Below are positions 1 through 64,000 of a DNA stretch of 64,000 nucleotides, in pieces. Origin of the DNA: Candidatus Schekmanbacteria bacterium (GTDB taxonomy: Bacteria; CSSED10-310; JACPHN01); assembly GCA_016188575.1 (NCBI GenBank), contig JACPHN010000216.1, positions 24,579 through 88,578 on the forward strand. Direction: 5' to 3'. The position numbers and the translations under genes were made by a program. The first letter of the stretch is position 1. Every line of letters starts with the position of its first letter. The notes beneath the pieces were generated by a model that searched no databases, was not told where the DNA came from, and saw only the letters and a list, made by a program, of their open reading frames with translations.

Positions 1-714
1 TTGCGCGCGGCAGGGGTGGCGCAGGCCAACCTCGCTGTCACCGCCTGGTGGACGAATCGGCCCTGCGAAGCGGGGAACCGGTTTCTGTCCGCACTCAACG
101 AGCTGAGGGAGATCGGCGACGTGTCGCGCGGCCATCTCGTCGCGTGCAGATTCGCCCAGTTTCTCCTCGATCGCCACGAGCTGGAGCGCTTTTTCGACGT
201 CGCCCGAGCCCTTGACCGCAGCTTGGCCGCCGGCGATCGCGAGCTATGCGCGATTCTGCGGGCGGCCATGGGAGTTGCCAGCGCCCTGTCTGACGAGCAT
301 GCACGCTGCTCCGCTCATGAGCTCGCGGCACCGGCGCACCCCGAGCCCTTGGCGGGAGCCGACTATAACAAGCTGTGGATTTCTCACTACCGCGCCGAGC
401 TTCTCTGGCTAGCCGGCCGCGAGCACGAGGCGCTGTGCGAAGCCCAGGCGGCGGTCGCGGCGTCAAAGGCCGCGAACCTTCCCGAGCTCCGGCTGCGCTC
501 GCTGTACTTCCTGGTCCGCAGAGCTACGCAGTTTCCCGAGGAAAGACGAGTGGATTTGGCACGCGAAGCCGCGCTTGCGGTGGCCGAGCTGGCTACCCGA
601 TGCGGCTCGGACCTGAGCGCGACGTTTCGCTGCCGAGAAGACGTCCAGGTCATCCTCGGGCTTACCGCGTGCCGTAGCGAGGGGCCGACCGCAACCGATA
701 CCCCAGAAACGTGA
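1..714 (+). CDS. C-terminal part of an uncharacterised helical-repeat protein (start lies before the window)
   Basis: The reading frame is already open at base 1, so only the last 237 residues or so are visible. They are rich in Ala, Leu and Arg and fall into alternating amphipathic helices (for example ALDRSLAAGDRELCAILRAA and a later EALCEAQAAVAASKAANLPE stretch), the texture of TPR-type helical repeats. I see no catalytic motif. In many bacteria such a tail ends a kinase- or ATPase-TPR regulator, but nothing visible here proves that. The last 53 bases overlap tail to tail with the end of the convergent Asp-box/Fn3 gene, which is unusual for two unrelated genes. Confidence 0.55.
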   Translation: MRAAGVAQANLAVTAWWTNRPCEAGNRFLSALNELREIGDVSRGHLVACRFAQFLLDRHELERFFDVARALDRSLAAGDRELCAILRAAMGVASALSDEHARCSAHELAAPAHPEPLAGADYNKLWISHYRAELLWLAGREHEALCEAQAAVAASKAANLPELRLRSLYFLVRRATQFPEERRVDLAREAALAVAELATRCGSDLSATFRCREDVQVILGLTACRSEGPTATDTPET

Positions 715-3700
715 TCGCGACCAGGAGAATCCCGATGCTAATCCCGGCCGCCCCGGGAACTGGCGCCGGCATGGTGGTGAAAACCCCCTCGGAGCTGGTC
801 GTGGGGTTTCCGGAGAGGTCCGCAGACACGACGTAGTAGCGATATGTGGTGCTCCCCTCGAGACTGCTCAACGTTACCACGTGATCCGTGATGTAGTCTG
901 CAAGCCCAGCTTCTTGCTCTCCATCTTCATCTTTCCAATACCGGACAATCGACGTTGCCGGCTCGCCCGTTTCCCAGGAGATCGCCGCGCCGCTGGACGA
1001 GATGTCGCTGGCCGCCGGCCCCGTGGCGATGCTGGGGCCGACCTCATCCGGTACGGTCTCTGTCGCGAAAGACAGGACTTCACTGGACGCCACGTTGCCC
1101 GCGGGGTCAGCGGAGCTCACGGCAAAGAAGTACGGAGTGCCTGCTACGAGCCCGGACAGTGCGATTTCGTGCTCGGTGACTGCCTCCGTTCGATACGCTA
1201 CCTGACCGAGCTCCGCAGTCGTTCCATAGTCGACGCGGCTATCGCCTGACTCATTTGATGACCAATTGAGCAGCGCAGTCGAAGTTCCCGGGACGACCGT
1301 GGGCGTTTCAAGGACGGGAGCTGCGGCGTCCGGCGCGCCATAGGTCGTCCACAAGTGGATGCCTCCTCTCGCCTCCCTCCCCTCCCCCACGGTCCCCTCG
1401 ACGAGCGCATTGCCGGAGGCATCTGTGGAGCGGACGGCGAAGGTGTATTCGGTGCTCGGCGCGAGGCCGCCGATGGAGACGAGGTGGTCGCGCGTGAGCA
1501 CGGAGTCCTGCACCGTCTGTGTTTCGTCCTGCGCCGCCGACGGCGCGTAGGTGACCGCGCTGTCGCTCGCCTCGTCCGTCGTCCAGGCGATCACGACCAG
1601 ATCGTCGTCGATCCAGCGCACCTCCGGACCGGCAAGCAGCACCGGCGGCGTCGTGTCCGCGTTTGGCGCGGTCGTGAAGGTCTTTTCGTCGCTGGCCACC
1701 TGCGTCCGGTCGCCCGAGCTGGCGGATTTCACCCGATAGGAGTAGGTGCGGTTCGCCTCGAGCCCGACCAGCTTCACCGCGTGCTCGGTTCCGAGCCCCG
1801 GCGCGGTAATCTCCCAGGGATCGTTGGAGTCCAGGTAGTACGTCACGGTGCTGCTTCCCCAGTGGCTCGTGCGCCACGCGATGAGAGCACTCGCCGGCGT
1901 CGTTGCGCTCACCACCGGACCCGCAGTGATGGAGATGCTGTCGGTCGCCGGCACTGTAGCCGGCACCGTGACCAGCCTCGTTGCGGTATTCCCCGAGCCG
2001 TCCTGCATCTGCAGCCGCAAGTGCGTAGGCGTGAGCTCGCTTACCCCGGGGAGCGCCGCCGCGTGCCGGCGCACCAGCGCCGCGCGGCTGTACACGTTCT
2101 GATAGCTGCCGAGGCCATCTCCGTTGTCGATGATCGTCGAGGCCGGCTCGTCCGTCCACCACTCGACGCCCAGGATGCGCGGCCCCTGAAAGGTAGCGTA
2201 CGGCCCATGTGTGATCGTCGGCGCCTGCAGATCCGGCGCGACCCCCGCCGCCGTGATCGAAAACACTTCTGACCGTTCCCCGCCGAGGTGGAACGTCCGC
2301 GGCGTGTGCTCGTCGGCCGTGAGCGCTCTCCACAGGGTGCCCACCGCGGGCAAATCGATGAACCGCAGGAGGTTCCCGTCATCGCTGAACGCGTACAACC
2401 TGTCCGGTCCGACCGCGAACACGATGGGCTGCGGAGAACGCGCGACGTAGACGGCCGACACCGCAGCCGTGGCGAGCACGGCGTTGAGCACGCTGAAGGT
2501 CGATCCAAAGTCGCGCGTCACGAGCAGCCCCGCATCGGTCCCGACGTAGATGGTTCCGGTGACGAGCGGGTGCGGTGCGAACGCCGTAATGGTGCCGCCG
2601 CGCCCGGCTCCGAGTCGCTGCGGCGGATAGGCGAGCGCCCACGTGCCGCCGCCGTCATAGGAGCGGTACACGCCCAGCCCCGTGACCCAGGCAAGCAGGA
2701 GGTCTGCGTCGGTGGCGTCGACCGCCATTTGCCCCACGCAACTGCCCTCGGCGATCGTACTCGTGGCACTCCAGCCGCCGCCCTCGTCGACGCTCTCCAG
2801 GATGCCGCCGCATTCCGCCGCCAGGAAGAGGTGACCCGGATCGTTGGTGTCCGCGAGAATCTGGCGAATGGGCGAGGAACCGATGTGCGGCGTCAGGTCG
2901 ATCTCCGAGTACGTCAGATTGTCCCCCGCGCGGTTCAGCAGCTTGCCCGGCGTCCCGAGGAACATGGTGCCCGGAGCATCCGGCATGAGGTAGATGGCGT
3001 CGACCTCGCGGGCGATGACGTCCTCACCGCCCATGATCCAGGTATCACCCCCATCATCGCTCGTGAACGGGCCGGATTCGCGCGTTCCGACCATGACCTC
3101 CATGTTGCCGGCGGGCATCGTCGCGATCGCCGGCACCGTCAGCCCCGCGAGGCCGGTGGAGGACGAGCGCCAGTCCGCACCGGCGTGCTGTGCGAACACG
3201 CCGCTCCCCGCCGTTCCGAAAAGCACCGTCGTCTCCGTGTCGCCCTCGTACGCCGCGATCCGCCGTCCCCCGCGCCTGGTCAGCCCGCTGTTGTCTTCGA
3301 CCCAGAGCGCGCCGAGGTCGGCCGAGGTGAAGGCTCCGGCGGTCGCCGTGGCCGCAACCACCTTGCCCTGTTGCAGAAGCACCGCCAGATCGACCACGCG
3401 GGAATCGGTAAGACCGTTGCTTGCCGGGACCCAGCTTACGCCTGCATCTGACGAACGCCAGACGCCGTCACCATCGCTCGCCGCGAAGACGGTCCCCGGT
3501 GGAGAACCCGCCAAGAGCTCCAGATCTTCTACCGAGCCTGGCTGCGTTCCGCTGCCGTGCGCCCACGTCACCCCCAGATCATCGCTGACAAAGATGCCGG
3601 ATTCGGTACCGGCGAGCAGGTTCGCTCCCACCGCTTGCAGCGCACGCACATTGGTCATTGTCGAATCCCTGACTGTGACGGGGCTCCAGGTCGTCTCCCC

Positions 3701-4201
3701 ATCCTGAATCCGAAACATGCCGCTGTCGCCGCCCGCCAGGTAGAAGCGCGTCGACTCTCCGTCGACCCCCGAGTACACGGCGGTCGTCATCGGGTGCGGC
3801 TTCACGTCTCCCATTATGGTCCAGGTTGCGCCGCGGTCAGTCGACGCGTAAACCCCTATGCTGCCGCCAATGACGATGATCTCGTCGCTTGCTCCGAGGA
3901 AGATCGCGGTCAGCCGTTGCGCCGGCACCCCGTCTGCCCGTGACCAGCTCAGGCCGGCGTCGTCGGAGGAGAACAATCCGATGGTGCCCAGACCCAGCCA
4001 GCATCTGCCGGAGACGGGCGAAATCGCCAGCGCTTCGACGAAGCCGCCGTATGGCCCGCTGCTCGTCCACTGGCCGTCACCAGCCAGGCACAGGGGAGCC
4101 CCGCAGGCGAGCATCAGGGCACCCGCGATCGCTGCGACGCCTCCGCGCGCGAGATCGCGAAGATTACGTACTCTGCACGTACTGCTGCCACTGGTTCTCA
4201 T
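662..4201 (-). CDS. Secreted Asp-box beta-propeller protein with fibronectin type III domains and a C-terminal sorting-like anchor
   Basis: An 1179-residue exported protein. Residues 1 to about 41 form a signal peptide (basic start, then a long Ala/Leu stretch ending near CLAGDG). Residues about 45-650 carry repeated Asp-box motifs of the SxDxGxTW type (STDRGATW, SSDAGVSW, TSDDGGDTW, SYDGGGTW), as in sialidase, sortilin or Ycf48-like propellers. About 670-1140 hold four or five Fn3-like repeats with the recurring WxTxEPAxSxVxY signature. The tail has PVPG, a hydrophobic segment and a basic end (GYRLRSAPRYGTR), like PEP-CTERM/IPTL-CTERM-type sorting signals, though the exact class is unclear. 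It probably sits on or leaves the cell surface; ligand unknown. It is divergent from the phosphatase operon, with 173 bp between the two start codons. Confidence 0.8.
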   Translation of the reverse strand: MRTSGSSTCRVRNLRDLARGGVAAIAGALMLACGAPLCLAGDGQWTSSGPYGGFVEALAISPVSGRCWLGLGTIGLFSSDDAGLSWSRADGVPAQRLTAIFLGASDEIIVIGGSIGVYASTDRGATWTIMGDVKPHPMTTAVYSGVDGESTRFYLAGGDSGMFRIQDGETTWSPVTVRDSTMTNVRALQAVGANLLAGTESGIFVSDDLGVTWAHGSGTQPGSVEDLELLAGSPPGTVFAASDGDGVWRSSDAGVSWVPASNGLTDSRVVDLAVLLQQGKVVAATATAGAFTSADLGALWVEDNSGLTRRGGRRIAAYEGDTETTVLFGTAGSGVFAQHAGADWRSSSTGLAGLTVPAIATMPAGNMEVMVGTRESGPFTSDDGGDTWIMGGEDVIAREVDAIYLMPDAPGTMFLGTPGKLLNRAGDNLTYSEIDLTPHIGSSPIRQILADTNDPGHLFLAAECGGILESVDEGGGWSATSTIAEGSCVGQMAVDATDADLLLAWVTGLGVYRSYDGGGTWALAYPPQRLGAGRGGTITAFAPHPLVTGTIYVGTDAGLLVTRDFGSTFSVLNAVLATAAVSAVYVARSPQPIVFAVGPDRLYAFSDDGNLLRFIDLPAVGTLWRALTADEHTPRTFHLGGERSEVFSITAAGVAPDLQAPTITHGPYATFQGPRILGVEWWTDEPASTIIDNGDGLGSYQNVYSRAALVRRHAAALPGVSELTPTHLRLQMQDGSGNTATRLVTVPATVPATDSISITAGPVVSATTPASALIAWRTSHWGSSTVTYYLDSNDPWEITAPGLGTEHAVKLVGLEANRTYSYRVKSASSGDRTQVASDEKTFTTAPNADTTPPVLLAGPEVRWIDDDLVVIAWTTDEASDSAVTYAPSAAQDETQTVQDSVLTRDHLVSIGGLAPSTEYTFAVRSTDASGNALVEGTVGEGREARGGIHLWTTYGAPDAAAPVLETPTVVPGTSTALLNWSSNESGDSRVDYGTTAELGQVAYRTEAVTEHEIALSGLVAGTPYFFAVSSADPAGNVASSEVLSFATETVPDEVGPSIATGPAASDISSSGAAISWETGEPATSIVRYWKDEDGEQEAGLADYITDHVVTLSSLEGSTTYRYYVVSADLSGNPTTSSEGVFTTMPAPVPGAAGISIGILLVAITFLGYRLRSAPRYGTR

Positions 4202-4305
4202 GCTGATCTCGGGCCTCCCCTGCCTGTTCGCGCCGTCAGTCGGTCATCGCGAAGCGTGCACAAAAAGTCTACAGCGATTTCCGCGGCGCGGCAATTCGCT
4301 CGCGC

Positions 4306-4333
4306 TTGACACCGAGAGCCAGAGGACTATATT
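4306..4333 (+). promoter_or_regulatory. Sigma70-type promoter of the phosphatase-kinase-vWA operon
   Basis: A perfect TTGACA (4306-4311) is followed after 16 bases by TATATT (4328-4333), about 40 bases before the phosphatase start. It sits in the region between two divergent genes and is noticeably more AT-rich than its surroundings. Start site not measured. Confidence 0.6.
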
Positions 4334-4374
4334 AAGAGTCAAATAGACCTTTAACAAACGAAATGGAGTTGAAA

Positions 4375-5190
4375 ATGGTCTCAAGGTATGTTTTCAGCGG
4401 CGCCGTAGGGTCGACGACGGGGCGAGCCCACGTGCGATGCTACCGCCCCAATCAGGACGGCGGCGGAATCGGCGGGGAGGGAGCTACGCGGGTTGCTGTC
4501 GTCACGGATGGCTGCTCGTCGGGTCGATGCAGCGAGGTCGGCGCGAGGCTCGGAGCGGCCTGGCTCGCCACGCATTTGCCGCGGTATCTTGGCGGCGCGG
4601 ACGGGGTCGGGGCGGATCTGGACGTGGCGCTGCGCGCGGCGACCGCGGAGCTTGTCACCGTGCTCGCTGCGGTCGCGCGAATGCTGGCGCGTGAACCGTC
4701 GGACCTGGTGCAGGTCACGCGGGACTACCTGCTTTTTACCTTTCTGGTCGCGGCAGTGTGGGCAGATCGGGCGGCGATTTTCGGGATCGGCGACGGGGTC
4801 TTTTCAGTGGACGGTGACACCGTGGTGCTGGACGCTGGGCCGGAGAACGCGCCCGCCTACGTTGCCTATCGGTGTTTGCCTCCGGAAGCCGTCGCGCCTT
4901 CGATGCGGGAGGTCGCGCCGGTAGTGTGGTATTTGGGCGATCGGAACAGCGTGCAGTCGCTGCTCGTGGCGACGGATGGGGCGGCGGAGATGCGGGCCAG
5001 GGCCGGCGCGGTGCTTGCCGATGGTGGGGTTGCGGGGTGCCTGGAGCAATTCGCGACGGACGATCGCTATGTGCGCAACCCGAGCCTGCTGCAGAAGCGG
5101 CTGAACGTCCTGGGTGGGAGCAACCGCCTGCTGGCGGACGATACTACGATTGCCATATTGCGGCGACGCGAGGTGGGGACATGCTTGTGA
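4375..5190 (+). CDS. PP2C-family protein serine/threonine phosphatase (TerY-P-type module)
   Basis: About 271 residues. PP2C metal-binding motifs are visible in order: VVTDGCSSG near residue 43, LLVATDGAAEM near residue 205, and LADDTTIAIL close to the C terminus. There is no membrane segment, so it should act in the cytoplasm, removing phosphate from Ser/Thr. I chose the ATG at 4375 because GGAG (4365-4368) lies six bases upstream; an earlier ATG at 4363 would place that site inside the gene. It is the first gene of an operon: its last 10 bases overlap the kinase gene. A PP2C, kinase and TerY-like vWA set is the defining content of TerY-P triads, so the neighbouring kinase and vWA protein are its probable partners. 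Substrate is inferred, not shown. Confidence 0.85.
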   Translation: MVSRYVFSGAVGSTTGRAHVRCYRPNQDGGGIGGEGATRVAVVTDGCSSGRCSEVGARLGAAWLATHLPRYLGGADGVGADLDVALRAATAELVTVLAAVARMLAREPSDLVQVTRDYLLFTFLVAAVWADRAAIFGIGDGVFSVDGDTVVLDAGPENAPAYVAYRCLPPEAVAPSMREVAPVVWYLGDRNSVQSLLVATDGAAEMRARAGAVLADGGVAGCLEQFATDDRYVRNPSLLQKRLNVLGGSNRLLADDTTIAILRRREVGTCL

Positions 5191-7007
5191 CCATCGATGG
5201 CCAGACGGTGACACTGAGCGACAAGAATTTGCTTGGAGTGGGAGGAGAGGCGCAAGTGTTTTCGTGGTGCGGGCAGGCGGTCAAGGTCTATCACGAGGGC
5301 CCGGCGCCGCGTGATGCGTGGGAGCGCAGCGAGCTTGATGAGCGGCTCAGGAATCGCGAGGAGAAGCTGGCCGCCTTTCCTGTGGCGGTGCCCGACGCGG
5401 TGGTGCGGCCGCGTTCATTGGTGCGCGATGGCACTGCAAAATGCGTGCGCGGATACACGATGGCGCTGGTGTCAGGAGCCGAGGACATCCGGCGGCTCGG
5501 CCAGCGGAGCTGGCGGCAGGGTGTGGTGACGGCAAACCAGGTCATGGGCACGTTCAAGGCCATGCACCGCGGTCTGTCCGGGCTGCACGCGGCACGCGTC
5601 GTGGTCGGAGATCTCAATGACGGCAACGTGCTCTTCCGCGGCGCGGACGTCTGGTTCATCGACGCCGACTCCATGCAGTACGGTGGTTTTCTGTGCGCCG
5701 TGGCGCACGAGCGGTTTCTGGATCCGAAGCTGTACGGCGTCGACTTGACGAAGTCCGCGCTCTTCACGGAGAATACGGACTGGTATGCCTTTGCGGTCAT
5801 GCTTTTTTCGAGCCTTCTTTACGTTCACCCGTATGGTGGCGTGCACAAGACCCACCATACGCTGCTGCGGCGCGCGGAAGCCGGGCACAGCGTGCTGCGC
5901 CCAGACGTCACGCTTCCCAAGGCTGCTCTCCATTACCGCGTCCTGCCCGATGAGCTGCTGAGCCGATTCGAGGCGATCTTCGACCGCGGTGAGCGGAGTC
6001 GATTTCCCGAGAGTCTGCTGGAGCTGGTGTGGCGCACGTGCCGATGCGGCCTCGAGCACGCCCGCGCGGCGTGCCCGGACTGCGCCCACCAGCATGCCAC
6101 GCCGCCCGCGCCGGCCCTGATCGTGCGCGGTCGGTGTCGGGCTGCCAGCGTATTTGCCGGCCCTGGCCGGGTGTGCTGTGCCGTCCAGCAAGGCGGGCTG
6201 CGCTACGTGGTCGCCGAAAACGGCACATTCCGCCGCGAAGATGGGAGCCGAATTCCGGGAGACCTTGGCGCCGGGTTGCCGCGCTTCGCCATCTCCACGA
6301 GCGTTACGTGGATTGGTAAGAACGGTCGCCTGGAGCGCTTTCGCAACGGCCGGTGCGAGGAGACGTACGGAGTCGGAGCCTGGGCGGGGGCGCCGATGTT
6401 CGACGCGAGCTCGCGCACGTGCTATCGGGCGGACGGCGAGTGGTTGATCGATTGCCTCGCGGACGAGCGCATCGGGCAGATCCTGGAGAATCAGACGTGG
6501 TTCCGCGTCGGGGAAACGCTGGGATTCGGTTTCTATCGCGCGGGCCTGGTCACCGTCCACTTCCTTTTCCACGTTGGCCGCGCTGGCCTCAAGCTCGTCG
6601 AGCTACCGCCCATCGACGGCCGGTTGCTCGAGGCGAGCGCGGTATTCGACAGCGGGCGCGTGCTCTTCATGACGGCGACCGAGCGCGGCGGGCGTCGCAT
6701 CCATGCGCTTCACGTGATAGACGATCGCGGGGCCGTGCTCGCGTCGGTGAGTGGTGCGCCCGATTCCCTACGGGCACTGGCGACCACTGCCGGCAAAGCC
6801 ATTATTGCCGATCGCATTCTTTGCTCAACCGACGACGGGCTGCTGTCACTCGAGGTCGACGCCTCCTCGCGCACCGTTCGCGAGCGACATCTGTTTTCCG
6901 ATACCGAGCCGTTTACCAGTGAAGGGGCCTCGCTGCTGCCCCTGCCGGGAGGTGCAATCGCCGTCGTATCACCCCATGCCATCACGCAGCTCACCCTTAT
7001 GTCGTAG
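5181..7007 (+). CDS. Serine/threonine kinase-like protein with zinc ribbon and C-terminal propeller-like region (TerY-P-type module)
   Basis: 608 residues from the ATG at 5181, which has GAGGTGGGG just upstream and overlaps the phosphatase stop; the frame is open further upstream but that part is the shadow of the phosphatase gene. Kinase features: a glycine-rich loop GVGGEAQVF (19-27), Lys35 in AVKVY, catalytic loop VGDLNDGNVLF with Asp144 and Asn149, and a DFG-like FIDADS (159-164). The catalytic loop lacks the usual His/Arg before Asp. A Cys cluster (CRCG, then CPDC) near residues 285-300 forms a zinc ribbon. The remaining 300 residues are beta-rich without clear repeats. It resembles the YegI/COG4248 kinase group. 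With the PP2C and vWA neighbours it fits a phosphorylation triad. Confidence 0.82.
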   Translation: MLVTIDGQTVTLSDKNLLGVGGEAQVFSWCGQAVKVYHEGPAPRDAWERSELDERLRNREEKLAAFPVAVPDAVVRPRSLVRDGTAKCVRGYTMALVSGAEDIRRLGQRSWRQGVVTANQVMGTFKAMHRGLSGLHAARVVVGDLNDGNVLFRGADVWFIDADSMQYGGFLCAVAHERFLDPKLYGVDLTKSALFTENTDWYAFAVMLFSSLLYVHPYGGVHKTHHTLLRRAEAGHSVLRPDVTLPKAALHYRVLPDELLSRFEAIFDRGERSRFPESLLELVWRTCRCGLEHARAACPDCAHQHATPPAPALIVRGRCRAASVFAGPGRVCCAVQQGGLRYVVAENGTFRREDGSRIPGDLGAGLPRFAISTSVTWIGKNGRLERFRNGRCEETYGVGAWAGAPMFDASSRTCYRADGEWLIDCLADERIGQILENQTWFRVGETLGFGFYRAGLVTVHFLFHVGRAGLKLVELPPIDGRLLEASAVFDSGRVLFMTATERGGRRIHALHVIDDRGAVLASVSGAPDSLRALATTAGKAIIADRILCSTDDGLLSLEVDASSRTVRERHLFSDTEPFTSEGASLLPLPGGAIAVVSPHAITQLTLMS

Positions 7008-7018
7008 GAGGTTTTTCC

Positions 7019-8002
7019 ATGTCGCACTCCACGTCGCACTCCACACCCAGTTTCTACGACCCTGCCGAAGTCGGCTCCATCTACTTGGAGCGCGCCGCAC
7101 TTGTGGCCAACGAGGCGCTCGCCTATCGCCAAAAGCACGGCGTTCGCCCCTCCGGGCAAGACAAGTTCCGTGTCGCCGCGTTCGGCATCGACTGCCAGGT
7201 CGGCTTCTGCGCGCCTGGTGCGAGCCTGTTCGTGCCCGGGGCGGTCGCAGACACCTGCCGGACCATCGAGTGGCTGTATGCGAACATCGATCGTATCACG
7301 GGCCTCTGTTTCTCGATGGACACGCACCGCGTCTTTCAGATCTTTCACCCCGCCTGGTGGGTCGACAAGGATGGCCATCATCCCGCGCCGCTCACCGCAA
7401 TCCCCCTGGACGACGTGCGCTCTGGCCGCTGGCTGCCGATTGCTCACCCGAAAGAGTGTCTTGAGTATTGCCAGCGCCTGGAGGCCACCGGCAAGTACGT
7501 CTTGACGATCTGGCCGTATCACACGCTGTTGGGCGGAGTCAGCCACGCGCTCGTGCCGGCGCTGATGGAGGCGGCGATCTTTCACAGCATCGTGCGCCGC
7601 CACCAGACGCACTTCGAGACCAAGGGAACGCACGCGATGACGGAAAACTACTCGGTCCTCTCCCCCGAGGTGAAGGAGCTCGGTGGCCAGGTCGTGGGCG
7701 CGTTCAACACGTCGTTCTTCAAGATGCTCATGGAGTACGACCGCGTCTACGTCTTCGGCCAGGCGAAGTCGCATTGCGTGCTGTCGACGCTTCGCGATTT
7801 GAAGGAGCAAATTCACGCGACCGACCCGAGCATGGCGCAGAAGGTGTGGATCCTGGAGGACGCCATGAGCCCGGTGCCGGCGCCGCCGTTGGATCCCTTG
7901 CCGGCGGAGCTCAACTTTCCGGTGATCGCGGAGCGGGCCATGAGCGAGTTTCGGCAGGCCGGGTTCCATGTCGTCCGCACCATGGACGCGATCGTCTACT
8001 AG
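7019..8002 (+). CDS. Isochorismatase/nicotinamidase-fold cysteine hydrolase
   Basis: 327 residues with a strong AGGAGGT site (7006-7012), 11 bases after the kinase gene. Family residues are visible: the acid Asp58 in FGIDCQVGF, a DTH/HPAWW metal-site-like region (101-114), WPYHTLLGG near 165 (nicotinamidases have WPxHC here), and a nucleophile-position Cys253 in GQAKSHCVLST. The catalytic frame looks intact. The family hydrolyses amides or vinyl ethers such as nicotinamide or isochorismate; the substrate here is unknown. At 327 residues it is longer than typical PncA (about 210), with an inserted segment at 115-165. An enzyme of this kind is not part of the standard TerY-P triad and makes this operon unusual; an NAD-precursor role is only a guess. 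Confidence 0.8.
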   Translation: MSHSTSHSTPSFYDPAEVGSIYLERAALVANEALAYRQKHGVRPSGQDKFRVAAFGIDCQVGFCAPGASLFVPGAVADTCRTIEWLYANIDRITGLCFSMDTHRVFQIFHPAWWVDKDGHHPAPLTAIPLDDVRSGRWLPIAHPKECLEYCQRLEATGKYVLTIWPYHTLLGGVSHALVPALMEAAIFHSIVRRHQTHFETKGTHAMTENYSVLSPEVKELGGQVVGAFNTSFFKMLMEYDRVYVFGQAKSHCVLSTLRDLKEQIHATDPSMAQKVWILEDAMSPVPAPPLDPLPAELNFPVIAERAMSEFRQAGFHVVRTMDAIVY

Positions 8003-8015
8003 GGGAGATGTGAAG

Positions 8016-8804
8016 ATGAGCAAGAGTCTGTCGACGATGAATTCTCTCTTTGCAAACGCCGCGGGCGCGGGCATCATCAGCCAGCAAACCTCGATGTTGC
8101 TCACCGGTAGCCTCGGCAACGTCGTGGTCGCGGGGGCCGCGGGCAAGTCGCTCGAGGACATCGACGCGACCGACGTCACGCTGATCACGGTCCTGCTCGA
8201 CGCTTCCTCCAGTATTGGCTACAGTCGCCTGCAGCAGGCGGTGCGTGACGGGTACAATGCGCTGCTCGATGCGTTCTTGACGAGCAAGGAGCGCGACGCG
8301 ATCTTGATGGCGCTCTGGATTTTCAACGACGCGGTGAAGGTCATTCACTCGTATGTCAGCGTTGCGGATGCCGCGGTGCTCGATCGAAAGAGCTACACGA
8401 CGAGCGGGATGACGCACCTGTACGACACGTGGTGCGACGCGCTGGCGGCGAACATCGCGTATGCGCAGCGGCTTCGCGACGGCGGCACGCCGTGCCGCAG
8501 CGTCGTGGTGATCATCACCGACGGTGCCGACGTGGGGTCGCGGCGCACCGCCCGGGACTGCGCGCAAATCAGCCGTGACCTGCTGGCCACGGAGGAGTTC
8601 GTGCTGGCGTTTGTCGGCGTGGGGAAGGACGTGGACTTCCATGCGGTGGCCCGCAGCATGGGAGTTCCGGACGGCTGCATCGCGGTGCAGGCGCAGGCGA
8701 CGCCGGCGGCGCTGCGGCAGGTGTTCGCGATGGTGAGCCAATCGGCGATTCTGGTGAGCCAGGCGCGCATCGCGCCCGGTGCCAACGCGGGCTTTTTCAA
8801 CTGA
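8016..8804 (+). CDS. TerY-like von Willebrand factor A domain protein
   Basis: 262 residues from the ATG at 8016 with GGGGAG eight bases upstream. A complete metal-ion-dependent adhesion site is visible: DASSS (DxSxS), then Thr in TTSGMTHLYD, then Asp in VIITDGAD. A 60-residue N-terminal region precedes the domain. There is no signal peptide, so it is cytoplasmic and of the TerY type. It is the last gene of the phosphatase-kinase-hydrolase operon, and by analogy with TerY-P triads it is the likely phosphorylation target or scaffold. Exact role unproven. Confidence 0.85.
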   Translation: MSKSLSTMNSLFANAAGAGIISQQTSMLLTGSLGNVVVAGAAGKSLEDIDATDVTLITVLLDASSSIGYSRLQQAVRDGYNALLDAFLTSKERDAILMALWIFNDAVKVIHSYVSVADAAVLDRKSYTTSGMTHLYDTWCDALAANIAYAQRLRDGGTPCRSVVVIITDGADVGSRRTARDCAQISRDLLATEEFVLAFVGVGKDVDFHAVARSMGVPDGCIAVQAQATPAALRQVFAMVSQSAILVSQARIAPGANAGFFN

Positions 8805-8853
8805 GGCGCCTGCAACCCGCTCGCGCCGCCGGGCAAGCGGCGGCGCCGCCCGC

Positions 8854-9228
8854 CTACTCCTCGGAGCAGGACTGCGCCTCGAAACAGATCATCCGACATG
8901 CACCGTTCGGGCACCGAGCGGTGCAGTCGGATTTTCGGCAGTCGATTCGGCAGTTGCCCTTTTCGCAATCCACGCAGCACCGCTCGGAGCCGTTGCAGTC
9001 CACGGTGCAGCTTTTTTCCTTGCAGTCAACGACGCACGTCTGCAGGTCGCCGCAGTCGATATCGCACAGAGGGCCGACGCAACGAAAGTTGGGTGCCGAA
9101 AAATCGCATTTGGGTGGCCCTCCGCTGTCGCTGTCGAACAGCCCGCACGCCAGGAAGAAGCTTGCCGCCGCGATTGCCGCAAAGAAAGTAGTCGGCGCCC
9201 GACCGCGGCCCGAACGCCGCGAGCTCAC
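8854..9228 (-). CDS. Small cysteine-rich lipoprotein with a periodic Cys-Asp repeat
   Basis: 124 residues. The N terminus is basic, then hydrophobic, ending in a lipobox-like FFLACG, so it should be lipidated and exported. The mature part holds about 18 further cysteines spaced three to seven apart in a DCxxxxCxxDC pattern (CVVDCKEKSC, CCVDCEKGNC, CRIDCRKSDC). Such a regular lattice suggests a disulfide-stapled or metal-binding structure. Its ATG overlaps the stop of the upstream YccF gene (ATGA), so the two are probably translationally coupled. Similar Cys-rich lipoproteins are common in myxobacterial-type genomes. No function is known. Confidence 0.65.
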   Translation of the reverse strand: MSSRRSGRGRAPTTFFAAIAAASFFLACGLFDSDSGGPPKCDFSAPNFRCVGPLCDIDCGDLQTCVVDCKEKSCTVDCNGSERCCVDCEKGNCRIDCRKSDCTARCPNGACRMICFEAQSCSEE

Positions 9229-9608
9229 AGCCGCACGACCGTCTTTCCGAACGGAGCCAACGCCAGGACCGCGAGCTTGAGGTGCTGGAGAGCGAACGGG
9301 ATGCCGATGATGGTCACCGCCAGAGCCGCGGCGAGCGCGATGTGGCTAATGAAGATCCAGATTCCCGCGCAGAGCAACCAGACGAGGTTGAGAATAGCCC
9401 CGAGGAGTCCGGCACCGGCGGAGTCGGGATCTGCCTCGATGTCCTTGCCGAAAGGCAGCAGTCCCAGCCCGGCGATCTTGAAGCACTGAACGCCGAAGGG
9501 AATGCCGACGATGGTGAGGCACAGCACGAGCCCTCCCCAGACATACTCAAGCCAGATCACGAATCCCCCACCGAAGACGATCCACAGCACGTTGAGAATG
9601 AAGGTCAC
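9225..9608 (-). CDS. YccF-family inner-membrane protein
   Basis: 127 residues from the GTG at 9608, which has AGGAGG seven bases upstream. Two copies of the YccF motif are visible (TIVGIPFGVQCFKIA and TIIGIPFALQHLKLA), each next to a hydrophobic segment, giving about four membrane helices. It overlaps the following Cys-rich lipoprotein gene by four bases. The family is widespread and its role unknown. The pair sits on the opposite strand between the two vWA operons and shows they are not one transcript. Confidence 0.8.
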   Translation of the reverse strand: MTFILNVLWIVFGGGFVIWLEYVWGGLVLCLTIVGIPFGVQCFKIAGLGLLPFGKDIEADPDSAGAGLLGAILNLVWLLCAGIWIFISHIALAAALAVTIIGIPFALQHLKLAVLALAPFGKTVVRL

Positions 9609-9817
9609 GGCGATTCCTCCTGCTGTCTGGCGGACACCACGCTCGCTGGCTGCTCCGCGCCGCACCGATGCGACGCGGGACGCGGCATACAAGCGCGAGT
9701 ATAGCACGGGGCGGGCGGCAACTGCGCATTCTCACCCGTAACCAACCGGTGACGGCCTCAGAAGCTCACATCAGCGAGAGCCGCGCTTGGGCGCCGGCGC
9801 TTTTTGCGCGCCGGGAC

Positions 9818-9846
9818 TTGACACGGTTCACCGCCAGGACTACGAG
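9818..9846 (+). promoter_or_regulatory. Possible sigma70-type promoter of the SWIM-MoxR-vWA operon
   Basis: TTGACA (9818-9823) is followed after 17 bases by a weak TACGAG (9841-9846), about 58 bases before the GTG of the SWIM gene. It lies in the 295-base region between the divergent YccF and SWIM genes, which contains no other gene I can support. The -35 is perfect, the -10 poor. Confidence 0.4.
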
Positions 9847-9903
9847 TGACGCGGGGACCGCGCTCAGCTCCGCGGGAACCGAGTCGGATCGGAGTCGCCA
9901 CCC

Positions 9904-11322
9904 GTGCCCTGGACATGCGAGCAAATCCTGGCCCTCGCGCCTGACGCCAGCGCAGCCAAGTCGGGCAGGGAGCTGGCCATGCCTCGCAAATGGGTGTCGC
10001 TGGGAACAGACGTGGACGCGGCGTGGGGCGAGTGCCAGGGCAGCGCAAACGATCCATATCAAACGCGCATCGATCTGAGCGAACCCGCGTTCAAATGCTC
10101 TTGCCCCAGCCGGAAGTTTCCGTGCAAGCACGCTCTGGGTTTGTTCCTCCTGCTGGCCCAGCAACCAGCCGTCTTTTCCCAGTGCGGACGTCCGGACTGG
10201 GTAGACGAGTGGCTCGGATCAAGGCGGGAGCGCGCCGAAAAAAAGGAGCAAAGGCGAGAAGCCGGTGCGGCGGCCGCCGCCGCTGACCCCGCGGCTCAGG
10301 CCCGGCGGGCGGCGGAACAGGCCAGACGCGCTGAAGCGCGTGAAGACAAGGTGGCCCGCGGCCTCGACGAGCTCGACCGTTTCTTGCGCGACCTCGTGCG
10401 CCAGGGTCTGGCCACCGTGCGGGACAAGCCGTATTCGTTCTGGGACGCGCCGGCCGCCCGCCTGGTCGACGCACAGGCGCCTGGCCTGGCGCGGCGGCTC
10501 CAGGAGCTGGCCGGTGTCGCCTCCGCGGACGGCCGCTGGCAGGAGAAGGTGCTCGAGCGACTCGGTCGGCTGCACGTGATCATCGAAGGCTACCGGCACA
10601 TTGCCGCGCTCCCCTCGGACATGCAAGCGGACCTCCGCGCCGCAATCGGCTTCACGGTGCCGCAAGAAGACGTCCTGTCCGGGACCGGCGTTCGCGATCA
10701 GTGGCTGGTTCTGGGGCAGCGCGTTCATGAAGAGGACCGACTGCGCACACAACGCACCTGGCTGTGGGGACAGGCGTGCAGGAGAGCGGCGCTGATTCTG
10801 CATTTCGCTCCAGCCGGCCAACCACTGGATATCAGTCTCGTGCCGGGCACCGCGCTTGCTGCGGAGGTCGTCTATTTCCCGGCCAGCTACCCGCAGCGCG
10901 CACTCATCAAGACGCGGTTGTCCAATCCTCGGTCCTTGTCGGAGGTCCTCCCCGCGCCTCGCCGGGAGCGGGAGGCGGACGGCAACGGCCACGGCACGGT
11001 TGCTACGGCCCTGGCCCGCTGCGCCGAGGCGCTGGCAACCCAGCCCCTGCTCGAGACCTTCCCACTGTGGCTCGAAACCGTCGTGCCCGTGCGGATCGCG
11101 GGAGGATGGAATCTCCGGGACGAAGATGGACGTCTGATGCCCCTGGAGCGCGGTTGCGGTGGTACGGAATGGATGTTGGCGGCCCTCAGCGGAAATGCGC
11201 CTATTGACGTCTTCGGCGAATGGGACGGCGATGCCCTGCGCGCTCTGAGCGCGTGGGTAGATGGCCGGCTTGTGCGCTGTTCGTGGCCGGATCCGGTGGG
11301 CGCACAAGATCTCGAAGGCTAG
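9904..11322 (+). CDS. SWIM zinc-finger protein, first gene of the MoxR-vWA five-gene operon
   Basis: 472 residues from a GTG start with GGAG nine bases upstream. A SWIM zinc finger (CxC...CxH) is clear near residues 64-75: FKCSCPSRKFPCKHALGL. A charged, Ala/Arg/Glu-rich helical linker follows (about 110-165), then an uncharacterised C-terminal half. SWIM domains bind DNA or proteins. It heads a tightly packed set (gaps of 3 to 42 bases) with DUF5691, MoxR, DUF5682 and vWA proteins; I know these families to travel together. The role is unproven. Confidence 0.82.
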   Translation: MPWTCEQILALAPDASAAKSGRELAMPRKWVSLGTDVDAAWGECQGSANDPYQTRIDLSEPAFKCSCPSRKFPCKHALGLFLLLAQQPAVFSQCGRPDWVDEWLGSRRERAEKKEQRREAGAAAAAADPAAQARRAAEQARRAEAREDKVARGLDELDRFLRDLVRQGLATVRDKPYSFWDAPAARLVDAQAPGLARRLQELAGVASADGRWQEKVLERLGRLHVIIEGYRHIAALPSDMQADLRAAIGFTVPQEDVLSGTGVRDQWLVLGQRVHEEDRLRTQRTWLWGQACRRAALILHFAPAGQPLDISLVPGTALAAEVVYFPASYPQRALIKTRLSNPRSLSEVLPAPRREREADGNGHGTVATALARCAEALATQPLLETFPLWLETVVPVRIAGGWNLRDEDGRLMPLERGCGGTEWMLAALSGNAPIDVFGEWDGDALRALSAWVDGRLVRCSWPDPVGAQDLEG

Positions 11323-11325
11323 ACC

Positions 11326-12858
11326 GTGGAAATCGCGAACGAGCTCCTCCGCGTTGCCCTGCTCGGGACCGAGAGACAGCCCCTGCCATGGCCGGAGCAG
11401 GCCGCCGATGGGTTGGGACGGCTGCTGTCCGCGCTCGACGCCGGCGATCGCGAGGGCGCGCTGCTCGGCGCCGCCGGCGCGCTGGCCGTCTACCGGCGAG
11501 CGGGTCGGGTGTCGGCCACGCGCGAGACGGTCCCAGTGCCCTGCCCGCGGGACGCACAGCCGCGCTGCAGTGAACGCGCCGCTCTCCACTTGGCGCAGAT
11601 GCTCGAGGACCCGCACAAGCTGCCCGTCCTGCCGGAGTGGCTGCAGGCGCTGCGCGCAAAGGACAAGCGGATCCCGGAGGAAAAGTTGCCGCCCCTCCTC
11701 GAGCTCGGCAGGCGCGACCGGGAGCTGCGTGAGACGCTCGTCCCTGCGCTCGGGAAGCGGGGTGCCTGGCTGGCCTCCCTGAACCCCGACTGGAGCTATG
11801 CGCTCGCGAGCAGCGCGGAGACGGGAGAGGATGCCCTCGAGGTCTGGCAGACCGCTGACACGCCAGATCGCCAGCGACTGCTCCGCACGATCCGCCGGGA
11901 GTATCCGGATCGGGCCCGCAAGCTCGTGGAATCAACATGGAAAGAAGACCCACCCGAAGAGCGCGCAGCATTTCTGGCAGAGCTCCGCACGGGGTTGAGC
12001 ATGGCCGATGAGCCACTCCTGGAGGAGGCGCTGGACGACAGGCGCAAAGAGGTGCGACAGGCGGCGATCGATCTGCTCGCGCGCCTGCCCGAGTCGCGTC
12101 TGGTGCGGCGCATGAGCGAACGTGTCCTGCCGCTGATCGCCATCCCCGACGGCGAGCCCGCGACGATCGAGGTCCGGTTGCCCGAGGCGAGCGACAAAGC
12201 CATGCAGCGCGACGGTGTTGCGCTCAAGCCGACCGCGGACCACGGGAACCTGGGGGAAAAGGCGTTTTGGCTGCTGCAAATGCTGCGGGCCGTGCCGCCT
12301 TCGCACTGGAGCCACCGGCGCGAGCTGCCACCCGAGCGGCTGCTCGACGCGGCGGACAGGAGCGAGTGGAAGGAGGTGCTGATGCGGGGTTGGGCGGAGG
12401 CCGCAGCGCGTTTTCGGAGTCCAGGCTGGGCCGAGGCCATGCTGCTGCGCGCCGACGCGCTGCAAGACGGCGCCGCACGCGCGCCCCTGCTCGAGGCATT
12501 GCCCCCTGCGCAGCAACAGGCCGTCCTCTTGGAGCTGATGCCCGACGCCCATCGCACCGCTGCCGAGCACCAGGGGTGGGTCGCGCTGCTGCGCGCTTGC
12601 GAGAGAGACTGGAGCTCGACCTTCGCCGAGAAGGTAGTCGCCCATAGTCTGGGCATTCTCGACTCGAGATACGGATTCCATCTGGAACCCGCTCTGTCTT
12701 TGTGCTCGCTCACCGTTCCGCCGTCATTGTACCCGACGGTGGCCGCGCAGCTCGGCGAAGGGAGCGACGACGCGTGGGGTTGGCGGTCACGGGCCGTGGA
12801 GAAGTTTCTCGTGCTTCTCCGGTTCCGCTGGGACATGTTGCAGGCCCTCGAAGAATAG
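11326..12858 (+). CDS. DUF5691-like alpha-helical protein
   Basis: 510 residues, starting with a GTG three bases after the SWIM gene. The N terminus (ELLRVALLGTERQPLPWP) and the helical, Leu/Glu/Arg-rich body match what I remember of DUF5691 proteins that accompany SWIM, MoxR and DUF5682 genes; assignment rests on sequence feel and neighbourhood. Segments such as DRRKEVRQAAIDLLARLP near residue 240 look like HEAT-type repeats, suggesting a scaffold. No catalytic motif, membrane segment or signal peptide. Function unknown. Confidence 0.65.
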   Translation: MEIANELLRVALLGTERQPLPWPEQAADGLGRLLSALDAGDREGALLGAAGALAVYRRAGRVSATRETVPVPCPRDAQPRCSERAALHLAQMLEDPHKLPVLPEWLQALRAKDKRIPEEKLPPLLELGRRDRELRETLVPALGKRGAWLASLNPDWSYALASSAETGEDALEVWQTADTPDRQRLLRTIRREYPDRARKLVESTWKEDPPEERAAFLAELRTGLSMADEPLLEEALDDRRKEVRQAAIDLLARLPESRLVRRMSERVLPLIAIPDGEPATIEVRLPEASDKAMQRDGVALKPTADHGNLGEKAFWLLQMLRAVPPSHWSHRRELPPERLLDAADRSEWKEVLMRGWAEAAARFRSPGWAEAMLLRADALQDGAARAPLLEALPPAQQQAVLLELMPDAHRTAAEHQGWVALLRACERDWSSTFAEKVVAHSLGILDSRYGFHLEPALSLCSLTVPPSLYPTVAAQLGEGSDDAWGWRSRAVEKFLVLLRFRWDMLQALEE

Positions 12859-12884
12859 TCAGCAAGGAAAGGGAGACACGATCG

Positions 12885-13964
12885 ATGCCGGAGACTTTGC
12901 GCGCCACGTCCGAACAGCAGTTTGCGGGCGAGCTCGAAGCTCTGGCCCGCGCCGACGACAGGCCCAGACCGCCCAACTGGAAGCTCTCGCCCTGGGCCGT
13001 GTCGACCTACCTGCTCGGAGGCGCGCTCGGCAGCAGCACCGAGATCACGCCCAAGTACATTGGCAACCGGCGCATCATCGAGATCGCCGTCGCCACGCTC
13101 GCCACGGATCGCGCGTTGCTGCTGCTAGGGGTGCCGGGAACTGCCAAGACGTGGGTTTCCGAGCACCTCGCGGCCGCGATTTCCGGTGATTCGACCTTGC
13201 TGGTTCAGGGCACCGCCGGAACCGCCGAGGAAGCCGTGCGCTACGGCTGGAACTACGCCCGCCTGCTCGCCGAGGGACCGTCCTCGCGAGCGCTCGTTCC
13301 GAGCCCCATCATGCGCGCCATGCAAGCGGGCAAGATTGCGCGGGTCGAGGAGCTCACTCGCATTCCGTCCGACGTGCAGGACGCCATGATCACCAATCTT
13401 TCCGAGAAGGCACTGCAGATTCCCGAGCTCAACGAGCAGATCCAGGCCATCAAGGGTTTCAACGTCATCGCCACCGCCAACGACCGCGACCGCGGCGTCA
13501 ACGAGCTTTCCAGCGCGCTCAAGCGCCGCTTCAATACCGTCGTGCTGCCGCTGCCGGAGAGCGCCGACGAGGAAGTCCGGATCGTTCAGCGCCGTTGCGA
13601 GGCGCTCGGCCGCGCTCTGGAGCTCCCTGCCGAACCGCCCGCGCTCGACGAGATCCGCCGTGTCGTCGTCATCTTTCGCGAGCTCCGCGACGGCAAGAGC
13701 ACGGATGGGAAGACGAAGCTCAAATCGCCGAGCAGCACGCTGAGCACCGCCGAAGCCATCTCGGTCATCAACAGCGGCCAGGCCCTGGCTGCTCATTTCG
13801 GTGACGCCAAGATGTGCGCAGGCGATCTGGCGGCCGGCCTCACAGGGGCCGTGATCAAGGATCCCGTGCAGGATCGAATCGTCTGGCAAGAGTACCTCGA
13901 GGCGGTCGTCAAGGAGCGCCCGGGATGGAAGGACCTCTATCGGGCCTGTCGCGAGATCCTGTAG
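12885..13964 (+). CDS. MoxR-type AAA+ ATPase
   Basis: 359 residues from the ATG at 12885, preceded by GGGAG (12871-12875). Walker A is LLGVPGTAKTW near residue 85; the Walker B position reads ARVEELTRIPSDVQDAM, a MoxR-type arrangement with VEE in place of DE; sensor 1 is VIATANDRDRGVNE, and the arginine finger region LSSALKRRFN follows. MoxR ATPases act as chaperone-like remodelers together with vWA proteins, and a vWA gene lies two genes downstream. It should assemble into a hexamer in the cytoplasm. Gap to DUF5682 is 16 bases, so co-transcription is likely. Confidence 0.88.
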   Translation: MPETLRATSEQQFAGELEALARADDRPRPPNWKLSPWAVSTYLLGGALGSSTEITPKYIGNRRIIEIAVATLATDRALLLLGVPGTAKTWVSEHLAAAISGDSTLLVQGTAGTAEEAVRYGWNYARLLAEGPSSRALVPSPIMRAMQAGKIARVEELTRIPSDVQDAMITNLSEKALQIPELNEQIQAIKGFNVIATANDRDRGVNELSSALKRRFNTVVLPLPESADEEVRIVQRRCEALGRALELPAEPPALDEIRRVVVIFRELRDGKSTDGKTKLKSPSSTLSTAEAISVINSGQALAAHFGDAKMCAGDLAAGLTGAVIKDPVQDRIVWQEYLEAVVKERPGWKDLYRACREIL

Positions 13965-13980
13965 CTGCGGGCAAAACGCG

Positions 13981-16266
13981 ATGACGGACAGGTCGACGGT
14001 CACCATCTACGGCATTCGCCACCACGGCCCGGGCTCGGCCAGGAGCCTGACCCGCGCGCTGCGGGCATTCGAGCCGGACTGCATTCTCATCGAAGGACCG
14101 GCCGATGCCGCGGAGCCTCTGTCGCTGCTGCGCCACCCGGAAATGGAGCCGCCGGTCGCGCTGCTCGGCTATGTCCCGGACGATCCCCGACGCGCGGTGT
14201 ATTATCCGTTCGCGGTTTTCTCTCCAGAATGGCAGGCGCTGCAATATGGCCTGTCGCGAGGCATAAAAACCGCATTCATGGACCTGCCGGTGAGCGCCCA
14301 GCTCGCTCTGGCGGAAGCTGACGGCGCCGCGGACGTTTCGCTAGACACCCCGGCGCAGGTCGCGGAAGGCTTGCCGGAGACCGCCACACCTGGACCGCAT
14401 CCCCGTGACGATCCGCTGCGGTGGCTGGCCGAGGCGGCCGGCTATGGTGACGGCGAACGCTGGTGGGAGCATTTGGTCGAGCAGAGGCGCAACGCGGAAG
14501 GTCTCTTCGCGGGCGTGCTCGAGGCGATGAGCGAGCTGCGCAGGGAGCTGCCGCCAGCCGCAGATGACTTCCAGGCGGGGCGCGAGCTTGGGCGAGAAGC
14601 GCACATGCGGACCGTCATCCGTGCCGCCCGGAAGGAGGGGTTCGACCGCATCGCCGTGGTCTGCGGCGCCTGGCACGCGCCGGCGCTGGTAGCCGACGAC
14701 ATGCCACCCGCCAAGAGTGACGCCGCGCTCCTCAAGAGCCTTCCCAAGGTCAAGGCACAGGTTACGTGGGTGCCATGGACGTATGGCCGGCTCTCCAGAA
14801 ACAGCGGCTATGGCGCGGGCATCGCTTCCCCCGGCTGGTATCACCACCTCTGGAGTTATCCCGAAAACGTGACGGAGCGGTGGCTGACGCGCGTGGCGCG
14901 GTTGCTGCGTGCCGAGGACCTCGACGCATCCTCGGCGCAGATCATCGAAGCCGTGCGCCTCGCCGAAGCGCTGGCGGCGCTGCGCGATCGGCCATTGCCC
15001 GGTCTGGAGGAGCTCGACGAGGCCGCGCAGGCCGTCTTCTGCTTCGGCAACACCCTGGCCTTGAGATTGATCGAACAGAAGCTGACCATCGGCGACCGCC
15101 TGGGCCGAGTGCCCCCGGACACACCGCTGGTGCCGCTGCAGCGGGACGTGCAGCGGGAACAGAAGCGACTGCGACTGTCGCCCAAGGCGTCGCGCGAAAT
15201 CCTGGAGCTGGACTTGCGCCGGGAGATCGATCTCGGCCGCAGCTTGCTGATGCATCGGCTGGCATTGCTCGATATCCCCTGGGGCAGCCCGGAGCAGGCG
15301 CGCGGCACGGGCACGTTCAAAGAAATCTGGTCGCTGCAGTGGTTGCCGGAGCTGGCAGTGAAGATCATCGAGGCCGCCACGTGGGGCAACACGGTTCTCG
15401 AGGCTGCGGGCGCGTTCGCGCGCCACCTAGCCGACGATGTACCCAACCTCCCGGCGCTGACCGCGCTCATCGGCCGCGTCTTCCTGGCCGAGCTGCCCGA
15501 CGCGGCGGAGCATGTGATGCAGCGACTTCAAAACGAGGCGGCGCTGGCCAGCGACGTGGCACTCCTGATCGATGCGCTGCCGCCCCTGGCCAATGCACTG
15601 CGGTACGGAAACGTCCGCGAAACCGATGCGCGACTGGTGAGCAGCGTGGTGGACGGTCTGGTGGCGCGCATCTGCGTGGGGTTGCCGATCGCCTGCGGTT
15701 CGCTCAATGATGACGCGGCCGGAGAAATGCTCGGACGTCTCGCCGCCATGCACGAGGCCGTCACGTTGCTGCAGCGGAGCGAGCATCAGAGCGTCTGGAC
15801 CGCTGTCCTGCGACGCCTGGCGGACCTGCCAAACCTGAATGGGCTCATTGCCGGCCGGGCGGTGCGCCTGCTGCTCGAGACTCGGAGCCTCGGCCCCGAG
15901 GAGGCGGCGCAGCGAATGAGTCTGGCCCTGTCCGCGGCCGCTGACCCGTTGGTCGCGGCGGGTTGGCTCGAGGGCTTCCTCGGAGGGAGCGGCCTCGTGC
16001 TGCTTCACGACGAGCCGCTGTGGGGTGTGGTGGACGAGTGGGTGACGGGTCTGAGCGGCGAGCTGTTCACTCGGGTGTTGCCGCTGCTGCGCCGCACCTT
16101 TGGCGCGTTTGCGCCGCCGGAGCGCCGCCAGATGGGGGCGCGTGTCAAAGGCGGTGGGCAGGTTGGTTCGCCGTCCGCGCCCGGCTTGGCGACGCCGGGT
16201 GGCGCGTTCGACCGCGCGCGGGCGGAGGCGGTGTTGCCGCTGATCAGGCAGTTGCTCGGGATTTGA
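13981..16266 (+). CDS. DUF5682 protein, possible TIKI/TraB-like hydrolase fold
   Basis: 761 residues. The N terminus has GIRHHGPGSARSL followed by CILIEGPADA, and near residue 220 IAVVCGAWHAPAL. This His-rich start, an hxhEGP strand and a later GxxH strand are the pattern of DUF5682, and resemble the TIKI/TraB/EreA superfamily of metal-dependent hydrolases. The superfamily link is my inference. The rest is helical with a long C-terminal region; no signal peptide. It is the largest protein of the operon and the best candidate for its enzymatic effector. Confidence 0.75.
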   Translation: MTDRSTVTIYGIRHHGPGSARSLTRALRAFEPDCILIEGPADAAEPLSLLRHPEMEPPVALLGYVPDDPRRAVYYPFAVFSPEWQALQYGLSRGIKTAFMDLPVSAQLALAEADGAADVSLDTPAQVAEGLPETATPGPHPRDDPLRWLAEAAGYGDGERWWEHLVEQRRNAEGLFAGVLEAMSELRRELPPAADDFQAGRELGREAHMRTVIRAARKEGFDRIAVVCGAWHAPALVADDMPPAKSDAALLKSLPKVKAQVTWVPWTYGRLSRNSGYGAGIASPGWYHHLWSYPENVTERWLTRVARLLRAEDLDASSAQIIEAVRLAEALAALRDRPLPGLEELDEAAQAVFCFGNTLALRLIEQKLTIGDRLGRVPPDTPLVPLQRDVQREQKRLRLSPKASREILELDLRREIDLGRSLLMHRLALLDIPWGSPEQARGTGTFKEIWSLQWLPELAVKIIEAATWGNTVLEAAGAFARHLADDVPNLPALTALIGRVFLAELPDAAEHVMQRLQNEAALASDVALLIDALPPLANALRYGNVRETDARLVSSVVDGLVARICVGLPIACGSLNDDAAGEMLGRLAAMHEAVTLLQRSEHQSVWTAVLRRLADLPNLNGLIAGRAVRLLLETRSLGPEEAAQRMSLALSAAADPLVAAGWLEGFLGGSGLVLLHDEPLWGVVDEWVTGLSGELFTRVLPLLRRTFGAFAPPERRQMGARVKGGGQVGSPSAPGLATPGGAFDRARAEAVLPLIRQLLGI

Positions 16267-16308
16267 GGAATGGCGGCGGGACGCGTTTCCTGACGACGAG
16301 AGGGCATC

Positions 16309-17505
16309 ATGATTGATGATGTGGCGGGTAGTGTCGCGCCAGGCTCGGACTCTGAGCGCCTGCGTCGCTGGCGCTTGATTCTCGGCGGCGACGAGGCGGA
16401 TGGGACCGGCTGGCATCTCGCTGGCACGGACCTGGTGATGGATCGGGCGCTATCGACTCTCTATGGTGCCTGCGACAGTGGCCGGGAGCGGCGCGGTGGC
16501 CTCGGCCTCTCGGCTCCGAGCGTGGCGCGTTGGCTCGGAGACATCCGGGCCTGTTTCCCCGCTTCGGTCGTTCGCGTGATGCAACAGGATGCGCTCGAGC
16601 GCCTGAACCTCAGATCCCTGCTGCTGGAACCGGAAATGCTGGAAGCCGTGCAGCCCGATGTTCACCTGGTGGCCGACCTGATCGCGCTCGGCGGCATCAT
16701 GCCTCAAAAGGCCAGAGAGAGCGCTCGCATGGTCGTGCGCAAGGTCGTGCAAGAGCTGACCCGCAAGCTTGCCAACCCCACGCGTCAGGCGATCTGCGGC
16801 AGCCTCGACCGTTCGGTTCGCAACCGCCGCCCGCGCCATCACGAGATCAACTGGGATCGCACCATTCGCGTCAACCTCAGGCATTACCAGCCCGACTTCC
16901 GGACCATCGTGCCGGAAACGCGCATCGGCCATGGCCGCAAGCGCTCGGCCCTGCGCGACGTCATCCTGTGCGTGGACCAGAGCGGCTCGATGGGAACCTC
17001 GGTCGTGTACTCGGGGATCTTCGGCGCGGTGCTGGCGTCGCTGCCTGCCGTGCGCACACAGATCGTCGTTTTCGACACGGCGGTGGTCGACATGACCGAG
17101 AAGCTGCAAGACCTGGTTGAGCTTCTCTTCGGCGTTCAACTCGGCGGTGGGACTGACATCAACCGCGCGCTCGCCTATGCGCAGAGTCTGGTGCGGCGAC
17201 CGATCGAGACGATTGTGGTGCTCATCAGCGACCTGTGTGAGGGTGGGGTCCGCGAAGAGATGCTCAGGCGTGCGCATTCGCTGGTGGCCAGCGGCGCGCA
17301 GCTCGTGGCGCTGTTAGCGCTGTGCGATGACGGCGCCCCTGCCTATGATCACGAAAACGCGGCGGCGCTGGCCGCTCTCGGGGTGCCTTCGTTCGCCTGC
17401 ACGCCCGATCTCTTTCCGGATCTCATGGCCGCGGCCATCCGCCGGCAGGACCTGGCGCAGTGGGCCGCCAGCCGCGGCATCGGGGCAACGCGCGGGGCGG
17501 TCTAG
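16309..17505 (+). CDS. vWA-domain protein of the MoxR operon
   Basis: 398 residues. The first 210 residues are helical; the vWA domain follows with a complete metal site: CVDQSGSMG, then GGGTDINRA, then ISDLCEGG. MoxR ATPases characteristically pair with such proteins, the ATPase acting on the vWA partner or its client. It is the last gene of the five-gene operon, 42 bases after DUF5682. It differs in sequence and architecture from the TerY-like vWA protein at 8016, so it is not a recent duplicate. Confidence 0.85.
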   Translation: MIDDVAGSVAPGSDSERLRRWRLILGGDEADGTGWHLAGTDLVMDRALSTLYGACDSGRERRGGLGLSAPSVARWLGDIRACFPASVVRVMQQDALERLNLRSLLLEPEMLEAVQPDVHLVADLIALGGIMPQKARESARMVVRKVVQELTRKLANPTRQAICGSLDRSVRNRRPRHHEINWDRTIRVNLRHYQPDFRTIVPETRIGHGRKRSALRDVILCVDQSGSMGTSVVYSGIFGAVLASLPAVRTQIVVFDTAVVDMTEKLQDLVELLFGVQLGGGTDINRALAYAQSLVRRPIETIVVLISDLCEGGVREEMLRRAHSLVASGAQLVALLALCDDGAPAYDHENAAALAALGVPSFACTPDLFPDLMAAAIRRQDLAQWAASRGIGATRGAV

Positions 17506-17897
17506 TCCAGCGTGGGGCGGGCCTTCGAGCCGGGGAGGCCGTGGGCGGGATGCCGCGCCGAAGCACGGGGTCGAGTTTGGCGACGGTGGTGCGTTCCCCG
17601 CCGTCAGCCCGCGAGCGCCTTGCCGAAGGCGCGCACCGCCTGGATTCAGGTTCCCGAGAGCCCGGCGGCGCGGGCGGGGGTAGGGCCGTTGCATGTGACG
17701 TATGCGCGCCGGTGTGATCGCGCGATTACGGACTGCGGCGGGGCTGTGACGAGCGAGTTACACTGCGCGCGGTGCCGGTGAAGCAATGGCGGTATGGTAA
17801 CATCGCTTTCAGCGCATGGACAGGCACGCATGTTGCATGTTAGGGGCGGCCGGCATTTGCGGCGCGGCCAGGTGTGTTGGTGATCGGAGGCTGTGAC
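17506..17897. other. Intergenic region with no gene
   Basis: 392 bases between the vWA gene and the M28 peptidase. I see no convincing reading frame, RNA gene, terminator hairpin with a T-run, or repeat. It must carry the promoter of the peptidase gene, but I could not pick a good -35/-10 pair. Confidence 0.5.
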
Positions 17898-18944
17898 ATG
17901 TCTTGCTTTGCTGGCTGCTCTCGTATGACGTTGGCTGGTCTCTTCGCGATTCTGCTCGCCGCGGCGTCGCCGTTTGCTCCCGCAGCGGCCGGCCAGGACA
18001 ACAGCCACCATGGTGACTGCTCGCCGGCACACGGACATCGCGATCCGGCGCTGGCGGTGCCGGGTGTGCCTTTCGTATCACTGGTCACGGCTCCCCGCCG
18101 CACGGACACGGCCACCATCGTCGATGCCGTGAGCGAATCCCGCTACGCAGCGTTTCTCAGCGATACTGTGGCGGCGTTTTCATCGCGCTACACGCTTGGA
18201 TCCAATTTTCAGAGCGTGAGCACCTGGGTGCGGGACCGCTTCGTTCAGGCGGGGGCACCGTCCGTGGAGCTGGACCCGTACTCGTACAGCGGCAAGACCT
18301 ACTACAACGTCGTGGCGAGCTTCCCCGGAACCGCCGGTGATGGCCGGTTCGTGCTGGTCGGCGCGCACTACGACAGCACGAGCGAGATGCCGACGACCAA
18401 AGCGCCGGGCGCCAACGACAATGCGAGCGGGACGGCGGCGCTCCTGGAGCTTGCATCGGTATTGCGCGACTACAGCTTGCCCCACGGGGTGCGCCTGGTG
18501 GCGTTCTCCGGGGAAGAGCAGGGGATGAAGGGCAGCGGCGCGTATGTTTCTGATCTGCTCGCGGCTGGGGATGGAGACAACATGGTCGCGGCGGTGATCA
18601 TGGACATGCTGTCCTACGATGAAGGGGGCGCGCCCTCGGTGCTGTTGGAGAGCAGCAGCGCATTCCAGAGTCTGCTATCACAGGTCGGCAACATCGCCGC
18701 GAGCTACACGGGGCTCGAGGTCCGCACGTCCCAGTCGCCGTTTGGGAGCGATCATATGCCCTTCATCCAGAATGGGCTGCCGTCGCTGTTGCTGATCGAG
18801 AACGACTGGGACAGCTACCCGTACTATCACAGCTCCAACGATGCTCTGACCGAGCAGGACATGGCTACGGGCACCGAGATCACCAGGCTCGCGGCGGCTG
18901 CACTGGTTGATCTCGCGGCCACCTCGACTGTGCAGGCGGAGTGA
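17898..18944 (+). CDS. Secreted M28-family zinc aminopeptidase
   Basis: 348 residues from the ATG at 17898, which has GGAGG seven bases upstream (the frame is open to an earlier ATG at 17874 without such a site). A signal peptide ends near PAAAGQD. Zinc ligands of the two-metal M28 site are all present: His in GAHYDS, Asp in GANDNASG, the Glu pair in FSGEEQG, Asp in VIMDMLSYD, and His in FGSDHMPF. It should remove N-terminal residues from peptides in the periplasm or outside the cell. Stands alone, followed by genes on the other strand. Confidence 0.9.
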   Translation: MSCFAGCSRMTLAGLFAILLAAASPFAPAAAGQDNSHHGDCSPAHGHRDPALAVPGVPFVSLVTAPRRTDTATIVDAVSESRYAAFLSDTVAAFSSRYTLGSNFQSVSTWVRDRFVQAGAPSVELDPYSYSGKTYYNVVASFPGTAGDGRFVLVGAHYDSTSEMPTTKAPGANDNASGTAALLELASVLRDYSLPHGVRLVAFSGEEQGMKGSGAYVSDLLAAGDGDNMVAAVIMDMLSYDEGGAPSVLLESSSAFQSLLSQVGNIAASYTGLEVRTSQSPFGSDHMPFIQNGLPSLLLIENDWDSYPYYHSSNDALTEQDMATGTEITRLAAAALVDLAATSTVQAE

Positions 18945-18953
18945 CGGGCGTCG

Positions 18954-20120
18954 TCAGGGCGCGACCACCGGCACGTCGACGGTTGCAAGCAGCGAAAGAG
19001 TCACTGCCAAGACCGCATACTGGACCAGGGCGAGGCGGTCCTCCGCCGCCGCTCCCGCCGCGGCGGGACCCCGGCCAAGCGCCCGCACGATGGCCACGAT
19101 CCCGAGAAGGACGAGAAGCCCTTCACCGGTTGCGTACCACATTCCGCCCAGGATGGCGGCAGCGATCAACCGCTGACCGCGGGAGAGGGCGCAAAAGCCG
19201 CGGCCGCCGTCTAGTGGCCTGATCGGCAGGAGATTGAACAGGTTGATCCAGGCCCCTACCTGTGCAATCGCCGCCCACATCGCAGCATCGGTAGCGAGGA
19301 ACGCCGCATACGCGGCGGCGGCGGCTCCGAGCCCCCAGAGTGGCCCGGCAAGGCCCACCCGTGCCTCCTCGGCGGGCGTGGCGAGGCGCTGTCGCGCGCG
19401 GATGAAGGCGCCGAGACCGGGGATGAACGTCGGCGCGGAGGCGCGGATTCCAAACCGCCGCAGCGCCGCGACGTGGCCCATCTCGTGAACGTAGATCGAA
19501 CCCACCAGGCCGAGCGCAAAAGCCCACCCCCACGCCGCCCAGTAGACACCCACGGACAGCAGCATCGTGCTCAGGGTGCTCATCTTCGTCAACCCCATGA
19601 GCAGCAGCTTTCCCTTGGAGAGAGCAAGCACCAGCACGGCCTTGAGCTTCCACAGCACCAGCGCGCCCGCGCCCAGACTGGCGATGCCGATCCTGGCCGC
19701 GCCGCCGCCGGCTCCTGGCTTCCATCTGTCGCGATGCGCTTGCGGTTGCGGGACGGGCCCGGCGGCGGCTGGATGCTTGTCGATGAGGTCGCTGATCGTT
19801 ACGACCCGCTCCGCGATTCTCCTTGCCTGCCCGCTTTCCGATGGCAGCAGCTCCAGTGCTTCCCGCCACAGCGCGAGCTCCGCCGCGAGGTCCCCCTTCG
19901 CCTGTTCCCGGCCAGCCCTGTCGGCGAGCTCCTGGAGCGCTTGACCATGGACCAGACGCTGACACGCCGGGCAGCTCAACAGGCGCGGCGCAAGCTCCGT
20001 CCCACACCCAGGACAGCTCGCCAAGGCGTTCTCGGCACTCCTAGGATTCGGCTGGGGCCGGTGCACTTGGCAAGACCTGATCTGTGAGCGCGATCCTGTA
20101 CGGTCCCGAGAGCTCGACAC
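18954..20120 (-). CDS. Membrane zinc metallopeptidase of the M50 (site-2 protease) type with N-terminal zinc ribbon
   Basis: Up to 388 residues. The catalytic zinc motif is YVHEMGHVAALRRFG, and the third ligand sits in NLLPIRPLDGG, both flanked by hydrophobic helices. The N-terminal 50 residues contain CPGCGTE and CPACQ, a zinc ribbon, followed by a helical segment. The start is uncertain: the full frame begins 80 bases inside the upstream gene, and the GTG near 20066 is another option. M50 proteases cut membrane-embedded substrates; targets here are unknown. The upstream gene also encodes a zinc-ribbon membrane protein, so the two may work together. Confidence 0.82.
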   Translation of the reverse strand: MSSSRDRTGSRSQIRSCQVHRPQPNPRSAENALASCPGCGTELAPRLLSCPACQRLVHGQALQELADRAGREQAKGDLAAELALWREALELLPSESGQARRIAERVVTISDLIDKHPAAAGPVPQPQAHRDRWKPGAGGGAARIGIASLGAGALVLWKLKAVLVLALSKGKLLLMGLTKMSTLSTMLLSVGVYWAAWGWAFALGLVGSIYVHEMGHVAALRRFGIRASAPTFIPGLGAFIRARQRLATPAEEARVGLAGPLWGLGAAAAAYAAFLATDAAMWAAIAQVGAWINLFNLLPIRPLDGGRGFCALSRGQRLIAAAILGGMWYATGEGLLVLLGIVAIVRALGRGPAAAGAAAEDRLALVQYAVLAVTLSLLATVDVPVVAP

Positions 20121-20877
20121 CGAGCGGCTTGTTCAGTCGCCAGGCCTCGTACAGGCCAATGCCGATGATAATGAGCCCGATGATATTGTCAAAGCCGGCC
20201 AGGAATGGTGCGGCCATGGCGAGCCCCAGGAGTACTGCCAGGAAGAGCAGCATGGCGGGGACATCGCGGAGCGCCGCTGCAGTCTCCTCCGCCGCCTCGC
20301 CAGCCGTCTCGCCGCCCGGAGCCGCGGTAGCGGCGGCCTCCTCGGCGCTCTCCGCGGCGCGCGCGTCGCCCGTCGTCGAGACCTCGGCGGTTGTCGCGTC
20401 CTGGGTTGCGGTCTGCCGCAGTGCGCCGAGGATTGCCGGGACGTACGTGGTTACGATCGCCACGTATGTGAGCGCCATCGCCAGGCCCTGATAGGCCCAG
20501 CCGCCGCGGCGGCGGGCGCCGAAGCGCACCGCGCCGCCGACCATCAGGCCGATGACGATAGCAACGAGGCCGAGCTCGTACCCGGTGGCCGCGGCTACCG
20601 CGTAATACAGGATGGCACCGATCACCGCGGCCGGGAGTCCAAAAGCAACGGCGCGCAGAAAGCGTCCCGCCCGCGACCCTCGGTTCCACTCATCGTCAAA
20701 CCGCTGCTTGCAGCTTGTACACCACACGGCCCCGCCCATTTCGAAATACTGTGACGTGACCGGTTTGGCGCAGGACCGGCACGGCATCTCGTTGGCGAGC
20801 CCCGCGGCGACCTCGGCGCGATCGAATTGTAACGCTCCGCCGCCGTCCGGCGTCTCGATGCTGTCCTTCTCGTCCAT
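20041..20877 (-). CDS. Zinc-ribbon multi-pass membrane protein of unknown function
   Basis: 278 residues with GGGAGGG eight bases upstream of the ATG. Residues 32-57 contain CRSCAK and CTSCKQ, a zinc ribbon. At least five hydrophobic helices follow, interrupted by a low-complexity Ala/Glu/Thr stretch near 165-205 that looks like a loop. It overlaps the downstream M50 peptidase frame, so the two are probably one transcription unit. No known catalytic motif; function unknown. Confidence 0.7.
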   Translation of the reverse strand: MDEKDSIETPDGGGALQFDRAEVAAGLANEMPCRSCAKPVTSQYFEMGGAVWCTSCKQRFDDEWNRGSRAGRFLRAVAFGLPAAVIGAILYYAVAAATGYELGLVAIVIGLMVGGAVRFGARRRGGWAYQGLAMALTYVAIVTTYVPAILGALRQTATQDATTAEVSTTGDARAAESAEEAAATAAPGGETAGEAAEETAAALRDVPAMLLFLAVLLGLAMAAPFLAGFDNIIGLIIIGIGLYEAWRLNKPLGVELSGPYRIALTDQVLPSAPAPAES

Positions 20878-21153
20878 TGCTTTTCCCTCCCCTGGTCTCG
20901 GGCACAGGCCACGCTTCCGCCAGTGCTCCTAGCTCAATGGAAAAATCCTCGCAATGGCCGGGTGTGGCCTGAATCCACCGTCTCTTCAAGTGCAAGCTGC
21001 GCGGAAAGCGCATCACGAAGAGCTCCCACCTCCCGCCGCAACCGGGGGACGGGAGGGACGGAGGGGGCGTTGTCACGCTGACGTCGCCCGGGCGGTGGAT
21101 TCAGGGTGGCGAAGCCGCGGGCAGCATGCTATGGTTGCGGCCAGAGGTCGAAA

Positions 21154-21843
21154 ATGAAGGCGCAGGATTATCCGCGACCGGCCGTTGCGGTGGACCTGGT
21201 CATTTTCACCGTCCTCGACGCCGACCTCAAGTTGCTCATGGTGCGTAGACGCGAAGATCCGTTCTCCGGATGCTGGGCGTTGCCCGGCGGATTTGTTCGT
21301 GTCGGCGCGGCTGCCGATCAGGGCGAAGATCTGGACGAGGCAGCTCGGCGCGAGTTGACGGAGGAGACCGGTTTGCCGGCCCGATCGGTCTTTTTGGAGC
21401 AGTTTCACGCGTTTGGCAGGGCAGGCCGGGATCCCCGAATGCGCGTGATCTCGGTCGCATACTACGCGCTGGTCAGCCCCGAGCTGGCACCATTCGCGGT
21501 CGCCGGCGGGGACGTCGCCGCGGTGCGCTGGTTCTCGCTGTCAGAGCTGCCGGCGGCCGAGTTGGCATTCGATCACGCCGAGATCATCGCCGTGGCGGCA
21601 AGCCGGATCCGCCGCAGCCTGGACTCTACGAGTATCGCGCTCGAGCTCGTGCCAAGATCGTTTTCTATTGCCGAGCTGCGCGCAGTGCACGAAGCGATTG
21701 ACGGTGTTACCCACGATCCGGCCAATTTTCGCCGGCGCTTCTTGCGCATGGTGGCGGATGGGCTCATTGAGGAGGCTCCGGGTCAGCGCGTGACCGGCAA
21801 GCGCCGGGCGAAGGTGTATCGGTTTCGCCGGCCGCGGACGTAG
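21154..21843 (+). CDS. NrtR-type Nudix-domain transcription regulator
   Basis: 229 residues from the ATG at 21154, seven bases after AGAGG. The N-terminal half is a Nudix domain: LPGGFVRVG, then RRELTEETGL. The core REUxEExGU part is intact but the spacing before it is longer than in the standard Nudix box. The C-terminal 80 residues look like a winged helix-turn-helix (FRRRFLRMVADGLIEE, then GKRRAKVYRF). Nudix plus winged helix is the NrtR layout: ADP-ribose-responsive control of NAD or sugar genes. The target is not visible; whether the Nudix half is still active is open. Confidence 0.78.
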   Translation: MKAQDYPRPAVAVDLVIFTVLDADLKLLMVRRREDPFSGCWALPGGFVRVGAAADQGEDLDEAARRELTEETGLPARSVFLEQFHAFGRAGRDPRMRVISVAYYALVSPELAPFAVAGGDVAAVRWFSLSELPAAELAFDHAEIIAVAASRIRRSLDSTSIALELVPRSFSIAELRAVHEAIDGVTHDPANFRRRFLRMVADGLIEEAPGQRVTGKRRAKVYRFRRPRT

Positions 21844-21875
21844 CGACCAGGCCGCGTCGCCGTGTTTCGGTGCCG

Positions 21876-23015
21876 TCAGCGCGACAGCCGGTACTCGGCC
21901 AGCGCGCCGAAGTGATCCGAGAGCCAAATACGCCCCTGGCCGTCGGAGCGCAGGGTGCGCTCCACCATGGCCAGCAGCGAGCGCGACAGCTCGGGTGGCG
22001 CGCTGGCTCCGTTGGCGCTTGAGAAGACGTAGTCGATGCGTGCCGTTGCCAGGCTCGTCTCGTTGGTCAGATCCGGCTGCTGGCAGCAGGTTGCGCTGCT
22101 GCCGGTGCCGGCGACCGCAAAGGTGTCGAGCCAACCGGCGGCCAGCAGGGTCGCATGTGTCGTGCTGCCGGGCACGGCGTTCATGTCGCCAAGCACGACG
22201 ATGGGGTTGCCGGGCGCCTGGGCGGAGGCGCTGCGCACGTATTGGGCGAGCTCCGCCGCCTGTGCCTCCTGGACGGGTGCAGCCTGGCCGGCTTCTCCGG
22301 CGATTTCCAGGTGCGTGTTGAAGAGCTCGAAGGTCAATGCGTTCCGCGCTGCACGCACGTGCTGCACCCCTCGGACCAGCTCGTAGGGGCGCGGTCCTTC
22401 ATCAGTCGGGATGTTGCCAATGGAGAGCAAAGTCCGGTAGCGCAGCGCACCTACTTCCGTGCCGGAAAAATCGGGATGAACGAGGATGACGTTCGCCTCC
22501 TCGAAGCGAAACGGCTGCTGGCTCTCGAAGAGGGTCAGGGTGCTCTCGAAGGTATTGTTGATCGCGACGAAGGCCTGGTAATCGGGCCCGCCGTGCAGGT
22601 CGATGGCGGCCAGGAGAGCGCCGAGATAGTTGATGAGCGGGGCATCGTCGGAGGGATCCGGCGTGCCCTTGGTCAGGATCAGCGATACGGCTTCCTGGAG
22701 TCCGACGACATCGGGCTCCAGGGCCGCGATTTCCGCGGCCGCGCCGTCGATTCGCGCTGCGGCATCGGTTTTCTGGAAATCGTCGAATGCCGCTTGCAGC
22801 GCCGCGGCTAGCTCCTCCTGGTTGCCGAAGTCAACCTCGCCCGCGAAGACGTCGCGGTCAAAGCCCATGTACATGTTAAAGGAAAGCGCCCGCCAGATGG
22901 TGGCATCGCGACCGCTGCCACCGTCACCTCCACCGCAGGCAGTGGCGGCGATCGCCGTCGCAGCGGCCAGAACCAGGGGCAGAGCGGCCTTATGGGCAAG
23001 GGACGTATAGAGCAT
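21876..23015 (-). CDS. Lipoprotein of the endonuclease/exonuclease/phosphatase family
   Basis: 379 residues from the ATG at 23015, with GGGAG eight bases upstream; the frame is open further but that stretch is the shadow of sseA. The first 30 residues form a lipoprotein signal ending AIAATACGGG. The mature protein has the family motifs: LSFNMYM, DVVGLQEAV (metal-binding Glu), NTHLEIAGE, VLGDMNAVPGS and a C-terminal SDHFGAL. Members cleave phosphodiesters in nucleic acids, lipids or inositol phosphates; substrate not evident. Divergent from sseA with only 31 bases between the start codons. Confidence 0.82.
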   Translation of the reverse strand: MLYTSLAHKAALPLVLAAATAIAATACGGGDGGSGRDATIWRALSFNMYMGFDRDVFAGEVDFGNQEELAAALQAAFDDFQKTDAAARIDGAAAEIAALEPDVVGLQEAVSLILTKGTPDPSDDAPLINYLGALLAAIDLHGGPDYQAFVAINNTFESTLTLFESQQPFRFEEANVILVHPDFSGTEVGALRYRTLLSIGNIPTDEGPRPYELVRGVQHVRAARNALTFELFNTHLEIAGEAGQAAPVQEAQAAELAQYVRSASAQAPGNPIVVLGDMNAVPGSTTHATLLAAGWLDTFAVAGTGSSATCCQQPDLTNETSLATARIDYVFSSANGASAPPELSRSLLAMVERTLRSDGQGRIWLSDHFGALAEYRLSR

Positions 23016-23046
23016 CTTGTGACTCCCTTCGCTATACTTGAGACTC

Positions 23047-23910
23047 ATGGATGAGCCGCTGATCTCTGCCGAGAAACTTGCCGCACACCTCGATGACCCA
23101 GATTGGGTCGTCGCGGACTGCCGCTTCGAGCTCGGTCGCCCCGATTGGGGCCGGGCGGCGTATGCGCAGGCGCACATCCCCGGAGCGGCGTATCTGCATC
23201 TCAATGAAGAGCTCTCGGGCGACCTCAGGCCGGGAACGGGGCGCCATCCATTGCCTGACGCCCAGGCGCTGGCGGCGCGGCTGCAGTCCGTGGGAATTGG
23301 TTCCGCAAGCAGAGTCATTGCCTATGATGACGCCGGCGGGGCGATTGCCGCCAGGCTGTGGTGGCTGCTGCGGTGGCTCGGCCACGCGCAGGCGTCTCTG
23401 CTCGACGGCGGCTGGGCAGCGTGGTGCGCTGCGGGAGGCCCGTGCGAGGTGGCGGTGCGCCCTCGTCCCGAGCGGCGCCTGAACGTACTGGTCCGCGACG
23501 CGCTGGTCGCGCAGGCCGGCGAGCTGCTGGACCGCGAGCGCCGGGCGCGTGTGGTGTTGGTGGATGCGCGGGCACCCGAGCGATTTCGCGGGGAGGTGGA
23601 GCCAATTGACCCGGTTGCGGGACACATTCCGGGCGCGCTGAACCGCTTTCACCAAGGAAATCTGGCCGCGCATGGGAGATTCCTCGGCAGTGGGGAGCTG
23701 CGGGCGCGGTTCGCCCCGCTCGTCCCCGCAGGTGGATCGAGCGCTGTCGTGCATTACTGCGGTTCCGGAGTGACAGCCTGTCACAACGTGCTCGCCATGG
23801 AGTACGCCGGGCTCGGGGGCACGCGCCTGTACGCCGGCTCGTGGAGCGAATGGATTCGGGATCCTGCGCGGCCGGTGGCGGTGGGTGGCGAGGACGCGGA
23901 CTGCGGCTGA
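23047..23910 (+). CDS. sseA: Thiosulfate/3-mercaptopyruvate sulfurtransferase
   Basis: About 287 residues with two rhodanese domains. The N-terminal domain is inactive, as usual. The C-terminal domain has the active Cys in HYCGSGVTACHN; the CGSGVT loop is typical of mercaptopyruvate sulfurtransferases rather than thiosulfate ones. Substrate-binding Arg/Ser positions around AHIPGA and GHIPGALN are normal. Transfers sulfur to thiols or cyanide in the cytoplasm. The ATG at 23047 is favoured over a TTG nine bases earlier. Confidence 0.88.
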   Translation: MDEPLISAEKLAAHLDDPDWVVADCRFELGRPDWGRAAYAQAHIPGAAYLHLNEELSGDLRPGTGRHPLPDAQALAARLQSVGIGSASRVIAYDDAGGAIAARLWWLLRWLGHAQASLLDGGWAAWCAAGGPCEVAVRPRPERRLNVLVRDALVAQAGELLDRERRARVVLVDARAPERFRGEVEPIDPVAGHIPGALNRFHQGNLAAHGRFLGSGELRARFAPLVPAGGSSAVVHYCGSGVTACHNVLAMEYAGLGGTRLYAGSWSEWIRDPARPVAVGGEDADCG

Positions 23911-23988
23911 CGCGAGGGGCGGGAGAGACGGAGGGGGCACCGTCGCGCCGGCGGTGAAGGGGTGGTGGAGCTAGGTGGTGACCTCTCC

Positions 23989-24017
23989 TTGACAACAACG
24001 GCTGGCGAAGATACGCT
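23989..24017 (+). promoter_or_regulatory. Sigma70-type promoter before glyQ
   Basis: TTGACA (23989-23994), a 17-base spacer, then TACGCT (24012-24017), about 66 bases before the glyQ ATG. It is the only good pair in the 173-base gap and probably drives glyQ-glyS and perhaps ppdK-ruvX. Confidence 0.55.
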
Positions 24018-24083
24018 TCTGCGGGTTGTTTCCGGTGGCCGGAGGCGGTGCCGGGCTCGCTCTCAATCCTTTCCCGACGGTAT

Positions 24084-24956
24084 ATGTCAGCATCAGCTTG
24101 CGCGTCTAGCACGTTTCAGGGGGTCATTCTGGAGCTCTCGAGCTACTGGTCGGAGTACGGTTGCGTCCTGGCGCAGCCGTATGACATCGAGGTCGGGGCG
24201 GGCACTTTTAACCCGGCGACCTTTCTGCGGTGTCTCGGGCCGAAGCCGTGGAAGGTGGCGTACGTGGAGCCGTCGCGCCGTCCGAAGGATGGACGCTACG
24301 GCGAAAACCCCAACCGATTGCACCACTTCTATCAATTCCAGGTCATCGTCAAGCCGTCTCCCGACGACATATTGGAGCTGTACCTGGGCAGTCTTCGACG
24401 CCTCGGAGTCGACTTGCTCGCCCACGACGTGCGCCTGGTGGAGGACGACTGGGAGGGGCCGACGCTTGGCGCCTGGGGGCTCGGCTGGCAGGTCTGGCTG
24501 GACGGCACCGAGATCACGCAGCTCACCTATTTTCAGCAGGTCGGTGGGCTGGACCTCAGCCCCGTCTCCGCGGAGATCACGTATGGTCTGGAGCGGATCT
24601 GCATGTGCTTGCAGGAGAAGGACAGCATCTTTGACCTTGTTTGGGCACCGGGGGTGACATATGCGGACGTCCATCTGCAGGAAGAGGTCGAATGGAGCCG
24701 GTATTGCTTCGAGGAATCGGACCGCGAGACCTTGTTTCGGCACTTTGCGGACTGTGAGTCGGAGTGCCGGCGGCTGGTCTCCCGGGGGCTGGTGTTTCCG
24801 GCCTACGACTACTGTCTTCGCTGCTCGCATCTGTTCAATCTGCTCGATGCACGGGGCGCCATCAGTGTGACCGAGCGGGTTGGCTACATCGCACGGGTAC
24901 GGGATCTCGCGAAGTCGGTGGCGAAAGCGTATCTGGCCGCCGCGGCCGAGGAGTGA
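24084..24956 (+). CDS. glyQ: Glycyl-tRNA synthetase alpha subunit
   Basis: 290 residues. The highly conserved start is present ([27 protein letters not shown]), with class II motifs [17 protein letters not shown] and [12 protein letters not shown]. The alpha subunit binds ATP and glycine and forms the catalytic part of the alpha2beta2 enzyme that charges tRNA-Gly. I favour the ATG at 24084 over an upstream one, giving the usual length. glyS follows four bases after the stop. Confidence 0.97.
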
Positions 24957-24960
24957 CGGG

Positions 24961-27066
24961 ATGAGTGGCGACACGAGTCACTTGCTGTTTGAGGTGGGGA
25001 CGGAGGAGCTCCCGAGTGGCTACATTGCGCCCGCGCTCGCGGCGCTCCGCGACGCCGTAGAGAGAGGGCTCAAGCGCGAGCGCCTGCAGTTCGATCGGAT
25101 CGAGACGTTGACGACGCCCCGCCGGCTGGCGCTGGAGATTCCGGCGCTGGCGGCGCGCCAGGTGGACCGCGAGGAGGAAGTTCTCGGGCCGCCGGCGCAG
25201 GTGGCGTTCCGCGAGGGCGTGCCGACCCCGGCCGCCGAGGGTTTTGCCCGCAAGAATGGTGTCGGGGTTGAGACGCTAGAGCGGGTGCGCACGGATCGCG
25301 GCGAGTACGTGGGCTTTACCCGACGCGTGGAAGGCCAGAGCGCGGTCGCGCTGCTGCCCGCGATACTGCGTGATGCGGTGCTGTCGCTGACGTTTCCGAA
25401 GTCGATGCGATGGGGTGAGGGCGCGCTTCGCTTCGCACGGCCGCTGCGCTGGCTCGTGTGTCTGCTCGACGCGGAGATTGTCCCAGTGCGCATCGCTGAC
25501 CTGCACGCGGGCCGGGAGACGTGGGGTCATCGGTTTTTCGCCTCCGGGCCGCTCTCACTCAGCTCGGCGGCGGTTTACCGAGAAGTGCTGCGGGCGGCGA
25601 ATGTCGAACCGGATGCCGGTTTGCGGCGGCGGCTGTTGCGCGAGCAAGCGCAGGCGCACGCCGCGGCGGTGGGAGGAGCGCTGGTCACCGATGAGGAGCT
25701 GCTCGACATCGTTACGCACCAGCTCGAGCTCCCGCAGACGGTACTTGGTGCCTTTGATGAGTCCTTTCTGCAACTGCCGCGTGTGGTGTTGATTACCTGT
25801 TTGCGGGAGCACCAGCGCTACTTCTGCGTCGAGGCCCCGCCGGTTGACCACGGGGCCGGAGAGCTGATGGCGCGGTTTGTGGCGACGACGGGGATCCCGG
25901 ACGGCGAGGATGGCAAGATTCGCCAGGGCAACGAGCGCGTGTTGCGCGCGCGGTTGGATGACGCCGCCTTTTTCTATCGTGAGGATCTGAAGCTGCCGTT
26001 GTCGGCGCGGGTGCCCGAGCTCGACAAGGTGCTGCACCTGGCCGAGATCGGCAGCATCGGCGACAAGACGCGGCGCATCGAAGCGCTCTGCGCATTGCTC
26101 TGCGGCCAACTCGAGGCCAGCGACGCGCTGTCGCCTGATGACGCCGCGGTGGCCGCCGCCGCCGCCCGCCTGTGCAAGGCGGATCTGGTGACCGCGATGG
26201 TCAATGAATTCGCTTCCTTGCAAGGTGTTATGGGCGGCTGCTACGCTCGCGCCTCGGGTGAAAGCCCCGCCGTAGCCGCAGCGATCGCGGAGCACTACGC
26301 TCCGAGGGCCGCCGACGACGCGGTGCCCAGGACGCTGCCGGGAGCGCTGGTGAGCTTCGCCGACAAGCTCGATAACATCGCCTGCGCCTTCGCCACCGGC
26401 AATGGGCCGAGCGCCTCGGCCGACCCGTATGCGGTGCGCCGGCAGGCCATTGCGCTGTGCCGGATCGCCTGGGCACACGCGCTGCATCTGGACCTGGCGG
26501 CGCTGGTTGCCGGTGCCCTGGAGCTCCTTGCCGGCGCAAAACGCTGCCCCGAGTCGGGATCCGAGGTCGTGGGCTTCATCCGCGGACGCCTCAATGGCCT
26601 GCTCGGCGCCGAAGCGCACCGCTACGATACGATCGCGGCCGTTCTTGCCATTCCCGACACGGATCTCCTCGACCTTCGCCGGCGCGTGGAGGCCCTGACC
26701 GCATTTCGCGCGGCGGCCGAGTTCGACCCGCTCTCCACCGCGTTCAAGCGCGTCAGCCGCATCTTGCCCAAGGGCTCTCCCGCCACTTCTCTGATGCTGA
26801 ACCGCCTGTCGCAAGCCGAAGAAGTCGCATTGCACTGCGAAGTTGAGAGGGCGCGCCCGCAAGTGGCAGCATTGCTCGCCGCCCGGCAATTCGCTGCGGC
26901 GCTTGCAGTGCTCGCGTCGCTGAGGCCTGCCGTGGACGCGTTTTTTGACCACGTTACCGTGCTCGACGAAAACGCTGATCTGGCGGCGAACCGTTTGCGC
27001 TTACTCCTGGAGGTTCAGGAGCTTTTTCTCCATGTCGCGGACCTGCGTGAGATCGTGATCGACTGA
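24961..27066 (+). CDS. glyS: Glycyl-tRNA synthetase beta subunit
   Basis: 701 residues from the ATG at 24961. The N terminus (LLFEVGTEELPSGYIAPAL) is diagnostic for GlyS. The central region has ITCLREHQRYFCVE, TGIPDGEDGKIRQGNERVL and LGSIGDKTRRI-like sequence (here IGSIGDKTRRI); the C terminus is the helical anticodon-binding part. It recognises and positions tRNA-Gly for GlyQ. Length and motif order are normal. Confidence 0.97.
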   Translation: MSGDTSHLLFEVGTEELPSGYIAPALAALRDAVERGLKRERLQFDRIETLTTPRRLALEIPALAARQVDREEEVLGPPAQVAFREGVPTPAAEGFARKNGVGVETLERVRTDRGEYVGFTRRVEGQSAVALLPAILRDAVLSLTFPKSMRWGEGALRFARPLRWLVCLLDAEIVPVRIADLHAGRETWGHRFFASGPLSLSSAAVYREVLRAANVEPDAGLRRRLLREQAQAHAAAVGGALVTDEELLDIVTHQLELPQTVLGAFDESFLQLPRVVLITCLREHQRYFCVEAPPVDHGAGELMARFVATTGIPDGEDGKIRQGNERVLRARLDDAAFFYREDLKLPLSARVPELDKVLHLAEIGSIGDKTRRIEALCALLCGQLEASDALSPDDAAVAAAAARLCKADLVTAMVNEFASLQGVMGGCYARASGESPAVAAAIAEHYAPRAADDAVPRTLPGALVSFADKLDNIACAFATGNGPSASADPYAVRRQAIALCRIAWAHALHLDLAALVAGALELLAGAKRCPESGSEVVGFIRGRLNGLLGAEAHRYDTIAAVLAIPDTDLLDLRRRVEALTAFRAAAEFDPLSTAFKRVSRILPKGSPATSLMLNRLSQAEEVALHCEVERARPQVAALLAARQFAAALAVLASLRPAVDAFFDHVTVLDENADLAANRLRLLLEVQELFLHVADLREIVID

Positions 27067-27099
27067 ATCGTTACACCCCTGTTGAAAGGAGCTGTGAAG

Positions 27100-29784
27100 A
27101 TGGGGCCGACCAAATACGTGTATTTCTTTGGCGGAGGCGAGGCGGAAGGGCGCGGTGATCAGAAGGAGCTCCTCGGCGGCAAGGGGGCCGGACTGGCGGA
27201 AATGACGCGGCTGGGCATTCCCGTTCCTCCGGGTTTCACGATTTCGACGGAAGCGTGTCTTGAGTACTATGAGCGCGATCATGCCTGGGCGGAAGGTCTT
27301 GCCGAGCAGGTGATCGAGGGCGTGCGGCGGGTCGAGGCGCTCATGGACGCGAGCTTTGGCGACGAGGAGCGGCCGCTGCTTTTCTCGGTGCGCTCCGGTG
27401 CTCGCGCGTCCATGCCGGGAATGATGGACACGGTGCTCAATATCGGCCTCAACGATCGCACCGTGCAGGGCCTCGTCGCCAGAACCGGCAATCGCCGCTT
27501 TGCGTTCGACGCGTATCGGCGCCTGGTGACGATGTATGGCGACGTGGTGCTCGAGGTTCCCCACGATCACTTCGAGGCCGAGATCAATAGCTTGAAATCG
27601 CGGCGCAAGGTGCGCTCGGACACCGAGCTCAGTGACGAGGATCTGGAGCGTCTGGTGCGGATCTTCAAGCGCACCGTCGTGCAGGTGACCGGGCGGCCGT
27701 TCCCCGAGGATCCGCACGAGCAGCTCCGCAAGGCAGTCAATGCGGTTTTTGAATCCTGGCACAACAAACGCGCCATCGAGTATCGCCGGCTGCAGAGCCT
27801 CCCCGACAACTGGGGAACGGCCGTCAACGTCCAGGCGATGGTATTCGGTAATCTGGGGGAAACGTCGGGCAGCGGCGTGGCGTTTACCCGCAACCCCGCC
27901 ACCGGGGACAATCACCTGTACGGGGAGTATCTTCCCAACGCCCAGGGTGAGGATGTGGTCGCGGGAACGCGCGATCCGATGTCCATCGATTCGCTGAACG
28001 ACCGCCATCCCGCCCTCTACAAGCAGTTGCAGGAAATCCGCGGCAAGCTCGAGGGCCATTACCGCGACATGCAGGACGTCGAGTTTACCGTGCAGGACGG
28101 CAAGTTGTTCATGCTGCAGACGCGCTCGGGCAAACGCACCGGAGCGGCGGCCGTGCGCATCGCCATGGACATGGTTCGGGAGGGCAAGATCGACGTGGAG
28201 ACGGCGCTATTGCGCGTGGATCCCAAGCAGCTCGAGCAGCTCCTGCACCCCATGATCGACCCGAAAGTGGTCTACCAGGCGGACGCGAAAGGCTTGCCCG
28301 CGTCGCCGGGAGCGGCCGTCGGGAAAGTCGTTTTCACGGCAGAGGACGCCAAGGAAATGGCGGAAAAGGGCGAAAAGGTCATTCTCGTGCGACCCGAGAC
28401 CTCGCCGGAGGACATCGGCGGCATGCACGCGGCCGAAGGCATCTTGACCTGTCGCGGCGGGATGACCTCGCACGCGGCGGTGGTCGCGCGCGGCATGGGG
28501 AAGCCCTGTGTGGCCGGGGTCGCGAATGTGGTGGTGAACCTCGAGTCCGGCGAGCTTTCGGTCGGTGACCGGAAGATCTTGCGCGGGCAGGTGATCTCGC
28601 TCAATGGCACGACCGGCGAGATCGTGTTGCGCGAGCTCCCGCTCGTGGATCCCGAACAGGCCGGGGCATTTGGCCAGTTCATGGATTGGGCGGATGAACG
28701 CCGCAGGTTGCGGGTGCGCGCCAATGCTGACACACCCGAGGACGCGCGCCGCGCCCGCAAGCTCGGCGCCGAAGGGATTGGACTTTGCCGGACCGAGCAC
28801 ATGTTCTTTGGGGCTGACCGGCTTCCCCACATGCGCGCGGTTATTCTCGCGCGGACCGAAGCCGAGCGCCGTCGCGGCCTGGAACGTCTATTGCCGATGC
28901 AGCGCGAGGATTTCATCGACATCTTCCGGGCGATGGACGGGTTCCCGGTGACGATCCGGTTGCTTGATCCCCCCCTGCATGAGTTTCTCCCCAAGCAAGA
29001 GGAGCTGATCCACAAGATCGCTGAAGTGCAATTCGCGATCACGAAGGCGGCCAGCCTCAGCGAGATCGACAAGCTGGCGGGCGAGCTCAACTGCTGGCGC
29101 GATCTGCTGGCGCGCGTCGAGTCGCTGCACGAGCTCAATCCGATGCTGGGCCACCGGGGTTGCCGCCTCGGGATATCCTTCCCTGAGATTTACGATATGC
29201 AGGCCCGCGCGATTTTCGAAGCGGCGCGCAAGGTTGCCGACCGCGGCGTGGTGGTAATCCCCGAGATCATGATTCCCTTGGTCGGCGATGTGCGCGAGCT
29301 CGAGTTCGTGGAGAAGCGCGTGCGCGCGATTGCCGAGGCGGTGCTCGTCGACGATGCCATCGCGTTCAAGGTAGGCACGATGATCGAGGTGCCGCGGGCG
29401 GCGCTGACGGCTGACGAGATCGGCGCGGTGGCCGAGTTTTTCAGCTTCGGGACCAACGATCTGACGCAGATGACGTTTGGCTTCAGCCGTGACGACGCCG
29501 GGCCGTTTCTGGCGGCGTATGAGCAGCGCGGGGTGATGAAGTCCGATCCGTTCCAGAGCATAGACGAGCGCGGTGTCGGCCAGCTCATGAAGATGGCGAT
29601 CAGCAAGGGACGCAGCGCGAAGCCCAATTTGAAGATCGGGATTTGCGGCGAGCACGGAGGCGATCCGCAGTCGGTCGCGTTTTGTCACCACGCGGGCACC
29701 GATTACGTGAGCTGCTCGCCGTTTCGTGTGCCGATTGCGCGCCTGGCGGCGGCGCAGGCAGTCATCCGCGAGCGGAAGTCCTGA
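27100..29784 (+). CDS. ppdK: Pyruvate, phosphate dikinase
   Basis: 894 residues from the ATG at 27100 with AAGGAG (27086-27091) eight bases upstream. The N-terminal ATP-grasp domain includes LLGGKGAGLAEM and SVRSGARASMPGMMDTVLN. The swivelling domain has the phosphorylated His in GGMTSHAAVVARGMGKP. The C-terminal barrel has MPLGHRGCR-like NPMLGHRGCRLG and the catalytic Cys in GICGEHGGDP. Interconverts pyruvate, ATP and Pi with PEP, AMP and PPi. The glyQ-glyS-ppdK order occurs in deltaproteobacteria such as Geobacter. No separate regulatory protein gene is seen nearby. Confidence 0.97.
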   Translation: MGPTKYVYFFGGGEAEGRGDQKELLGGKGAGLAEMTRLGIPVPPGFTISTEACLEYYERDHAWAEGLAEQVIEGVRRVEALMDASFGDEERPLLFSVRSGARASMPGMMDTVLNIGLNDRTVQGLVARTGNRRFAFDAYRRLVTMYGDVVLEVPHDHFEAEINSLKSRRKVRSDTELSDEDLERLVRIFKRTVVQVTGRPFPEDPHEQLRKAVNAVFESWHNKRAIEYRRLQSLPDNWGTAVNVQAMVFGNLGETSGSGVAFTRNPATGDNHLYGEYLPNAQGEDVVAGTRDPMSIDSLNDRHPALYKQLQEIRGKLEGHYRDMQDVEFTVQDGKLFMLQTRSGKRTGAAAVRIAMDMVREGKIDVETALLRVDPKQLEQLLHPMIDPKVVYQADAKGLPASPGAAVGKVVFTAEDAKEMAEKGEKVILVRPETSPEDIGGMHAAEGILTCRGGMTSHAAVVARGMGKPCVAGVANVVVNLESGELSVGDRKILRGQVISLNGTTGEIVLRELPLVDPEQAGAFGQFMDWADERRRLRVRANADTPEDARRARKLGAEGIGLCRTEHMFFGADRLPHMRAVILARTEAERRRGLERLLPMQREDFIDIFRAMDGFPVTIRLLDPPLHEFLPKQEELIHKIAEVQFAITKAASLSEIDKLAGELNCWRDLLARVESLHELNPMLGHRGCRLGISFPEIYDMQARAIFEAARKVADRGVVVIPEIMIPLVGDVRELEFVEKRVRAIAEAVLVDDAIAFKVGTMIEVPRAALTADEIGAVAEFFSFGTNDLTQMTFGFSRDDAGPFLAAYEQRGVMKSDPFQSIDERGVGQLMKMAISKGRSAKPNLKIGICGEHGGDPQSVAFCHHAGTDYVSCSPFRVPIARLAAAQAVIRERKS

Positions 29785-29795
29785 TCGCCGCGGCG

Positions 29796-30251
29796 ATGGA
29801 GGGCGATTGGGACGCGCCGCCCGCGGTTCCTGGGCGCGTCCTGGCGCTCGACCTGGGAAGTGTCCGCGTCGGGGTCGCGGTCAGCGACCCGTCGCGGCGC
29901 ATGGCGTTTCCCCGGGACGTGCTGAGGCGCCATCCCGAAGCGCAGCTCCTGGGGCGACTGGCGAGCATGGTGAGCGACGAGGACGTCGCTCTGGTCGTAG
30001 TCGGACTGCCCCTGCACCTCAGCGGCGCGGCGAGCTCGGGCTCGCGGGACGCCGAGAGCTTTGCGGGCCGCCTCCGGGAGCGGATAGCCGTGCCGGTCCA
30101 GATGTGTGACGAGCGGCTAACTACTGTCGATGCCGAGGCCTTGCTGCTCGAGGGGGATACGACGCGGCGGCGGCGCCGTGGAGTGCGTGACAAGGTTGCC
30201 GCGACGCTACTACTCGAGTCGTTTCTTCGCGAGAGCGAACAGGGCGGGTGA
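29796..30251 (+). CDS. ruvX: Putative pre-16S rRNA nuclease / Holliday junction resolvase-like YqgF
   Basis: 151 residues in an RNase H-like fold. Catalytic acid positions are in LALDLGSVRVGVAVSD, the second motif in VVGLPLHLSG, the third near CDERLTTV, and Asp in RDKVAATLLLE. The family trims the 5' end of 16S rRNA in E. coli (YqgF). It starts 11 bases after ppdK and its end overlaps the convergent B3/B4 gene by 42 bases. Confidence 0.9.
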   Translation: MEGDWDAPPAVPGRVLALDLGSVRVGVAVSDPSRRMAFPRDVLRRHPEAQLLGRLASMVSDEDVALVVVGLPLHLSGAASSGSRDAESFAGRLRERIAVPVQMCDERLTTVDAEALLLEGDTTRRRRRGVRDKVAATLLLESFLRESEQGG

Positions 30252-30956
30252 GGACCGGGCGGCGCCGCCGGCAACCGCCGCGGTCACCGTCGGGACGAGA
30301 TCGGTGGTCGCGCCGAGCGCTGACAGAAGCTGGCGGTACCAGGCGACCGCCTGCGCCGTCCGTCCGGAGAGCCGGCTTGTGCCCCAGATCACGGTCAGCG
30401 TCCGCACGGTTTGCGCGGCGGTTTTCGTCCGTTGCGCGTCTTTGACCGCGTTGGCGCAGGGGCCAGCGGCATCGCAAAGGCACCACAGCCCCTCCAGGTC
30501 GATCACCTGTCCCGAGGGATTGAACATATACGCCTCGCCAGGGCGCGCGATGCGCACTTCCAGCGGCGGCAGGGCGCGATCGAGATCGATGAGGCTGATG
30601 GGCAGGCCGCTGTGCAGCGACACCGCGTTGCAAGTGTCGACGGCGGCGTTGATCGGCTGCAGCGAGCCATCGCCGGCGGCGCGCAGCAAGTACTCGCTCG
30701 CCGGTTTCCCGCGCCCGGTAGGCTTGTAGCCGCCGTGCCTGAGCAGGTCGCGAACGTGAGCGCGGACCGCATCGTCGCATGTCATTGGCGCGGCCGCATC
30801 CAGGTGCAGGAGTCGTTCAAGCCAGGGCGGCGCGGGAAGCGACGCCACCGGCTCCGGGAATCGCGTCAAGAAAACGCCCAGGTCGGACCATGGGTGGTCC
30901 TGAATAGTGAGCTCGGACACAGGCGGACAGCACGTCGGGGAATTCGGTTCGGTCAC
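30210..30956 (-). CDS. B3/B4-domain protein (phenylalanyl-tRNA synthetase editing-domain-like)
   Basis: 248 residues from a GTG start, with AAAGGAG seven bases upstream. The B3/B4 signature is clear: GGYKPTGRGKPASEYLL (about 75-91), INAAVDTCNAVSLHSGLPIS, then GEAYMFNPSGQVIDLEG and a TKTAAQTVRTLTVIWG tail. In PheRS beta this domain hydrolyses mischarged Tyr-tRNA. Free-standing forms are thought to edit or bind aminoacyl-tRNA; the substrate here is not known. Convergent with ruvX. A short mobile palindrome lies just upstream, in its promoter region. Confidence 0.78.
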   Translation of the reverse strand: MTEPNSPTCCPPVSELTIQDHPWSDLGVFLTRFPEPVASLPAPPWLERLLHLDAAAPMTCDDAVRAHVRDLLRHGGYKPTGRGKPASEYLLRAAGDGSLQPINAAVDTCNAVSLHSGLPISLIDLDRALPPLEVRIARPGEAYMFNPSGQVIDLEGLWCLCDAAGPCANAVKDAQRTKTAAQTVRTLTVIWGTSRLSGRTAQAVAWYRQLLSALGATTDLVPTVTAAVAGGAARSSPALFALAKKRLE

Positions 30957-30981
30957 GTCGAACGCTCCTTTGTTGGTAGTG

Positions 30982-31069
30982 GGCGTCGGCCGAATGTTTT
31001 CTAAACCATGGCGAGCGCAATGCGCGTGGGCACTTGTAAGGGAGCATCACCCGACATTGAGTCGACCCC
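30982..31069. repeat. Miniature palindromic element, copy 1 (degenerate right end)
   Basis: An 88-base intergenic element that recurs inverted at 40298-40386. The left end is GGCGTCGGCCGAATGT; the right end (ACATTGAGTCGACCCC) is a decayed version of its inverted repeat. The interior, including CACTTGTAAGGGAGCATCAC, is nearly identical to the other copy. No coding capacity. It sits between the divergent B3/B4 gene and the serine hydrolase gene. Confidence 0.75.
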
Positions 31070-31199
31070 TAATAGTCTGGGTCGCCTGGCCGATGCAACG
31101 GGTGCAAACAGCGCGCCTGCCCGGCCTGGTTCGGGCGCGAGCGCGCAGCTACAATCGCTCCTGCATGGCAAGAACCCTTGACCCGCCGGGAGAACGAGC

Positions 31200-32456
31200 G
31201 TGGCCGTCGTAATCAGCAGGCGAATGACCGTGTCGCCGTCATTGGTGGATGTCCTCACCTACGATCACAACCACGAGGTTGACCCGCGCGATGTGGGGAT
31301 GACGCTCGAGGGCGTCCGCGCCATCTGGCGGCACGTGGAGGCGATTTATCGGACGGGGCTGCACCCGGCGCTGACGTTCTGCCTGCGCCGTCACGGGCAG
31401 GTGGTGATGAGGCGATCGGTCGGCTACGCCTCCGGCGCACCGGGGCTCGCCGCAGCCGGGGAAGAGATCCGCATCGCCCGGCCGGATACGCCATTCTGCT
31501 TGTTCTCCACGTCGAAAACGATGACCGCGATGGTGATTCACTTGCTGGACGAGCGCGGCCTGCTTCACATCGACGACCCTGTCGTGGAGTACATCCCCGA
31601 GTTCGGCAAGTACGGAAAGGATGTCATGACGATTCGCCACGTGCTGACGCATCGCGCGGGGATCCCCTCGCTTGCCGTCGGGCACGCCAGTCTGGACATG
31701 CTCGCCGACTGGGACGCGGTGATCGCGCTGCTTTGCGAGGCGCGGCCGATGACCGTCCCCGGCCGGCAACTCGCCTACCACGCGATCACGGGTGGCTTCA
31801 TCCTCGGGGAGATCGTGCGCCGCGTGGCCGGGAGCGATATTCGCGCGTTCTTTGCCGAGGCTGTCGGCAAGCCGCTTGGACTGGAAGTGATGAGTTACGG
31901 GCTCGTCCGCGAGCGGTGGCATGAGGTGGCCGTCAACTATCTGACGGGCATGCCGGCGCCGCCCCCGATAGGCTGGGTGGTGCAGCGCGCGCTCGGGATG
32001 GGGTTACGCCGCGTCATCGAGGTGTCCAACGACCCGCGCTGGTATTCGGGGATCGTGCCTTCGGCCAATGCCTTTGCCACTGCTGACGACGTCTCGCGCT
32101 TTTTCCAATTACTGATGCGCGGAGGAGAGCTCGACGGGGTACGCGTTTTTGCGCCGCGCACGATTCGGCGCGTCCTGAATGAGTCCTCCTACTTGGAGCT
32201 GGACGTCGTGCTCGGTATTCCCGCGCGTTACGGGCTCGGGGTCATGCTGGGCGGCAATTTCCTGAGCTTTTACGGACCGGACACGCCGAAGGCGTTCGGG
32301 CACTACGGCTTTACGTTGATCATCGGCTGGGCGGATCCGCAGCGCGACATCGCCGTGGGCTTTCTCGCGAGCGGCAAGTGCCTGATCGACACGCATCTCA
32401 TTCGGCTCTTCGGACTGCTGCGGGAGATCTCGACGCAGTGCTCCAAAGTCCATTAG
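31200..32456 (+). CDS. Beta-lactamase-family serine hydrolase
   Basis: 418 residues, GTG start, no signal peptide that I can see. The catalytic SxxK is STSK near residue 102 (CLFSTSKTMTAM); the second motif position reads YHAIT (YxN-like but altered) and HYGFT near the C terminus stands for HxG/KTG. Class C beta-lactamase-related proteins are mostly esterases, peptidases or unknown hydrolases rather than drug-resistance enzymes; without a signal peptide a cytoplasmic esterase or peptidase is more likely. Confidence 0.82.
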   Translation: MAVVISRRMTVSPSLVDVLTYDHNHEVDPRDVGMTLEGVRAIWRHVEAIYRTGLHPALTFCLRRHGQVVMRRSVGYASGAPGLAAAGEEIRIARPDTPFCLFSTSKTMTAMVIHLLDERGLLHIDDPVVEYIPEFGKYGKDVMTIRHVLTHRAGIPSLAVGHASLDMLADWDAVIALLCEARPMTVPGRQLAYHAITGGFILGEIVRRVAGSDIRAFFAEAVGKPLGLEVMSYGLVRERWHEVAVNYLTGMPAPPPIGWVVQRALGMGLRRVIEVSNDPRWYSGIVPSANAFATADDVSRFFQLLMRGGELDGVRVFAPRTIRRVLNESSYLELDVVLGIPARYGLGVMLGGNFLSFYGPDTPKAFGHYGFTLIIGWADPQRDIAVGFLASGKCLIDTHLIRLFGLLREISTQCSKVH

Positions 32457-32494
32457 CCTTGACGGCCAACACGGCCGCGGGTACCCTTACCGGA

Positions 32495-33706
32495 ATGCTG
32501 AAAATACTGAACAGAAAAGCACCCGGTACGTCAGGCGGGGTTGCCGACGGATTGTTGACCTACCTCCGCATGGGCAAGGAGGAGGCGGGGCTTGGCGAAG
32601 GATGGCACGAGCCCGAGCGCCATGACGGCACGTGGGGCTACCGCTGGATGAAGGGACACGCTCGCCTGCGTCTGCGCAACGACGGCTGGGAACAGCAGCG
32701 AGCGCTCCATGTCCTTGCCGGCCATCCGTTCGCGGCGGAGCGCTGGCCGGTGCTGCAGGTCTTCATCAACGGCGAGCTCATCGGGCTGAAGGGGGTTCGT
32801 CCGCACTACATGGGGCTGTCCTTTCCGCTGCCGCCGACTCCAGGCCCGGTCATCGACGTGCTGCTCCTGCTCGACAAGACCTTCGCCAGCCAGCTTACCG
32901 GGGACCCGCGCGAGCTCGGAGCGCAGATCCGGGAAGTCGGAATCTTGTCACCGTTGAGCCCATCGCACCCGGTGCTGCTCGAGGTCGAGACCACCAAGCT
33001 CTGTAACATCGTGCCGCCCTGTGTGCATTGCTTTCCGAAAGTGCTGGGCGAGGGCCCGGAGGCGGGGCAGCACATTCGTTCCGAGATCGTGGACAAGGTG
33101 TTGCCACTGTTCAAGGCCGCCGATACGGTCTCGTTGCATGGCGTCGGTGAGCCGTTGACAAATCCGCGAATTCGGGAGCTCGTCGAGGCCATCGACCACG
33201 ACGACACGTACTTGTCGCTCTGTTCAAACGGGATCTTGCTGAATGAGCGGAACGCGCGATTTCTCGTCGAGCAACGGGTCAAGCAGATCAACATCTCTCT
33301 CGATGCCGCAACACCGGAGACGTACAAGAAGATACGGCGCGGCGATCTGACGAAGATCCTTGCGAACATCAAGCGGCTGGCAAGGATCAAGGAGGAGCTT
33401 GGTAGCCGGGAGCCGACTATTACGATATCGATGGTGCTGATGAGGGAAAATGCTTCCGAGGCGGTGCGATTCGTGGAGCTTGCCAAGGAGATTGGCGCGC
33501 AGACGGCGCGATTCAGTCGCCTCAACCCTATAGATCCATCCTATCCCGATGATTATACAGTCGAGCACAGCGGGTTCTCGTTTCACTACAAAGAGCAGAT
33601 GTTGCCAGATAACAAACAGCACTATGACATCTGTCTGTCCGCCGCGCGACAGCGTGCAGCGGAGCTCGGAGTGTTTTTCTCCCTCTCGTACCAAGAGCTG
33701 ACGTGA
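32495..33706 (+). CDS. Radical SAM enzyme with N-terminal beta-sandwich-like domain; lacks its SPASM domain
   Basis: 403 residues from the ATG at 32495. The N-terminal 170 residues (GWHEPERHDGTWGYRWM, then a VFINGE strand) look like a carbohydrate-type beta domain. The radical SAM domain starts with CNIVPPCVHC, a CX5CX2C cluster instead of the common CX3CX2C. Typical later motifs are visible: SLHGVGEPLTNPRI, LSLCSNGILL and INISLDAATPETY. The protein stops just where a SPASM domain is expected, and that domain is encoded by the next ORF in the -1 frame with a GTGA overlap. Confidence 0.8.
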   Translation: MLKILNRKAPGTSGGVADGLLTYLRMGKEEAGLGEGWHEPERHDGTWGYRWMKGHARLRLRNDGWEQQRALHVLAGHPFAAERWPVLQVFINGELIGLKGVRPHYMGLSFPLPPTPGPVIDVLLLLDKTFASQLTGDPRELGAQIREVGILSPLSPSHPVLLEVETTKLCNIVPPCVHCFPKVLGEGPEAGQHIRSEIVDKVLPLFKAADTVSLHGVGEPLTNPRIRELVEAIDHDDTYLSLCSNGILLNERNARFLVEQRVKQINISLDAATPETYKKIRRGDLTKILANIKRLARIKEELGSREPTITISMVLMRENASEAVRFVELAKEIGAQTARFSRLNPIDPSYPDDYTVEHSGFSFHYKEQMLPDNKQHYDICLSAARQRAAELGVFFSLSYQELT

Positions 33707-33996
33707 TAAAGGATCAGGTGCTCTGTTTGCGCCCGTGGAAGGGAATCTACGTCACGCTAAATGGCGACGTGACGTTTTGTTGTTATCTGCCGCGGCCGGA
33801 GGCCGTGATCGGGAATCTCGCGCGCAGCACGATGGAGCAGGTGTGGAACAGCGAGAAGGCAGCTCGGATTCGCTTTGAGATGCTCACGAAGCGGCTGCCG
33901 GACGTGTGCGGTGGGTGCCCGCTGTACAACTATGCGAGCTCGGAAGAGCGCGAGCAGGTAAGCGGTGGTGCGGCGGACAAGGCCTCGGGGAAATAG
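33703..33996 (+). CDS. Separate SPASM-domain ORF (second half of a split radical SAM protein)
   Basis: 97 residues. It begins LCLRPWKGIYVTLNGDVTFC and contains the SPASM cysteines (CC, then CGGC in PDVCGGCPLYN) that would bind an auxiliary iron-sulfur cluster. The GTG start overlaps the TGA of the preceding gene, shifting -1. This is either a true two-subunit split with coupled translation or a frameshift (mutation or sequencing error) in one gene. I see no slippery heptamer. Its end overlaps mltG by 32 bases. Confidence 0.7.
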   Translation: MIKDQVLCLRPWKGIYVTLNGDVTFCCYLPRPEAVIGNLARSTMEQVWNSEKAARIRFEMLTKRLPDVCGGCPLYNYASSEEREQVSGGAADKASGK

Positions 33997-35005
33997 CGCC
34001 CGCGCGCGGCGCCTGCTTGTCGGAGTGATGGCGGTGGGCTGCGGGCTCGTGGTGATGGCGCGCGTGCTGTTCCTGGCGACAGCGCCGGTGACGCCGCGCG
34101 GCGGGGCGGGGCGAGGGGCGGTGATTGCGGTCGCCAAGGGGGCGACCCTGGCGACGATCGCGGCGCTGCTGGAAGAGCGCAGGATCATTCGCAATCGGCA
34201 TGCGTTCATCGCGCTGGCGCGGTATCGGGGGGTGGCAGGCAGGCTCCAGGCGGGAGAGTATGAGCTTTCAAGCGGCATGTCTCCCGAGGAAGTGCTGTCG
34301 TTCCTGATCGAGGGGCGAGTGAAGCTGCGCCGGGTTACGGTGCGGGAGGGTCTGACCTACTGGCAGACCGCGGATCGCCTGGAGGCGGTTGGTGTGGTGG
34401 ACCGCCAAAGCTTCACCGCGAACTGCCGCGATGCGCGCGTGCTGGCGGCGCTTTCGATTCCCGCGGACAGTTGCGAGGGCTACCTGTTTCCGGAGACGTA
34501 CCTGCTGCCGAACAGCATTTCCGCCGCGGAGGTGGTGCGGCTGATGGTGCGGAGGTTTTTCGAAGTTCTCCCCAGGCGCTTCGCCGCGCGGGCTCAGGCG
34601 CTCGGCCTGTCGGCGCACGAGGCGATTATCATGGCCTCGCTCATCGAGGCAGAAGCGAAATTCGCGACGGAACGTTCGCTCATCTCGTCGGTCTACCACA
34701 ACCGCTTGCGCAAACGGATGTTGCTGCAATGCGACCCGACGGTCATCTACGCGATCGGCGAGTCGTTTGACGGGGACATTCGGCGCGCGGACCTGCAACT
34801 GGATTCGCCGTACAACACGTATCGGTATCCGGGACTACCGCCGGGCCCGATCGCCAATCCCGGGCGCGCGTCGCTGGAGGCAGCGGTGGCGCCCGCGGAC
34901 TCACCGTATTACTACTTCGTAGCGCGGCGTGACGGCGGGCACCATTTTTCGCAGACGCTGAGCGAGCATGCTCTGGCCGTGCGCAAGTATCAGCTCGGGC
35001 GGTGA
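33965..35005 (+). CDS. mltG: Endolytic murein transglycosylase (YceG-like)
   Basis: 346 residues, GTG start. One membrane anchor at about 17-38, a LysM-like region around 50-110 (KGATLATIAALLEERRIIRN), and the YceG catalytic domain with GYLFPETYLLP, ASLIEAEAKF (catalytic Glu), VYHNRLRKRMLLQCDPTVIYA and YNTYRYPGLPPGPIANPG. Cuts nascent glycan strands in the periplasm. All conserved motifs are present. Confidence 0.93.
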   Translation: MVRRTRPRGNSARARRLLVGVMAVGCGLVVMARVLFLATAPVTPRGGAGRGAVIAVAKGATLATIAALLEERRIIRNRHAFIALARYRGVAGRLQAGEYELSSGMSPEEVLSFLIEGRVKLRRVTVREGLTYWQTADRLEAVGVVDRQSFTANCRDARVLAALSIPADSCEGYLFPETYLLPNSISAAEVVRLMVRRFFEVLPRRFAARAQALGLSAHEAIIMASLIEAEAKFATERSLISSVYHNRLRKRMLLQCDPTVIYAIGESFDGDIRRADLQLDSPYNTYRYPGLPPGPIANPGRASLEAAVAPADSPYYYFVARRDGGHHFSQTLSEHALAVRKYQLGR

Positions 35006-35057
35006 CCGGGCGGCGAGGGGCGAGGTGGCACGCCGCTCCGCCGCCGCCCCGCACGCC

Positions 35058-37754
35058 TCACACCGTCGGCGGAACGGGCGCCGGCTGCGCGCTGCGCTCG
35101 TCCTCGCGGAACACGATCGCGTCGGTGCCGGCTTCATAGTCCGCGGTGATCGCCGTTCCGGGACCGAAGCGCCCGTCGAGGATGGCCGTGGCGAGCGGGT
35201 CCATCAACCGGCGCTGCATGACTCTCGCAAGCGGTCGGGCGCCGTAGACGGGATCGAAGCCTACCGCGGCGAGCTGCTCGACGGCGCGCTCGGTGAGCAC
35301 CAGGGTAAGCCCGCGCGGCGCCAGCCTTGGGAGGAGCTGAGCGAGCTGGATGCGCACGATCTCCGCCATGCGTTCGCGGCCAAGTGACTCGAACAGCACG
35401 ATTTCGTCGATGCGGTTGAGAAACTCGGGGCGGAAGTGCTGGCGGAGCCGCTCCATGATCTGAGCTCGTAGCGACGAGTCGCGGCGATGGAGCGAGCGCA
35501 GGTCGGCGCCGTTGCTGTGCAGAGCGGCCGGCGCTGTGCCCCCGCTGGCCTGTTCCACCGCGCGCTGCTCCAGCAGGTCGCTGCCCACGTTGGAGGTCAT
35601 GATGAGAACGGCGTTGCGGAAATCCACGGTTCGTCCGTGTCCATCCGTGAGGCGACCGTCGTCAAGGACCTGAAGCAGCGCGCTCCACACTTCCGGATGC
35701 GCCTTCTCGATTTCGTCGAAGAGGACGACGCTGTAGGGGCGGCGGCGGACCGCCTCGGTGAGCTGGCCACCTTCATCGTAGCCGACATACCCTGGAGGCG
35801 CGCCGATGAGGCGTGACACGGTATGCCGCTCCATGTACTCGCTCATGTCGAGTCTGATCATGGCCTCGTCGCTCCCGAAGAGAAACGCAGCGAGCGCCTT
35901 GGAGAGCTCGGTCTTGCCGACGCCGGTCGGACCGAGAAACAGGAAAGAAGCGGTGGGCCGGCGCGGGTCCGCAAGCCCGGCGCGTGCCCTGCGGATGGCG
36001 GCGGCGACATTGCCAATCGCATGCTCTTGCCCGACGACGCGCTCACGCAGCCGCTCCTCTATATGCAAGAGCTTTTGGAGCTCGCTTTCGAGCATGCGGG
36101 TCACCGGAATCCCCGTCCAGCGGGCGACGACTGCGGCGATATCCTCTTCGTCGACCTCTTCCTTGAGCATGCAATGGCGCTCGTGGAGCTTGGTGAGCTC
36201 GTCTCGGCCTTTCCTGAGCTGTTCCTCGAGGCCCGGGATTTCGCCGTATCGAAGCTTGGCGACTTTCTCGAGGTCACCGGTGCGTTCGGCGCGCAGAGCT
36301 TCCGCCTTGGCTTCCTCCATGCGCTCCTTGGCGCGCTGGATCTGGCCGACGAGGCTCTTTTCCTGTTGCCAGTGGGTCATGAGGGCGCTGCGCTGCTCGT
36401 TGATGTCGGCAATTTGCCGCTCGACATCGCGCAGCATCTCGCGTGACGGGGCATCGCTTTCGCGGTTGAGCGCCTGCTTGTGGACCTCGAGCTGCAGCAG
36501 GCGTCGTTGCAAGTCGTCGATCTCGGCGGGGAGACTGTCGATCTCGATGCGCAGGCGGCTGGCGGCTTCGTCGATGAGATCGATGGCCTTGTCGGGGAGG
36601 AAGCGATCGGCGATGTAGCGGTGAGACAAAGTGGCGGCGGCGATGATGGCGGCATCTTTGATGCGCACGCCGTGGTGAACTTCGTAGCGATCCTTGAGAC
36701 CGCGGAGGATGGCGAGGGTGTCCTCGACGGAGGGCTCGGTGACGAGGATGGGCTGGAAGCGGCGTTCGAGCGCGGCATCTTTCTCGACGTGTTTGCGGTA
36801 TTCGTCGAGGGTGGTGGCGCCAATGCACCGCAGCTCGCCGCGGGCGAGTGCCGGCTTGAGCATGTTGGAGGCATCGAGCGCGCCCTCGGCGGCGCCGGCG
36901 CCGACGAGGGTGTGCATCTCATCGATGAAGATGATGATTTCGCCCTGGGCTTCGGTGACCTCGCGGAGGACTGCCTTGAGGCGGTCCTCGAATTCGCCGC
37001 GGTACTTGGCGCCGGCGATGAGAGTGCCGATGTCGAGTGCGAGGAGGCGCCGGTTCTTGAGGCCTTCCGGGACGTCTCCGGCGGCGATGCGGCCGGCGAG
37101 GCCTTCGGCGATGGCCGTCTTGCCGACGCCGGGCTCGCCGATCAGCACGGGATTGTTCTTGGTGCGGCGCGAGAGGACCTGCATGACGCGGCGGATCTCC
37201 TCGTCGCGGCCGATGACGGGATCGAGCTTGCCCTTGCGGGCGAGCTCGGTGAGGTCACGGCCAAAGCGCAGCAAGGCCTGGTATTTTTCCTCGGGGTTTT
37301 GGTCGACGACGCGCTGGGCGCCGCGGACATCGCGCAGGGCCGCGAGAATCCCCTCGGTGGTCGCGCCGGCGCGCTGGAGATAGCGGGACGCGGGAAAGTC
37401 GGCTTCGGCCATGGCGAGCAGGAGGTGCTCGCTGCTGATGAACTCGTCGCGGAGGGAGCCAGCCTGCTGCTCGGCGAGCTCGAAGAGGGACTGGGTGTGG
37501 TCGCCGAGGTAGACCTCGGTAGCTCCGGCGGTGATGTGGGGGAGGGCTTCAAGGTGTCGTTGGAGCTGGGCGGCGAGTTTCTCGGTGGTGGCGCCGAGGC
37601 GGGAGAGGATGGCGGGAACCACGCCTTGTGGCTGTTCGAGGAGCGCGGCGAGGAGATGTTCGGGTTCGACGTATTGGTGGGTGTGGCGGCGGGCGTTATC
37701 GGCAGCGGCCTGGATGGCTTCCTGGGCCTTGATGGTGAAACGATCCATGCGCAT
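35058..37754 (-). CDS. clpB: ClpB disaggregase
   Basis: 898 residues from the ATG at 37754 (CGGAG six bases upstream). N domain repeats, Walker A1 [14 protein letters not shown], Walker B1 [13 protein letters not shown], coiled-coil middle domain (about 400-525), Walker A2 [16 protein letters not shown] and Walker B2 [13 protein letters not shown]. With DnaK it dissolves protein aggregates. It is some 30 residues longer than usual because of an Ala/Gly/Ser/Arg-rich insert after [13 protein letters not shown]-like sequence in the second ATPase domain (around 700-730). Convergent with mltG. Confidence 0.95.
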
Positions 37755-37804
37755 GGGAGGCTCCGGGTGGTGTTGATGGCGCGACCTATGTTTAGTCTGA
37801 TCAT

Positions 37805-37833
37805 GAGATAAATGTTTAGCCACTTGCTGTCAA
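37805..37833 (-). promoter_or_regulatory. Promoter of clpB
   Basis: On the minus strand TTGACA (37828-37833), then 17 bases, then TATCTC (37805-37810), about 50 bases before the clpB ATG. A TGTTTAG direct repeat flanks the -10 (near 37790 and 37813). I see no CIRCE element and no good sigma32 -10. Confidence 0.5.
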
Positions 37834-37957
37834 GTTTCCGCAGCCGCGCTTCGGCTGCACCCTCCCGCCCCCGTGCGCGGCTGGCATTCCCCGCCCCCCC
37901 GCGGTAGTATCGGCAGCGCCTAGTTTCTAGCCGCCACCGTAGCCTGCGAGGTGTACC

Positions 37958-39184
37958 ATGTATTTCTGGCGAGCTGTCGCCGCTCTGGTTGGTAACCGCG
38001 GTAGATCGCGTCCCCGCGGTCTTCGGCCGCTGATGTTCGTGCTGCCATTTCTCGCTGTCTCCGGCGGCTTGTCGCAAAGCGGTGCCGCCGCCGCGGACGC
38101 CTCCTTTTCCATGGAAACCCGCAGCGCCCTGGCGCTCGACGCCATCGTGCTCGCGCCCTCGCCGCTCTATGAGGTCCTGACTCGCAACGCCGACGCGATT
38201 CGCTCCGGTGCCACCGGTCTTCATGGCGGCGCCGCGGATATCACCGAGGAGGGCATCGTGTCTTTTCTCGCCAAGCGGCAGAAGGTGATCGAAACGCGGG
38301 TCCGCGAGCACGGGCTCAACTACCACAACGCCATCACGCAGTTTGGCAGTATTCTCGGCTACACGACCGCCTGGTTCGATCGCAAGATCGACGGTCCGGT
38401 CGATGTCGCCACCGTCGTTTACGACGGCTACCAGCCGATCGAGGACGTCGCCGCGGCGCTTGCGGAGCGCTTGCGGAGCGGCAACATTGCGCGCCATCCG
38501 CACGCCGCCTACAGTGTCATCGTCAACTTTGTTCTCGACTACTGGTGCACGATCCTGGCCGCTGTTCACGACCCCGGTCAGATCGCCTATGCGCCGGACG
38601 GTGCCTATCTCAAGCACGTCACCGACAAGGGCTTCGAGGCGAGCACGGCGCATCGCAAGGACCTCAACGCCAAGCTCCTGCATGCGGACACGGGGGAAGA
38701 GGAGTCGGTGGCGTTGAAGGGTTGGGTTCTGGATGGATGCACGTACTTTGCGGAGTCAATGGGCCGCCTGGAAGTTGCCGACGCGGCGTGCACCATCGAA
38801 AAGGGCCAGCAGGCGCGCCGGGTGGCCGCCGAGTTTCTCGCTGACGGCGTCGAGATCATCTTGCTGCCACAGGGGTATTACGGCACGACGTACGCGAGAT
38901 TCCGCGTTGCCGGCGAGTTCCTGAGCCGGAAGCTCGTGCTCGTGGACCTGGCGACATGGCGCCGGTTTGACGAGACGCACTTCAGCAAGGGTTCGGCCGG
39001 CCGAGGCCTGTTCTACAGCTTTCAACTGGAGCCGCCCGCCGGGGACTTCCGCAAGATCGAGCAGGCTCGCCGGGGTGAGGCCAGCGCTCCGGTCATCAGC
39101 CCTCTCGGGCCGCCGATCGCGCTCACCACGTACTATACGGAACAGGGCGGCATGATCATCTGGACGCGCCCGCACAAGCGCTAG
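37958..39184 (+). CDS. Exported protein of unknown function
   Basis: 408 residues, ATG start. The first 48 residues have Arg-rich ends and a hydrophobic core ending GAAAADAS, consistent with a signal peptide (the leading NRGRSRPRG is unusually basic and long). The mature part is soluble and mixed alpha/beta, with no motif I recognise; ITQFGSILGYTTAWFDRKID and VIVNFVLDYWCTILAAVHDPG are its most distinctive stretches. Stands alone. A 78-base palindrome begins immediately after its stop codon. Confidence 0.6.
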   Translation: MYFWRAVAALVGNRGRSRPRGLRPLMFVLPFLAVSGGLSQSGAAAADASFSMETRSALALDAIVLAPSPLYEVLTRNADAIRSGATGLHGGAADITEEGIVSFLAKRQKVIETRVREHGLNYHNAITQFGSILGYTTAWFDRKIDGPVDVATVVYDGYQPIEDVAAALAERLRSGNIARHPHAAYSVIVNFVLDYWCTILAAVHDPGQIAYAPDGAYLKHVTDKGFEASTAHRKDLNAKLLHADTGEEESVALKGWVLDGCTYFAESMGRLEVADAACTIEKGQQARRVAAEFLADGVEIILLPQGYYGTTYARFRVAGEFLSRKLVLVDLATWRRFDETHFSKGSAGRGLFYSFQLEPPAGDFRKIEQARRGEASAPVISPLGPPIALTTYYTEQGGMIIWTRPHKR

Positions 39185-39262
39185 GACCCGTAACGAAACA
39201 ACTGTGTCAAGCACCGAGGCCTTCGCAGCCGGCCGATTGCAACAGCTATTTCGTTACGGGTC
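39185..39262. repeat. 78-base intergenic element with perfect 14-base inverted repeats
   Basis: GACCCGTAACGAAA (39185-39198) is exactly repeated as its reverse complement TTTCGTTACGGGTC (39249-39262), separated by 50 bases. It lies between two convergent genes and overlaps neither. It could be a bidirectional terminator stem or a tiny mobile palindrome; it shares no sequence with the 88-89 base element. Confidence 0.7.
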
Positions 39263-39321
39263 TCTGGGCGCACGCGCGACGCAACTCGCCCGCGGTGCCG
39301 CTTGTGGCCCCGCGGGCCCTC

Positions 39322-40260
39322 TCAATCCGCGATCTCGAGCTCCTTCTCGGAGTACAGCTCCGTCCACGCACGAGGTACCACGTGCGACAGCCGCGTGTAG
39401 TCGAACAGCGCCTTGCCCTCTGTCGTCTCGTGCATCCGCAGGAGCTCGCGGGTGATGGCAGCGGCTTCGCCGGCCTCCACGGGCTGAAATAGCACGGTGA
39501 GCAGCACGGGCAGCGGGCGCGAGACGTGGATCTCGCGCATCATCCTCCATACTGCTGCCGAGCGGTCTTGCAGTACCTCCAGTACCCGGCTCGACATCAG
39601 CGCCGCGTCGGCTTGACCGTACATGACCCCCATGACCGCCGAGATCGAGGACGTCGTGGGAATGAGCTCACCGAGGTCGGACAGGCGGACCGCGTTGGCC
39701 AGAACCTCACCTTCGAAGCGATCGGCCCGCCTCCCCCACAGCTCGGGTGCGATCACTCTCTTGCCCCGAATCTGCGCAAGCTCCGTGATGGGGCTGTCTC
39801 GCCTGACCACGACACTGATGGTGTGCGTGACCTTGCCTTCATTGGTCACGGAGGCGCCGACCATCGCGAGGTTCCACCGTTTGCGTTTTTCCAGAGCCAC
39901 CTCCGCATGAATCACGCCGGCAGTCGGATAGTGGTCGGTGCCCTTGGAGCTCTCGATGTACTTCTCGAGGTCCGCAAGGTGCAGAAATGCGAGCACCTTG
40001 GCGCGCGCCGAGAGGGCTGGTCCCATGACGGCGGTGAGATAGTTCTGGAACTTCCCGGCGATTTCGGCCAGGTCTCGACCCGCGGTGTCCGGGAAGTAGT
40101 AGACCGCGATCTGCTCGCGCAGACCCGCCATTTCCTGCCGGACCGCCGGCCGGGGCTCCAACGCTGCCGGCGGTGCCGCCGGGGCGACGGCAGGTATTCC
40201 CGTGGCGTCGAGCGCCATGATGCAACCCGCGGCGACGATCGCAGCCAGTCTTGAACGCAT
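39322..40260 (-). CDS. PhnD-like periplasmic substrate-binding protein
   Basis: 312 residues from the ATG at 40260. Signal peptide of about 25-35 residues (MRSRLAAIVAAGCIMALDA). The body follows the phosphonate/phosphite-type binding-protein layout: VYYFPDTAGRDLAEIAGKF near 60, a NYLTAVMG stretch, IAPELWGRRADRF, and a C-terminal VLFQPVEAGEAAAITRELLR. There are no permease or ATPase genes beside it, so it may be an orphan sensor or binding protein. The ligand cannot be read from sequence. Confidence 0.65.
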   Translation of the reverse strand: MRSRLAAIVAAGCIMALDATGIPAVAPAAPPAALEPRPAVRQEMAGLREQIAVYYFPDTAGRDLAEIAGKFQNYLTAVMGPALSARAKVLAFLHLADLEKYIESSKGTDHYPTAGVIHAEVALEKRKRWNLAMVGASVTNEGKVTHTISVVVRRDSPITELAQIRGKRVIAPELWGRRADRFEGEVLANAVRLSDLGELIPTTSSISAVMGVMYGQADAALMSSRVLEVLQDRSAAVWRMMREIHVSRPLPVLLTVLFQPVEAGEAAAITRELLRMHETTEGKALFDYTRLSHVVPRAWTELYSEKELEIAD

Positions 40261-40297
40261 CGGAGCCCCTGGGAAGGCGGACCAGCCCATCTATTTG

Positions 40298-40386
40298 GGC
40301 GACGGCCGAATGTCGGGTGATGCTCCCTTACAAGTATCCACGCGCATTTGCGCTCGCCATGGTGTGGAGCACATTCGGCCGACGCC
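40298..40386. repeat. Miniature palindromic element, copy 2 (intact ends)
   Basis: 89 bases with terminal inverted repeats GGCGACGGCCGAATGT and ACATTCGGCCGACGCC, which pair over 16 bases with one mismatch. The reverse complement of its interior matches the copy at 30982-31069, including the CATGGCGAGCGCAA and TTGTAAGGGAGCATCACC segments. It contains no gene. Located in the promoter region of the PhnD-like gene. Confidence 0.8.
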
Positions 40387-40465
40387 TCTGCTTGTCGCTT
40401 CAGCATGGTCTGGAGGCCGGGAAAAATCCAGCCCGCTCCGCGGGAGCGCAGGCGCCGGAATGAAA

Positions 40466-40493
40466 GAAGGCCTGGGATGGGGCCCAGGCCTTC
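40466..40493 (-). terminator. Rho-independent terminator of the two-PDZ gene
   Basis: GAAGGCCTGGG (40466-40476) and CCCAGGCCTTC (40483-40493) form an 11-base stem with a six-base loop. On the minus strand it is followed by TTTCATT and lies 45 bases after the stop codon of the PDZ gene. Confidence 0.7.
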
Positions 40494-40537
40494 AGCGTCA
40501 CCCTGTCCAGGGGGGGGAAGAGGCTAGCAGGGTGACG

Positions 40538-41632
40538 TCATCTCACCTTTTCATGCTCGCTTCGCAGCTCGTCGAGCTGCTTTTGCAGCTCTTCCAGGCG
40601 GTCAGCGATTTCCTCACGAAGCTCGCCGCGCGTTTCCTCGATCTCCTGCCGGAGCTCCATGAGCTCCTCGCGCACCTCGTTGTCCAGAAGCAGCGGCTGG
40701 CCACCGCGAAGTTGCAGCTCGCGGAGATCACCGCGGAAGCCTTCCATGCCACGCGCTTGTTCCGGGAGCTTGACCGTCAGCGTCTGCCGTTTAGCCTTGC
40801 GCACGATCGCGATCTTGACGTCTTCACCGGCCTTGGCCTCGCGCACGGCTTCACCGAGCTCCTCGGCGTCGTCGATCGCCTTACCGCCAAGCTCGACGAT
40901 GACGTCGCCGGGTTTCAGGCCAGCTTTCGACGCCGCCGAATCGTCCATCACGCGCGTTACCAACACGCCCTCGCCCGCGCTGACTCCGAAGTACTCGGCG
41001 AGCGAGCTCTCGTCGAGGTCGTGAAGCTCAACGCCCAGGCGCGGACGCCCGGCGATCCGCAGAATCTCCGCCATCGGTCCGTGCTCCTCGTGCCCCGAAA
41101 ACGCATGCTTGTGCGGGCAATCCTTGCCGGCGCAGGGGGATCCTTCGCCCCGCAGCAGGGCGCGTGGCTCGCGGCTGTCCAGCGTCACGCTGATCTTCAT
41201 TGGCTTTCCCTGCCGCTGCACCGTCAGCTCGACGAGCTTGCCAGGGTGCGATCCGATCGACTCGATGAAGTAGTCGATATCTTTCAGCTTTGCGCCATCG
41301 AGGGCCGTGATGACATCGCCACGTTTGAGACTTGCCTTGTCCGCCGGGCTGCCGCTGACGACGTCGGAGATCAGCGCGCCGGCGTCAGTGCCGAGCTTCA
41401 GGGCGTCTTGCAGCGCCGGGGTCACCTCTTGAAGGTACACCCCGAGCCATCCCCGTGCAGTGGTATTTTCCGCCGGGGAGGCTTTCGCTTCCTCGTTCCG
41501 CGCCTCGGCGGTAGGCGCCGCACCGCCCGACAGCTCGGCCGCTGCCGGCCTTGGAAGCACGTAAATCCCAGTGACTGCCGCGACTGCTGCCACCGACACC
41601 AGCGCAGCCAGGCGCCCTCGTAACGTAGCCAT
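40538..41632 (-). CDS. Exported or membrane-anchored protein with two PDZ domains and a C-terminal coiled coil
   Basis: 364 residues; AGGAGGG lies eight bases before the ATG. Residues 7-33 are a signal anchor. PDZ 1 spans about 60-150 (GWLGVYLQEVTPAL, SPADKASLKRGDVITALDG) and PDZ 2 about 195-290 (RLGVELHDLDE, SAASKAGLKPGDVIVELGG). The last 60 residues are heptad-like Glu/Leu/Arg (LMELRQEIEETRGELREEI), a coiled coil. There is no protease domain, unlike DegP. A short His/Cys-containing insert (CAGKDCPHKHAFSGHEEH) lies between the PDZ domains. Probably an envelope scaffold. Confidence 0.78.
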   Translation of the reverse strand: MATLRGRLAALVSVAAVAAVTGIYVLPRPAAAELSGGAAPTAEARNEEAKASPAENTTARGWLGVYLQEVTPALQDALKLGTDAGALISDVVSGSPADKASLKRGDVITALDGAKLKDIDYFIESIGSHPGKLVELTVQRQGKPMKISVTLDSREPRALLRGEGSPCAGKDCPHKHAFSGHEEHGPMAEILRIAGRPRLGVELHDLDESSLAEYFGVSAGEGVLVTRVMDDSAASKAGLKPGDVIVELGGKAIDDAEELGEAVREAKAGEDVKIAIVRKAKRQTLTVKLPEQARGMEGFRGDLRELQLRGGQPLLLDNEVREELMELRQEIEETRGELREEIADRLEELQKQLDELRSEHEKVR

Positions 41633-41668
41633 CTGTGGCCCTCCTAATCTGCTAATTCTTCAACGCTC

Positions 41669-42400
41669 ATGAGCAAGAACGCATCGACGCTGGAAAAGGT
41701 TTCCGGGGATTGGGAGAGAGCGCGTGCCGTGATATTCTCCAAGGTCACTGTTCCTGGGATGCCATGCATGCAAGACGACGGAATTCGCTATGAGCATATT
41801 GCGAACGACCGCCGCGGGGAAGCTCTCCTGGCCGGACGGCTGGCGGTGCTGATCCTGACCGCGGGGGTCTTGCTGTCGTCTGGAGGAGGAAGCGAGAGGT
41901 TGGCTCGCGCTGAAGTGCTTCCCTATCAGGTTGCATTCGCCCGGCTTGCCCCCCGGGAGCAGCTCGTGATTCGGGAGCTGTGGGCGTCGCTTCCCGAGCT
42001 GTGCGACGGCCGCGGCCGTTCCCGCCAGTGGCCGGGGTCCGCCGAGCTGGCTGCGGATTTCCTCTCTCCATTCTCGCCCATGGCTGTCGCCGGCGGCCGG
42101 ATCGTCTATGCCTGGCAGGAGGAGCTCGACGCGGCGCGGGGTTTCTATCTCGGCACTCCCGAGGACGTGACCTTGCCGGCGGTGTTATTGCAGGTCGAGG
42201 AGACGGAAGGGAGCTCGGATCCGGCTCACCTCCGGCTCATTGGGCTGGACAGCAGTCACCTGAAGCAGCCGGATGGACGCGTGATTCACTTCTCGCTGTG
42301 GATTGCGGGCGCCGGAGCGCGCCACGCCGGGGTTCCCTCGCGCCCCGAGATGTTGGGCTGGCGGCAGGTGGTGGCGCCGAGCGCGGAGAGTGCGATTTGA
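41669..42400 (+). CDS. Unknown protein with signal anchor, first gene of the metal ABC transporter operon
   Basis: 243 residues if the first ATG is used; ATGs at 41759 and 41768 are alternatives, and none has a good ribosome site. A hydrophobic segment (RLAVLILTAGVLLSS) at about 58-72 would be a signal or anchor. The remainder is soluble, with RIVYAWQEELDAARGFYLG and HFSLWIAGAGARHAG as distinctive stretches. It overlaps the next gene at TTGA, suggesting coupling to the metal transporter. I do not recognise the family. Confidence 0.55.
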   Translation: MSKNASTLEKVSGDWERARAVIFSKVTVPGMPCMQDDGIRYEHIANDRRGEALLAGRLAVLILTAGVLLSSGGGSERLARAEVLPYQVAFARLAPREQLVIRELWASLPELCDGRGRSRQWPGSAELAADFLSPFSPMAVAGGRIVYAWQEELDAARGFYLGTPEDVTLPAVLLQVEETEGSSDPAHLRLIGLDSSHLKQPDGRVIHFSLWIAGAGARHAGVPSRPEMLGWRQVVAPSAESAI

Positions 42401-43374
42401 CCGGCGGTCGGGTGTGCCGCGTGCCCGCGGCCGGATGGGGTGTGGCGGTGGCCTTGGGGTTTGTCCTGGCGCACGGCGAGCCCGGCCGACTGCGGGTCGG
42501 TGTGACCACGCCGAGCTACTACTCCTGGGTAGCGCGGCTGGCGGCGGATCTCCCCGTCGACATCGTTCCGGTGCTGCCACCGGGGGTGGACCTCCACAGC
42601 TATCAGCCCCGCGCCGAGGATCTTCGCCGGATCGCAGATCTGGACGTGCTCGTTGCCAACGGTCTCGGTCACGACGCCTTCATCGAGCCCATGCTGCGGG
42701 CCGCCAGCCGGGAATCGCTGCCGCGCGTCGACTTGCACAAGGGCGTGCCGCTCATCCCCTATCAGCGCGGGCAGAGTCATGCTCATGGCGGCGCTGCGCC
42801 AGGCGGCGACGGTGATACGGCGTCGCCCCCGGCCTACAACCCGCACACTTTTGTCTCCATCTCGGCGGCGATTCAGCAAATCTACAATCTCGAGGCAGCG
42901 CTCGCGGAGCTCCTGCCGCAGCACGCGGAGACCCTGCGGGCAAACGCCCGCGCCTACGTGCGCCGATTGCGGTCTCTGAAGGCCGCGGCCGCCGGACAGC
43001 TCAGCGCTCTGCAAAGTCCTCGCCTTGCCACGGTTCACGACGGCTACGCCTATTTGCTGCAGGAGCTCGGCCTTTCCGTCGAGCTTGTCATGCAGCCCAA
43101 GCACGGCATCGAGCCGTCGGCGCAGGAGCTCGCTGACGTCGTCGCGCTTCTCCGCTCCAGGCAGATTGCGCTGATTCTCAGCGAGGCCGACTTTCCCCAG
43201 CAATACGTCGCGCTCCTGACCGCGGAGACGGGAATACCGGCGTTTGGGGTGAGCCATCTCAGTATCGGAGAGTACGCGCCCCAGTACTTTGAAGACGCTA
43301 CTGGGAAAAACCTCGCGATTCTCGTCGAGGCGGTCCGCACGGCGGCGAAAGGGCAGGAGGGTGCCGCGAAATGA
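42397..43374 (+). CDS. ZnuA/TroA-type metal-binding protein of an ABC transporter
   Basis: 325 residues if translation starts at the TTG that overlaps the upstream stop; GTGs at 42412 and 42421 are also possible. Signal peptide follows. Metal-site residues of the family are seen: His in GVDLHSYQP, NPHTFVSISAAI, TVHDGYAYLLQEL and an acid in LSEADFPQQY. A His/Gly-rich loop (SHAHGG) lies before NPHTF, common in zinc binders. It delivers Zn or Mn to the membrane complex encoded downstream. Confidence 0.85.
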   Translation: MTGGRVCRVPAAGWGVAVALGFVLAHGEPGRLRVGVTTPSYYSWVARLAADLPVDIVPVLPPGVDLHSYQPRAEDLRRIADLDVLVANGLGHDAFIEPMLRAASRESLPRVDLHKGVPLIPYQRGQSHAHGGAAPGGDGDTASPPAYNPHTFVSISAAIQQIYNLEAALAELLPQHAETLRANARAYVRRLRSLKAAAAGQLSALQSPRLATVHDGYAYLLQELGLSVELVMQPKHGIEPSAQELADVVALLRSRQIALILSEADFPQQYVALLTAETGIPAFGVSHLSIGEYAPQYFEDATGKNLAILVEAVRTAAKGQEGAAK

Positions 43375-44129
43375 CCGTCGGGGCCGGCGTGGGGGCGGCC
43401 GCGCCGCCCTTGATCGAGGTGCGCGCCGTCACGGTGCGGCACGGCGCGGAATCCGTCATCGATCGCGTGAGCATCGATTTTGCGCGCGCGGAAATCCACG
43501 CCATCATTGGCCCGAATGGCGGCGGCAAGACGACGCTCTTGCGCGCGTTGCTGGGCCAGGTGCCGTTCACCGGGGAGATTCGGGCCGGCTGGCGCGCTTC
43601 CGGGCGTATCGGGTACGTGCCCCAACGTCTCCGGCTAGGTTCCGCGCTGCCGATCACGGTGGCGGAGTTTCTCTTTGTCGCGGCTCAACGCCGGCCGCTG
43701 TGGTCGCGCTGGCAGCGCCTACGGCCAGACCCCGAGGTCGCGCCGCTCTTGCGGCGTCTGCAGCTCGACCACCTGCTCGGACGGCGGTTGTTCGAGCTTT
43801 CCGGCGGCGAGCGCCAGCGCGTGGTGTTGCTCCAGGCGCTCGTGCCTCTGCCCGAGCTCCTGCTGCTTGACGGGCCCGCCGGAGGTATCGACCGCGTCGG
43901 TCTGGAGGCCGTTGAAAGCATGCTCCAGGAGCTGCCTGCTCAGGGCGTGACCGCGATTCTGGTAACGCATGATCTGGACCAGGTCATGCGCATTTCCCAG
44001 CGCGTTACCTGTTTGCATCATCAAGTTCGGTTTTCCGGTCCGCCCGCGGCGGTGCTGACCGATGACCGCGTGCTGTCGGCGTTTCGCCCGGCGGAGCTGG
44101 TGGCGTCACCCGTGGAGGCGCCGCGGTGA
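43371..44129 (+). CDS. ZnuC-like ABC transporter ATPase with an altered Walker B
   Basis: 252 residues, ATGA overlap with the preceding gene. Walker A GPNGGGKTTL (near 47), signature LSGGERQRV, and H-loop VTHDLD are intact. The Walker B region reads LLLLDGPAGGID where the family has LLLDEP; the catalytic Glu is Gly (codon GGG, one transition from GAG). That residue normally activates water for ATP hydrolysis, so the protein may be slow or inactive, unless the base is an error. Powers metal uptake with the next gene. Confidence 0.88.
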   Translation: MTVGAGVGAAAPPLIEVRAVTVRHGAESVIDRVSIDFARAEIHAIIGPNGGGKTTLLRALLGQVPFTGEIRAGWRASGRIGYVPQRLRLGSALPITVAEFLFVAAQRRPLWSRWQRLRPDPEVAPLLRRLQLDHLLGRRLFELSGGERQRVVLLQALVPLPELLLLDGPAGGIDRVGLEAVESMLQELPAQGVTAILVTHDLDQVMRISQRVTCLHHQVRFSGPPAAVLTDDRVLSAFRPAELVASPVEAPR

Positions 44130-45043
44130 CGGAATGGCTTCGCAGCGCGACCACGTCGCTGGCCAGCTCCGGGTGGCTGCCAGAGACGTTCGCCTACGCG
44201 TTCATGGTTCGCGCCATGATTGCTTGCCTGATTCTCGCGCCCTTGCTCGGCGTGCTGAGCCCGCTAGTGGTCACCCGTGGGCTGGCGTTTTTCAGCTCGG
44301 CAATCGGCCATTCGGCGCTCACCGGCCTGGCGTTGGCGATTCTCCTCGGCGAGTCGCTGGACGGAGCGGGGGCCGGCGTTCTCTGCTTCTGCTTGCTGGT
44401 GTCCGTGGCGATGACCTATGTTCGTCATCGCTCGGACCTCCCCAGTGACACGGTGATCGGCGTCTTCGTAGCGTTTACGCTCGGGCTGGGGATTTGCCTT
44501 CTCGTGGCCGTGACGCAGCGGTTCAACATCCATCAGGTGGAGGCCTTGTTGTTTGGCTCGGTCGTCACGGTCACCGAGTCCGATCTGCTCTTCTTGCTGG
44601 GCGTTGCGGTCATGACGGTGCTGGTCATCGGACCGATGTTCAACGGGCTCTTCCTGTCGAGTGTCGACCCGGAGCTCGCGGCGGCCCGGCGGATAAACGT
44701 AGCGCGGAACGACTATTTTTTCCTGATGATGTTGACAGCAGTGATCGTGGCGAGCGCCAAGGTGATTGGGGCGCTCATGGTGGAGGCGCTCGTCATCGTC
44801 CCCGCGGCGATCGCCAGAAACGTCGCCGGGAGTCTGCGGGCATACTGCGTCTGGAGCTGTGTGTTTGCGTGCGTGGGGACGCAGGGCGGGCTCCTGCTCG
44901 GAAGTTTCGTCCCGGTGCCGACCGGGGCAGCAATTGTGCTGGTGCTCGCGGGCCTGTTCGGTGTGACGTTCGTGGTGAGCATGGCGACCGCCGCGGCGGC
45001 GCGCGCGCGCGGGCGGGCTCGGGAAGCGGCGGGGAGGAAGTAG
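44126..45043 (+). CDS. ZnuB-like metal ABC transporter permease
   Basis: 305 residues, GTG start overlapping the previous stop (GTGA). Eight or so hydrophobic helices; family landmarks include LGVLSPLVVTRGLAFFSSAIGHSALTG near the N terminus and KVIGALMVEALVIVPAAIARN near 215-235. Belongs to the Mn/Zn/Fe ABC-3 permease family and forms the channel. Confidence 0.92.
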   Translation: MTEWLRSATTSLASSGWLPETFAYAFMVRAMIACLILAPLLGVLSPLVVTRGLAFFSSAIGHSALTGLALAILLGESLDGAGAGVLCFCLLVSVAMTYVRHRSDLPSDTVIGVFVAFTLGLGICLLVAVTQRFNIHQVEALLFGSVVTVTESDLLFLLGVAVMTVLVIGPMFNGLFLSSVDPELAAARRINVARNDYFFLMMLTAVIVASAKVIGALMVEALVIVPAAIARNVAGSLRAYCVWSCVFACVGTQGGLLLGSFVPVPTGAAIVLVLAGLFGVTFVVSMATAAAARARGRAREAAGRK

Positions 45044-45054
45044 GTGGGGCGGTC

Positions 45055-46026
45055 ATGGTGACGTGCAGGCGCTTGGGACTGATCGTTGCGCTTCTGGTGG
45101 TGTCCAGCGCGGCGCCCGGGTTGGCGCTGGCCGGGGCGCGCCGCGAGATCGTGCTCACGACGTTTCAGCCGCTCTACTCGATGGCCTGGAACGTCGCCCG
45201 GGATGCGCCGGGAGTCGAAGTCAGAAACCTCGCTCCCCGGGCGCTCGGCCCGCACGACTATGCGCCCTGGGAAGGCGCGGCGCGGGCGGAGTTTGCGCGG
45301 GCTGCCGGCGAGGCGGCGGCGATCCTGACGTTGCGGCGGGTGTCTCTGGCGCCGCGGTTCGACGAGCTGTATGGCCGGGCGCGTGAGTGGAACATCCGCA
45401 TCGTGGAAATCGACCCGCTGCAAGCCTGGTCCACCGACCGCGCCGCGCTGGCGCTTGCCTGGCTTCCGGACAAAGGGCGGCAAGCGGGAGCCGACGCGGC
45501 CGGCGGCGCGCCCTGCGGGCGTGACCCGAACCCCCACGTGTGGCTTTCCCTGTCCCATGCGGCCGCGATGACGCGAAACATCGCCCGCGACCTGGCCGCG
45601 CTCGATCCGTCCGGCAGCAACCTGTATGCGCGCAACGCGGAGCGTTACGCGCGCCTCCTGCTGGCGCTCCGGGCCGAGATCGAGGCGAAGCTCGCCGAGG
45701 TCGACGTGCCGCGCTTGATCTCCCTGACGGATGCGTTCCCATATCTGACCGCGGACCTCGGGTTGGAGGTCGCGGCCTACGTGGACGCGGACGGCGCCGG
45801 CGTGGGCCGCATCGTGCGCGAGCTGGCGGCCGGGGTCGTGTTGGCTGAAGAGATGCCGGATGAGGCCGTCGCGGCGGCAATTCGCTCGGCAGGAGCGCGG
45901 CTGGCGGTGCTGCACACGCTCGAAGAAGGCTGGGGAAACGGGGACACCGTGACTCCCGAAGGCTTTGAGCTCGGCATGCGCAGTAATCTCGAGACGCTGC
46001 TCGGCGCGCTGCGCCCAGATCGCTAG
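45055..46026 (+). CDS. Second ZnuA/TroA-like metal-binding protein, partly degenerate site
   Basis: 323 residues from the ATG at 45055, signal peptide of about 27 residues. It keeps GPHDYAPWEGAARAEFA and PNPHVWLSLSHAA, two of the metal His positions. The third expected His is replaced: SLTDAFPYLTADLGL has Asp. The fourth acid is in LAEEMPDEAV. It is only distantly similar to the binding protein at 42397. Two receptors for one permease suggests different metals or affinities. Confidence 0.75.
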   Translation: MVTCRRLGLIVALLVVSSAAPGLALAGARREIVLTTFQPLYSMAWNVARDAPGVEVRNLAPRALGPHDYAPWEGAARAEFARAAGEAAAILTLRRVSLAPRFDELYGRAREWNIRIVEIDPLQAWSTDRAALALAWLPDKGRQAGADAAGGAPCGRDPNPHVWLSLSHAAAMTRNIARDLAALDPSGSNLYARNAERYARLLLALRAEIEAKLAEVDVPRLISLTDAFPYLTADLGLEVAAYVDADGAGVGRIVRELAAGVVLAEEMPDEAVAAAIRSAGARLAVLHTLEEGWGNGDTVTPEGFELGMRSNLETLLGALRPDR

Positions 46027-46110
46027 CGCCGGCGACCGCGCCCCGGAGAAGTGCTGGCATCGCCGCGGCAACTCGTGTAAACTACGCGCGAAAGTGAGCG
46101 ACAGACGGCG

Positions 46111-47406
46111 ATGGCGGACATGACAAACCAATCCAGTGCGGTGATGCCTCCCTGGCCGCGTCACTTCGATCTGCGCGGCACTGATCGGCTACTCGTGGTG
46201 TTCAGTGACATCGAGATGGGGGCGGGCGGTCAGTTTGACGATTTCCCGCACAGCGACTTCCTCGGCGAGATCATCCTGAGCTACGACGAGCCGCCTTTCG
46301 ACGAGATCGCAGTCGATATCGTCTTCAATGGGGACACTTTCGACCTGCTGAAAACCAGCTACCTCGGGCAACACCCGCATCACATCAATCGCGACGTGGC
46401 GCTCGGCAAGATGGCGGCGGTAGCGGCGGCGCACCCCCGTTTTTTTGAGAGTCTGCGACGCTTTCTCTCCTTTGGTGGGGCGCCGCGAAACGTCCACTTC
46501 GTGGCCGGTAATCACGATGCCGAGATTCTCTTTCCCTCGGTCCGCAAGCTGATCAGGACGCTTTGCGACGCGACGGACCAGATCACGTTTCCGGGATTCG
46601 AGCTGGAGATCGGCAAGGTTCACATCGAGCATGGCTCGCAACTCGACCCATTGTTCCGGATGGAAGTCGAGCACCCGTTCGTCGAGCACAACGGCGAGGA
46701 GCTATTGAACATCAGTTGGGCCACGGTCGCGCTGCTGGACGTGGCGATGCCCTTGCTCCCGCTGTTCTACTTCCACGACCGGCTGAAGCCAAAGAAAGTG
46801 GTGCTCGATCTCATCCCCGAGGCGCGCGAGGTGATCATCGGGGCGTTTTGGCGGTACTGGACGCGCGAGTACTGGCGTGCGTGGTTTCGCTCCTCGGATC
46901 CGATGATGAAGATCAGTTGGACGATGATCAAAGAGCTGGTGCGGCGATTCGGCTCCCAGGACCCCGAGGTTACGGTCGGCGAGCAGTTTCAGCGCGAGCT
47001 GCAGGACAGCGACAAGTTTGATCTGTACCTGCTCGGGCATCAGCACCAGGCCCGTTGGTGGAGTCACGGGTCGCGCAAGATTCTGCAGACGGGCTGCTTT
47101 CGCAACGAGTACATGGTGCTCAATGGGGGGCACACGCTGCGGCCGATTCCAAAAACGTACGCCGAGGCGTACTTGCGGGGGGACGAGGTTTACCGCTCGC
47201 ACCTGGTCGAGCTGGATGGCCCCCAGCTTCCAACGGGGAGCATACCGGAATCGATCTTCGAGATTCAGCCGCGCCTCCGCGAAATCCTCGCCGTGAGCGA
47301 GGAGCGTGCCGCCGGAGCTGCGACACCGCCCGAAATCGAGCCCGAGACGGAGAGCGGCGGCAACAAGCTGGAGCGGAAGGAGGCGGGCGCCACGGCGGGC
47401 AAGTAG
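46111..47406 (+). CDS. Calcineurin-like metallophosphoesterase
   Basis: 431 residues. Phosphoesterase motifs in order: FSDIEMGAG (Asp), VFNGDTFDLL, VAGNHDAEIL, IEHGSQLDP and LLGHQHQARWW. In the first motif the usual SDxHxG has Glu in place of His, so the metal site is altered though not obviously broken. LpxH-like or DUF-type relatives act on phospho-sugars or lipids; the long insert at 210-300 (with a RYWTREYWRAWF stretch) is unlike LpxH. Substrate unknown. Confidence 0.78.
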   Translation: MADMTNQSSAVMPPWPRHFDLRGTDRLLVVFSDIEMGAGGQFDDFPHSDFLGEIILSYDEPPFDEIAVDIVFNGDTFDLLKTSYLGQHPHHINRDVALGKMAAVAAAHPRFFESLRRFLSFGGAPRNVHFVAGNHDAEILFPSVRKLIRTLCDATDQITFPGFELEIGKVHIEHGSQLDPLFRMEVEHPFVEHNGEELLNISWATVALLDVAMPLLPLFYFHDRLKPKKVVLDLIPEAREVIIGAFWRYWTREYWRAWFRSSDPMMKISWTMIKELVRRFGSQDPEVTVGEQFQRELQDSDKFDLYLLGHQHQARWWSHGSRKILQTGCFRNEYMVLNGGHTLRPIPKTYAEAYLRGDEVYRSHLVELDGPQLPTGSIPESIFEIQPRLREILAVSEERAAGAATPPEIEPETESGGNKLERKEAGATAGK

Positions 47407-47525
47407 CTGCTCGCCCTCCGTTTGCCCGTGCACATCGTCGTCTCGCAGACCCCCCGTCACCAGTGTGGTCCCCGATACCCTGCGCCGCGACAGCCGAGGC
47501 GCGGCGTGCTCCCCACGGTAGGAGA

Positions 47526-50393
47526 ATGGCATTGAGCAGGTCCGGCGGCGCGGCCGCAAAGAGCACTGGACAGCGGGTTACAAGCGCACGGATGCAACGG
47601 CTGCGGGGCGTCGTCGCCGCGGGTCTTCTCCTGGCGGCGACGCTGGCCATCGACGGCTGTGTCCAGGTCTATCCGCCCCCCGGTACTGCCGCCAATGCCA
47701 CGGCTATCGCCGGCGAGGCCGAAGGCGGCGAAGCAGCAGCCGCCGCGACGCCCACGCCCCTGCCCGCGTGGGCCGATGCACTCAAGGACACCGAGGCGCA
47801 CGAGGGGTTCCTCACGTTCCACCTGCGCAAGGACCGCGCCGTTCTGCTGGAGCTCTCTGAATCCAGGCTCGGCACGCCGATCGCGCTCACCATGTACATC
47901 AGCCGCGGCGTCGGCTGGGATCTCTTGACCGATGGCATGTCCCTCACCTTTGAAGCGCAGGTTCTGGTCTTCAAGCGGCTCGGGGACAAGGTCCATGTGA
48001 TCCGCCAAAACACGCGATTCACCGCCGATCCCGAGTCGGAGGCCGAGCGCGAGATCGAGCAAGACGTGGGCAGCTCAACTGTAGCCGCGCTGCCCATCGC
48101 CAGCGAGGACGTCGAGGAAAAGAAGGTGTTGGTGGATGCCACGACGTTCTTCGTGTCGGACTATGCGGGAATCGGCTGGTCGCTCCGGGAAGCCTATGCG
48201 GAACAGGCACCTGGTCTCGACCTCGAACGTTCCGCCGTCGAGAAAATCCAGTCGTTTCCGAGCAACACGGAGCTGGACGTTTCCCTGACGTTCACGCCCG
48301 CGAACTTTGACGCCGTGGATGCTTCCTCGTTTTCCGATGCGAGGTCGATTCCGGTCGGTCTGCGCTACTCTCTGTTCGCGCTGCCCGACGAGCCGATGAT
48401 GCCGCGCTTCGCTGACGATCGCGTCGGCACGTTCGTCGCGGCGCTCTTCGATTTCTCCCGCGATCAGGAGCCGACGCCGTTTGTCCGCTACGTCACGCGC
48501 TGGCGGTTGCGCAAAAAGAGCGACGCCGAGCCCGTGAGCGAGCCGGAGCAGCCCATCGTGTTTTACGTCGACGGCTCGGTTCCCCGCGCTTATCGACAAT
48601 ACGTTCGTGAGGGTGTGAAAGCGTGGGATCGAGCCTTCGAGGCGGCGGGCTTTCGCAATGCGATTGTGGTCAAGGAGGCACCGGTCGATGATCCCTCCTG
48701 GAGCCCCGAGGACATCCGCTACTCGACGATCCGGTGGACGACCTCCTACAATCTCGGCTACGCGATCGGGCCGTCGGAGATCGATCCGCGGACAGGGGAG
48801 ATTCTCAACGCCGACATCGTGATCCCCTCATCGTTCGTGAGAGCGTTTGGCAGCGAGTATGCGCGCTTCAGTGGGAACGAGAAGGGGCGGGGCCGGGGCG
48901 GCGGGTTGGGAGCGCGGCCCCGGATGCGAGCGCGCGCCGGCTGGCGACCCGGGTGCGCGGCGGCGCTCGGCAAGGCACAGCAGATGGATCTCGGACGGCT
49001 ATCGCTGCTGGCGAGCATGCCCTCGTTGGGGCCTCTGGTGATGCCGGAGGACTACCTGGGTGACGCGATCCGCGATCTCGTCATGCACGAGGTCGGGCAC
49101 ACGCTGGGACTGGCGCACAACTTTCGGGCTTCGGCTGGCGTCCCCGCGGCGCGGCTGGGAGACGTTGAGCACACCCGCCGATTCGGCGTGACGGGATCCG
49201 TCATGGAGTATGGCGCGGTCAACGTTGCTGCCGATGCTCGCGAGCAAGGCGACTATTGGAACACGACGCTCGGGCTCTACGACGTCTGGGCGATCCAGTA
49301 CGCCTACGCGCCGATCTACGAGCAGAGCGCCACGGCGCCGCTCGCGCGCGTGGGCCGGCCGCTGACGTCGCCCCAGGAAGAGCTCCCCGTGTTGCAGGCG
49401 ATTGCGGCGCGCGCGGCCGAACCGGAGCTCGCGTACGGGTCCGACGAAGATGTGGCCGAGACGCCGTACGACGTCGACCCGCTCACGGGGGTATGGGATC
49501 TCGGCGACGATCCTTTCGCCTTCGCCGAGAACCGCAGCGCGATCGCACGCCGAGTGCTCCCGGCGCTGGCTGACCGGCTGGTCGGTGATGGCGAGGAATG
49601 GCAGCTCTTGCGGCGCGGCTTTGCGGCGCTGCTGGCCGAGCGCGCCCGCTCGCTGCAGCCACTCGTCCGCATGCTCGGCGGCATTTACGTCAGCCGCGCC
49701 CACAAGTCCGATCCCGGCGGTCGGGTGCCCTTCGTCCCGCTGCCGGCCAAGGAGCAGCGGCGGGCGCTGCGAGTCCTGTCCGAGCAGGCGTTCGCCGCCG
49801 ACGCCTTTGCTTTCGATCCGGCCCTGCTCAACAGGCTGGTGCCCTCTCGATGGGTTCATTGGGCCGCCGAGCAACCAGTCCTGCCGCTCGACTTTCCGCT
49901 GCTCACCCAGGTGCAGGAGATTCATCGCGCGCTGCTCGCGGACATCCTGGCGCCCCCACGGCTGCAGCGGGTGGTGGACAACGAGTTGCGCGTCACCGCG
50001 GGCGGCGACGCGTTTCGCCTGGACGAGCTGCTGGCGGCGTTGACGGCGGCGATCTGGACGGAGGTCGGCGGCGGCCAGTGGCCGCAAGCGATCTCGACGG
50101 TGAGGCGAAATGAGCAGCGAGCGTATCTCGACCGCCTGGTCGAAATCGTGCTTCCGGAACCTGATGTGGAGGAGCCGGAGCCGCCCGCCGTGGCGCCGTT
50201 CCCGCCTGTGGCAGCGTGGCCGGCAGACGCCGTCTCGCTGGCGCGCCTGGAGCTGGTGGAGCTCGGGCGGCGGGTCGATGGCGCGCTGGAGCGCGCGCCC
50301 GAGGGCGCGGACCGCGTCGTGGTGGCACACCTGCGGGACGCCCGGGAGCGGATTCGGCTGGCGCTGGAGGCGCGCCTGATGCTGTCGCACTAG
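47526..50393 (+). CDS. Large exported zinc metalloprotease (DUF4953/DUF5117-like)
   Basis: 955 residues if it starts at 47526; the GTG at 47577 and the ATG at 47592 are alternatives because the GGAG is too close to the first ATG. A hydrophobic signal ends AIDGCVQV, a weak lipobox. The catalytic zinc motif VMHEVGHTLGLAHNF is at about residue 520, with a metzincin-type third His. Flanking regions, such as VFYVDGSVPRAYRQYVREG and SVMEYGAVN (the Met turn), match secreted DUF4953 proteases. The C-terminal 400 residues are helical. Should act outside the inner membrane; substrates unknown. Confidence 0.83.
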   Translation: MALSRSGGAAAKSTGQRVTSARMQRLRGVVAAGLLLAATLAIDGCVQVYPPPGTAANATAIAGEAEGGEAAAAATPTPLPAWADALKDTEAHEGFLTFHLRKDRAVLLELSESRLGTPIALTMYISRGVGWDLLTDGMSLTFEAQVLVFKRLGDKVHVIRQNTRFTADPESEAEREIEQDVGSSTVAALPIASEDVEEKKVLVDATTFFVSDYAGIGWSLREAYAEQAPGLDLERSAVEKIQSFPSNTELDVSLTFTPANFDAVDASSFSDARSIPVGLRYSLFALPDEPMMPRFADDRVGTFVAALFDFSRDQEPTPFVRYVTRWRLRKKSDAEPVSEPEQPIVFYVDGSVPRAYRQYVREGVKAWDRAFEAAGFRNAIVVKEAPVDDPSWSPEDIRYSTIRWTTSYNLGYAIGPSEIDPRTGEILNADIVIPSSFVRAFGSEYARFSGNEKGRGRGGGLGARPRMRARAGWRPGCAAALGKAQQMDLGRLSLLASMPSLGPLVMPEDYLGDAIRDLVMHEVGHTLGLAHNFRASAGVPAARLGDVEHTRRFGVTGSVMEYGAVNVAADAREQGDYWNTTLGLYDVWAIQYAYAPIYEQSATAPLARVGRPLTSPQEELPVLQAIAARAAEPELAYGSDEDVAETPYDVDPLTGVWDLGDDPFAFAENRSAIARRVLPALADRLVGDGEEWQLLRRGFAALLAERARSLQPLVRMLGGIYVSRAHKSDPGGRVPFVPLPAKEQRRALRVLSEQAFAADAFAFDPALLNRLVPSRWVHWAAEQPVLPLDFPLLTQVQEIHRALLADILAPPRLQRVVDNELRVTAGGDAFRLDELLAALTAAIWTEVGGGQWPQAISTVRRNEQRAYLDRLVEIVLPEPDVEEPEPPAVAPFPPVAAWPADAVSLARLELVELGRRVDGALERAPEGADRVVVAHLRDARERIRLALEARLMLSH

Positions 50394-50551
50394 GCGCGCG
50401 ACTCGCGTCGCTCGGCCGCGTGCTATACTGCTCAGAAACTACCATACCCCATGCGATCGCCTCCTTCGCGCCACCTTCTTGCGCGGTTCTCGGCAGCCGA
50501 TGGCCCCGCCCGCGACGCTGCACGGTGGCGCGACCTCGAAAGGAACTGGAA

Positions 50552-51007
50552 ATGACGCGGATTCTGGTCGACGCCGATGGCTGCCCCGTCAAGGACGAGA
50601 TATACCGTGTCGCCCGCCGGCACGGCTTACCTGTGGTGCTTGTCGCCAACGTCCGGATGCGCACCCCTCCGGACTCGAGCATTTCTCTGGTCGTGGTCGG
50701 CAAGGATCTGGACGCGGCCGACGACTGGATCGCCGGACACGCCACGGAGGCAGACGTCGTAGTTGCCGATGACGTCCCTCTTGCGGCGCGGTCCCTCAAG
50801 AAGGGCGCCGCGGTCGTCGGCCATCGCGGTCGCCTGTTCACCGATGCGAGCATTGGCGACGCCCTGGCGACCCGAGACCTTCTGCACCATCTGCGGGAAA
50901 TTGGAGAGGTTGCTGGGGGCCCGCCGCCCGTTGTGCACCGAGACCGATCGAGGTTCCTTCAGCGACTCGAAGAGGCCGTTCGCGCCAAAAACCCAGGCGT
51001 TCGGTAG
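50552..51007 (+). CDS. YaiI/YqxD-family protein (DUF188)
   Basis: 151 residues from the ATG at 50552 (AAAGGAA upstream). It begins RILVDADGCPVKDEIYRVARR, the diagnostic NYN/PIN-like DxDxCPV motif, and has VVADDVPLAARSLKKGA and RGRLFTDASIGDALATRDLL. The fold is a PIN-like nuclease, with no proven activity in this family. It is the last ordinary chromosomal gene before the integron-like array. Confidence 0.88.
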   Translation: MTRILVDADGCPVKDEIYRVARRHGLPVVLVANVRMRTPPDSSISLVVVGKDLDAADDWIAGHATEADVVVADDVPLAARSLKKGAAVVGHRGRLFTDASIGDALATRDLLHHLREIGEVAGGPPPVVHRDRSRFLQRLEEAVRAKNPGVR

Positions 51008-51038
51008 CCTCCGGCCCCAGATCTACTTGACATGGCTG

Positions 51039-51114
51039 GCGGAACGTTCGAGCTCAGCGGCCACAGGGATGGCCGAAGGCCAGCCCTGTGGTCCGCTGCA
51101 ACGATGGGTCAGGC
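51039..51114 (-). other. attC-like site at the distal end of the array
   Basis: A 76-base imperfect palindrome whose arms CAGCGGCCACAGGG and CCCTGTGGTCCGCTG pair, with one unpaired T as in attC sites. The outer cores are eroded (GCCTGAC and GTTCCGC on the minus strand). It carries the stop codon of the HXXEE gene in its right core. Confidence 0.7.
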
Positions 51115-51615
51115 GGCCCGCCACCCGCACCTCGTAAGCCGCACAAGCTCGCCGAGAAGCACCACGCCAGCTACGCCGACAACTGGTGCTGTAAAGAGGC
51201 CCGGAAAGTATCCACCAACGCGCAGAGCGAGAACTGGGTGTGCAGCCGCGTTCAAGGCCAGGGCAAGCCCCAAAAACCACAGCGGAACGAGCGCCGCCAC
51301 TACGCCAGCCCGAATGCCCAGCACGGATGCAGCCCAAAGCACGAGCCATGTGACATTGAACGCGACGAAGAACCGCGCACCCCAGGGTTCGAGCCCGAGG
51401 AGAGACGGAAAACGTTCGTAGAACCGCGTGCTCAGTTCTTCGATGAAATGCAGCAGCTGGGCCGCAATCGCTAGAGCAGCAACGAGCGAAGCACGAGCCA
51501 CGATGCGGGGTTCGCGGGCGATACGAGGCCTGGCGACTGTGAGGCCGATGGAAAGCGCGAGCAGCATCGAGAGACCCAGCGTCCCAGTCAGGTAACTCTG
51601 GACCTCACCGCTCAC
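51109..51615 (-). CDS. HXXEE-domain membrane protein (cassette gene)
   Basis: 168 residues from a GTG start. Four or five hydrophobic helices; the HXXEE motif is HFIEE near residue 56 within LLHFIEELSTRF, followed by AFNVTWLVLW and an ALNAAAHPVLALR helix. The family is an uncharacterised membrane domain with conserved His and Glu, possibly enzymatic. It fills the space between two attC-like sites, starting 16 bases after one and ending within the next. Confidence 0.78.
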   Translation of the reverse strand: MSGEVQSYLTGTLGLSMLLALSIGLTVARPRIAREPRIVARASLVAALAIAAQLLHFIEELSTRFYERFPSLLGLEPWGARFFVAFNVTWLVLWAASVLGIRAGVVAALVPLWFLGLALALNAAAHPVLALRVGGYFPGLFTAPVVGVAGVVLLGELVRLTRCGWRAA

Positions 51616-51630
51616 GACTGTAGCCTACCT

Positions 51631-51711
51631 ATCCAACGCCGACCGGGCCGCCTGACGGGCGCCGGGTCAGCGGCAGCGCGCAGCGCCGTCCGCTGGAACC
51701 GGTTGTTAGGC
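51631..51711 (-). other. attC-like integron site
   Basis: On the minus strand it runs from GCCTAAC (51705-51711) to GTTGGAT (51631-51637), both canonical cores. The inner arms CAGCGGC and GCCGTCCGCTG pair with an extra T. Length 81 bases. It separates the SRPBCC and HXXEE cassettes. Confidence 0.85.
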
Positions 51712-51727
51712 CGCGAATCGAACGCCC

Positions 51728-52309
51728 TCATCGCGCTCTCCGTTCTTTCGCCCGTTTAGCCCTGAGCATCTCGCCAGTGATGAGATAATGCTCAAGCTGT
51801 GAAAAGAGCTTCTGCAGCCTGGTCTTCAGACGGTTGCGCGCTGATCCCCCAACGAACCAATTCCCAACGTGCGTGACCGCGGTTGCAGTGCACCTGGCCT
51901 TGACACTACTTGTGCCGTCAGGGCGGTCAAAAAGCGATAGCTCCACCTTCATGACGACGTGGTTTGCGAATACGGCGGCTTCGAACAAGTAGTTCTCGGG
52001 TTCATGACGCGTCAGAACCCACGTTTCGTAGGTTGCCAAGTTGACAAACACACAGTCCTTCTCCGCATACCCCGAATCCGAGTAAAGAATTTCGCACTTC
52101 CAGTTCTCGATCCAGTCATATTCGCGCTTGGGGCAGAGGAGCGGGAATACCTTATCTGCTGATGCCGGCAACGCTTGTTCATGTTCGACTACGACCCGCT
52201 TAGCGCGGAACTGGCTACCGCGGAGCATCCAAGCGCGAATTGCCAGCAACAGCGAGGTCAGGGAATGCGCAATGCGCAGAGCACGCGTCCGAAGTAAGTT
52301 TGCCATCAT
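51728..52309 (-). CDS. SRPBCC (START-like) family protein with N-terminal anchor (cassette gene)
   Basis: 193 residues from the ATG at 52309; the longer open frame would run through the neighbouring attC and is not real. Residues about 3-28 are hydrophobic (ALRIAHSLTSLLLAIRAWML), an anchor. Then comes a lipid- or ligand-pocket SRPBCC domain: EHEQALPASADKVFPLLCP, YDWIENWKCEILYSDSG and a C-terminal long helix rich in Arg/Leu. Ligand unknown. Framed by attC-like sites 24 bases upstream and 16 bases downstream. Confidence 0.78.
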   Translation of the reverse strand: MMANLLRTRALRIAHSLTSLLLAIRAWMLRGSQFRAKRVVVEHEQALPASADKVFPLLCPKREYDWIENWKCEILYSDSGYAEKDCVFVNLATYETWVLTRHEPENYLFEAAVFANHVVMKVELSLFDRPDGTSSVKARCTATAVTHVGNWFVGGSARNRLKTRLQKLFSQLEHYLITGEMLRAKRAKERRAR

Positions 52310-52332
52310 GTTATGTTCTAACTCCCACGGTG

Positions 52333-52394
52333 GCCTAACGGGCGCCGGGTCAGCGGCGGCGCGCAGCGCCGTCCGCTGCATGCTGTTGTTAGAC
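52333..52394 (-). other. attC-like integron site (canonical)
   Basis: 62 bases bounded by GCCTAAC (52333-52339) and GTTAGAC (52388-52394), perfect RYYYAAC and GTTRRRY cores. Inside, CAGCGGCGGCGC pairs with GCGCCGTCCGCTG leaving one extrahelical T. It overlaps the stop codon of the small ORF to its right. Confidence 0.9.
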
Positions 52395-52601
52395 CGTGTC
52401 GAGCTTCGCCGGCTGAGATTCCTTCTGGCTCGGCGTTGCATCGACGCGCGCTGGCTCCGCGACCGCGATCAGCCAATTAGCCATGATACTGGATAGACTG
52501 TTGGACGGTGCAGTTGTCTCGACCACGGGCTGCGACGCCGCGGAGGAGGTGCCGTCCTTGAACGTGATATGACTCGAAGAGTTCTGCATATCAGGTCTCA
52601 T
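52389..52601 (-). CDS. Small cassette ORF of unknown function
   Basis: 70 residues from the ATG at 52601, overlapping the end of the protease-type gene by 11 bases; its stop lies in the attC core, as cassette genes commonly end. Ser/Ala/Thr-rich with MANWLIAVAEPA as the only hydrophobic stretch. Could be a small accessory protein or non-functional. Low certainty. Confidence 0.4.
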   Translation of the reverse strand: MRPDMQNSSSHITFKDGTSSAASQPVVETTAPSNSLSSIMANWLIAVAEPARVDATPSQKESQPAKLDTV

Positions 52602-53596
52602 GTCGCCATCCCTCAAATGATCGTGCGTCCGCTACCGCCTGCTGCATGACGCCTGGAGCAACCTGTATCTGCTGACGACTCAGCTTCCCCTCGGAAACGA
52701 AACGGTGACTGCCAGCAGCCGCACTCTCGATCAGTGCCCGAACGTGAGAATACTGCGCTAGAGGCTGACCCGCCAAGGGGGCCTCCGGGTTAAGCGGGGT
52801 TCCGAACTTCATCTCGTCAGCATAGCTACGGTGGAGGTCTCGAATGATAGCGTACAGCGCATCGGTCGGCCTCTCAACCCGGAGGCCGAGCTCGTCTCGC
52901 GCCTCCTGCCGGTAGATCGTGTAGTCGTGACTGCCGGACTCCGAGCAGAGGAAGTCCAACACCTTGTTGATACGATGCTCATCTGTGAGATGTCGCTTGA
53001 TTAGCCGGCTACCCAACATCCTGATCTGCGTCCGGCTACGGTAGACTTCACCAAGAACGAGCGGATGTACGCGGTCGGACAGTGCACGCAGCACGCCAAG
53101 CCGAGCATCCTCCGACGACAACCCGGCCTCATTCTTTGCAAACGCGATGTAACCGTTGATCGCCTCAACGCTCACCGGCGCACGCTGCTGGGGTGGTGCT
53201 CCGGGAATCTCCGGGTTCAGAGGACCGTTGACGCTCGGGTCAATCGGACCGAGCGTCGCTTGCCTCGTCAGCATGATCGAATCCGCGCCAAGGCACATCA
53301 AGGTTCCTGCGCTGTGGGCCTTGGCCGGCACGACAATTTCGAGGCGCTCGGTGAACTGGGCGGATGAGGTTGACGAGGCTCCACGCAGCCAGCGTGCTCC
53401 CTCCTCTCGTGTGTAGGAAGAGCGAAACCGTCTTGACCGTACCGATTCCGTCGAGGTGCTGGGCGAAGAAATCGAGGACCTCCGGATGGACCTGAGTTTC
53501 GAGTCCCGGCCGATCACCGGTGACGTATAGCAGCGCGGTACATGACCGGGCGGTCTCCCACTTCTGGAGCAGATCCTTCCGTGTCGAGTAGTTCAT
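52591..53596 (-). pseudogene. Frameshifted serine-dehydrogenase-type protease (SDH_sah/ClpP-like fold)
   Basis: Two frames join into one protein. The N-terminal frame (from 53596) reads MNYSTRKDLLQKWE, LYVTGDRPG, FLHTRGGSTLAAWSLVNLIR; the other frame continues QFTERLEIVVPAKAHSAGTLMCLGAD, with the nucleophile Ser in HSAGT. The break is at a CCC run (GGG at 53358-53360 on the plus strand): removing one base restores LVNLIRQFTERLE. The family consists of cytoplasmic SppA/ClpP-like serine proteases, including serine dehydrogenase proteinase. A real mutation or a base-calling error are equally possible. Confidence 0.78.
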
Positions 53597-53607
53597 AGTT
53601 CTCCTCG

Positions 53608-53835
<228 letters not shown>

Positions 53836-54373
53836 CTTTCCAAATCTCCAGGGGCGATCGGATCTCCAGCATCGGATAGCCTGCACGAAGATTGACCGCG
53901 TTGAATCCGTGGATGCGATCCAGGTTGACGATATGCCGGAAGTTCCAGCTCACCAGAACGTCGACCCTCGCCACTGTGGCGACGGCAATGTGCTGCGCGT
54001 CCGCGAGCATTCGCCGCGACACGACCGCTTGCTTGATGTACTGCTCCGCCAGTGCTTCAGACTCGGCGTCCTGATGGACCAGCTCCATGCACTCCCTCGG
54101 CAGGTTTTCGATGACCTTGCGAACCTCCGGCGGCGCGGAGGCAAGCTCAGCCAAGGTGGTGTCCGAGATCACGAGCACCGCGTCTCCTGCACGGCTGCGG
54201 TCGAACAGCCGGATCGAGGGCGTTCGAAACTCGTCATCGAGACAGCCGCCGATCACAGAGGTGTCGACGTAGACGCGGATTGCTCTCCCCGAACCAGACA
54301 TACCAGCATCCTACCTCTCGGACCCTTGCAGGCAACCCACGAAGGTTCCCGGCCTTGCGTGGATCACTCGGCC

Positions 54374-54434
54374 GCCCAACGTATGCTTCACCTGGCGGCG
54401 CGCAGCGACGCTCAGGTGGAAGCACTGGTTCTGC
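54374..54434 (-). other. attC-like integron site with a non-canonical core
   Basis: 61 bases from GCCCAAC (54374-54380) to GTTCTGC (54428-54434). The arms GCTTCACCTG and CAGGTGGAAGC pair with an unpaired G. The right core departs from GTTRRRY in the same way as in the composite clusters at 55085 and 55890. Confidence 0.75.
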
Positions 54435-54813
54435 CCCGGTCTTTCTCCTCACCTTCCAAAGTCGTGGGACCGCCAAGAATCCACCGGCTGATCCGCATGC
54501 GGATAGTCGCGAGGCGTCCTTCGCCTACCTGGCCGATAGTGCCTTGAAGTGCCTCGGGGGCGACGACAGCAAGACGAGTAACGCGAACGAGGCTCGTCGC
54601 TTTCAGCCCTGTGGCAGAGAAATCCGGGTCGCTGTCGCGGATGATAACATCGGTGCCCGCGACCTCTTGATGCAGTCGCGTGGAGACCATACAGATGAGC
54701 CAGTCATCGTATCGCCCAGGTAGCCGCCGGACTAAAACAGCCGGACGAAGCCCACGCCCCACCTGATCGGTCTGAGGAAATCGGAAGAGAACAATCTGAC
54801 CTTCCAGAATCAC
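54412..54813 (-). CDS. MazF/PemK-like toxin (cassette gene)
   Basis: 133 residues from the GTG at 54813, which overlaps the antitoxin stop (GTGA). EGQIVLFRFPQTDQ, GRGLRPAVLVRRLPGRYDDWLICMVSTRL and SATGLKATSLVRVTRLAVV follow the MazF-like plug with the conserved RP and S/T positions. These toxins cut mRNA. The last 19 residues run into the attC and vary between cassettes. Confidence 0.75.
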   Translation of the reverse strand: MILEGQIVLFRFPQTDQVGRGLRPAVLVRRLPGRYDDWLICMVSTRLHQEVAGTDVIIRDSDPDFSATGLKATSLVRVTRLAVVAPEALQGTIGQVGEGRLATIRMRISRWILGGPTTLEGEEKDRGRTSAST

Positions 54814-55034
54814 CTGAATGATTCCTTGAGATCGGCTTCGGTGTAGGGAGTCTCTTCCCCCTCCATCCCGCGCATGGCCGAGGTGAGCGAAAAACCAGAC
54901 CAGGCAAGTTCCTCCTCGCGCATGGCGCACTCGTCGCGCCGGGACTGGATAAACTCGACAAAATCAAGTACCTCTCTTTGCGCGGAGTCCGGCAGCGATT
55001 TCAACCGCCGGATGATCGCTTCGGTTGTCGTCAT
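54810..55034 (-). CDS. DUF2281-like antitoxin
   Basis: 74 residues from the ATG at 55034 with GGAGG eight bases upstream. IIRRLKSLPDSAQREVLDFVEFIQSR is typical of DUF2281; the C-terminal part (GMEGEETPYTEADLKESFR) is acidic, as expected for a toxin-neutralising tail. Coupled to the MazF-like gene by a four-base overlap. Confidence 0.8.
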   Translation of the reverse strand: MTTTEAIIRRLKSLPDSAQREVLDFVEFIQSRRDECAMREEELAWSGFSLTSAMRGMEGEETPYTEADLKESFR

Positions 55035-55084
55035 GGTAATCACCTCCACGGGATAACCTACCACACTAGTCTCGACATTTCAAA

Positions 55085-55294
55085 GGCAGAACGGGGCGCC
55101 GGGTCAGCGGCAGCGCTCGAAGGTAGTTCACTACCGCAGGGCGCTGTCCGCTGCACCCGGTGGTTCTGCCGCGCGAATCAGCGCGGCGGAACCACCGGGC
55201 GATGCCTGGCGCCCCGTTCTTCCGACGCGCAGCGTCGGAAGAACGACGCAAATGAGCGGCGGCGTCAGTCGTCCGCTCGATTTGCTTGTTAGGT
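55085..55294 (-). repeat. Composite attC-like hairpin cluster U1
   Basis: 210 bases made of consecutive hairpins. A 93 kDa-type gene is absent. Parts: GGCAGAAC...GTTCTGCC (55085-55170, arms GGTCAGCGGCAGC and GCTGTCCGCTGCACC), a middle palindrome (55163-55218), a perfect 13-base stem GTTCTTCCGACGC/GCGTCGGAAGAAC (55216-55244), and a last attC-like unit ending with canonical GTTAGGT (55288-55294). The same units recur at 55890 and 62675. Confidence 0.75.
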
Positions 55295-55341
55295 GCGCTC
55301 AATCGCAATATCATGATGCCGGTTGCCCTTCAGGAGGACTT

Positions 55342-55581
55342 ATGGCCACGGAAACTTTGCGTAGGCTTCGTTCGGAGGCGCTGACGCTGCCCGAGGCAGA
55401 GCGCGCTGAGTTGGCGCACGAACTCGTCAAGAGCCTGGATGCTCCCGCCGACGCCGACGCCGCTGATGCATGGGATAAGGAAATTCTGCGCCGGCTTGCA
55501 GAGATTGATTCCGGTACCGCGAAATTTATCGATCGAGACGAATTCCGGCGACGGATGAAGGCACGGCTTGGCGACCGGTAG
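55342..55581 (+). CDS. Addiction-module antitoxin (cassette gene, opposite strand)
   Basis: 79 residues with AGGAGG five bases before the ATG at 55342. LRSEALTLPEAERAELAHELVKSLD and a WDKEILRRLAEIDSG region match the short addiction-module component family that pairs with ParE-like toxins. It runs against the orientation of all other array genes; its toxin follows with a one-base overlap. Confidence 0.82.
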   Translation: MATETLRRLRSEALTLPEAERAELAHELVKSLDAPADADAADAWDKEILRRLAEIDSGTAKFIDRDEFRRRMKARLGDR

Positions 55582-55895
55582 TGCGCCGGATACGAATCCT
55601 TCAAGAAGCCGCTGAAGAAGCGATCGAAGCGGCGGCTTGGTATGAGCGTGAGCGTGCCGGCCTTGGTGTGGAATTCTCGCAAGCCGTCGATGCTGCCATC
55701 GACCTTCTCGAAAAGGAGATCGTCCCCCTCACAAATATGCCCGGTGCAGCGGGTTCGCGCGGGGCCAAAAGACTCGTTCTGAAACGCTTCCCGTACGACA
55801 TCGTTGTGTGGGAGCTTCCCGAAGAAGTTGTCGTTATCGCTGTAGCTCATCACTCTCGACGTCCAGGGTATTGGCGTGGTCGTTTGCGCACCTAA
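55581..55895 (+). CDS. RelE/ParE-family toxin (cassette gene)
   Basis: 104 residues, GTG start. ILQEAAEEAIEAAAWYERERAGLG and FPYDIVVWELPEEVVVIAVAHHSRRPGYW are the family's front helix and beta-sheet with the HHSRRPGYW ending. ParE-type toxins target gyrase or cut mRNA. Its TAA lies inside the ACCTAAC core of the following attC cluster. Confidence 0.88.
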   Translation: MRRIRILQEAAEEAIEAAAWYERERAGLGVEFSQAVDAAIDLLEKEIVPLTNMPGAAGSRGAKRLVLKRFPYDIVVWELPEEVVVIAVAHHSRRPGYWRGRLRT

Positions 55896-56119
55896 CGGGG
55901 CGCCGGGTCAGCGGCAGCACCCGGAGGTAGTTTACTACCGTAGGGCGCTGTCCGCTGCACCCGGTTGTTCTGCCGCGCGGATCAGCGCGGCGGAACAGCC
56001 GGGCCTTGCCCGGCGCCCCGTTCTTCCGACGCGTAGCGTCGGAAGAACGTTTGACATGAGCGGCGGCTGAAAGCGGGCGAAGCCCGCTGGAAGACGTCCG
56101 CTCGATGGAAGGGTTGGGC
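55890..56119. repeat. Composite attC-like hairpin cluster U2
   Basis: 230 bases: ACCTAAC (55890-55896) to GTTCTGC (55967-55973), a middle palindrome, the same GTTCTTCCGACGC stem (56020-56048, loop GTA), and a final unit ending GTTGGGC (56113-56119) with arms GAGCGGCGGC and GACGTCCGCTC. Unit order equals that of cluster U1. The GGGGCGCCGGG and CCCGGCGCCCC ends enclose the first two units. Confidence 0.75.
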
Positions 56120-56120
56120 G

Positions 56121-56612
56121 TCATTGCGCCAGGCAGTAACCGTACCAGTACGCGGTAAAGCGCACGTGTTCATCGGATGTCTTGGACTCAGACGAAGGCT
56201 GCAGGTGAGCTTCATCCAACGCTGACAAGTCGGCCTCCTTCTGGAGTTCGACGACGTAGCGGCGGAAACCTACCATCCCGCCCATGCGGTTCCTTCCGTT
56301 AACCTCGCCGCACCAAAATAGCGGCTTGTTGCTCGAAGAATGTTCGTTGCGAAATGAGGCTGATTCAGGGTCAAACATGAGTTGCCTCACCGCTGCTCGT
56401 TGCCGCCCGGCAGGAGAGAGGAGTTCTTCCTTGGCGCGCCGCTCTGTCTCTGTGACAAGCATGGCCGCTCTGCGCTCGGAAATTGCCTGCCAAACGGCCA
56501 GTGCTGCGAGTGTTCCGAGGAATGCCGCCGCCGCAGCCGCGCCGACAAGCTTGGCGTATGTTGCCCACGAGATGCTCTTCTTCGAAACTTGCCGTTGTTC
56601 AGATTGGCCCAT
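56121..56612 (-). CDS. Single-pass membrane protein of unknown function (cassette gene)
   Basis: 163 residues from the ATG at 56612 (GGAG seven bases upstream). One membrane helix at about 22-44 (LVGAAAAAAFLGTLAALAVW), then a soluble domain with FDPESASFRNEHSSS and WCGEVNGRNRMGGMVGFRRYVVE, a motif I have seen in many uncharacterised small proteins of proteobacteria. The stop is adjacent to the GTTGGGC core of U2, as in cassettes. Confidence 0.7.
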   Translation of the reverse strand: MGQSEQRQVSKKSISWATYAKLVGAAAAAAFLGTLAALAVWQAISERRAAMLVTETERRAKEELLSPAGRQRAAVRQLMFDPESASFRNEHSSSNKPLFWCGEVNGRNRMGGMVGFRRYVVELQKEADLSALDEAHLQPSSESKTSDEHVRFTAYWYGYCLAQ

Positions 56613-59600
56613 GCACACACTCCTGCGCTTCCGATGACGCCCAACGTCCCGGTTCAGCGGCGGGCGGCTTCTTTGCCGTGCGCGTCGTTACCGGCTGCCG
56701 CTTGCGTGCCTTCTTCGTCCCAGGCGGTTTCGCATTCTGCTTGAGGTCTGCCTCGGTCAGCACCTCGCACCACGCGTTTGCCTGTTGCTGCTGAGCATCC
56801 GCGAGCCATTGCGGAGGTGATGGCGGATAGGGTCGCAGCTCTCGCTCGCCGAACGCGAACCAGACGACGGCGCGATCGCCCACATAATGCCGGAGCAGAT
56901 CTTCGCGAACGTACAGAACGTCTCCATCGAGTCCGTCGACACCGCTGAGCGTGATCGTGGCCGAGGTTCCGTCGGGGATGAAGTGGTGGAAGACCTGCGG
57001 GGCGCTGCGGAGACCGAACCGAGTAGAGAAGGGTTGGGATGGCACCAGCGCGCTCCCAGCACGGTTCATTTCGCTGTGGTAGCTCTCCCATGCGTAGTCG
57101 TGCGCGAGCACCTCGACCTCCACGTCGCCACCGTCGATGCGAACGTTCTCGCAGTACGCATGTTCCGCGAGCGCCATGAAGGCGAAGTTTGGGTGCCAGG
57201 GAATCTCGCCAGCGAAGACGTAGTGGTCGCTCGGAACGTCACGAGTCCCCCACGGCCGCGTCCCGCTTCTGAGAGCGGACGCCAGTTGCGGTGCGCTCTC
57301 CTTGTCCGTCACCAAGGCAGAGATGAAGGCCCACACCTCACGTCCGAGGACCCGGTCCTCAGCCTTGACGAAGCCGTGGACGGCGACCCACGGACCACGG
57401 TGGTCACCGATCGTGTCCCGGCGAAGGAGACTGCGCGGTACCGACGTGGTGCCCTCTCGTACCCAGCTCTCGTGGCTCTCCATGGTCGGCGACAGCCATA
57501 CCTCGGGAACCGAGGCCTCCCCATCGGTGGGCGGTTTCTCCGGGAATGACGGATCGATGTCGACGTCGGAGAACGGGCGACTCTCGCGTGGGAACAGCCC
57601 CCGCTCCTCGAGTAGTCCGGCGTACGTGAAGAAGCCGATCCAGCCGTACTTCTTACCGTAGCGCTCTGCATGAGGCCGATTCCCACGGCCGCCGTACCGA
57701 TACGCGTCCTCCACGATCCTGCTGTCCAGCGCTTCGAAGGTCGCTGTTCGCCATCCGAGCGCCCACACAACTCCTCGCACGTGGGCCACGGCCGCTTGAT
57801 GGCCCGCATGGTTCATGTCGTAGTTGCCACGGTCGTCGAACAGCCTCCCCAGCGTGTAGTTCTCGAAGTCCATGTTGAGCGTCCGCCCTGCCTCGTCGGC
57901 TCCTACATCGCCGTTGGCGAGGGGCTGGACCGGGGCAGGCGTGGCAAACGACCACGTGTCTCGCAAAGTGTCGGGGAGTGAGGACGCATAGAACTTCGCC
58001 GAGAACGCGACGATGCCCCGTACGTAGAGCCGCGCGAGGTAATGGTGCGTCGGAGCGGTTGCCGACGCCCCCACGAGCACTGCTGCAAGCTGCTCGAGAA
58101 ACGGGTTCAGGTAGGTTGCGAAGTCCGCGTCTGCATCCTGGTGGCTCATCACGACGCCGTACGACGCTGCGAGCATGCGCTCACCCACGTAGACGTCATT
58201 CACGGCCAGCGAGTCGATGGTCAATTCGAAGAGCCCTTCGGGATCGACGCGTCCGAACCAATAGAGCGCGCGCGTCGCTTGGTCCCGCAACCGCCGGACC
58301 GTGCTCGTGAGCGTCCAGATCACCCAGCGGGCACGCAGCCGATCACCCGCGCGCGTTTGCCCCGGCCGCCAGCGCCGCTCGAGGTGCTCGAGGTCGCGGA
58401 GTACTTCGTCTTGGTTCCTTCGAAGCCACTCCGTCCACCGGAGGTCGCGATCCGCAACCCCCATCGTTCGCAACGCTTGGTCCAGCGCCTCAGCGTTCAG
58501 CGGATGGCCTAGCGTGCCTCGTACGTCCCAGAGACGATCGAGAAGCCCGGCGTGTCCTTCGCGCACAAGTTCAAGCAACGCGTCGACAGTCGCCGCGTCG
58601 AGGAAAGCTGGTTCGAGACGGGCTGCCGACCGCAGAGCCCCACCACGCAGCGGCTCGTCAACCAACTGCCAGAGCTGCTTCGAGTGAAATCGTCGAGGGA
58701 GCTGCCCAACCGACGACGACACGACGTCGTCGGCGAGTGGATGGCGGACGTTGTAGTCGCCAGCCAGCAAGGTCGTTGTGGAAGGCTCTCGGATCCACGT
58801 CTCGAAGCCGAGCTGCCCATGCTTCGCGAGCAGCGCGGTGGCAATTAAGTGTCCACCGAGCTGGTCGTACACGGGTACGTACGCACCGTTCCCGTTCGAA
58901 GGCATGCGGAGCAGGACCCCCTCATGCTCCAGCGCACGGACGAGGCTCTGGTCCCACGGGCGCTGCGCGTCACCGAGGACTTGCCGCAGCTCGTCGATGT
59001 CGATGGATCGAGCTCGCGAGTCCCACAGCTTGTTGGCGATGGTCGCCAGCGCCGTGCGCACGTCCTGCGCGAAGTACCGGTGCGTTCGAGGTGCTAGCTC
59101 GGCGACCCGATCGCCTACTTGCTCCAGGTAGCGGTCGAAAAGTGCAGTCAGAGACCCCGGCATCGCGTCGACGCCGACGACCTTGTGCCGCGTCGGATTC
59201 GTGACCTCGCAGAAGAGCCGCAGGGTCAGCGGGTGTCGTAGGAATCCCGGCAACGAGGCATCGGTTGCATCGATCTTCCAGTAGCGGAAGTGCTCACGAA
59301 TTGCATCGACGGCGTCGGCCCCATAGCCGTTGATCTCGACGCGACGCGTTCCATCTGGAAGCGCGTCGCCCACAAATTCGGGCCGCAACGTGCAGACCAG
59401 CAGCACGTACGGATAGCTTGCGAGCGAGGCCTCCAACGAGGCGAGCAAGGGCTTCCATGCCCGTGGATCTTCCGACTCGTTGAGCCCGTCGATGACCACG
59501 GGCAACCGGTGGCGAGCGCGCTGCCCGGCGGCATCTACCGCTGCGAGCAGGGCTTCCATACTCGGAACAGGCTGAGCCGCGACCAACACTCGGCGGGCCA

Positions 59601-60702
59601 AGTCGTCGAGGGTGTGGTTCGCGTGTAGGTCGCGGCCATGCAGCAGCACGCCGTGCGGACGCAAAGCAGCTCCTGCCGTGAGCTGCGCCGCGAGGTGCGT
59701 CTTCCCACAGCCTGCGGGCGCTAGAACCGCGACGACGCGGGACGAAAACGCGATCTCGACATCGCCGAGCAAGCGCACGGTGTCGTGGCATCCGGCGACG
59801 GCGTTCGTCGCGTACAGACCCGCCCGGTGATTTCCAGAACGCAGTCGCCGAGGGGCCGTGGCCACGTCGTGAGGGAGAACGCGTAGCTGTGAGATGAGTT
59901 CGTCGCGAAGGCGGTCGAGATCGCCGCTGCGGATGCCTTCAGCGACCCGGTCAAGGGCGTCCGCAGACTGCCTTGAAATTGTGACCACCCCCGTCAGCAG
60001 CGGCGCAAGCGGTCCAGGTACTGGCGGGGCTGCCTCCACGGCCTGAGCATGCTCGCGGAGCTCCTTTGACAGCACGTGGAGCACATCCCACGATTCAGAC
60101 TCGCCGAGCATGCGACGCAGGTCACGTTCGACTTCGCCGACGTGGTGAACGTCAGGCTGCCACCTCGCGCGAATCGGAGCGACGGCCTGTTCATGCCGCT
60201 CCCGCAGGATGTCCGGCGTCAGCACCAGCTCGCCGAAGTAAGTGCTGCGCAAAACGGCCGCCTGGCCCGCGAGATAGATGTCGACTTCGTCAGCAGTCCA
60301 GAGGTGGAGTGTCATTTTGGATGACAGCTCTTTGAACCACTGTTGGTCCTCTTTGGTCAGCGTGCGACGGGTCCACAACACCCAGTCTGTGAGGCCTGCA
60401 ACGTGAGCCTCCGCCTTGCCGATCCCGTCTTCAATATCACTCCTTCTCGTCGCTCCGAGCGCGCCACTTGGTGGAAGGTCGTACCACTTGCATTGCCAGC
60501 CCCACCAACGGCCAGGATCTCCAAGCGCGTCGCAGTGATGATCGAGCTTGAGATGGAACTCGACGCCCGGCTGGTTCGCGAGGGCACGAAAGACGCCGTA
60601 GCTGCCGAAGTTGCGGCGCACGATGCCCCTGCAGAGCAGCTCGAAGTTCTTCTCGGCGCCCCGTGGCAATCTCGTGAAGGCGTCCCAGTTCAGCGCTGGC
60701 AT
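56599..60702 (-). CDS. Predicted nuclease-STAND NTPase defence-type protein
   Basis: 1367 residues from the ATG at 60702 (CGGAG six bases upstream, 13 bases after the preceding gene). Residues about 1-140 look like a PD-(D/E)XK nuclease: KNFELLCRGIVRRNFG, GVEFHLKL, and WWGWQCKWYDLP as the QxK strand. Around 330 a P-loop NTPase begins: AVLAPAGCGKTHLAAQL (Walker A) and LPVVIDGLNESEDP (Walker B with the STAND-type DGLNE). A helical region and a large C-terminal domain (about 650-1300) with no motif I know follow, perhaps the sensor. The architecture resembles Avs and other STAND defence proteins. The extreme C terminus reads through a decayed attC-like sequence. Confidence 0.75.
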   Translation of the reverse strand: MPALNWDAFTRLPRGAEKNFELLCRGIVRRNFGSYGVFRALANQPGVEFHLKLDHHCDALGDPGRWWGWQCKWYDLPPSGALGATRRSDIEDGIGKAEAHVAGLTDWVLWTRRTLTKEDQQWFKELSSKMTLHLWTADEVDIYLAGQAAVLRSTYFGELVLTPDILRERHEQAVAPIRARWQPDVHHVGEVERDLRRMLGESESWDVLHVLSKELREHAQAVEAAPPVPGPLAPLLTGVVTISRQSADALDRVAEGIRSGDLDRLRDELISQLRVLPHDVATAPRRLRSGNHRAGLYATNAVAGCHDTVRLLGDVEIAFSSRVVAVLAPAGCGKTHLAAQLTAGAALRPHGVLLHGRDLHANHTLDDLARRVLVAAQPVPSMEALLAAVDAAGQRARHRLPVVIDGLNESEDPRAWKPLLASLEASLASYPYVLLVCTLRPEFVGDALPDGTRRVEINGYGADAVDAIREHFRYWKIDATDASLPGFLRHPLTLRLFCEVTNPTRHKVVGVDAMPGSLTALFDRYLEQVGDRVAELAPRTHRYFAQDVRTALATIANKLWDSRARSIDIDELRQVLGDAQRPWDQSLVRALEHEGVLLRMPSNGNGAYVPVYDQLGGHLIATALLAKHGQLGFETWIREPSTTTLLAGDYNVRHPLADDVVSSSVGQLPRRFHSKQLWQLVDEPLRGGALRSAARLEPAFLDAATVDALLELVREGHAGLLDRLWDVRGTLGHPLNAEALDQALRTMGVADRDLRWTEWLRRNQDEVLRDLEHLERRWRPGQTRAGDRLRARWVIWTLTSTVRRLRDQATRALYWFGRVDPEGLFELTIDSLAVNDVYVGERMLAASYGVVMSHQDADADFATYLNPFLEQLAAVLVGASATAPTHHYLARLYVRGIVAFSAKFYASSLPDTLRDTWSFATPAPVQPLANGDVGADEAGRTLNMDFENYTLGRLFDDRGNYDMNHAGHQAAVAHVRGVVWALGWRTATFEALDSRIVEDAYRYGGRGNRPHAERYGKKYGWIGFFTYAGLLEERGLFPRESRPFSDVDIDPSFPEKPPTDGEASVPEVWLSPTMESHESWVREGTTSVPRSLLRRDTIGDHRGPWVAVHGFVKAEDRVLGREVWAFISALVTDKESAPQLASALRSGTRPWGTRDVPSDHYVFAGEIPWHPNFAFMALAEHAYCENVRIDGGDVEVEVLAHDYAWESYHSEMNRAGSALVPSQPFSTRFGLRSAPQVFHHFIPDGTSATITLSGVDGLDGDVLYVREDLLRHYVGDRAVVWFAFGERELRPYPPSPPQWLADAQQQQANAWCEVLTEADLKQNAKPPGTKKARKRQPVTTRTAKKPPAAEPGRWASSEAQECVHGPI
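56639..56645 (-). other. Integron core half-site
   Basis: GCCCAAC, a canonical RYYYAAC core, followed on the plus strand by GTCCCGGTTCAGCGGC, the left arm of the local attC family. I cannot find a matching second core to its right, so the site looks eroded into the end of the STAND gene. Confidence 0.55.
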
Positions 60703-60715
60703 GGCGGCTCCGCGT

Positions 60716-61126
60716 TCAACGCCCTCTCCCGTATTCGGTGTCGGGGTAGTCGTGAGCCGAGTAGACCTCGATACGCGCACCGCGATCGAACATCACCTTG
60801 AGGAAGGCCGAGATGTCGATCTCCTCGGTCGTGAGGATGATCCTACTGGCCTCTACCTTCACGCTGACCTCGTAGAGGAATTGCTCAAGTTCTCGTGGCC
60901 CAATCGACGCGACGTTCAGCTTCCCCAATAGGTCGAGCATCGCATTGCCGTACCTTTCCGAAGGGCTGCCGAGGACGAGCGCTCCCTTGTCTTGGTCTTC
61001 CACGACCTGCTTCGTCAGCGCGTCGATGATCTCCTTGGCCTTCGTCGCTTCGGTGGCGTCCTTGAAATGGCCGATCATCACCAGGTTCGCGGAGTGCTCT
61101 GAGCCATGCTGGTACCAGATCCTCAT
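60716..61126 (-). CDS. Small protein of DUF6375 type
   Basis: 136 residues. MRIWYQHGSEHSANLVMIGHFKDATEATKAKEIID recalls DUF6375 proteins; the name is from memory. It is alpha/beta with a repeated-domain feel (a second half beginning SVKVEASRIILTTEE), no membrane part, no catalytic motif. It overlaps the radical SAM gene at ATGA and is followed closely by the STAND gene, so the three form one operon. It may be a substrate, partner or sensor; nothing decides between these. Confidence 0.65.
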   Translation of the reverse strand: MRIWYQHGSEHSANLVMIGHFKDATEATKAKEIIDALTKQVVEDQDKGALVLGSPSERYGNAMLDLLGKLNVASIGPRELEQFLYEVSVKVEASRIILTTEEIDISAFLKVMFDRGARIEVYSAHDYPDTEYGRGR

Positions 61127-62067
61127 ACGTCGCTCTCCGCGAGTTCGTGGGCGAGTTGATGGAGTGCCTTGAGCACGCCGCCCTCGCCGAGCGGCACGCC
61201 GGTCTCGTGGTACGAGGAAGGTTTGAGCACGCCCATCGCGTCGATGTGCGCGTAAGCACGAAGCCCGCGCTCTTCGACCAGCGGATCGCAGATCGGGAAA
61301 CCGTCGGCGCTCGCCTCGTTGATGCAGAGCTTCAGTGGGTCCCTGTACGATTCGACCCAGCGGCGAAGGCCCTGCAAGGTGCGCGGGGCGACTGCCGGGA
61401 CGCCTCGCACCGGCATCTGCGGGAGCAGCAACAGCTCGCAGGCCCCAGCATCCGCAGCAACGACGGCGGCCTCATCGAGGTCGGGCAGCGTGCGCTCGTT
61501 GATCACGACGTTGACGCCGAAGCGGGAGATGGATCGGACGTGCTTCAGGCGAGCGAGCAGCTCGGGGAAGGAGCGCCGGCGGATTGACTCGTAGGTTGCA
61601 CCGACACCATCCATGCTCACGCGGACGAAGTGGACGCTGCCTCGAAGGCCCTCGGCGAGAACGCCATCGATGTGGTGGCCGTGGGTCGTGAACGACACGG
61701 AGAGCCTGGTCTCGCGCGCCGCGTGCTGACAGAGCCTCACGAAATCTGGGTAGAGCGTGGGTTCACCGCCTCCGAAGCCGACGCCGAGAGCGCCATGGGA
61801 ATCGAACTCCGCCAACCAACGCGTAACGACGTCGAACCGAAGCTCGTCGCGGGACTTCGGGGCGTAGCAGTGAGCGCACGCCAGATCGCAGCGGTTCGTG
61901 AGCGCGATGGATACCTGCCGCGGCGCGCGCGAATGGAGCGAGGCAGGAACAGGGATCTCCTCGATGAGGACATGCAAGCCGGTGGTGCGGTTGAATACGT
62001 GGAGCCCCGCTGGACCGCCGCGCAACTTCCAATGGTCAGCCTGATAGTTGTCCGTCGAGGCTTTCAC
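61123..62067 (-). CDS. Radical SAM enzyme of the nuclease-STAND operon
   Basis: 314 residues from the GTG at 62067 with GGGGAG upstream. The iron-sulfur motif is CDLACAHC (CX3CX2C) in ALTNRCDLACAHCYAPKSRD; FGGGEPTLYP binds SAM; SVSFTTHGHHID and FVRVSMDGVGATYESIR follow. The C-terminal part has SPASM-like layout (ICDPLVEERGLRAYAHIDAMG) but too few cysteines for an auxiliary cluster. It resembles peptide- or protein-modifying radical SAM enzymes rather than viperins. Confidence 0.82.
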   Translation of the reverse strand: MKASTDNYQADHWKLRGGPAGLHVFNRTTGLHVLIEEIPVPASLHSRAPRQVSIALTNRCDLACAHCYAPKSRDELRFDVVTRWLAEFDSHGALGVGFGGGEPTLYPDFVRLCQHAARETRLSVSFTTHGHHIDGVLAEGLRGSVHFVRVSMDGVGATYESIRRRSFPELLARLKHVRSISRFGVNVVINERTLPDLDEAAVVAADAGACELLLLPQMPVRGVPAVAPRTLQGLRRWVESYRDPLKLCINEASADGFPICDPLVEERGLRAYAHIDAMGVLKPSSYHETGVPLGEGGVLKALHQLAHELAESDV

Positions 62068-62134
62068 TACCGTACGACTCCCCTGTTACTTCGTACAGCT
62101 TCCAAAGATCACGTTTCGTCGCTTCATAGATCAC
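62036..62134 (-). CDS. Possible 32-residue peptide before the radical SAM gene
   Basis: From a GTG at 62134 the frame reads VIYEATKRDLWKLYEVTG and ends SLDGQLSG, overlapping the first 32 bases of the radical SAM gene. Composition is protein-like, but the nearest GGAGG is about 20 bases upstream, too far for a normal start. It may be a leader peptide, a RiPP-type precursor, or chance. Confidence 0.25.
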   Translation of the reverse strand: MIYEATKRDLWKLYEVTGESYGSESLDGQLSG

Positions 62135-62165
62135 GCCACAAATGGTGACGCCATGACCTCCGTGC

Positions 62166-62238
62166 CGCTAACGCTGGCCATCACCGGCGGGAATGGAGCG
62201 TAGCGGAATTCCCGTCCGTGTGCATGGCCTTGTTGGAA
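62166..62238 (-). other. attC-like integron site
   Basis: About 73 bases between CGCTAAC (62166-62172) and GTTGGAA (62232-62238). Arms GGCCATCACCGGCGGGAAT and ATTCCCGTCCGTG...GGCC pair with unpaired bases. It follows the stop of the broken cassette gene at 62258 on the minus strand. Confidence 0.75.
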
Positions 62239-62257
62239 GGCAGTTCTTTTTGACGAT

Positions 62258-62668
62258 TCATACGTGCCAGTCTAATAGTGCGCCTGTCTTCTTGTTGAAT
62301 ATCAAGACCAAACAAACCTCTGCCAAATTCTGTTCGTCCTCAAACTTGTGTTTGTATGGAATTCGGACATTAATCTCGACTCCTATACTCCCCACTTTAT
62401 CTTCATACCCCATTGTGGATTGAGCATCTGACCAGCCATCAAATCCAGACTGTCCATTATGGGCATATTCAATTCTATCTGATATAGCTTCCCAAAAGTC
62501 CGGCCAAGAGAGAGAACGTTCCCATTGAAACTCACCAAGTTAATCCTTCTGTGAGAGTTGAATCACTCCTTGCTTGGGGGTCGTTTCAAACGGATATGGA
62601 TAGTCTATCGAAACCTCAAGCCTATATGTGAATCGATCGGAATAGTCTTCTTCAAATATCTCTTTCAT
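62258..62668 (-). pseudogene. Cassette gene interrupted by an in-frame TAA
   Basis: 137 codons from the ATG at 62668 to TGA at 62258-62260, open except for TAA at codon 43 (62540-62542). Before it: MKEIFEEDYSDRFTYRLEVS ... QGVIQLSQKD; after it: LGEFQWERSLSWPDFWEAIS ... EVCLVLIFNKKTGALLDWHV. Codon use and amino-acid composition continue unchanged on both sides, so this was one gene. AT-rich relative to the chromosome. Family unknown to me. It lies between two attC-like elements. Confidence 0.7.
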
Positions 62669-62674
62669 AGTTCC

Positions 62675-62817
62675 TTCCAACGGGGCGCCGGGCCTTGCCC
62701 GGCGCCCCGTTCTTCCGACGCGCAGCGTCGGAAGAACGCCTCACATCACCGGCAGCAAAAAGCAGAGCGAGTAACGAGCGGCGCTTTTTGCTGTCCGAGT
62801 GCATGTGATTGTTATGC
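62675..62817 (-). repeat. Composite attC-like hairpin cluster U3
   Basis: 143 bases: a tight palindrome AACGGGGCGCCGGG / CCCGGCGCCCCGTT (62679-62711), the GTTCTTCCGACGC stem (62709-62737), and a last unit with arms GGCAGCAAAAAGC and GCTTTTTGCTGTCC ending GTTATGC (62811-62817). It is U1/U2 without the long first unit. Confidence 0.75.
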
Positions 62818-62826
62818 AAACTTGCT

Positions 62827-63780
62827 TCATTTTCGTTTAAGCTCTACCACTAATCTAAGCACCTCTTTAGGAGGCTTTCCTAGAGATTCTTTAAGCCAGG
62901 GGATATGCTCACTCCATGTAAAATCATCTTCATGACCAGGATGAGCAGATGCGTTTCTTAAATCCACAAACGAAGGACTTTCTTCATTATAAGGATGCTT
63001 GTCTTCAAGAAATTGAGATAGTTCTTGAACTTTCAGTGCGTAATTTTTGCAAAACGGTTCAGCTTTTTCGTTTATTGTGACAAATAAATCTGTACATTGA
63101 TTCATAATGTCATCCGACCAGAATTTTGAGACAAAAACCAATTGCCCTAAAGTAGGCGGATGGACTGGTGGTTCGGAACACGATTTTAATGTGCCGAAGG
63201 TGATTTCTCTTGTCTTTATTCGCTTCAATACGTTTTTTGACGCATCCGATGGTATGCTGAAAACGGCTTGTTGAATTAGTTCGATCCATTTCGTAAACAA
63301 AATGTCAGCAGTTTCTCTCTCTAGAACTTTGCACAAAGAAAAGACAACTTGACTCCATCCTCTCAATACTCCCTTTTTCAACATTATTTCAGTAACAAAG
63401 GCATCTACTAATTCTCGGCGAGATGATTCATCTATTTTTCGCCACACATCTAGTGAAAGGTAGTCTACCCAAAATCTTTCCCCGGCGAGCCTGATATTTT
63501 CTAGTGTTTCAGTAATTGACTCGGAACCTATCGTAGAATACTCAGCTATAATTTCCGTAACTTGTTCTTTTCGTTTCTTGAGTTCTTCAGTAACACGGAT
63601 CGCTTCTTCTTGTCTTTCAGATTCATTTAAAAATTCAACAATCAAATTTGCGCCATTCCAAAGTGCATCGTCATTGTGCGCTGTTGTTTGTGCCTCCATA
63701 TAATGAATTAAAAAGAAATCAATACCTCGTGAATCATATATTTCACAGGCAATTTGTCTTCGCTCTGGCGTAAGGCGCAT
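62827..63780 (-). CDS. AT-rich cassette gene with a HEPN-like motif, unknown function
   Basis: 317 residues from the ATG at 63780. Nearly all helical and rich in Lys, Glu and Ile, in strong contrast to the Ala/Arg-rich chromosome, so recently acquired. Close to the C terminus LRNASAHPGHEDD fits the R-x4-H motif of HEPN RNases, preceded by long helices (YALKVQELSQFLEDKHPYNEE). HEPN proteins cut RNA in toxin and abortive-infection systems; the match is to one short motif only. Its stop lies ten bases from cluster U3. Confidence 0.55.
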   Translation of the reverse strand: MRLTPERRQIACEIYDSRGIDFFLIHYMEAQTTAHNDDALWNGANLIVEFLNESERQEEAIRVTEELKKRKEQVTEIIAEYSTIGSESITETLENIRLAGERFWVDYLSLDVWRKIDESSRRELVDAFVTEIMLKKGVLRGWSQVVFSLCKVLERETADILFTKWIELIQQAVFSIPSDASKNVLKRIKTREITFGTLKSCSEPPVHPPTLGQLVFVSKFWSDDIMNQCTDLFVTINEKAEPFCKNYALKVQELSQFLEDKHPYNEESPSFVDLRNASAHPGHEDDFTWSEHIPWLKESLGKPPKEVLRLVVELKRK

Positions 63781-63829
63781 TTCATAAAGTGGAATTCGGC
63801 CTCGTTCATCGTTTGGGCCACGGCAAAGG

Positions 63830-64000
63830 TCATGCGGCGTGCCAATAGGCGCATGAACGTGCCCGCGCCGGTCGGGCGGGAACTTCGAGGCCGTCCAGCA
63901 GCCAGTCAAAGAGGTCGCGGGGCCTCGACCCAAAAAATCTCTCGGCAGCAGTGGTTCCGTCCGAACGGCGGAGGAAGTAGTTGTGGATCGTGGTCAGCAC
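63830..64000 (-). CDS. C-terminal end of a probable transposase (continues beyond the window)
   Basis: The minus-strand frame is open from the window edge to TGA at 63830-63832, giving 56 residues. TIHNYFLRRSDGTTAAERFF and RPRDLFDWLLDGLEVPARPA match what I recall of transposase C-terminal ends. GC-rich again. It lies 49 bases upstream of the HEPN-like gene's start codon, so an insertion may have brought or flanked that gene. Confidence 0.5.
   Translation of the reverse strand: MLTTIHNYFLRRSDGTTAAERFFGSRPRDLFDWLLDGLEVPARPARARSCAYWHAA

Follow-up and report, generated by a model that had tools for sequence, protein, structure and literature searches.

A mobile three-gene cassette joins a distant Avs2-like STAND nuclease to a radical SAM enzyme and a DUF6375 protein: a candidate anti-phage system

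Why would a radical SAM enzyme and a small conserved protein share an operon with a large STAND nuclease? The question comes from a contig of Candidatus Schekmanbacteria (JACPHN010000216.1), of which we analyzed one stretch of 64,000 nucleotides, called the window here. The first-pass annotation read positions 56599-62067 as a three-gene operon, and this was borne out. Three open reading frames lie there on the minus strand in the order radical SAM enzyme, DUF6375 protein, STAND protein (Table 1). The DUF6375 start overlaps the radical SAM stop by 4 bases (ATGA), and the STAND start is 13 bases past the DUF6375 stop. The identities proposed for the two smaller proteins also held, with Radical_SAM PF04055 matching the 314-aa protein at 4e-14 and DUF6375 PF19902 matching the 136-aa protein at 9.2e-44 (149.7 bits against a Pfam gathering cut-off of 27.5).

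Table 1. Features of the operon and its flanks, in window coordinates.
Feature	Coordinates	Strand	Details
attC-like hairpin	62166..62238	-	about 100 bases upstream of radical SAM start; ends TTCCAAC...GTTAGCG
Radical SAM enzyme gene	61123..62067	-	GTG start, 314 aa; PF04055
DUF6375 gene	60716..61126	-	136 aa; PF19902; AlphaFold2 model
Codons for DUF6375 residues 1-12 (MRIWYQHGSEHS)	61091..61126	-	conservation and predicted disorder; candidate modification or docking site
Avs2-like STAND gene	56599..60702	-	1367 aa; PADLOC Avs2, PDB 9o4e
PD-(D/E)XK nuclease domain, residues 1-160	60223..60702	-	E48, Q70-x-K72; Avs4 8dgf profile 3.7e-6, fold 3.2e-6
STAND/NACHT NTPase core, residues 322-467	59302..59739	-	P-loop AGCGKT, Walker B VVIDGLNE
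C-terminal region, about residues 620-1367, presumed sensor	56602..58845	-	RYGKKY and NYTxGxL motifs
attC-like element	55893..56118	-	downstream of operon; GCCCAAC...GTTAGG

Avs proteins are bacterial relatives of NLR immune receptors. Judged by sequence, the 1367-aa protein is distantly related to Avs2 (AVAST type 2), a kinship that was missed at first, although the nuclease-STAND build had been recognized. It matches PADLOC Avs2 at 1.9e-93, with the alignment to the Avs2 models ending near residue 902, and PDB 9o4e (Avs2) at 9.6e-19 across residues 326-853; its NACHT match is weak (0.0017). Like Avs2, it has an N-terminal PD-(D/E)XK nuclease, a STAND NTPase and a long C-terminal region, which we presume to be the sensor by analogy with Avs2. 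The P-loop is present in all complete STAND copies and Walker B in nearly all. The differences from Avs2 are also clear. Against the NCBIfam Avs2 model NF041813 the protein reaches only 189 bits (1e-55), below the 1000-bit cut-off, as was the case in 11 of 11 related genomes or records, and its identity to most standalone Avs2-like proteins is about 25% or less. Avs2 is a single-gene system, whereas this STAND protein and every close relative are encoded with the two additional genes.

The system idea would fall if the N-terminal region lacked a nuclease fold, and such a fold is present by prediction and homology. The best PDB match in the fold search is Avs4 (8dgf), followed by MspJI, and the GxE...QxK signature is there, with the motif NQxGxE...GWQxK in common with Avs4. 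The sequence match to Avs4 came from alignment A3 and was lost with the smaller alignment A5, so the nuclease assignment leans on the fold search. While Avs4 is the closest solved fold to this domain, the remainder of the STAND protein matches Avs2 and not Avs4. We know of no radical SAM or DUF6375 partner of Avs4.

The trio recurs in the same order in 18 other loci, far beyond chance. A radical SAM gene is directly upstream of DUF6375 in all 18 and an Avs2-like gene directly downstream in 17, the exception (L014) having an IS3 element in its place; the 4-base overlap is retained in 15. Across 72,556 plasmids, the 16 records with a full-length radical SAM relative are the same 16 that have a DUF6375 relative, and the next radical SAM matches were below 36% over less than half of the length. 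STAND proteins with both partners form a single clade with 100/100 support. The first-pass annotation had asked whether relatives of the large protein normally occur alone. Those with at least 31% identity over most of their length always have both partners, bar one IS-disrupted copy, and only remote relatives (mostly 25% identity or less) are standalone. The distance matrices of the three proteins correlate (r = 0.90-0.97; 0 of 2000 permutations). Within nine close systems radical SAM and DUF6375 distances are uncorrelated (r = 0.12), and in close systems those of STAND and DUF6375 correlate (r = 0.87). The trio is rare, at about 7 of about 1,545 sampled genomes, centres excluded.

The cassette is mobile and moves horizontally. 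Attachment-site-like (attC-like) hairpins flank the operon on both sides, with imperfect core sites. The stretch 62160-62245, which holds the upstream hairpin, has a folding energy of -36 kcal/mol, the ends of this hairpin deviate from the strict attC consensus, and repeats akin to the downstream element lie at 55090 and 62687. Two integron integrases in the genome score above the family cut-off, both on contigs other than the operon's. The earlier description of an integron-like array was thus largely right, apart from the separate location of the integrases and the imperfect core sites. Because the operon sits among attC-like repeats, where cassettes are shuffled, three unrelated genes might have been gathered by integron and plasmid shuffling. 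We give this next to no chance, since loci from at least six phyla, on chromosomes and several plasmids and down to 31-35% identity, have the same gene order and spacing, with a single STAND clade. On the co-inheritance data we reject plain coincidence, barring many standalone close relatives outside the collections searched.

Homology and some neighboring genes support a phage-defence setting for the trio. Several trio loci have GajB (Gabija), DRT (RTasSbcB), XamI restriction or SIR2 protein genes as neighbors. DUF6375 was not found in the viral contigs or phage records searched, and we found no near DNA match to the Vibrio operon in E. coli genomes.

The radical SAM enzyme has the core motifs CX3CX2C (C60, C64, C67) and GGGEP. 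These three are the sole invariant Cys among 19 radical SAM sequences, which leaves no invariant Cys outside the core motif of the auxiliary-cluster kind typical of SPASM/twitch peptide maturases. Among PDB entries it is closest to SkfB, a peptide enzyme; its nearest solved relatives also include a second peptide enzyme, PqqE, together with viperins and MoaA. We rejected an identification as viperin on score, as the enzyme reaches 44 bits on the viperin model NF038283 against a cut-off of 180, and the mycofactocin MftC and GeoRSP models outscore it. The prokaryotic viperins (pVip) do resemble the enzyme in their core domain and are radical SAM proteins in anti-phage defence, but the trio enzyme falls far below their cut-off and is strictly coupled to DUF6375 and the STAND nuclease.

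The AlphaFold2 model of DUF6375 (pLDDT 83) has a ferredoxin-like core behind an N-terminal tail. Neither sequence nor fold gave a convincing solved relative (Foldseek best E 0.036), and VIA-align returned Z of at most 6.5 with many unrelated ferredoxin-like proteins among the matches, so we assign only the broad fold. The tail stands out. Residues 1-12 have a conservation of 0.86 against 0.61 in the remainder, W4, G8, E10, H11 and S12 are invariant, and the segment is predicted to be disordered (pLDDT 38). This low pLDDT may only reflect a missing partner, in which case conservation could mean docking and not modification. Two chemistries were set aside: a C-terminal core peptide, because the C-terminus varies between relatives, and thioether formation, because conserved Cys were absent among the relatives compared.

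These data bear on a reading in which the enzyme's product is a small molecule with an antiviral or signalling role, comparable to the chain-terminating nucleotides that viperin produces. DUF6375, a protein of ferredoxin-like fold, would bind or transfer this product, and the STAND nuclease would be a second arm or under ligand control. Matches to pVip models (1.3e-14) and solved viperins (3.6e-11) point that way, as do the single Fe-S cluster motif without conserved SPASM Cys and the arrangement that DUF6375 has in common with PII, CutA1 and Pcc1 (Z 5-6). We nevertheless think it unlikely: the PII and CutA1 matches are at background level for the fold, the viperin score is low while MftC and GeoRSP models score higher, the best solved match is a peptide enzyme, and the conserved disordered tail is left unexplained.

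Our preferred reading, to which we give about an even chance, is that the trio is an anti-phage system in which an Avs2-related nuclease receptor has a radical SAM-matured DUF6375 protein as an obligatory subunit or regulator. The C-terminal part of the receptor would bind a protein that the phage produces as it infects. The STAND NTPase would oligomerize, and the N-terminal nuclease would cut DNA and halt phage growth, probably with loss of the infected cell. The radical SAM enzyme would mature DUF6375, most likely in its flexible invariant tail, and mature DUF6375 would license receptor assembly or hold the receptor off until infection. The first-pass annotation had put forward such a modification of the small protein, gating or arming the nuclease, and the support for this step is indirect. 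Counting against our reading are the possibility that the tail serves docking, the missing SPASM auxiliary Cys, the viperins and MoaA among solved relatives, the r of 0.12, and the rarity of the trio.

Could modified DUF6375 instead act as a guard or decoy? It would then keep the receptor off until a phage drained SAM, reductant or Fe-S clusters, or degraded DUF6375, and so freed the nuclease. Strict co-inheritance of all three genes fits this, and the correlated STAND and DUF6375 distances in close systems are what direct partners should show. We consider it quite improbable, as relatives of Avs2 are reported to sense phage proteins directly (PMC12724215; PMC12931631), and loss of the modification would itself have to activate the nuclease. 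Another possibility is that the enzyme's substrate is the STAND protein, DUF6375 serving as a chaperone or adaptor. The obligate linkage of the genes, the place of DUF6375 between the other two and its tracking of STAND distances would suit this, but the nuclease and NTPase motifs also occur in standalone Avs2-like proteins, which have no radical SAM enzyme, and we identified no conserved exposed tail in the STAND protein; we judge it very unlikely. A bolder form of our preferred reading makes the modification on the DUF6375 tail the switch of an NLR-like receptor that reads its state and possibly guards SAM, redox or Fe-S status in infection. We offer this as a speculation that is rather unlikely to be correct.

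Precedents exist for parts of the preferred reading. In AVAST type 1 and in Hachiman, Lamassu and DRT, a defence core has repeatedly gained an enzyme pair as an extra activation step, though there an MBL nuclease is paired with a trypsin-like protease, in place of a radical SAM enzyme with DUF6375 (PMC12799240). Among NTP-dependent conflict systems, the predicted VMAP and FtsH ternary systems are proposed to have a radical SAM enzyme that modifies a peptide effector encoded alongside it (PMC7159879). Those enzymes are SPASM-fused or Memo/AMMECR1-type and belong with vWA-based cores and short peptides, whereas in the trio the enzyme lacks auxiliary-cluster Cys, its 136-aa partner is folded and the receptor is Avs2-like. 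Our literature search, which was without bioRxiv and covered few subscription journals, found nothing that names DUF6375 or joins Avs2 with radical SAM enzymes; given these limits, the novelty of the trio is not proved.

Avs2-type receptors are described as sensing phage proteins unaided. That this STAND clade is never seen without the radical SAM enzyme and the small partner implies that protein chemistry adds another level of control to Avs-type immunity. The pairing never varies, which suggests an unusual chemical modification as an integral part of a bacterial NLR-like immune system. If this is true, DUF6375 gains a function and the radical SAM superfamily gains a defence role besides viperin. 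The Synechococcus, Picosynechococcus, Acinetobacter and Vibrio plasmid versions of the trio offer compact, cultivable test systems.

The three genes lie on the minus strand where the first-pass annotation had placed them, and its layout was confirmed: the radical SAM and DUF6375 genes share 4 bases (ATGA), and the STAND gene starts 13 bases past the DUF6375 gene. A 165-aa ORF (56121-56618, minus strand) with an N-terminal hydrophobic segment overlaps the 3' end of the STAND gene within the same attC-bounded stretch; a family search gave it no match above cut-off.

The operon and its bounding hairpins in the window
Feature	Position	Strand	Evidence or remark
attC-like hairpin	62166-62238		bounds operon
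Radical SAM gene	62067-61123	-	Pfam Radical_SAM match, 4e-14
DUF6375 gene	61126-60716	-	PF19902 match, 9e-44
STAND gene	60702-56599	-	Avs2 model matches
attC-like hairpin	55893-56118		bounds operon

One DUF6375 scan of representative genomes gave nine loci, in Acidithiobacillus, Rhodopirellula, Pelagibius, a cyanobacterium, Halomonas, Acinetobacter and three MAGs (deltaproteobacterial, Syntrophobacterales and Phycisphaeraceae). In all nine, DUF6375 is directly preceded by the radical SAM gene and directly followed by the STAND gene. A sample of about 1,545 additional genomes yielded four more loci, all with three genes; in one of them (L049, 6763-10800) an in-frame stop at codon 135 interrupts the STAND gene, which is open elsewhere, so that either the copy is broken or the sequencing is in error. 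Among plasmids, DUF6375 occurs in 16 more records (Synechococcus, Picosynechococcus, two Deinococcus and twelve Vibrio). We examined five of these loci and found the radical SAM gene in every one and the STAND gene in four. In the fifth, that of Deinococcus peraridilitoris (L014), an IS3 element (7402-8519) comes directly after DUF6375 and the radical SAM gene is still present, so this copy is without an adjacent STAND gene. The 4-base overlap recurs in 15 of 18 other loci, and the trio is found in Pseudomonadota, Planctomycetota, Cyanobacteriota, Thermodesulfobacteriota, Deinococcota and the window's own small phylum.

The proposal of a three-gene system held when we looked at whether relatives of the STAND protein normally lack the partners. 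The flanks of remote relatives (five genomes and three plasmids) had neither radical SAM gene nor DUF6375, and in a tree of 22 STAND proteins the 16 partner-bearing ones form one clade with 100/100 support. Full-length radical SAM relatives and DUF6375 relatives on plasmids are in the same 16 records, the next radical SAM matches being below 36% and covering less than half of the length. Plasmid STAND relatives at about 33% or more over most of the protein are all within these records; the weaker ones, among them those of Haloplanus, Burkholderia and Acetobacter, come from records that lack DUF6375. Between the distance matrices of the three proteins the correlations are 0.90-0.97, a level that none of 2000 permutations reached. 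Within the nine closest systems the STAND-DUF6375 correlation persists (0.87), but radical SAM no longer correlates with the other two (0.12-0.32). Though the number of systems is small, this hints that the radical SAM genes are interchangeable and that the STAND protein has DUF6375 as its direct partner.

The large protein matches PADLOC Avs2 models at 1.9e-93, but it is under the cut-off of the NCBIfam Avs2 model (1e-55) and has two partner genes. Because it fails that cut-off and Avs2 is a single-gene system, we call this an Avs2-related three-gene variant and not Avs2 itself. Its Pfam NACHT match is weak, and the sole solved relative of the whole protein found by sequence is Avs2 (9o4e, E 9.6e-19). 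The nuclease-like N-terminal region that had been read from the sequence was borne out as a well-supported predicted fold. A profile built on residues 1-200 finds the Avs4 (8dgf) N-terminus at 3.7e-6, aligning NQPGVE...WGWQCKWYD against NQSGIE...IGWQSKFYD; this match disappears with a smaller alignment. The AlphaFold2 model of the region (pLDDT 83) has Avs4 as its top PDB match (E 3.2e-6), followed by the restriction enzyme MspJI, and E48, Q70 and K72 show little or no variation across the aligned relatives. The nearest standalone relative (L067, 5505-9389; 1294 aa) has the RYGKKY C-terminal region in common with the window protein and is without the GxE...QxK nuclease motif; a similar sensor may here be combined with another effector.

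In Avs2 the C-terminal part binds a phage protein, oligomerisation with ATP follows and the N-terminal effector is activated (PMC12724215; PMC12931631). By homology, the window STAND protein would bind a phage protein, oligomerise and activate its nuclease. The radical SAM enzyme would mature the DUF6375 protein, which in its mature form would gate the receptor. Precedents in kind for this added layer are a nuclease-protease pair taken up by AVAST, Hachiman, Lamassu and DRT systems (PMC12799240) and other NTP-dependent conflict systems in which a radical SAM enzyme is predicted to modify a peptide (PMC7159879). In full-text literature searches neither DUF6375 nor PF19902 turned up in any paper, nor did Avs2 and radical SAM occur together in one, and no PADLOC model matches DUF6375.

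The only conserved cysteines of the radical SAM protein are those of CX3CX2C, auxiliary-cluster cysteines not being conserved across aligned relatives; a profile search among solved structures places SkfB, viperins, a tetraether lipid synthase and PqqE nearest to it. The DUF6375 model (pLDDT 83) has a ferredoxin-like order of strands and helices with a helical insertion, and its solved look-alikes are numerous but weak. Residues 1-12 (MKIWxxxGSEHS) have a mean conservation of 0.86, compared with 0.61 elsewhere, and a pLDDT near 38. Since the ATGA overlap sets the start codon, these residues are a genuine N-terminal tail. Flexible, near-invariant and encoded next to a modifying enzyme, the tail has the features expected of a substrate site; a docking peptide would share them.

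The integron-like array that had been proposed as the setting stands in part: other attC-like repeats surround the operon's two hairpins, and two integron integrases scoring above the family cut-off are encoded in the genome, but on other contigs only. Three 64-base attC-like repeats (GCCTAAC...GTTAGRC type) at 51650-53672 are spaced like cassette boundaries. A two-gene cassette at 55252-55895 encodes an Unstab_antitox-type antitoxin (4e-14) and a toxin with a weak ParE-like match (0.029); copies of a 174-base repeat, 90% identical to each other, flank it at 55090 and 55894. On the minus strand, 53795-54301 encodes a probable PIN-domain toxin (0.00035, below the Pfam cut-off); the small ORF at 54810-55064 is a possible partner. 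The stretch 62000-64000 has 46% G+C, compared with 60-69% elsewhere, and holds a 368-aa ORF (62827-63933, minus strand) with no match in a family search, so it was probably acquired recently.

In other genomes the trio adjoins Gabija (L004), a DRT/RTasSbcB protein with a XamI restriction enzyme (L002) and, on a Vibrio conjugative plasmid, a SIR2 protein. When large neighbours were scanned one by one, most had no defence match, and the enrichment in defence islands is therefore suggestive, not measured. The SIR2-family gene on the Vibrio conjugative plasmid (L015, 12915-16372; about 1,270 codons) lies directly after the trio and is perhaps a second large defence gene.
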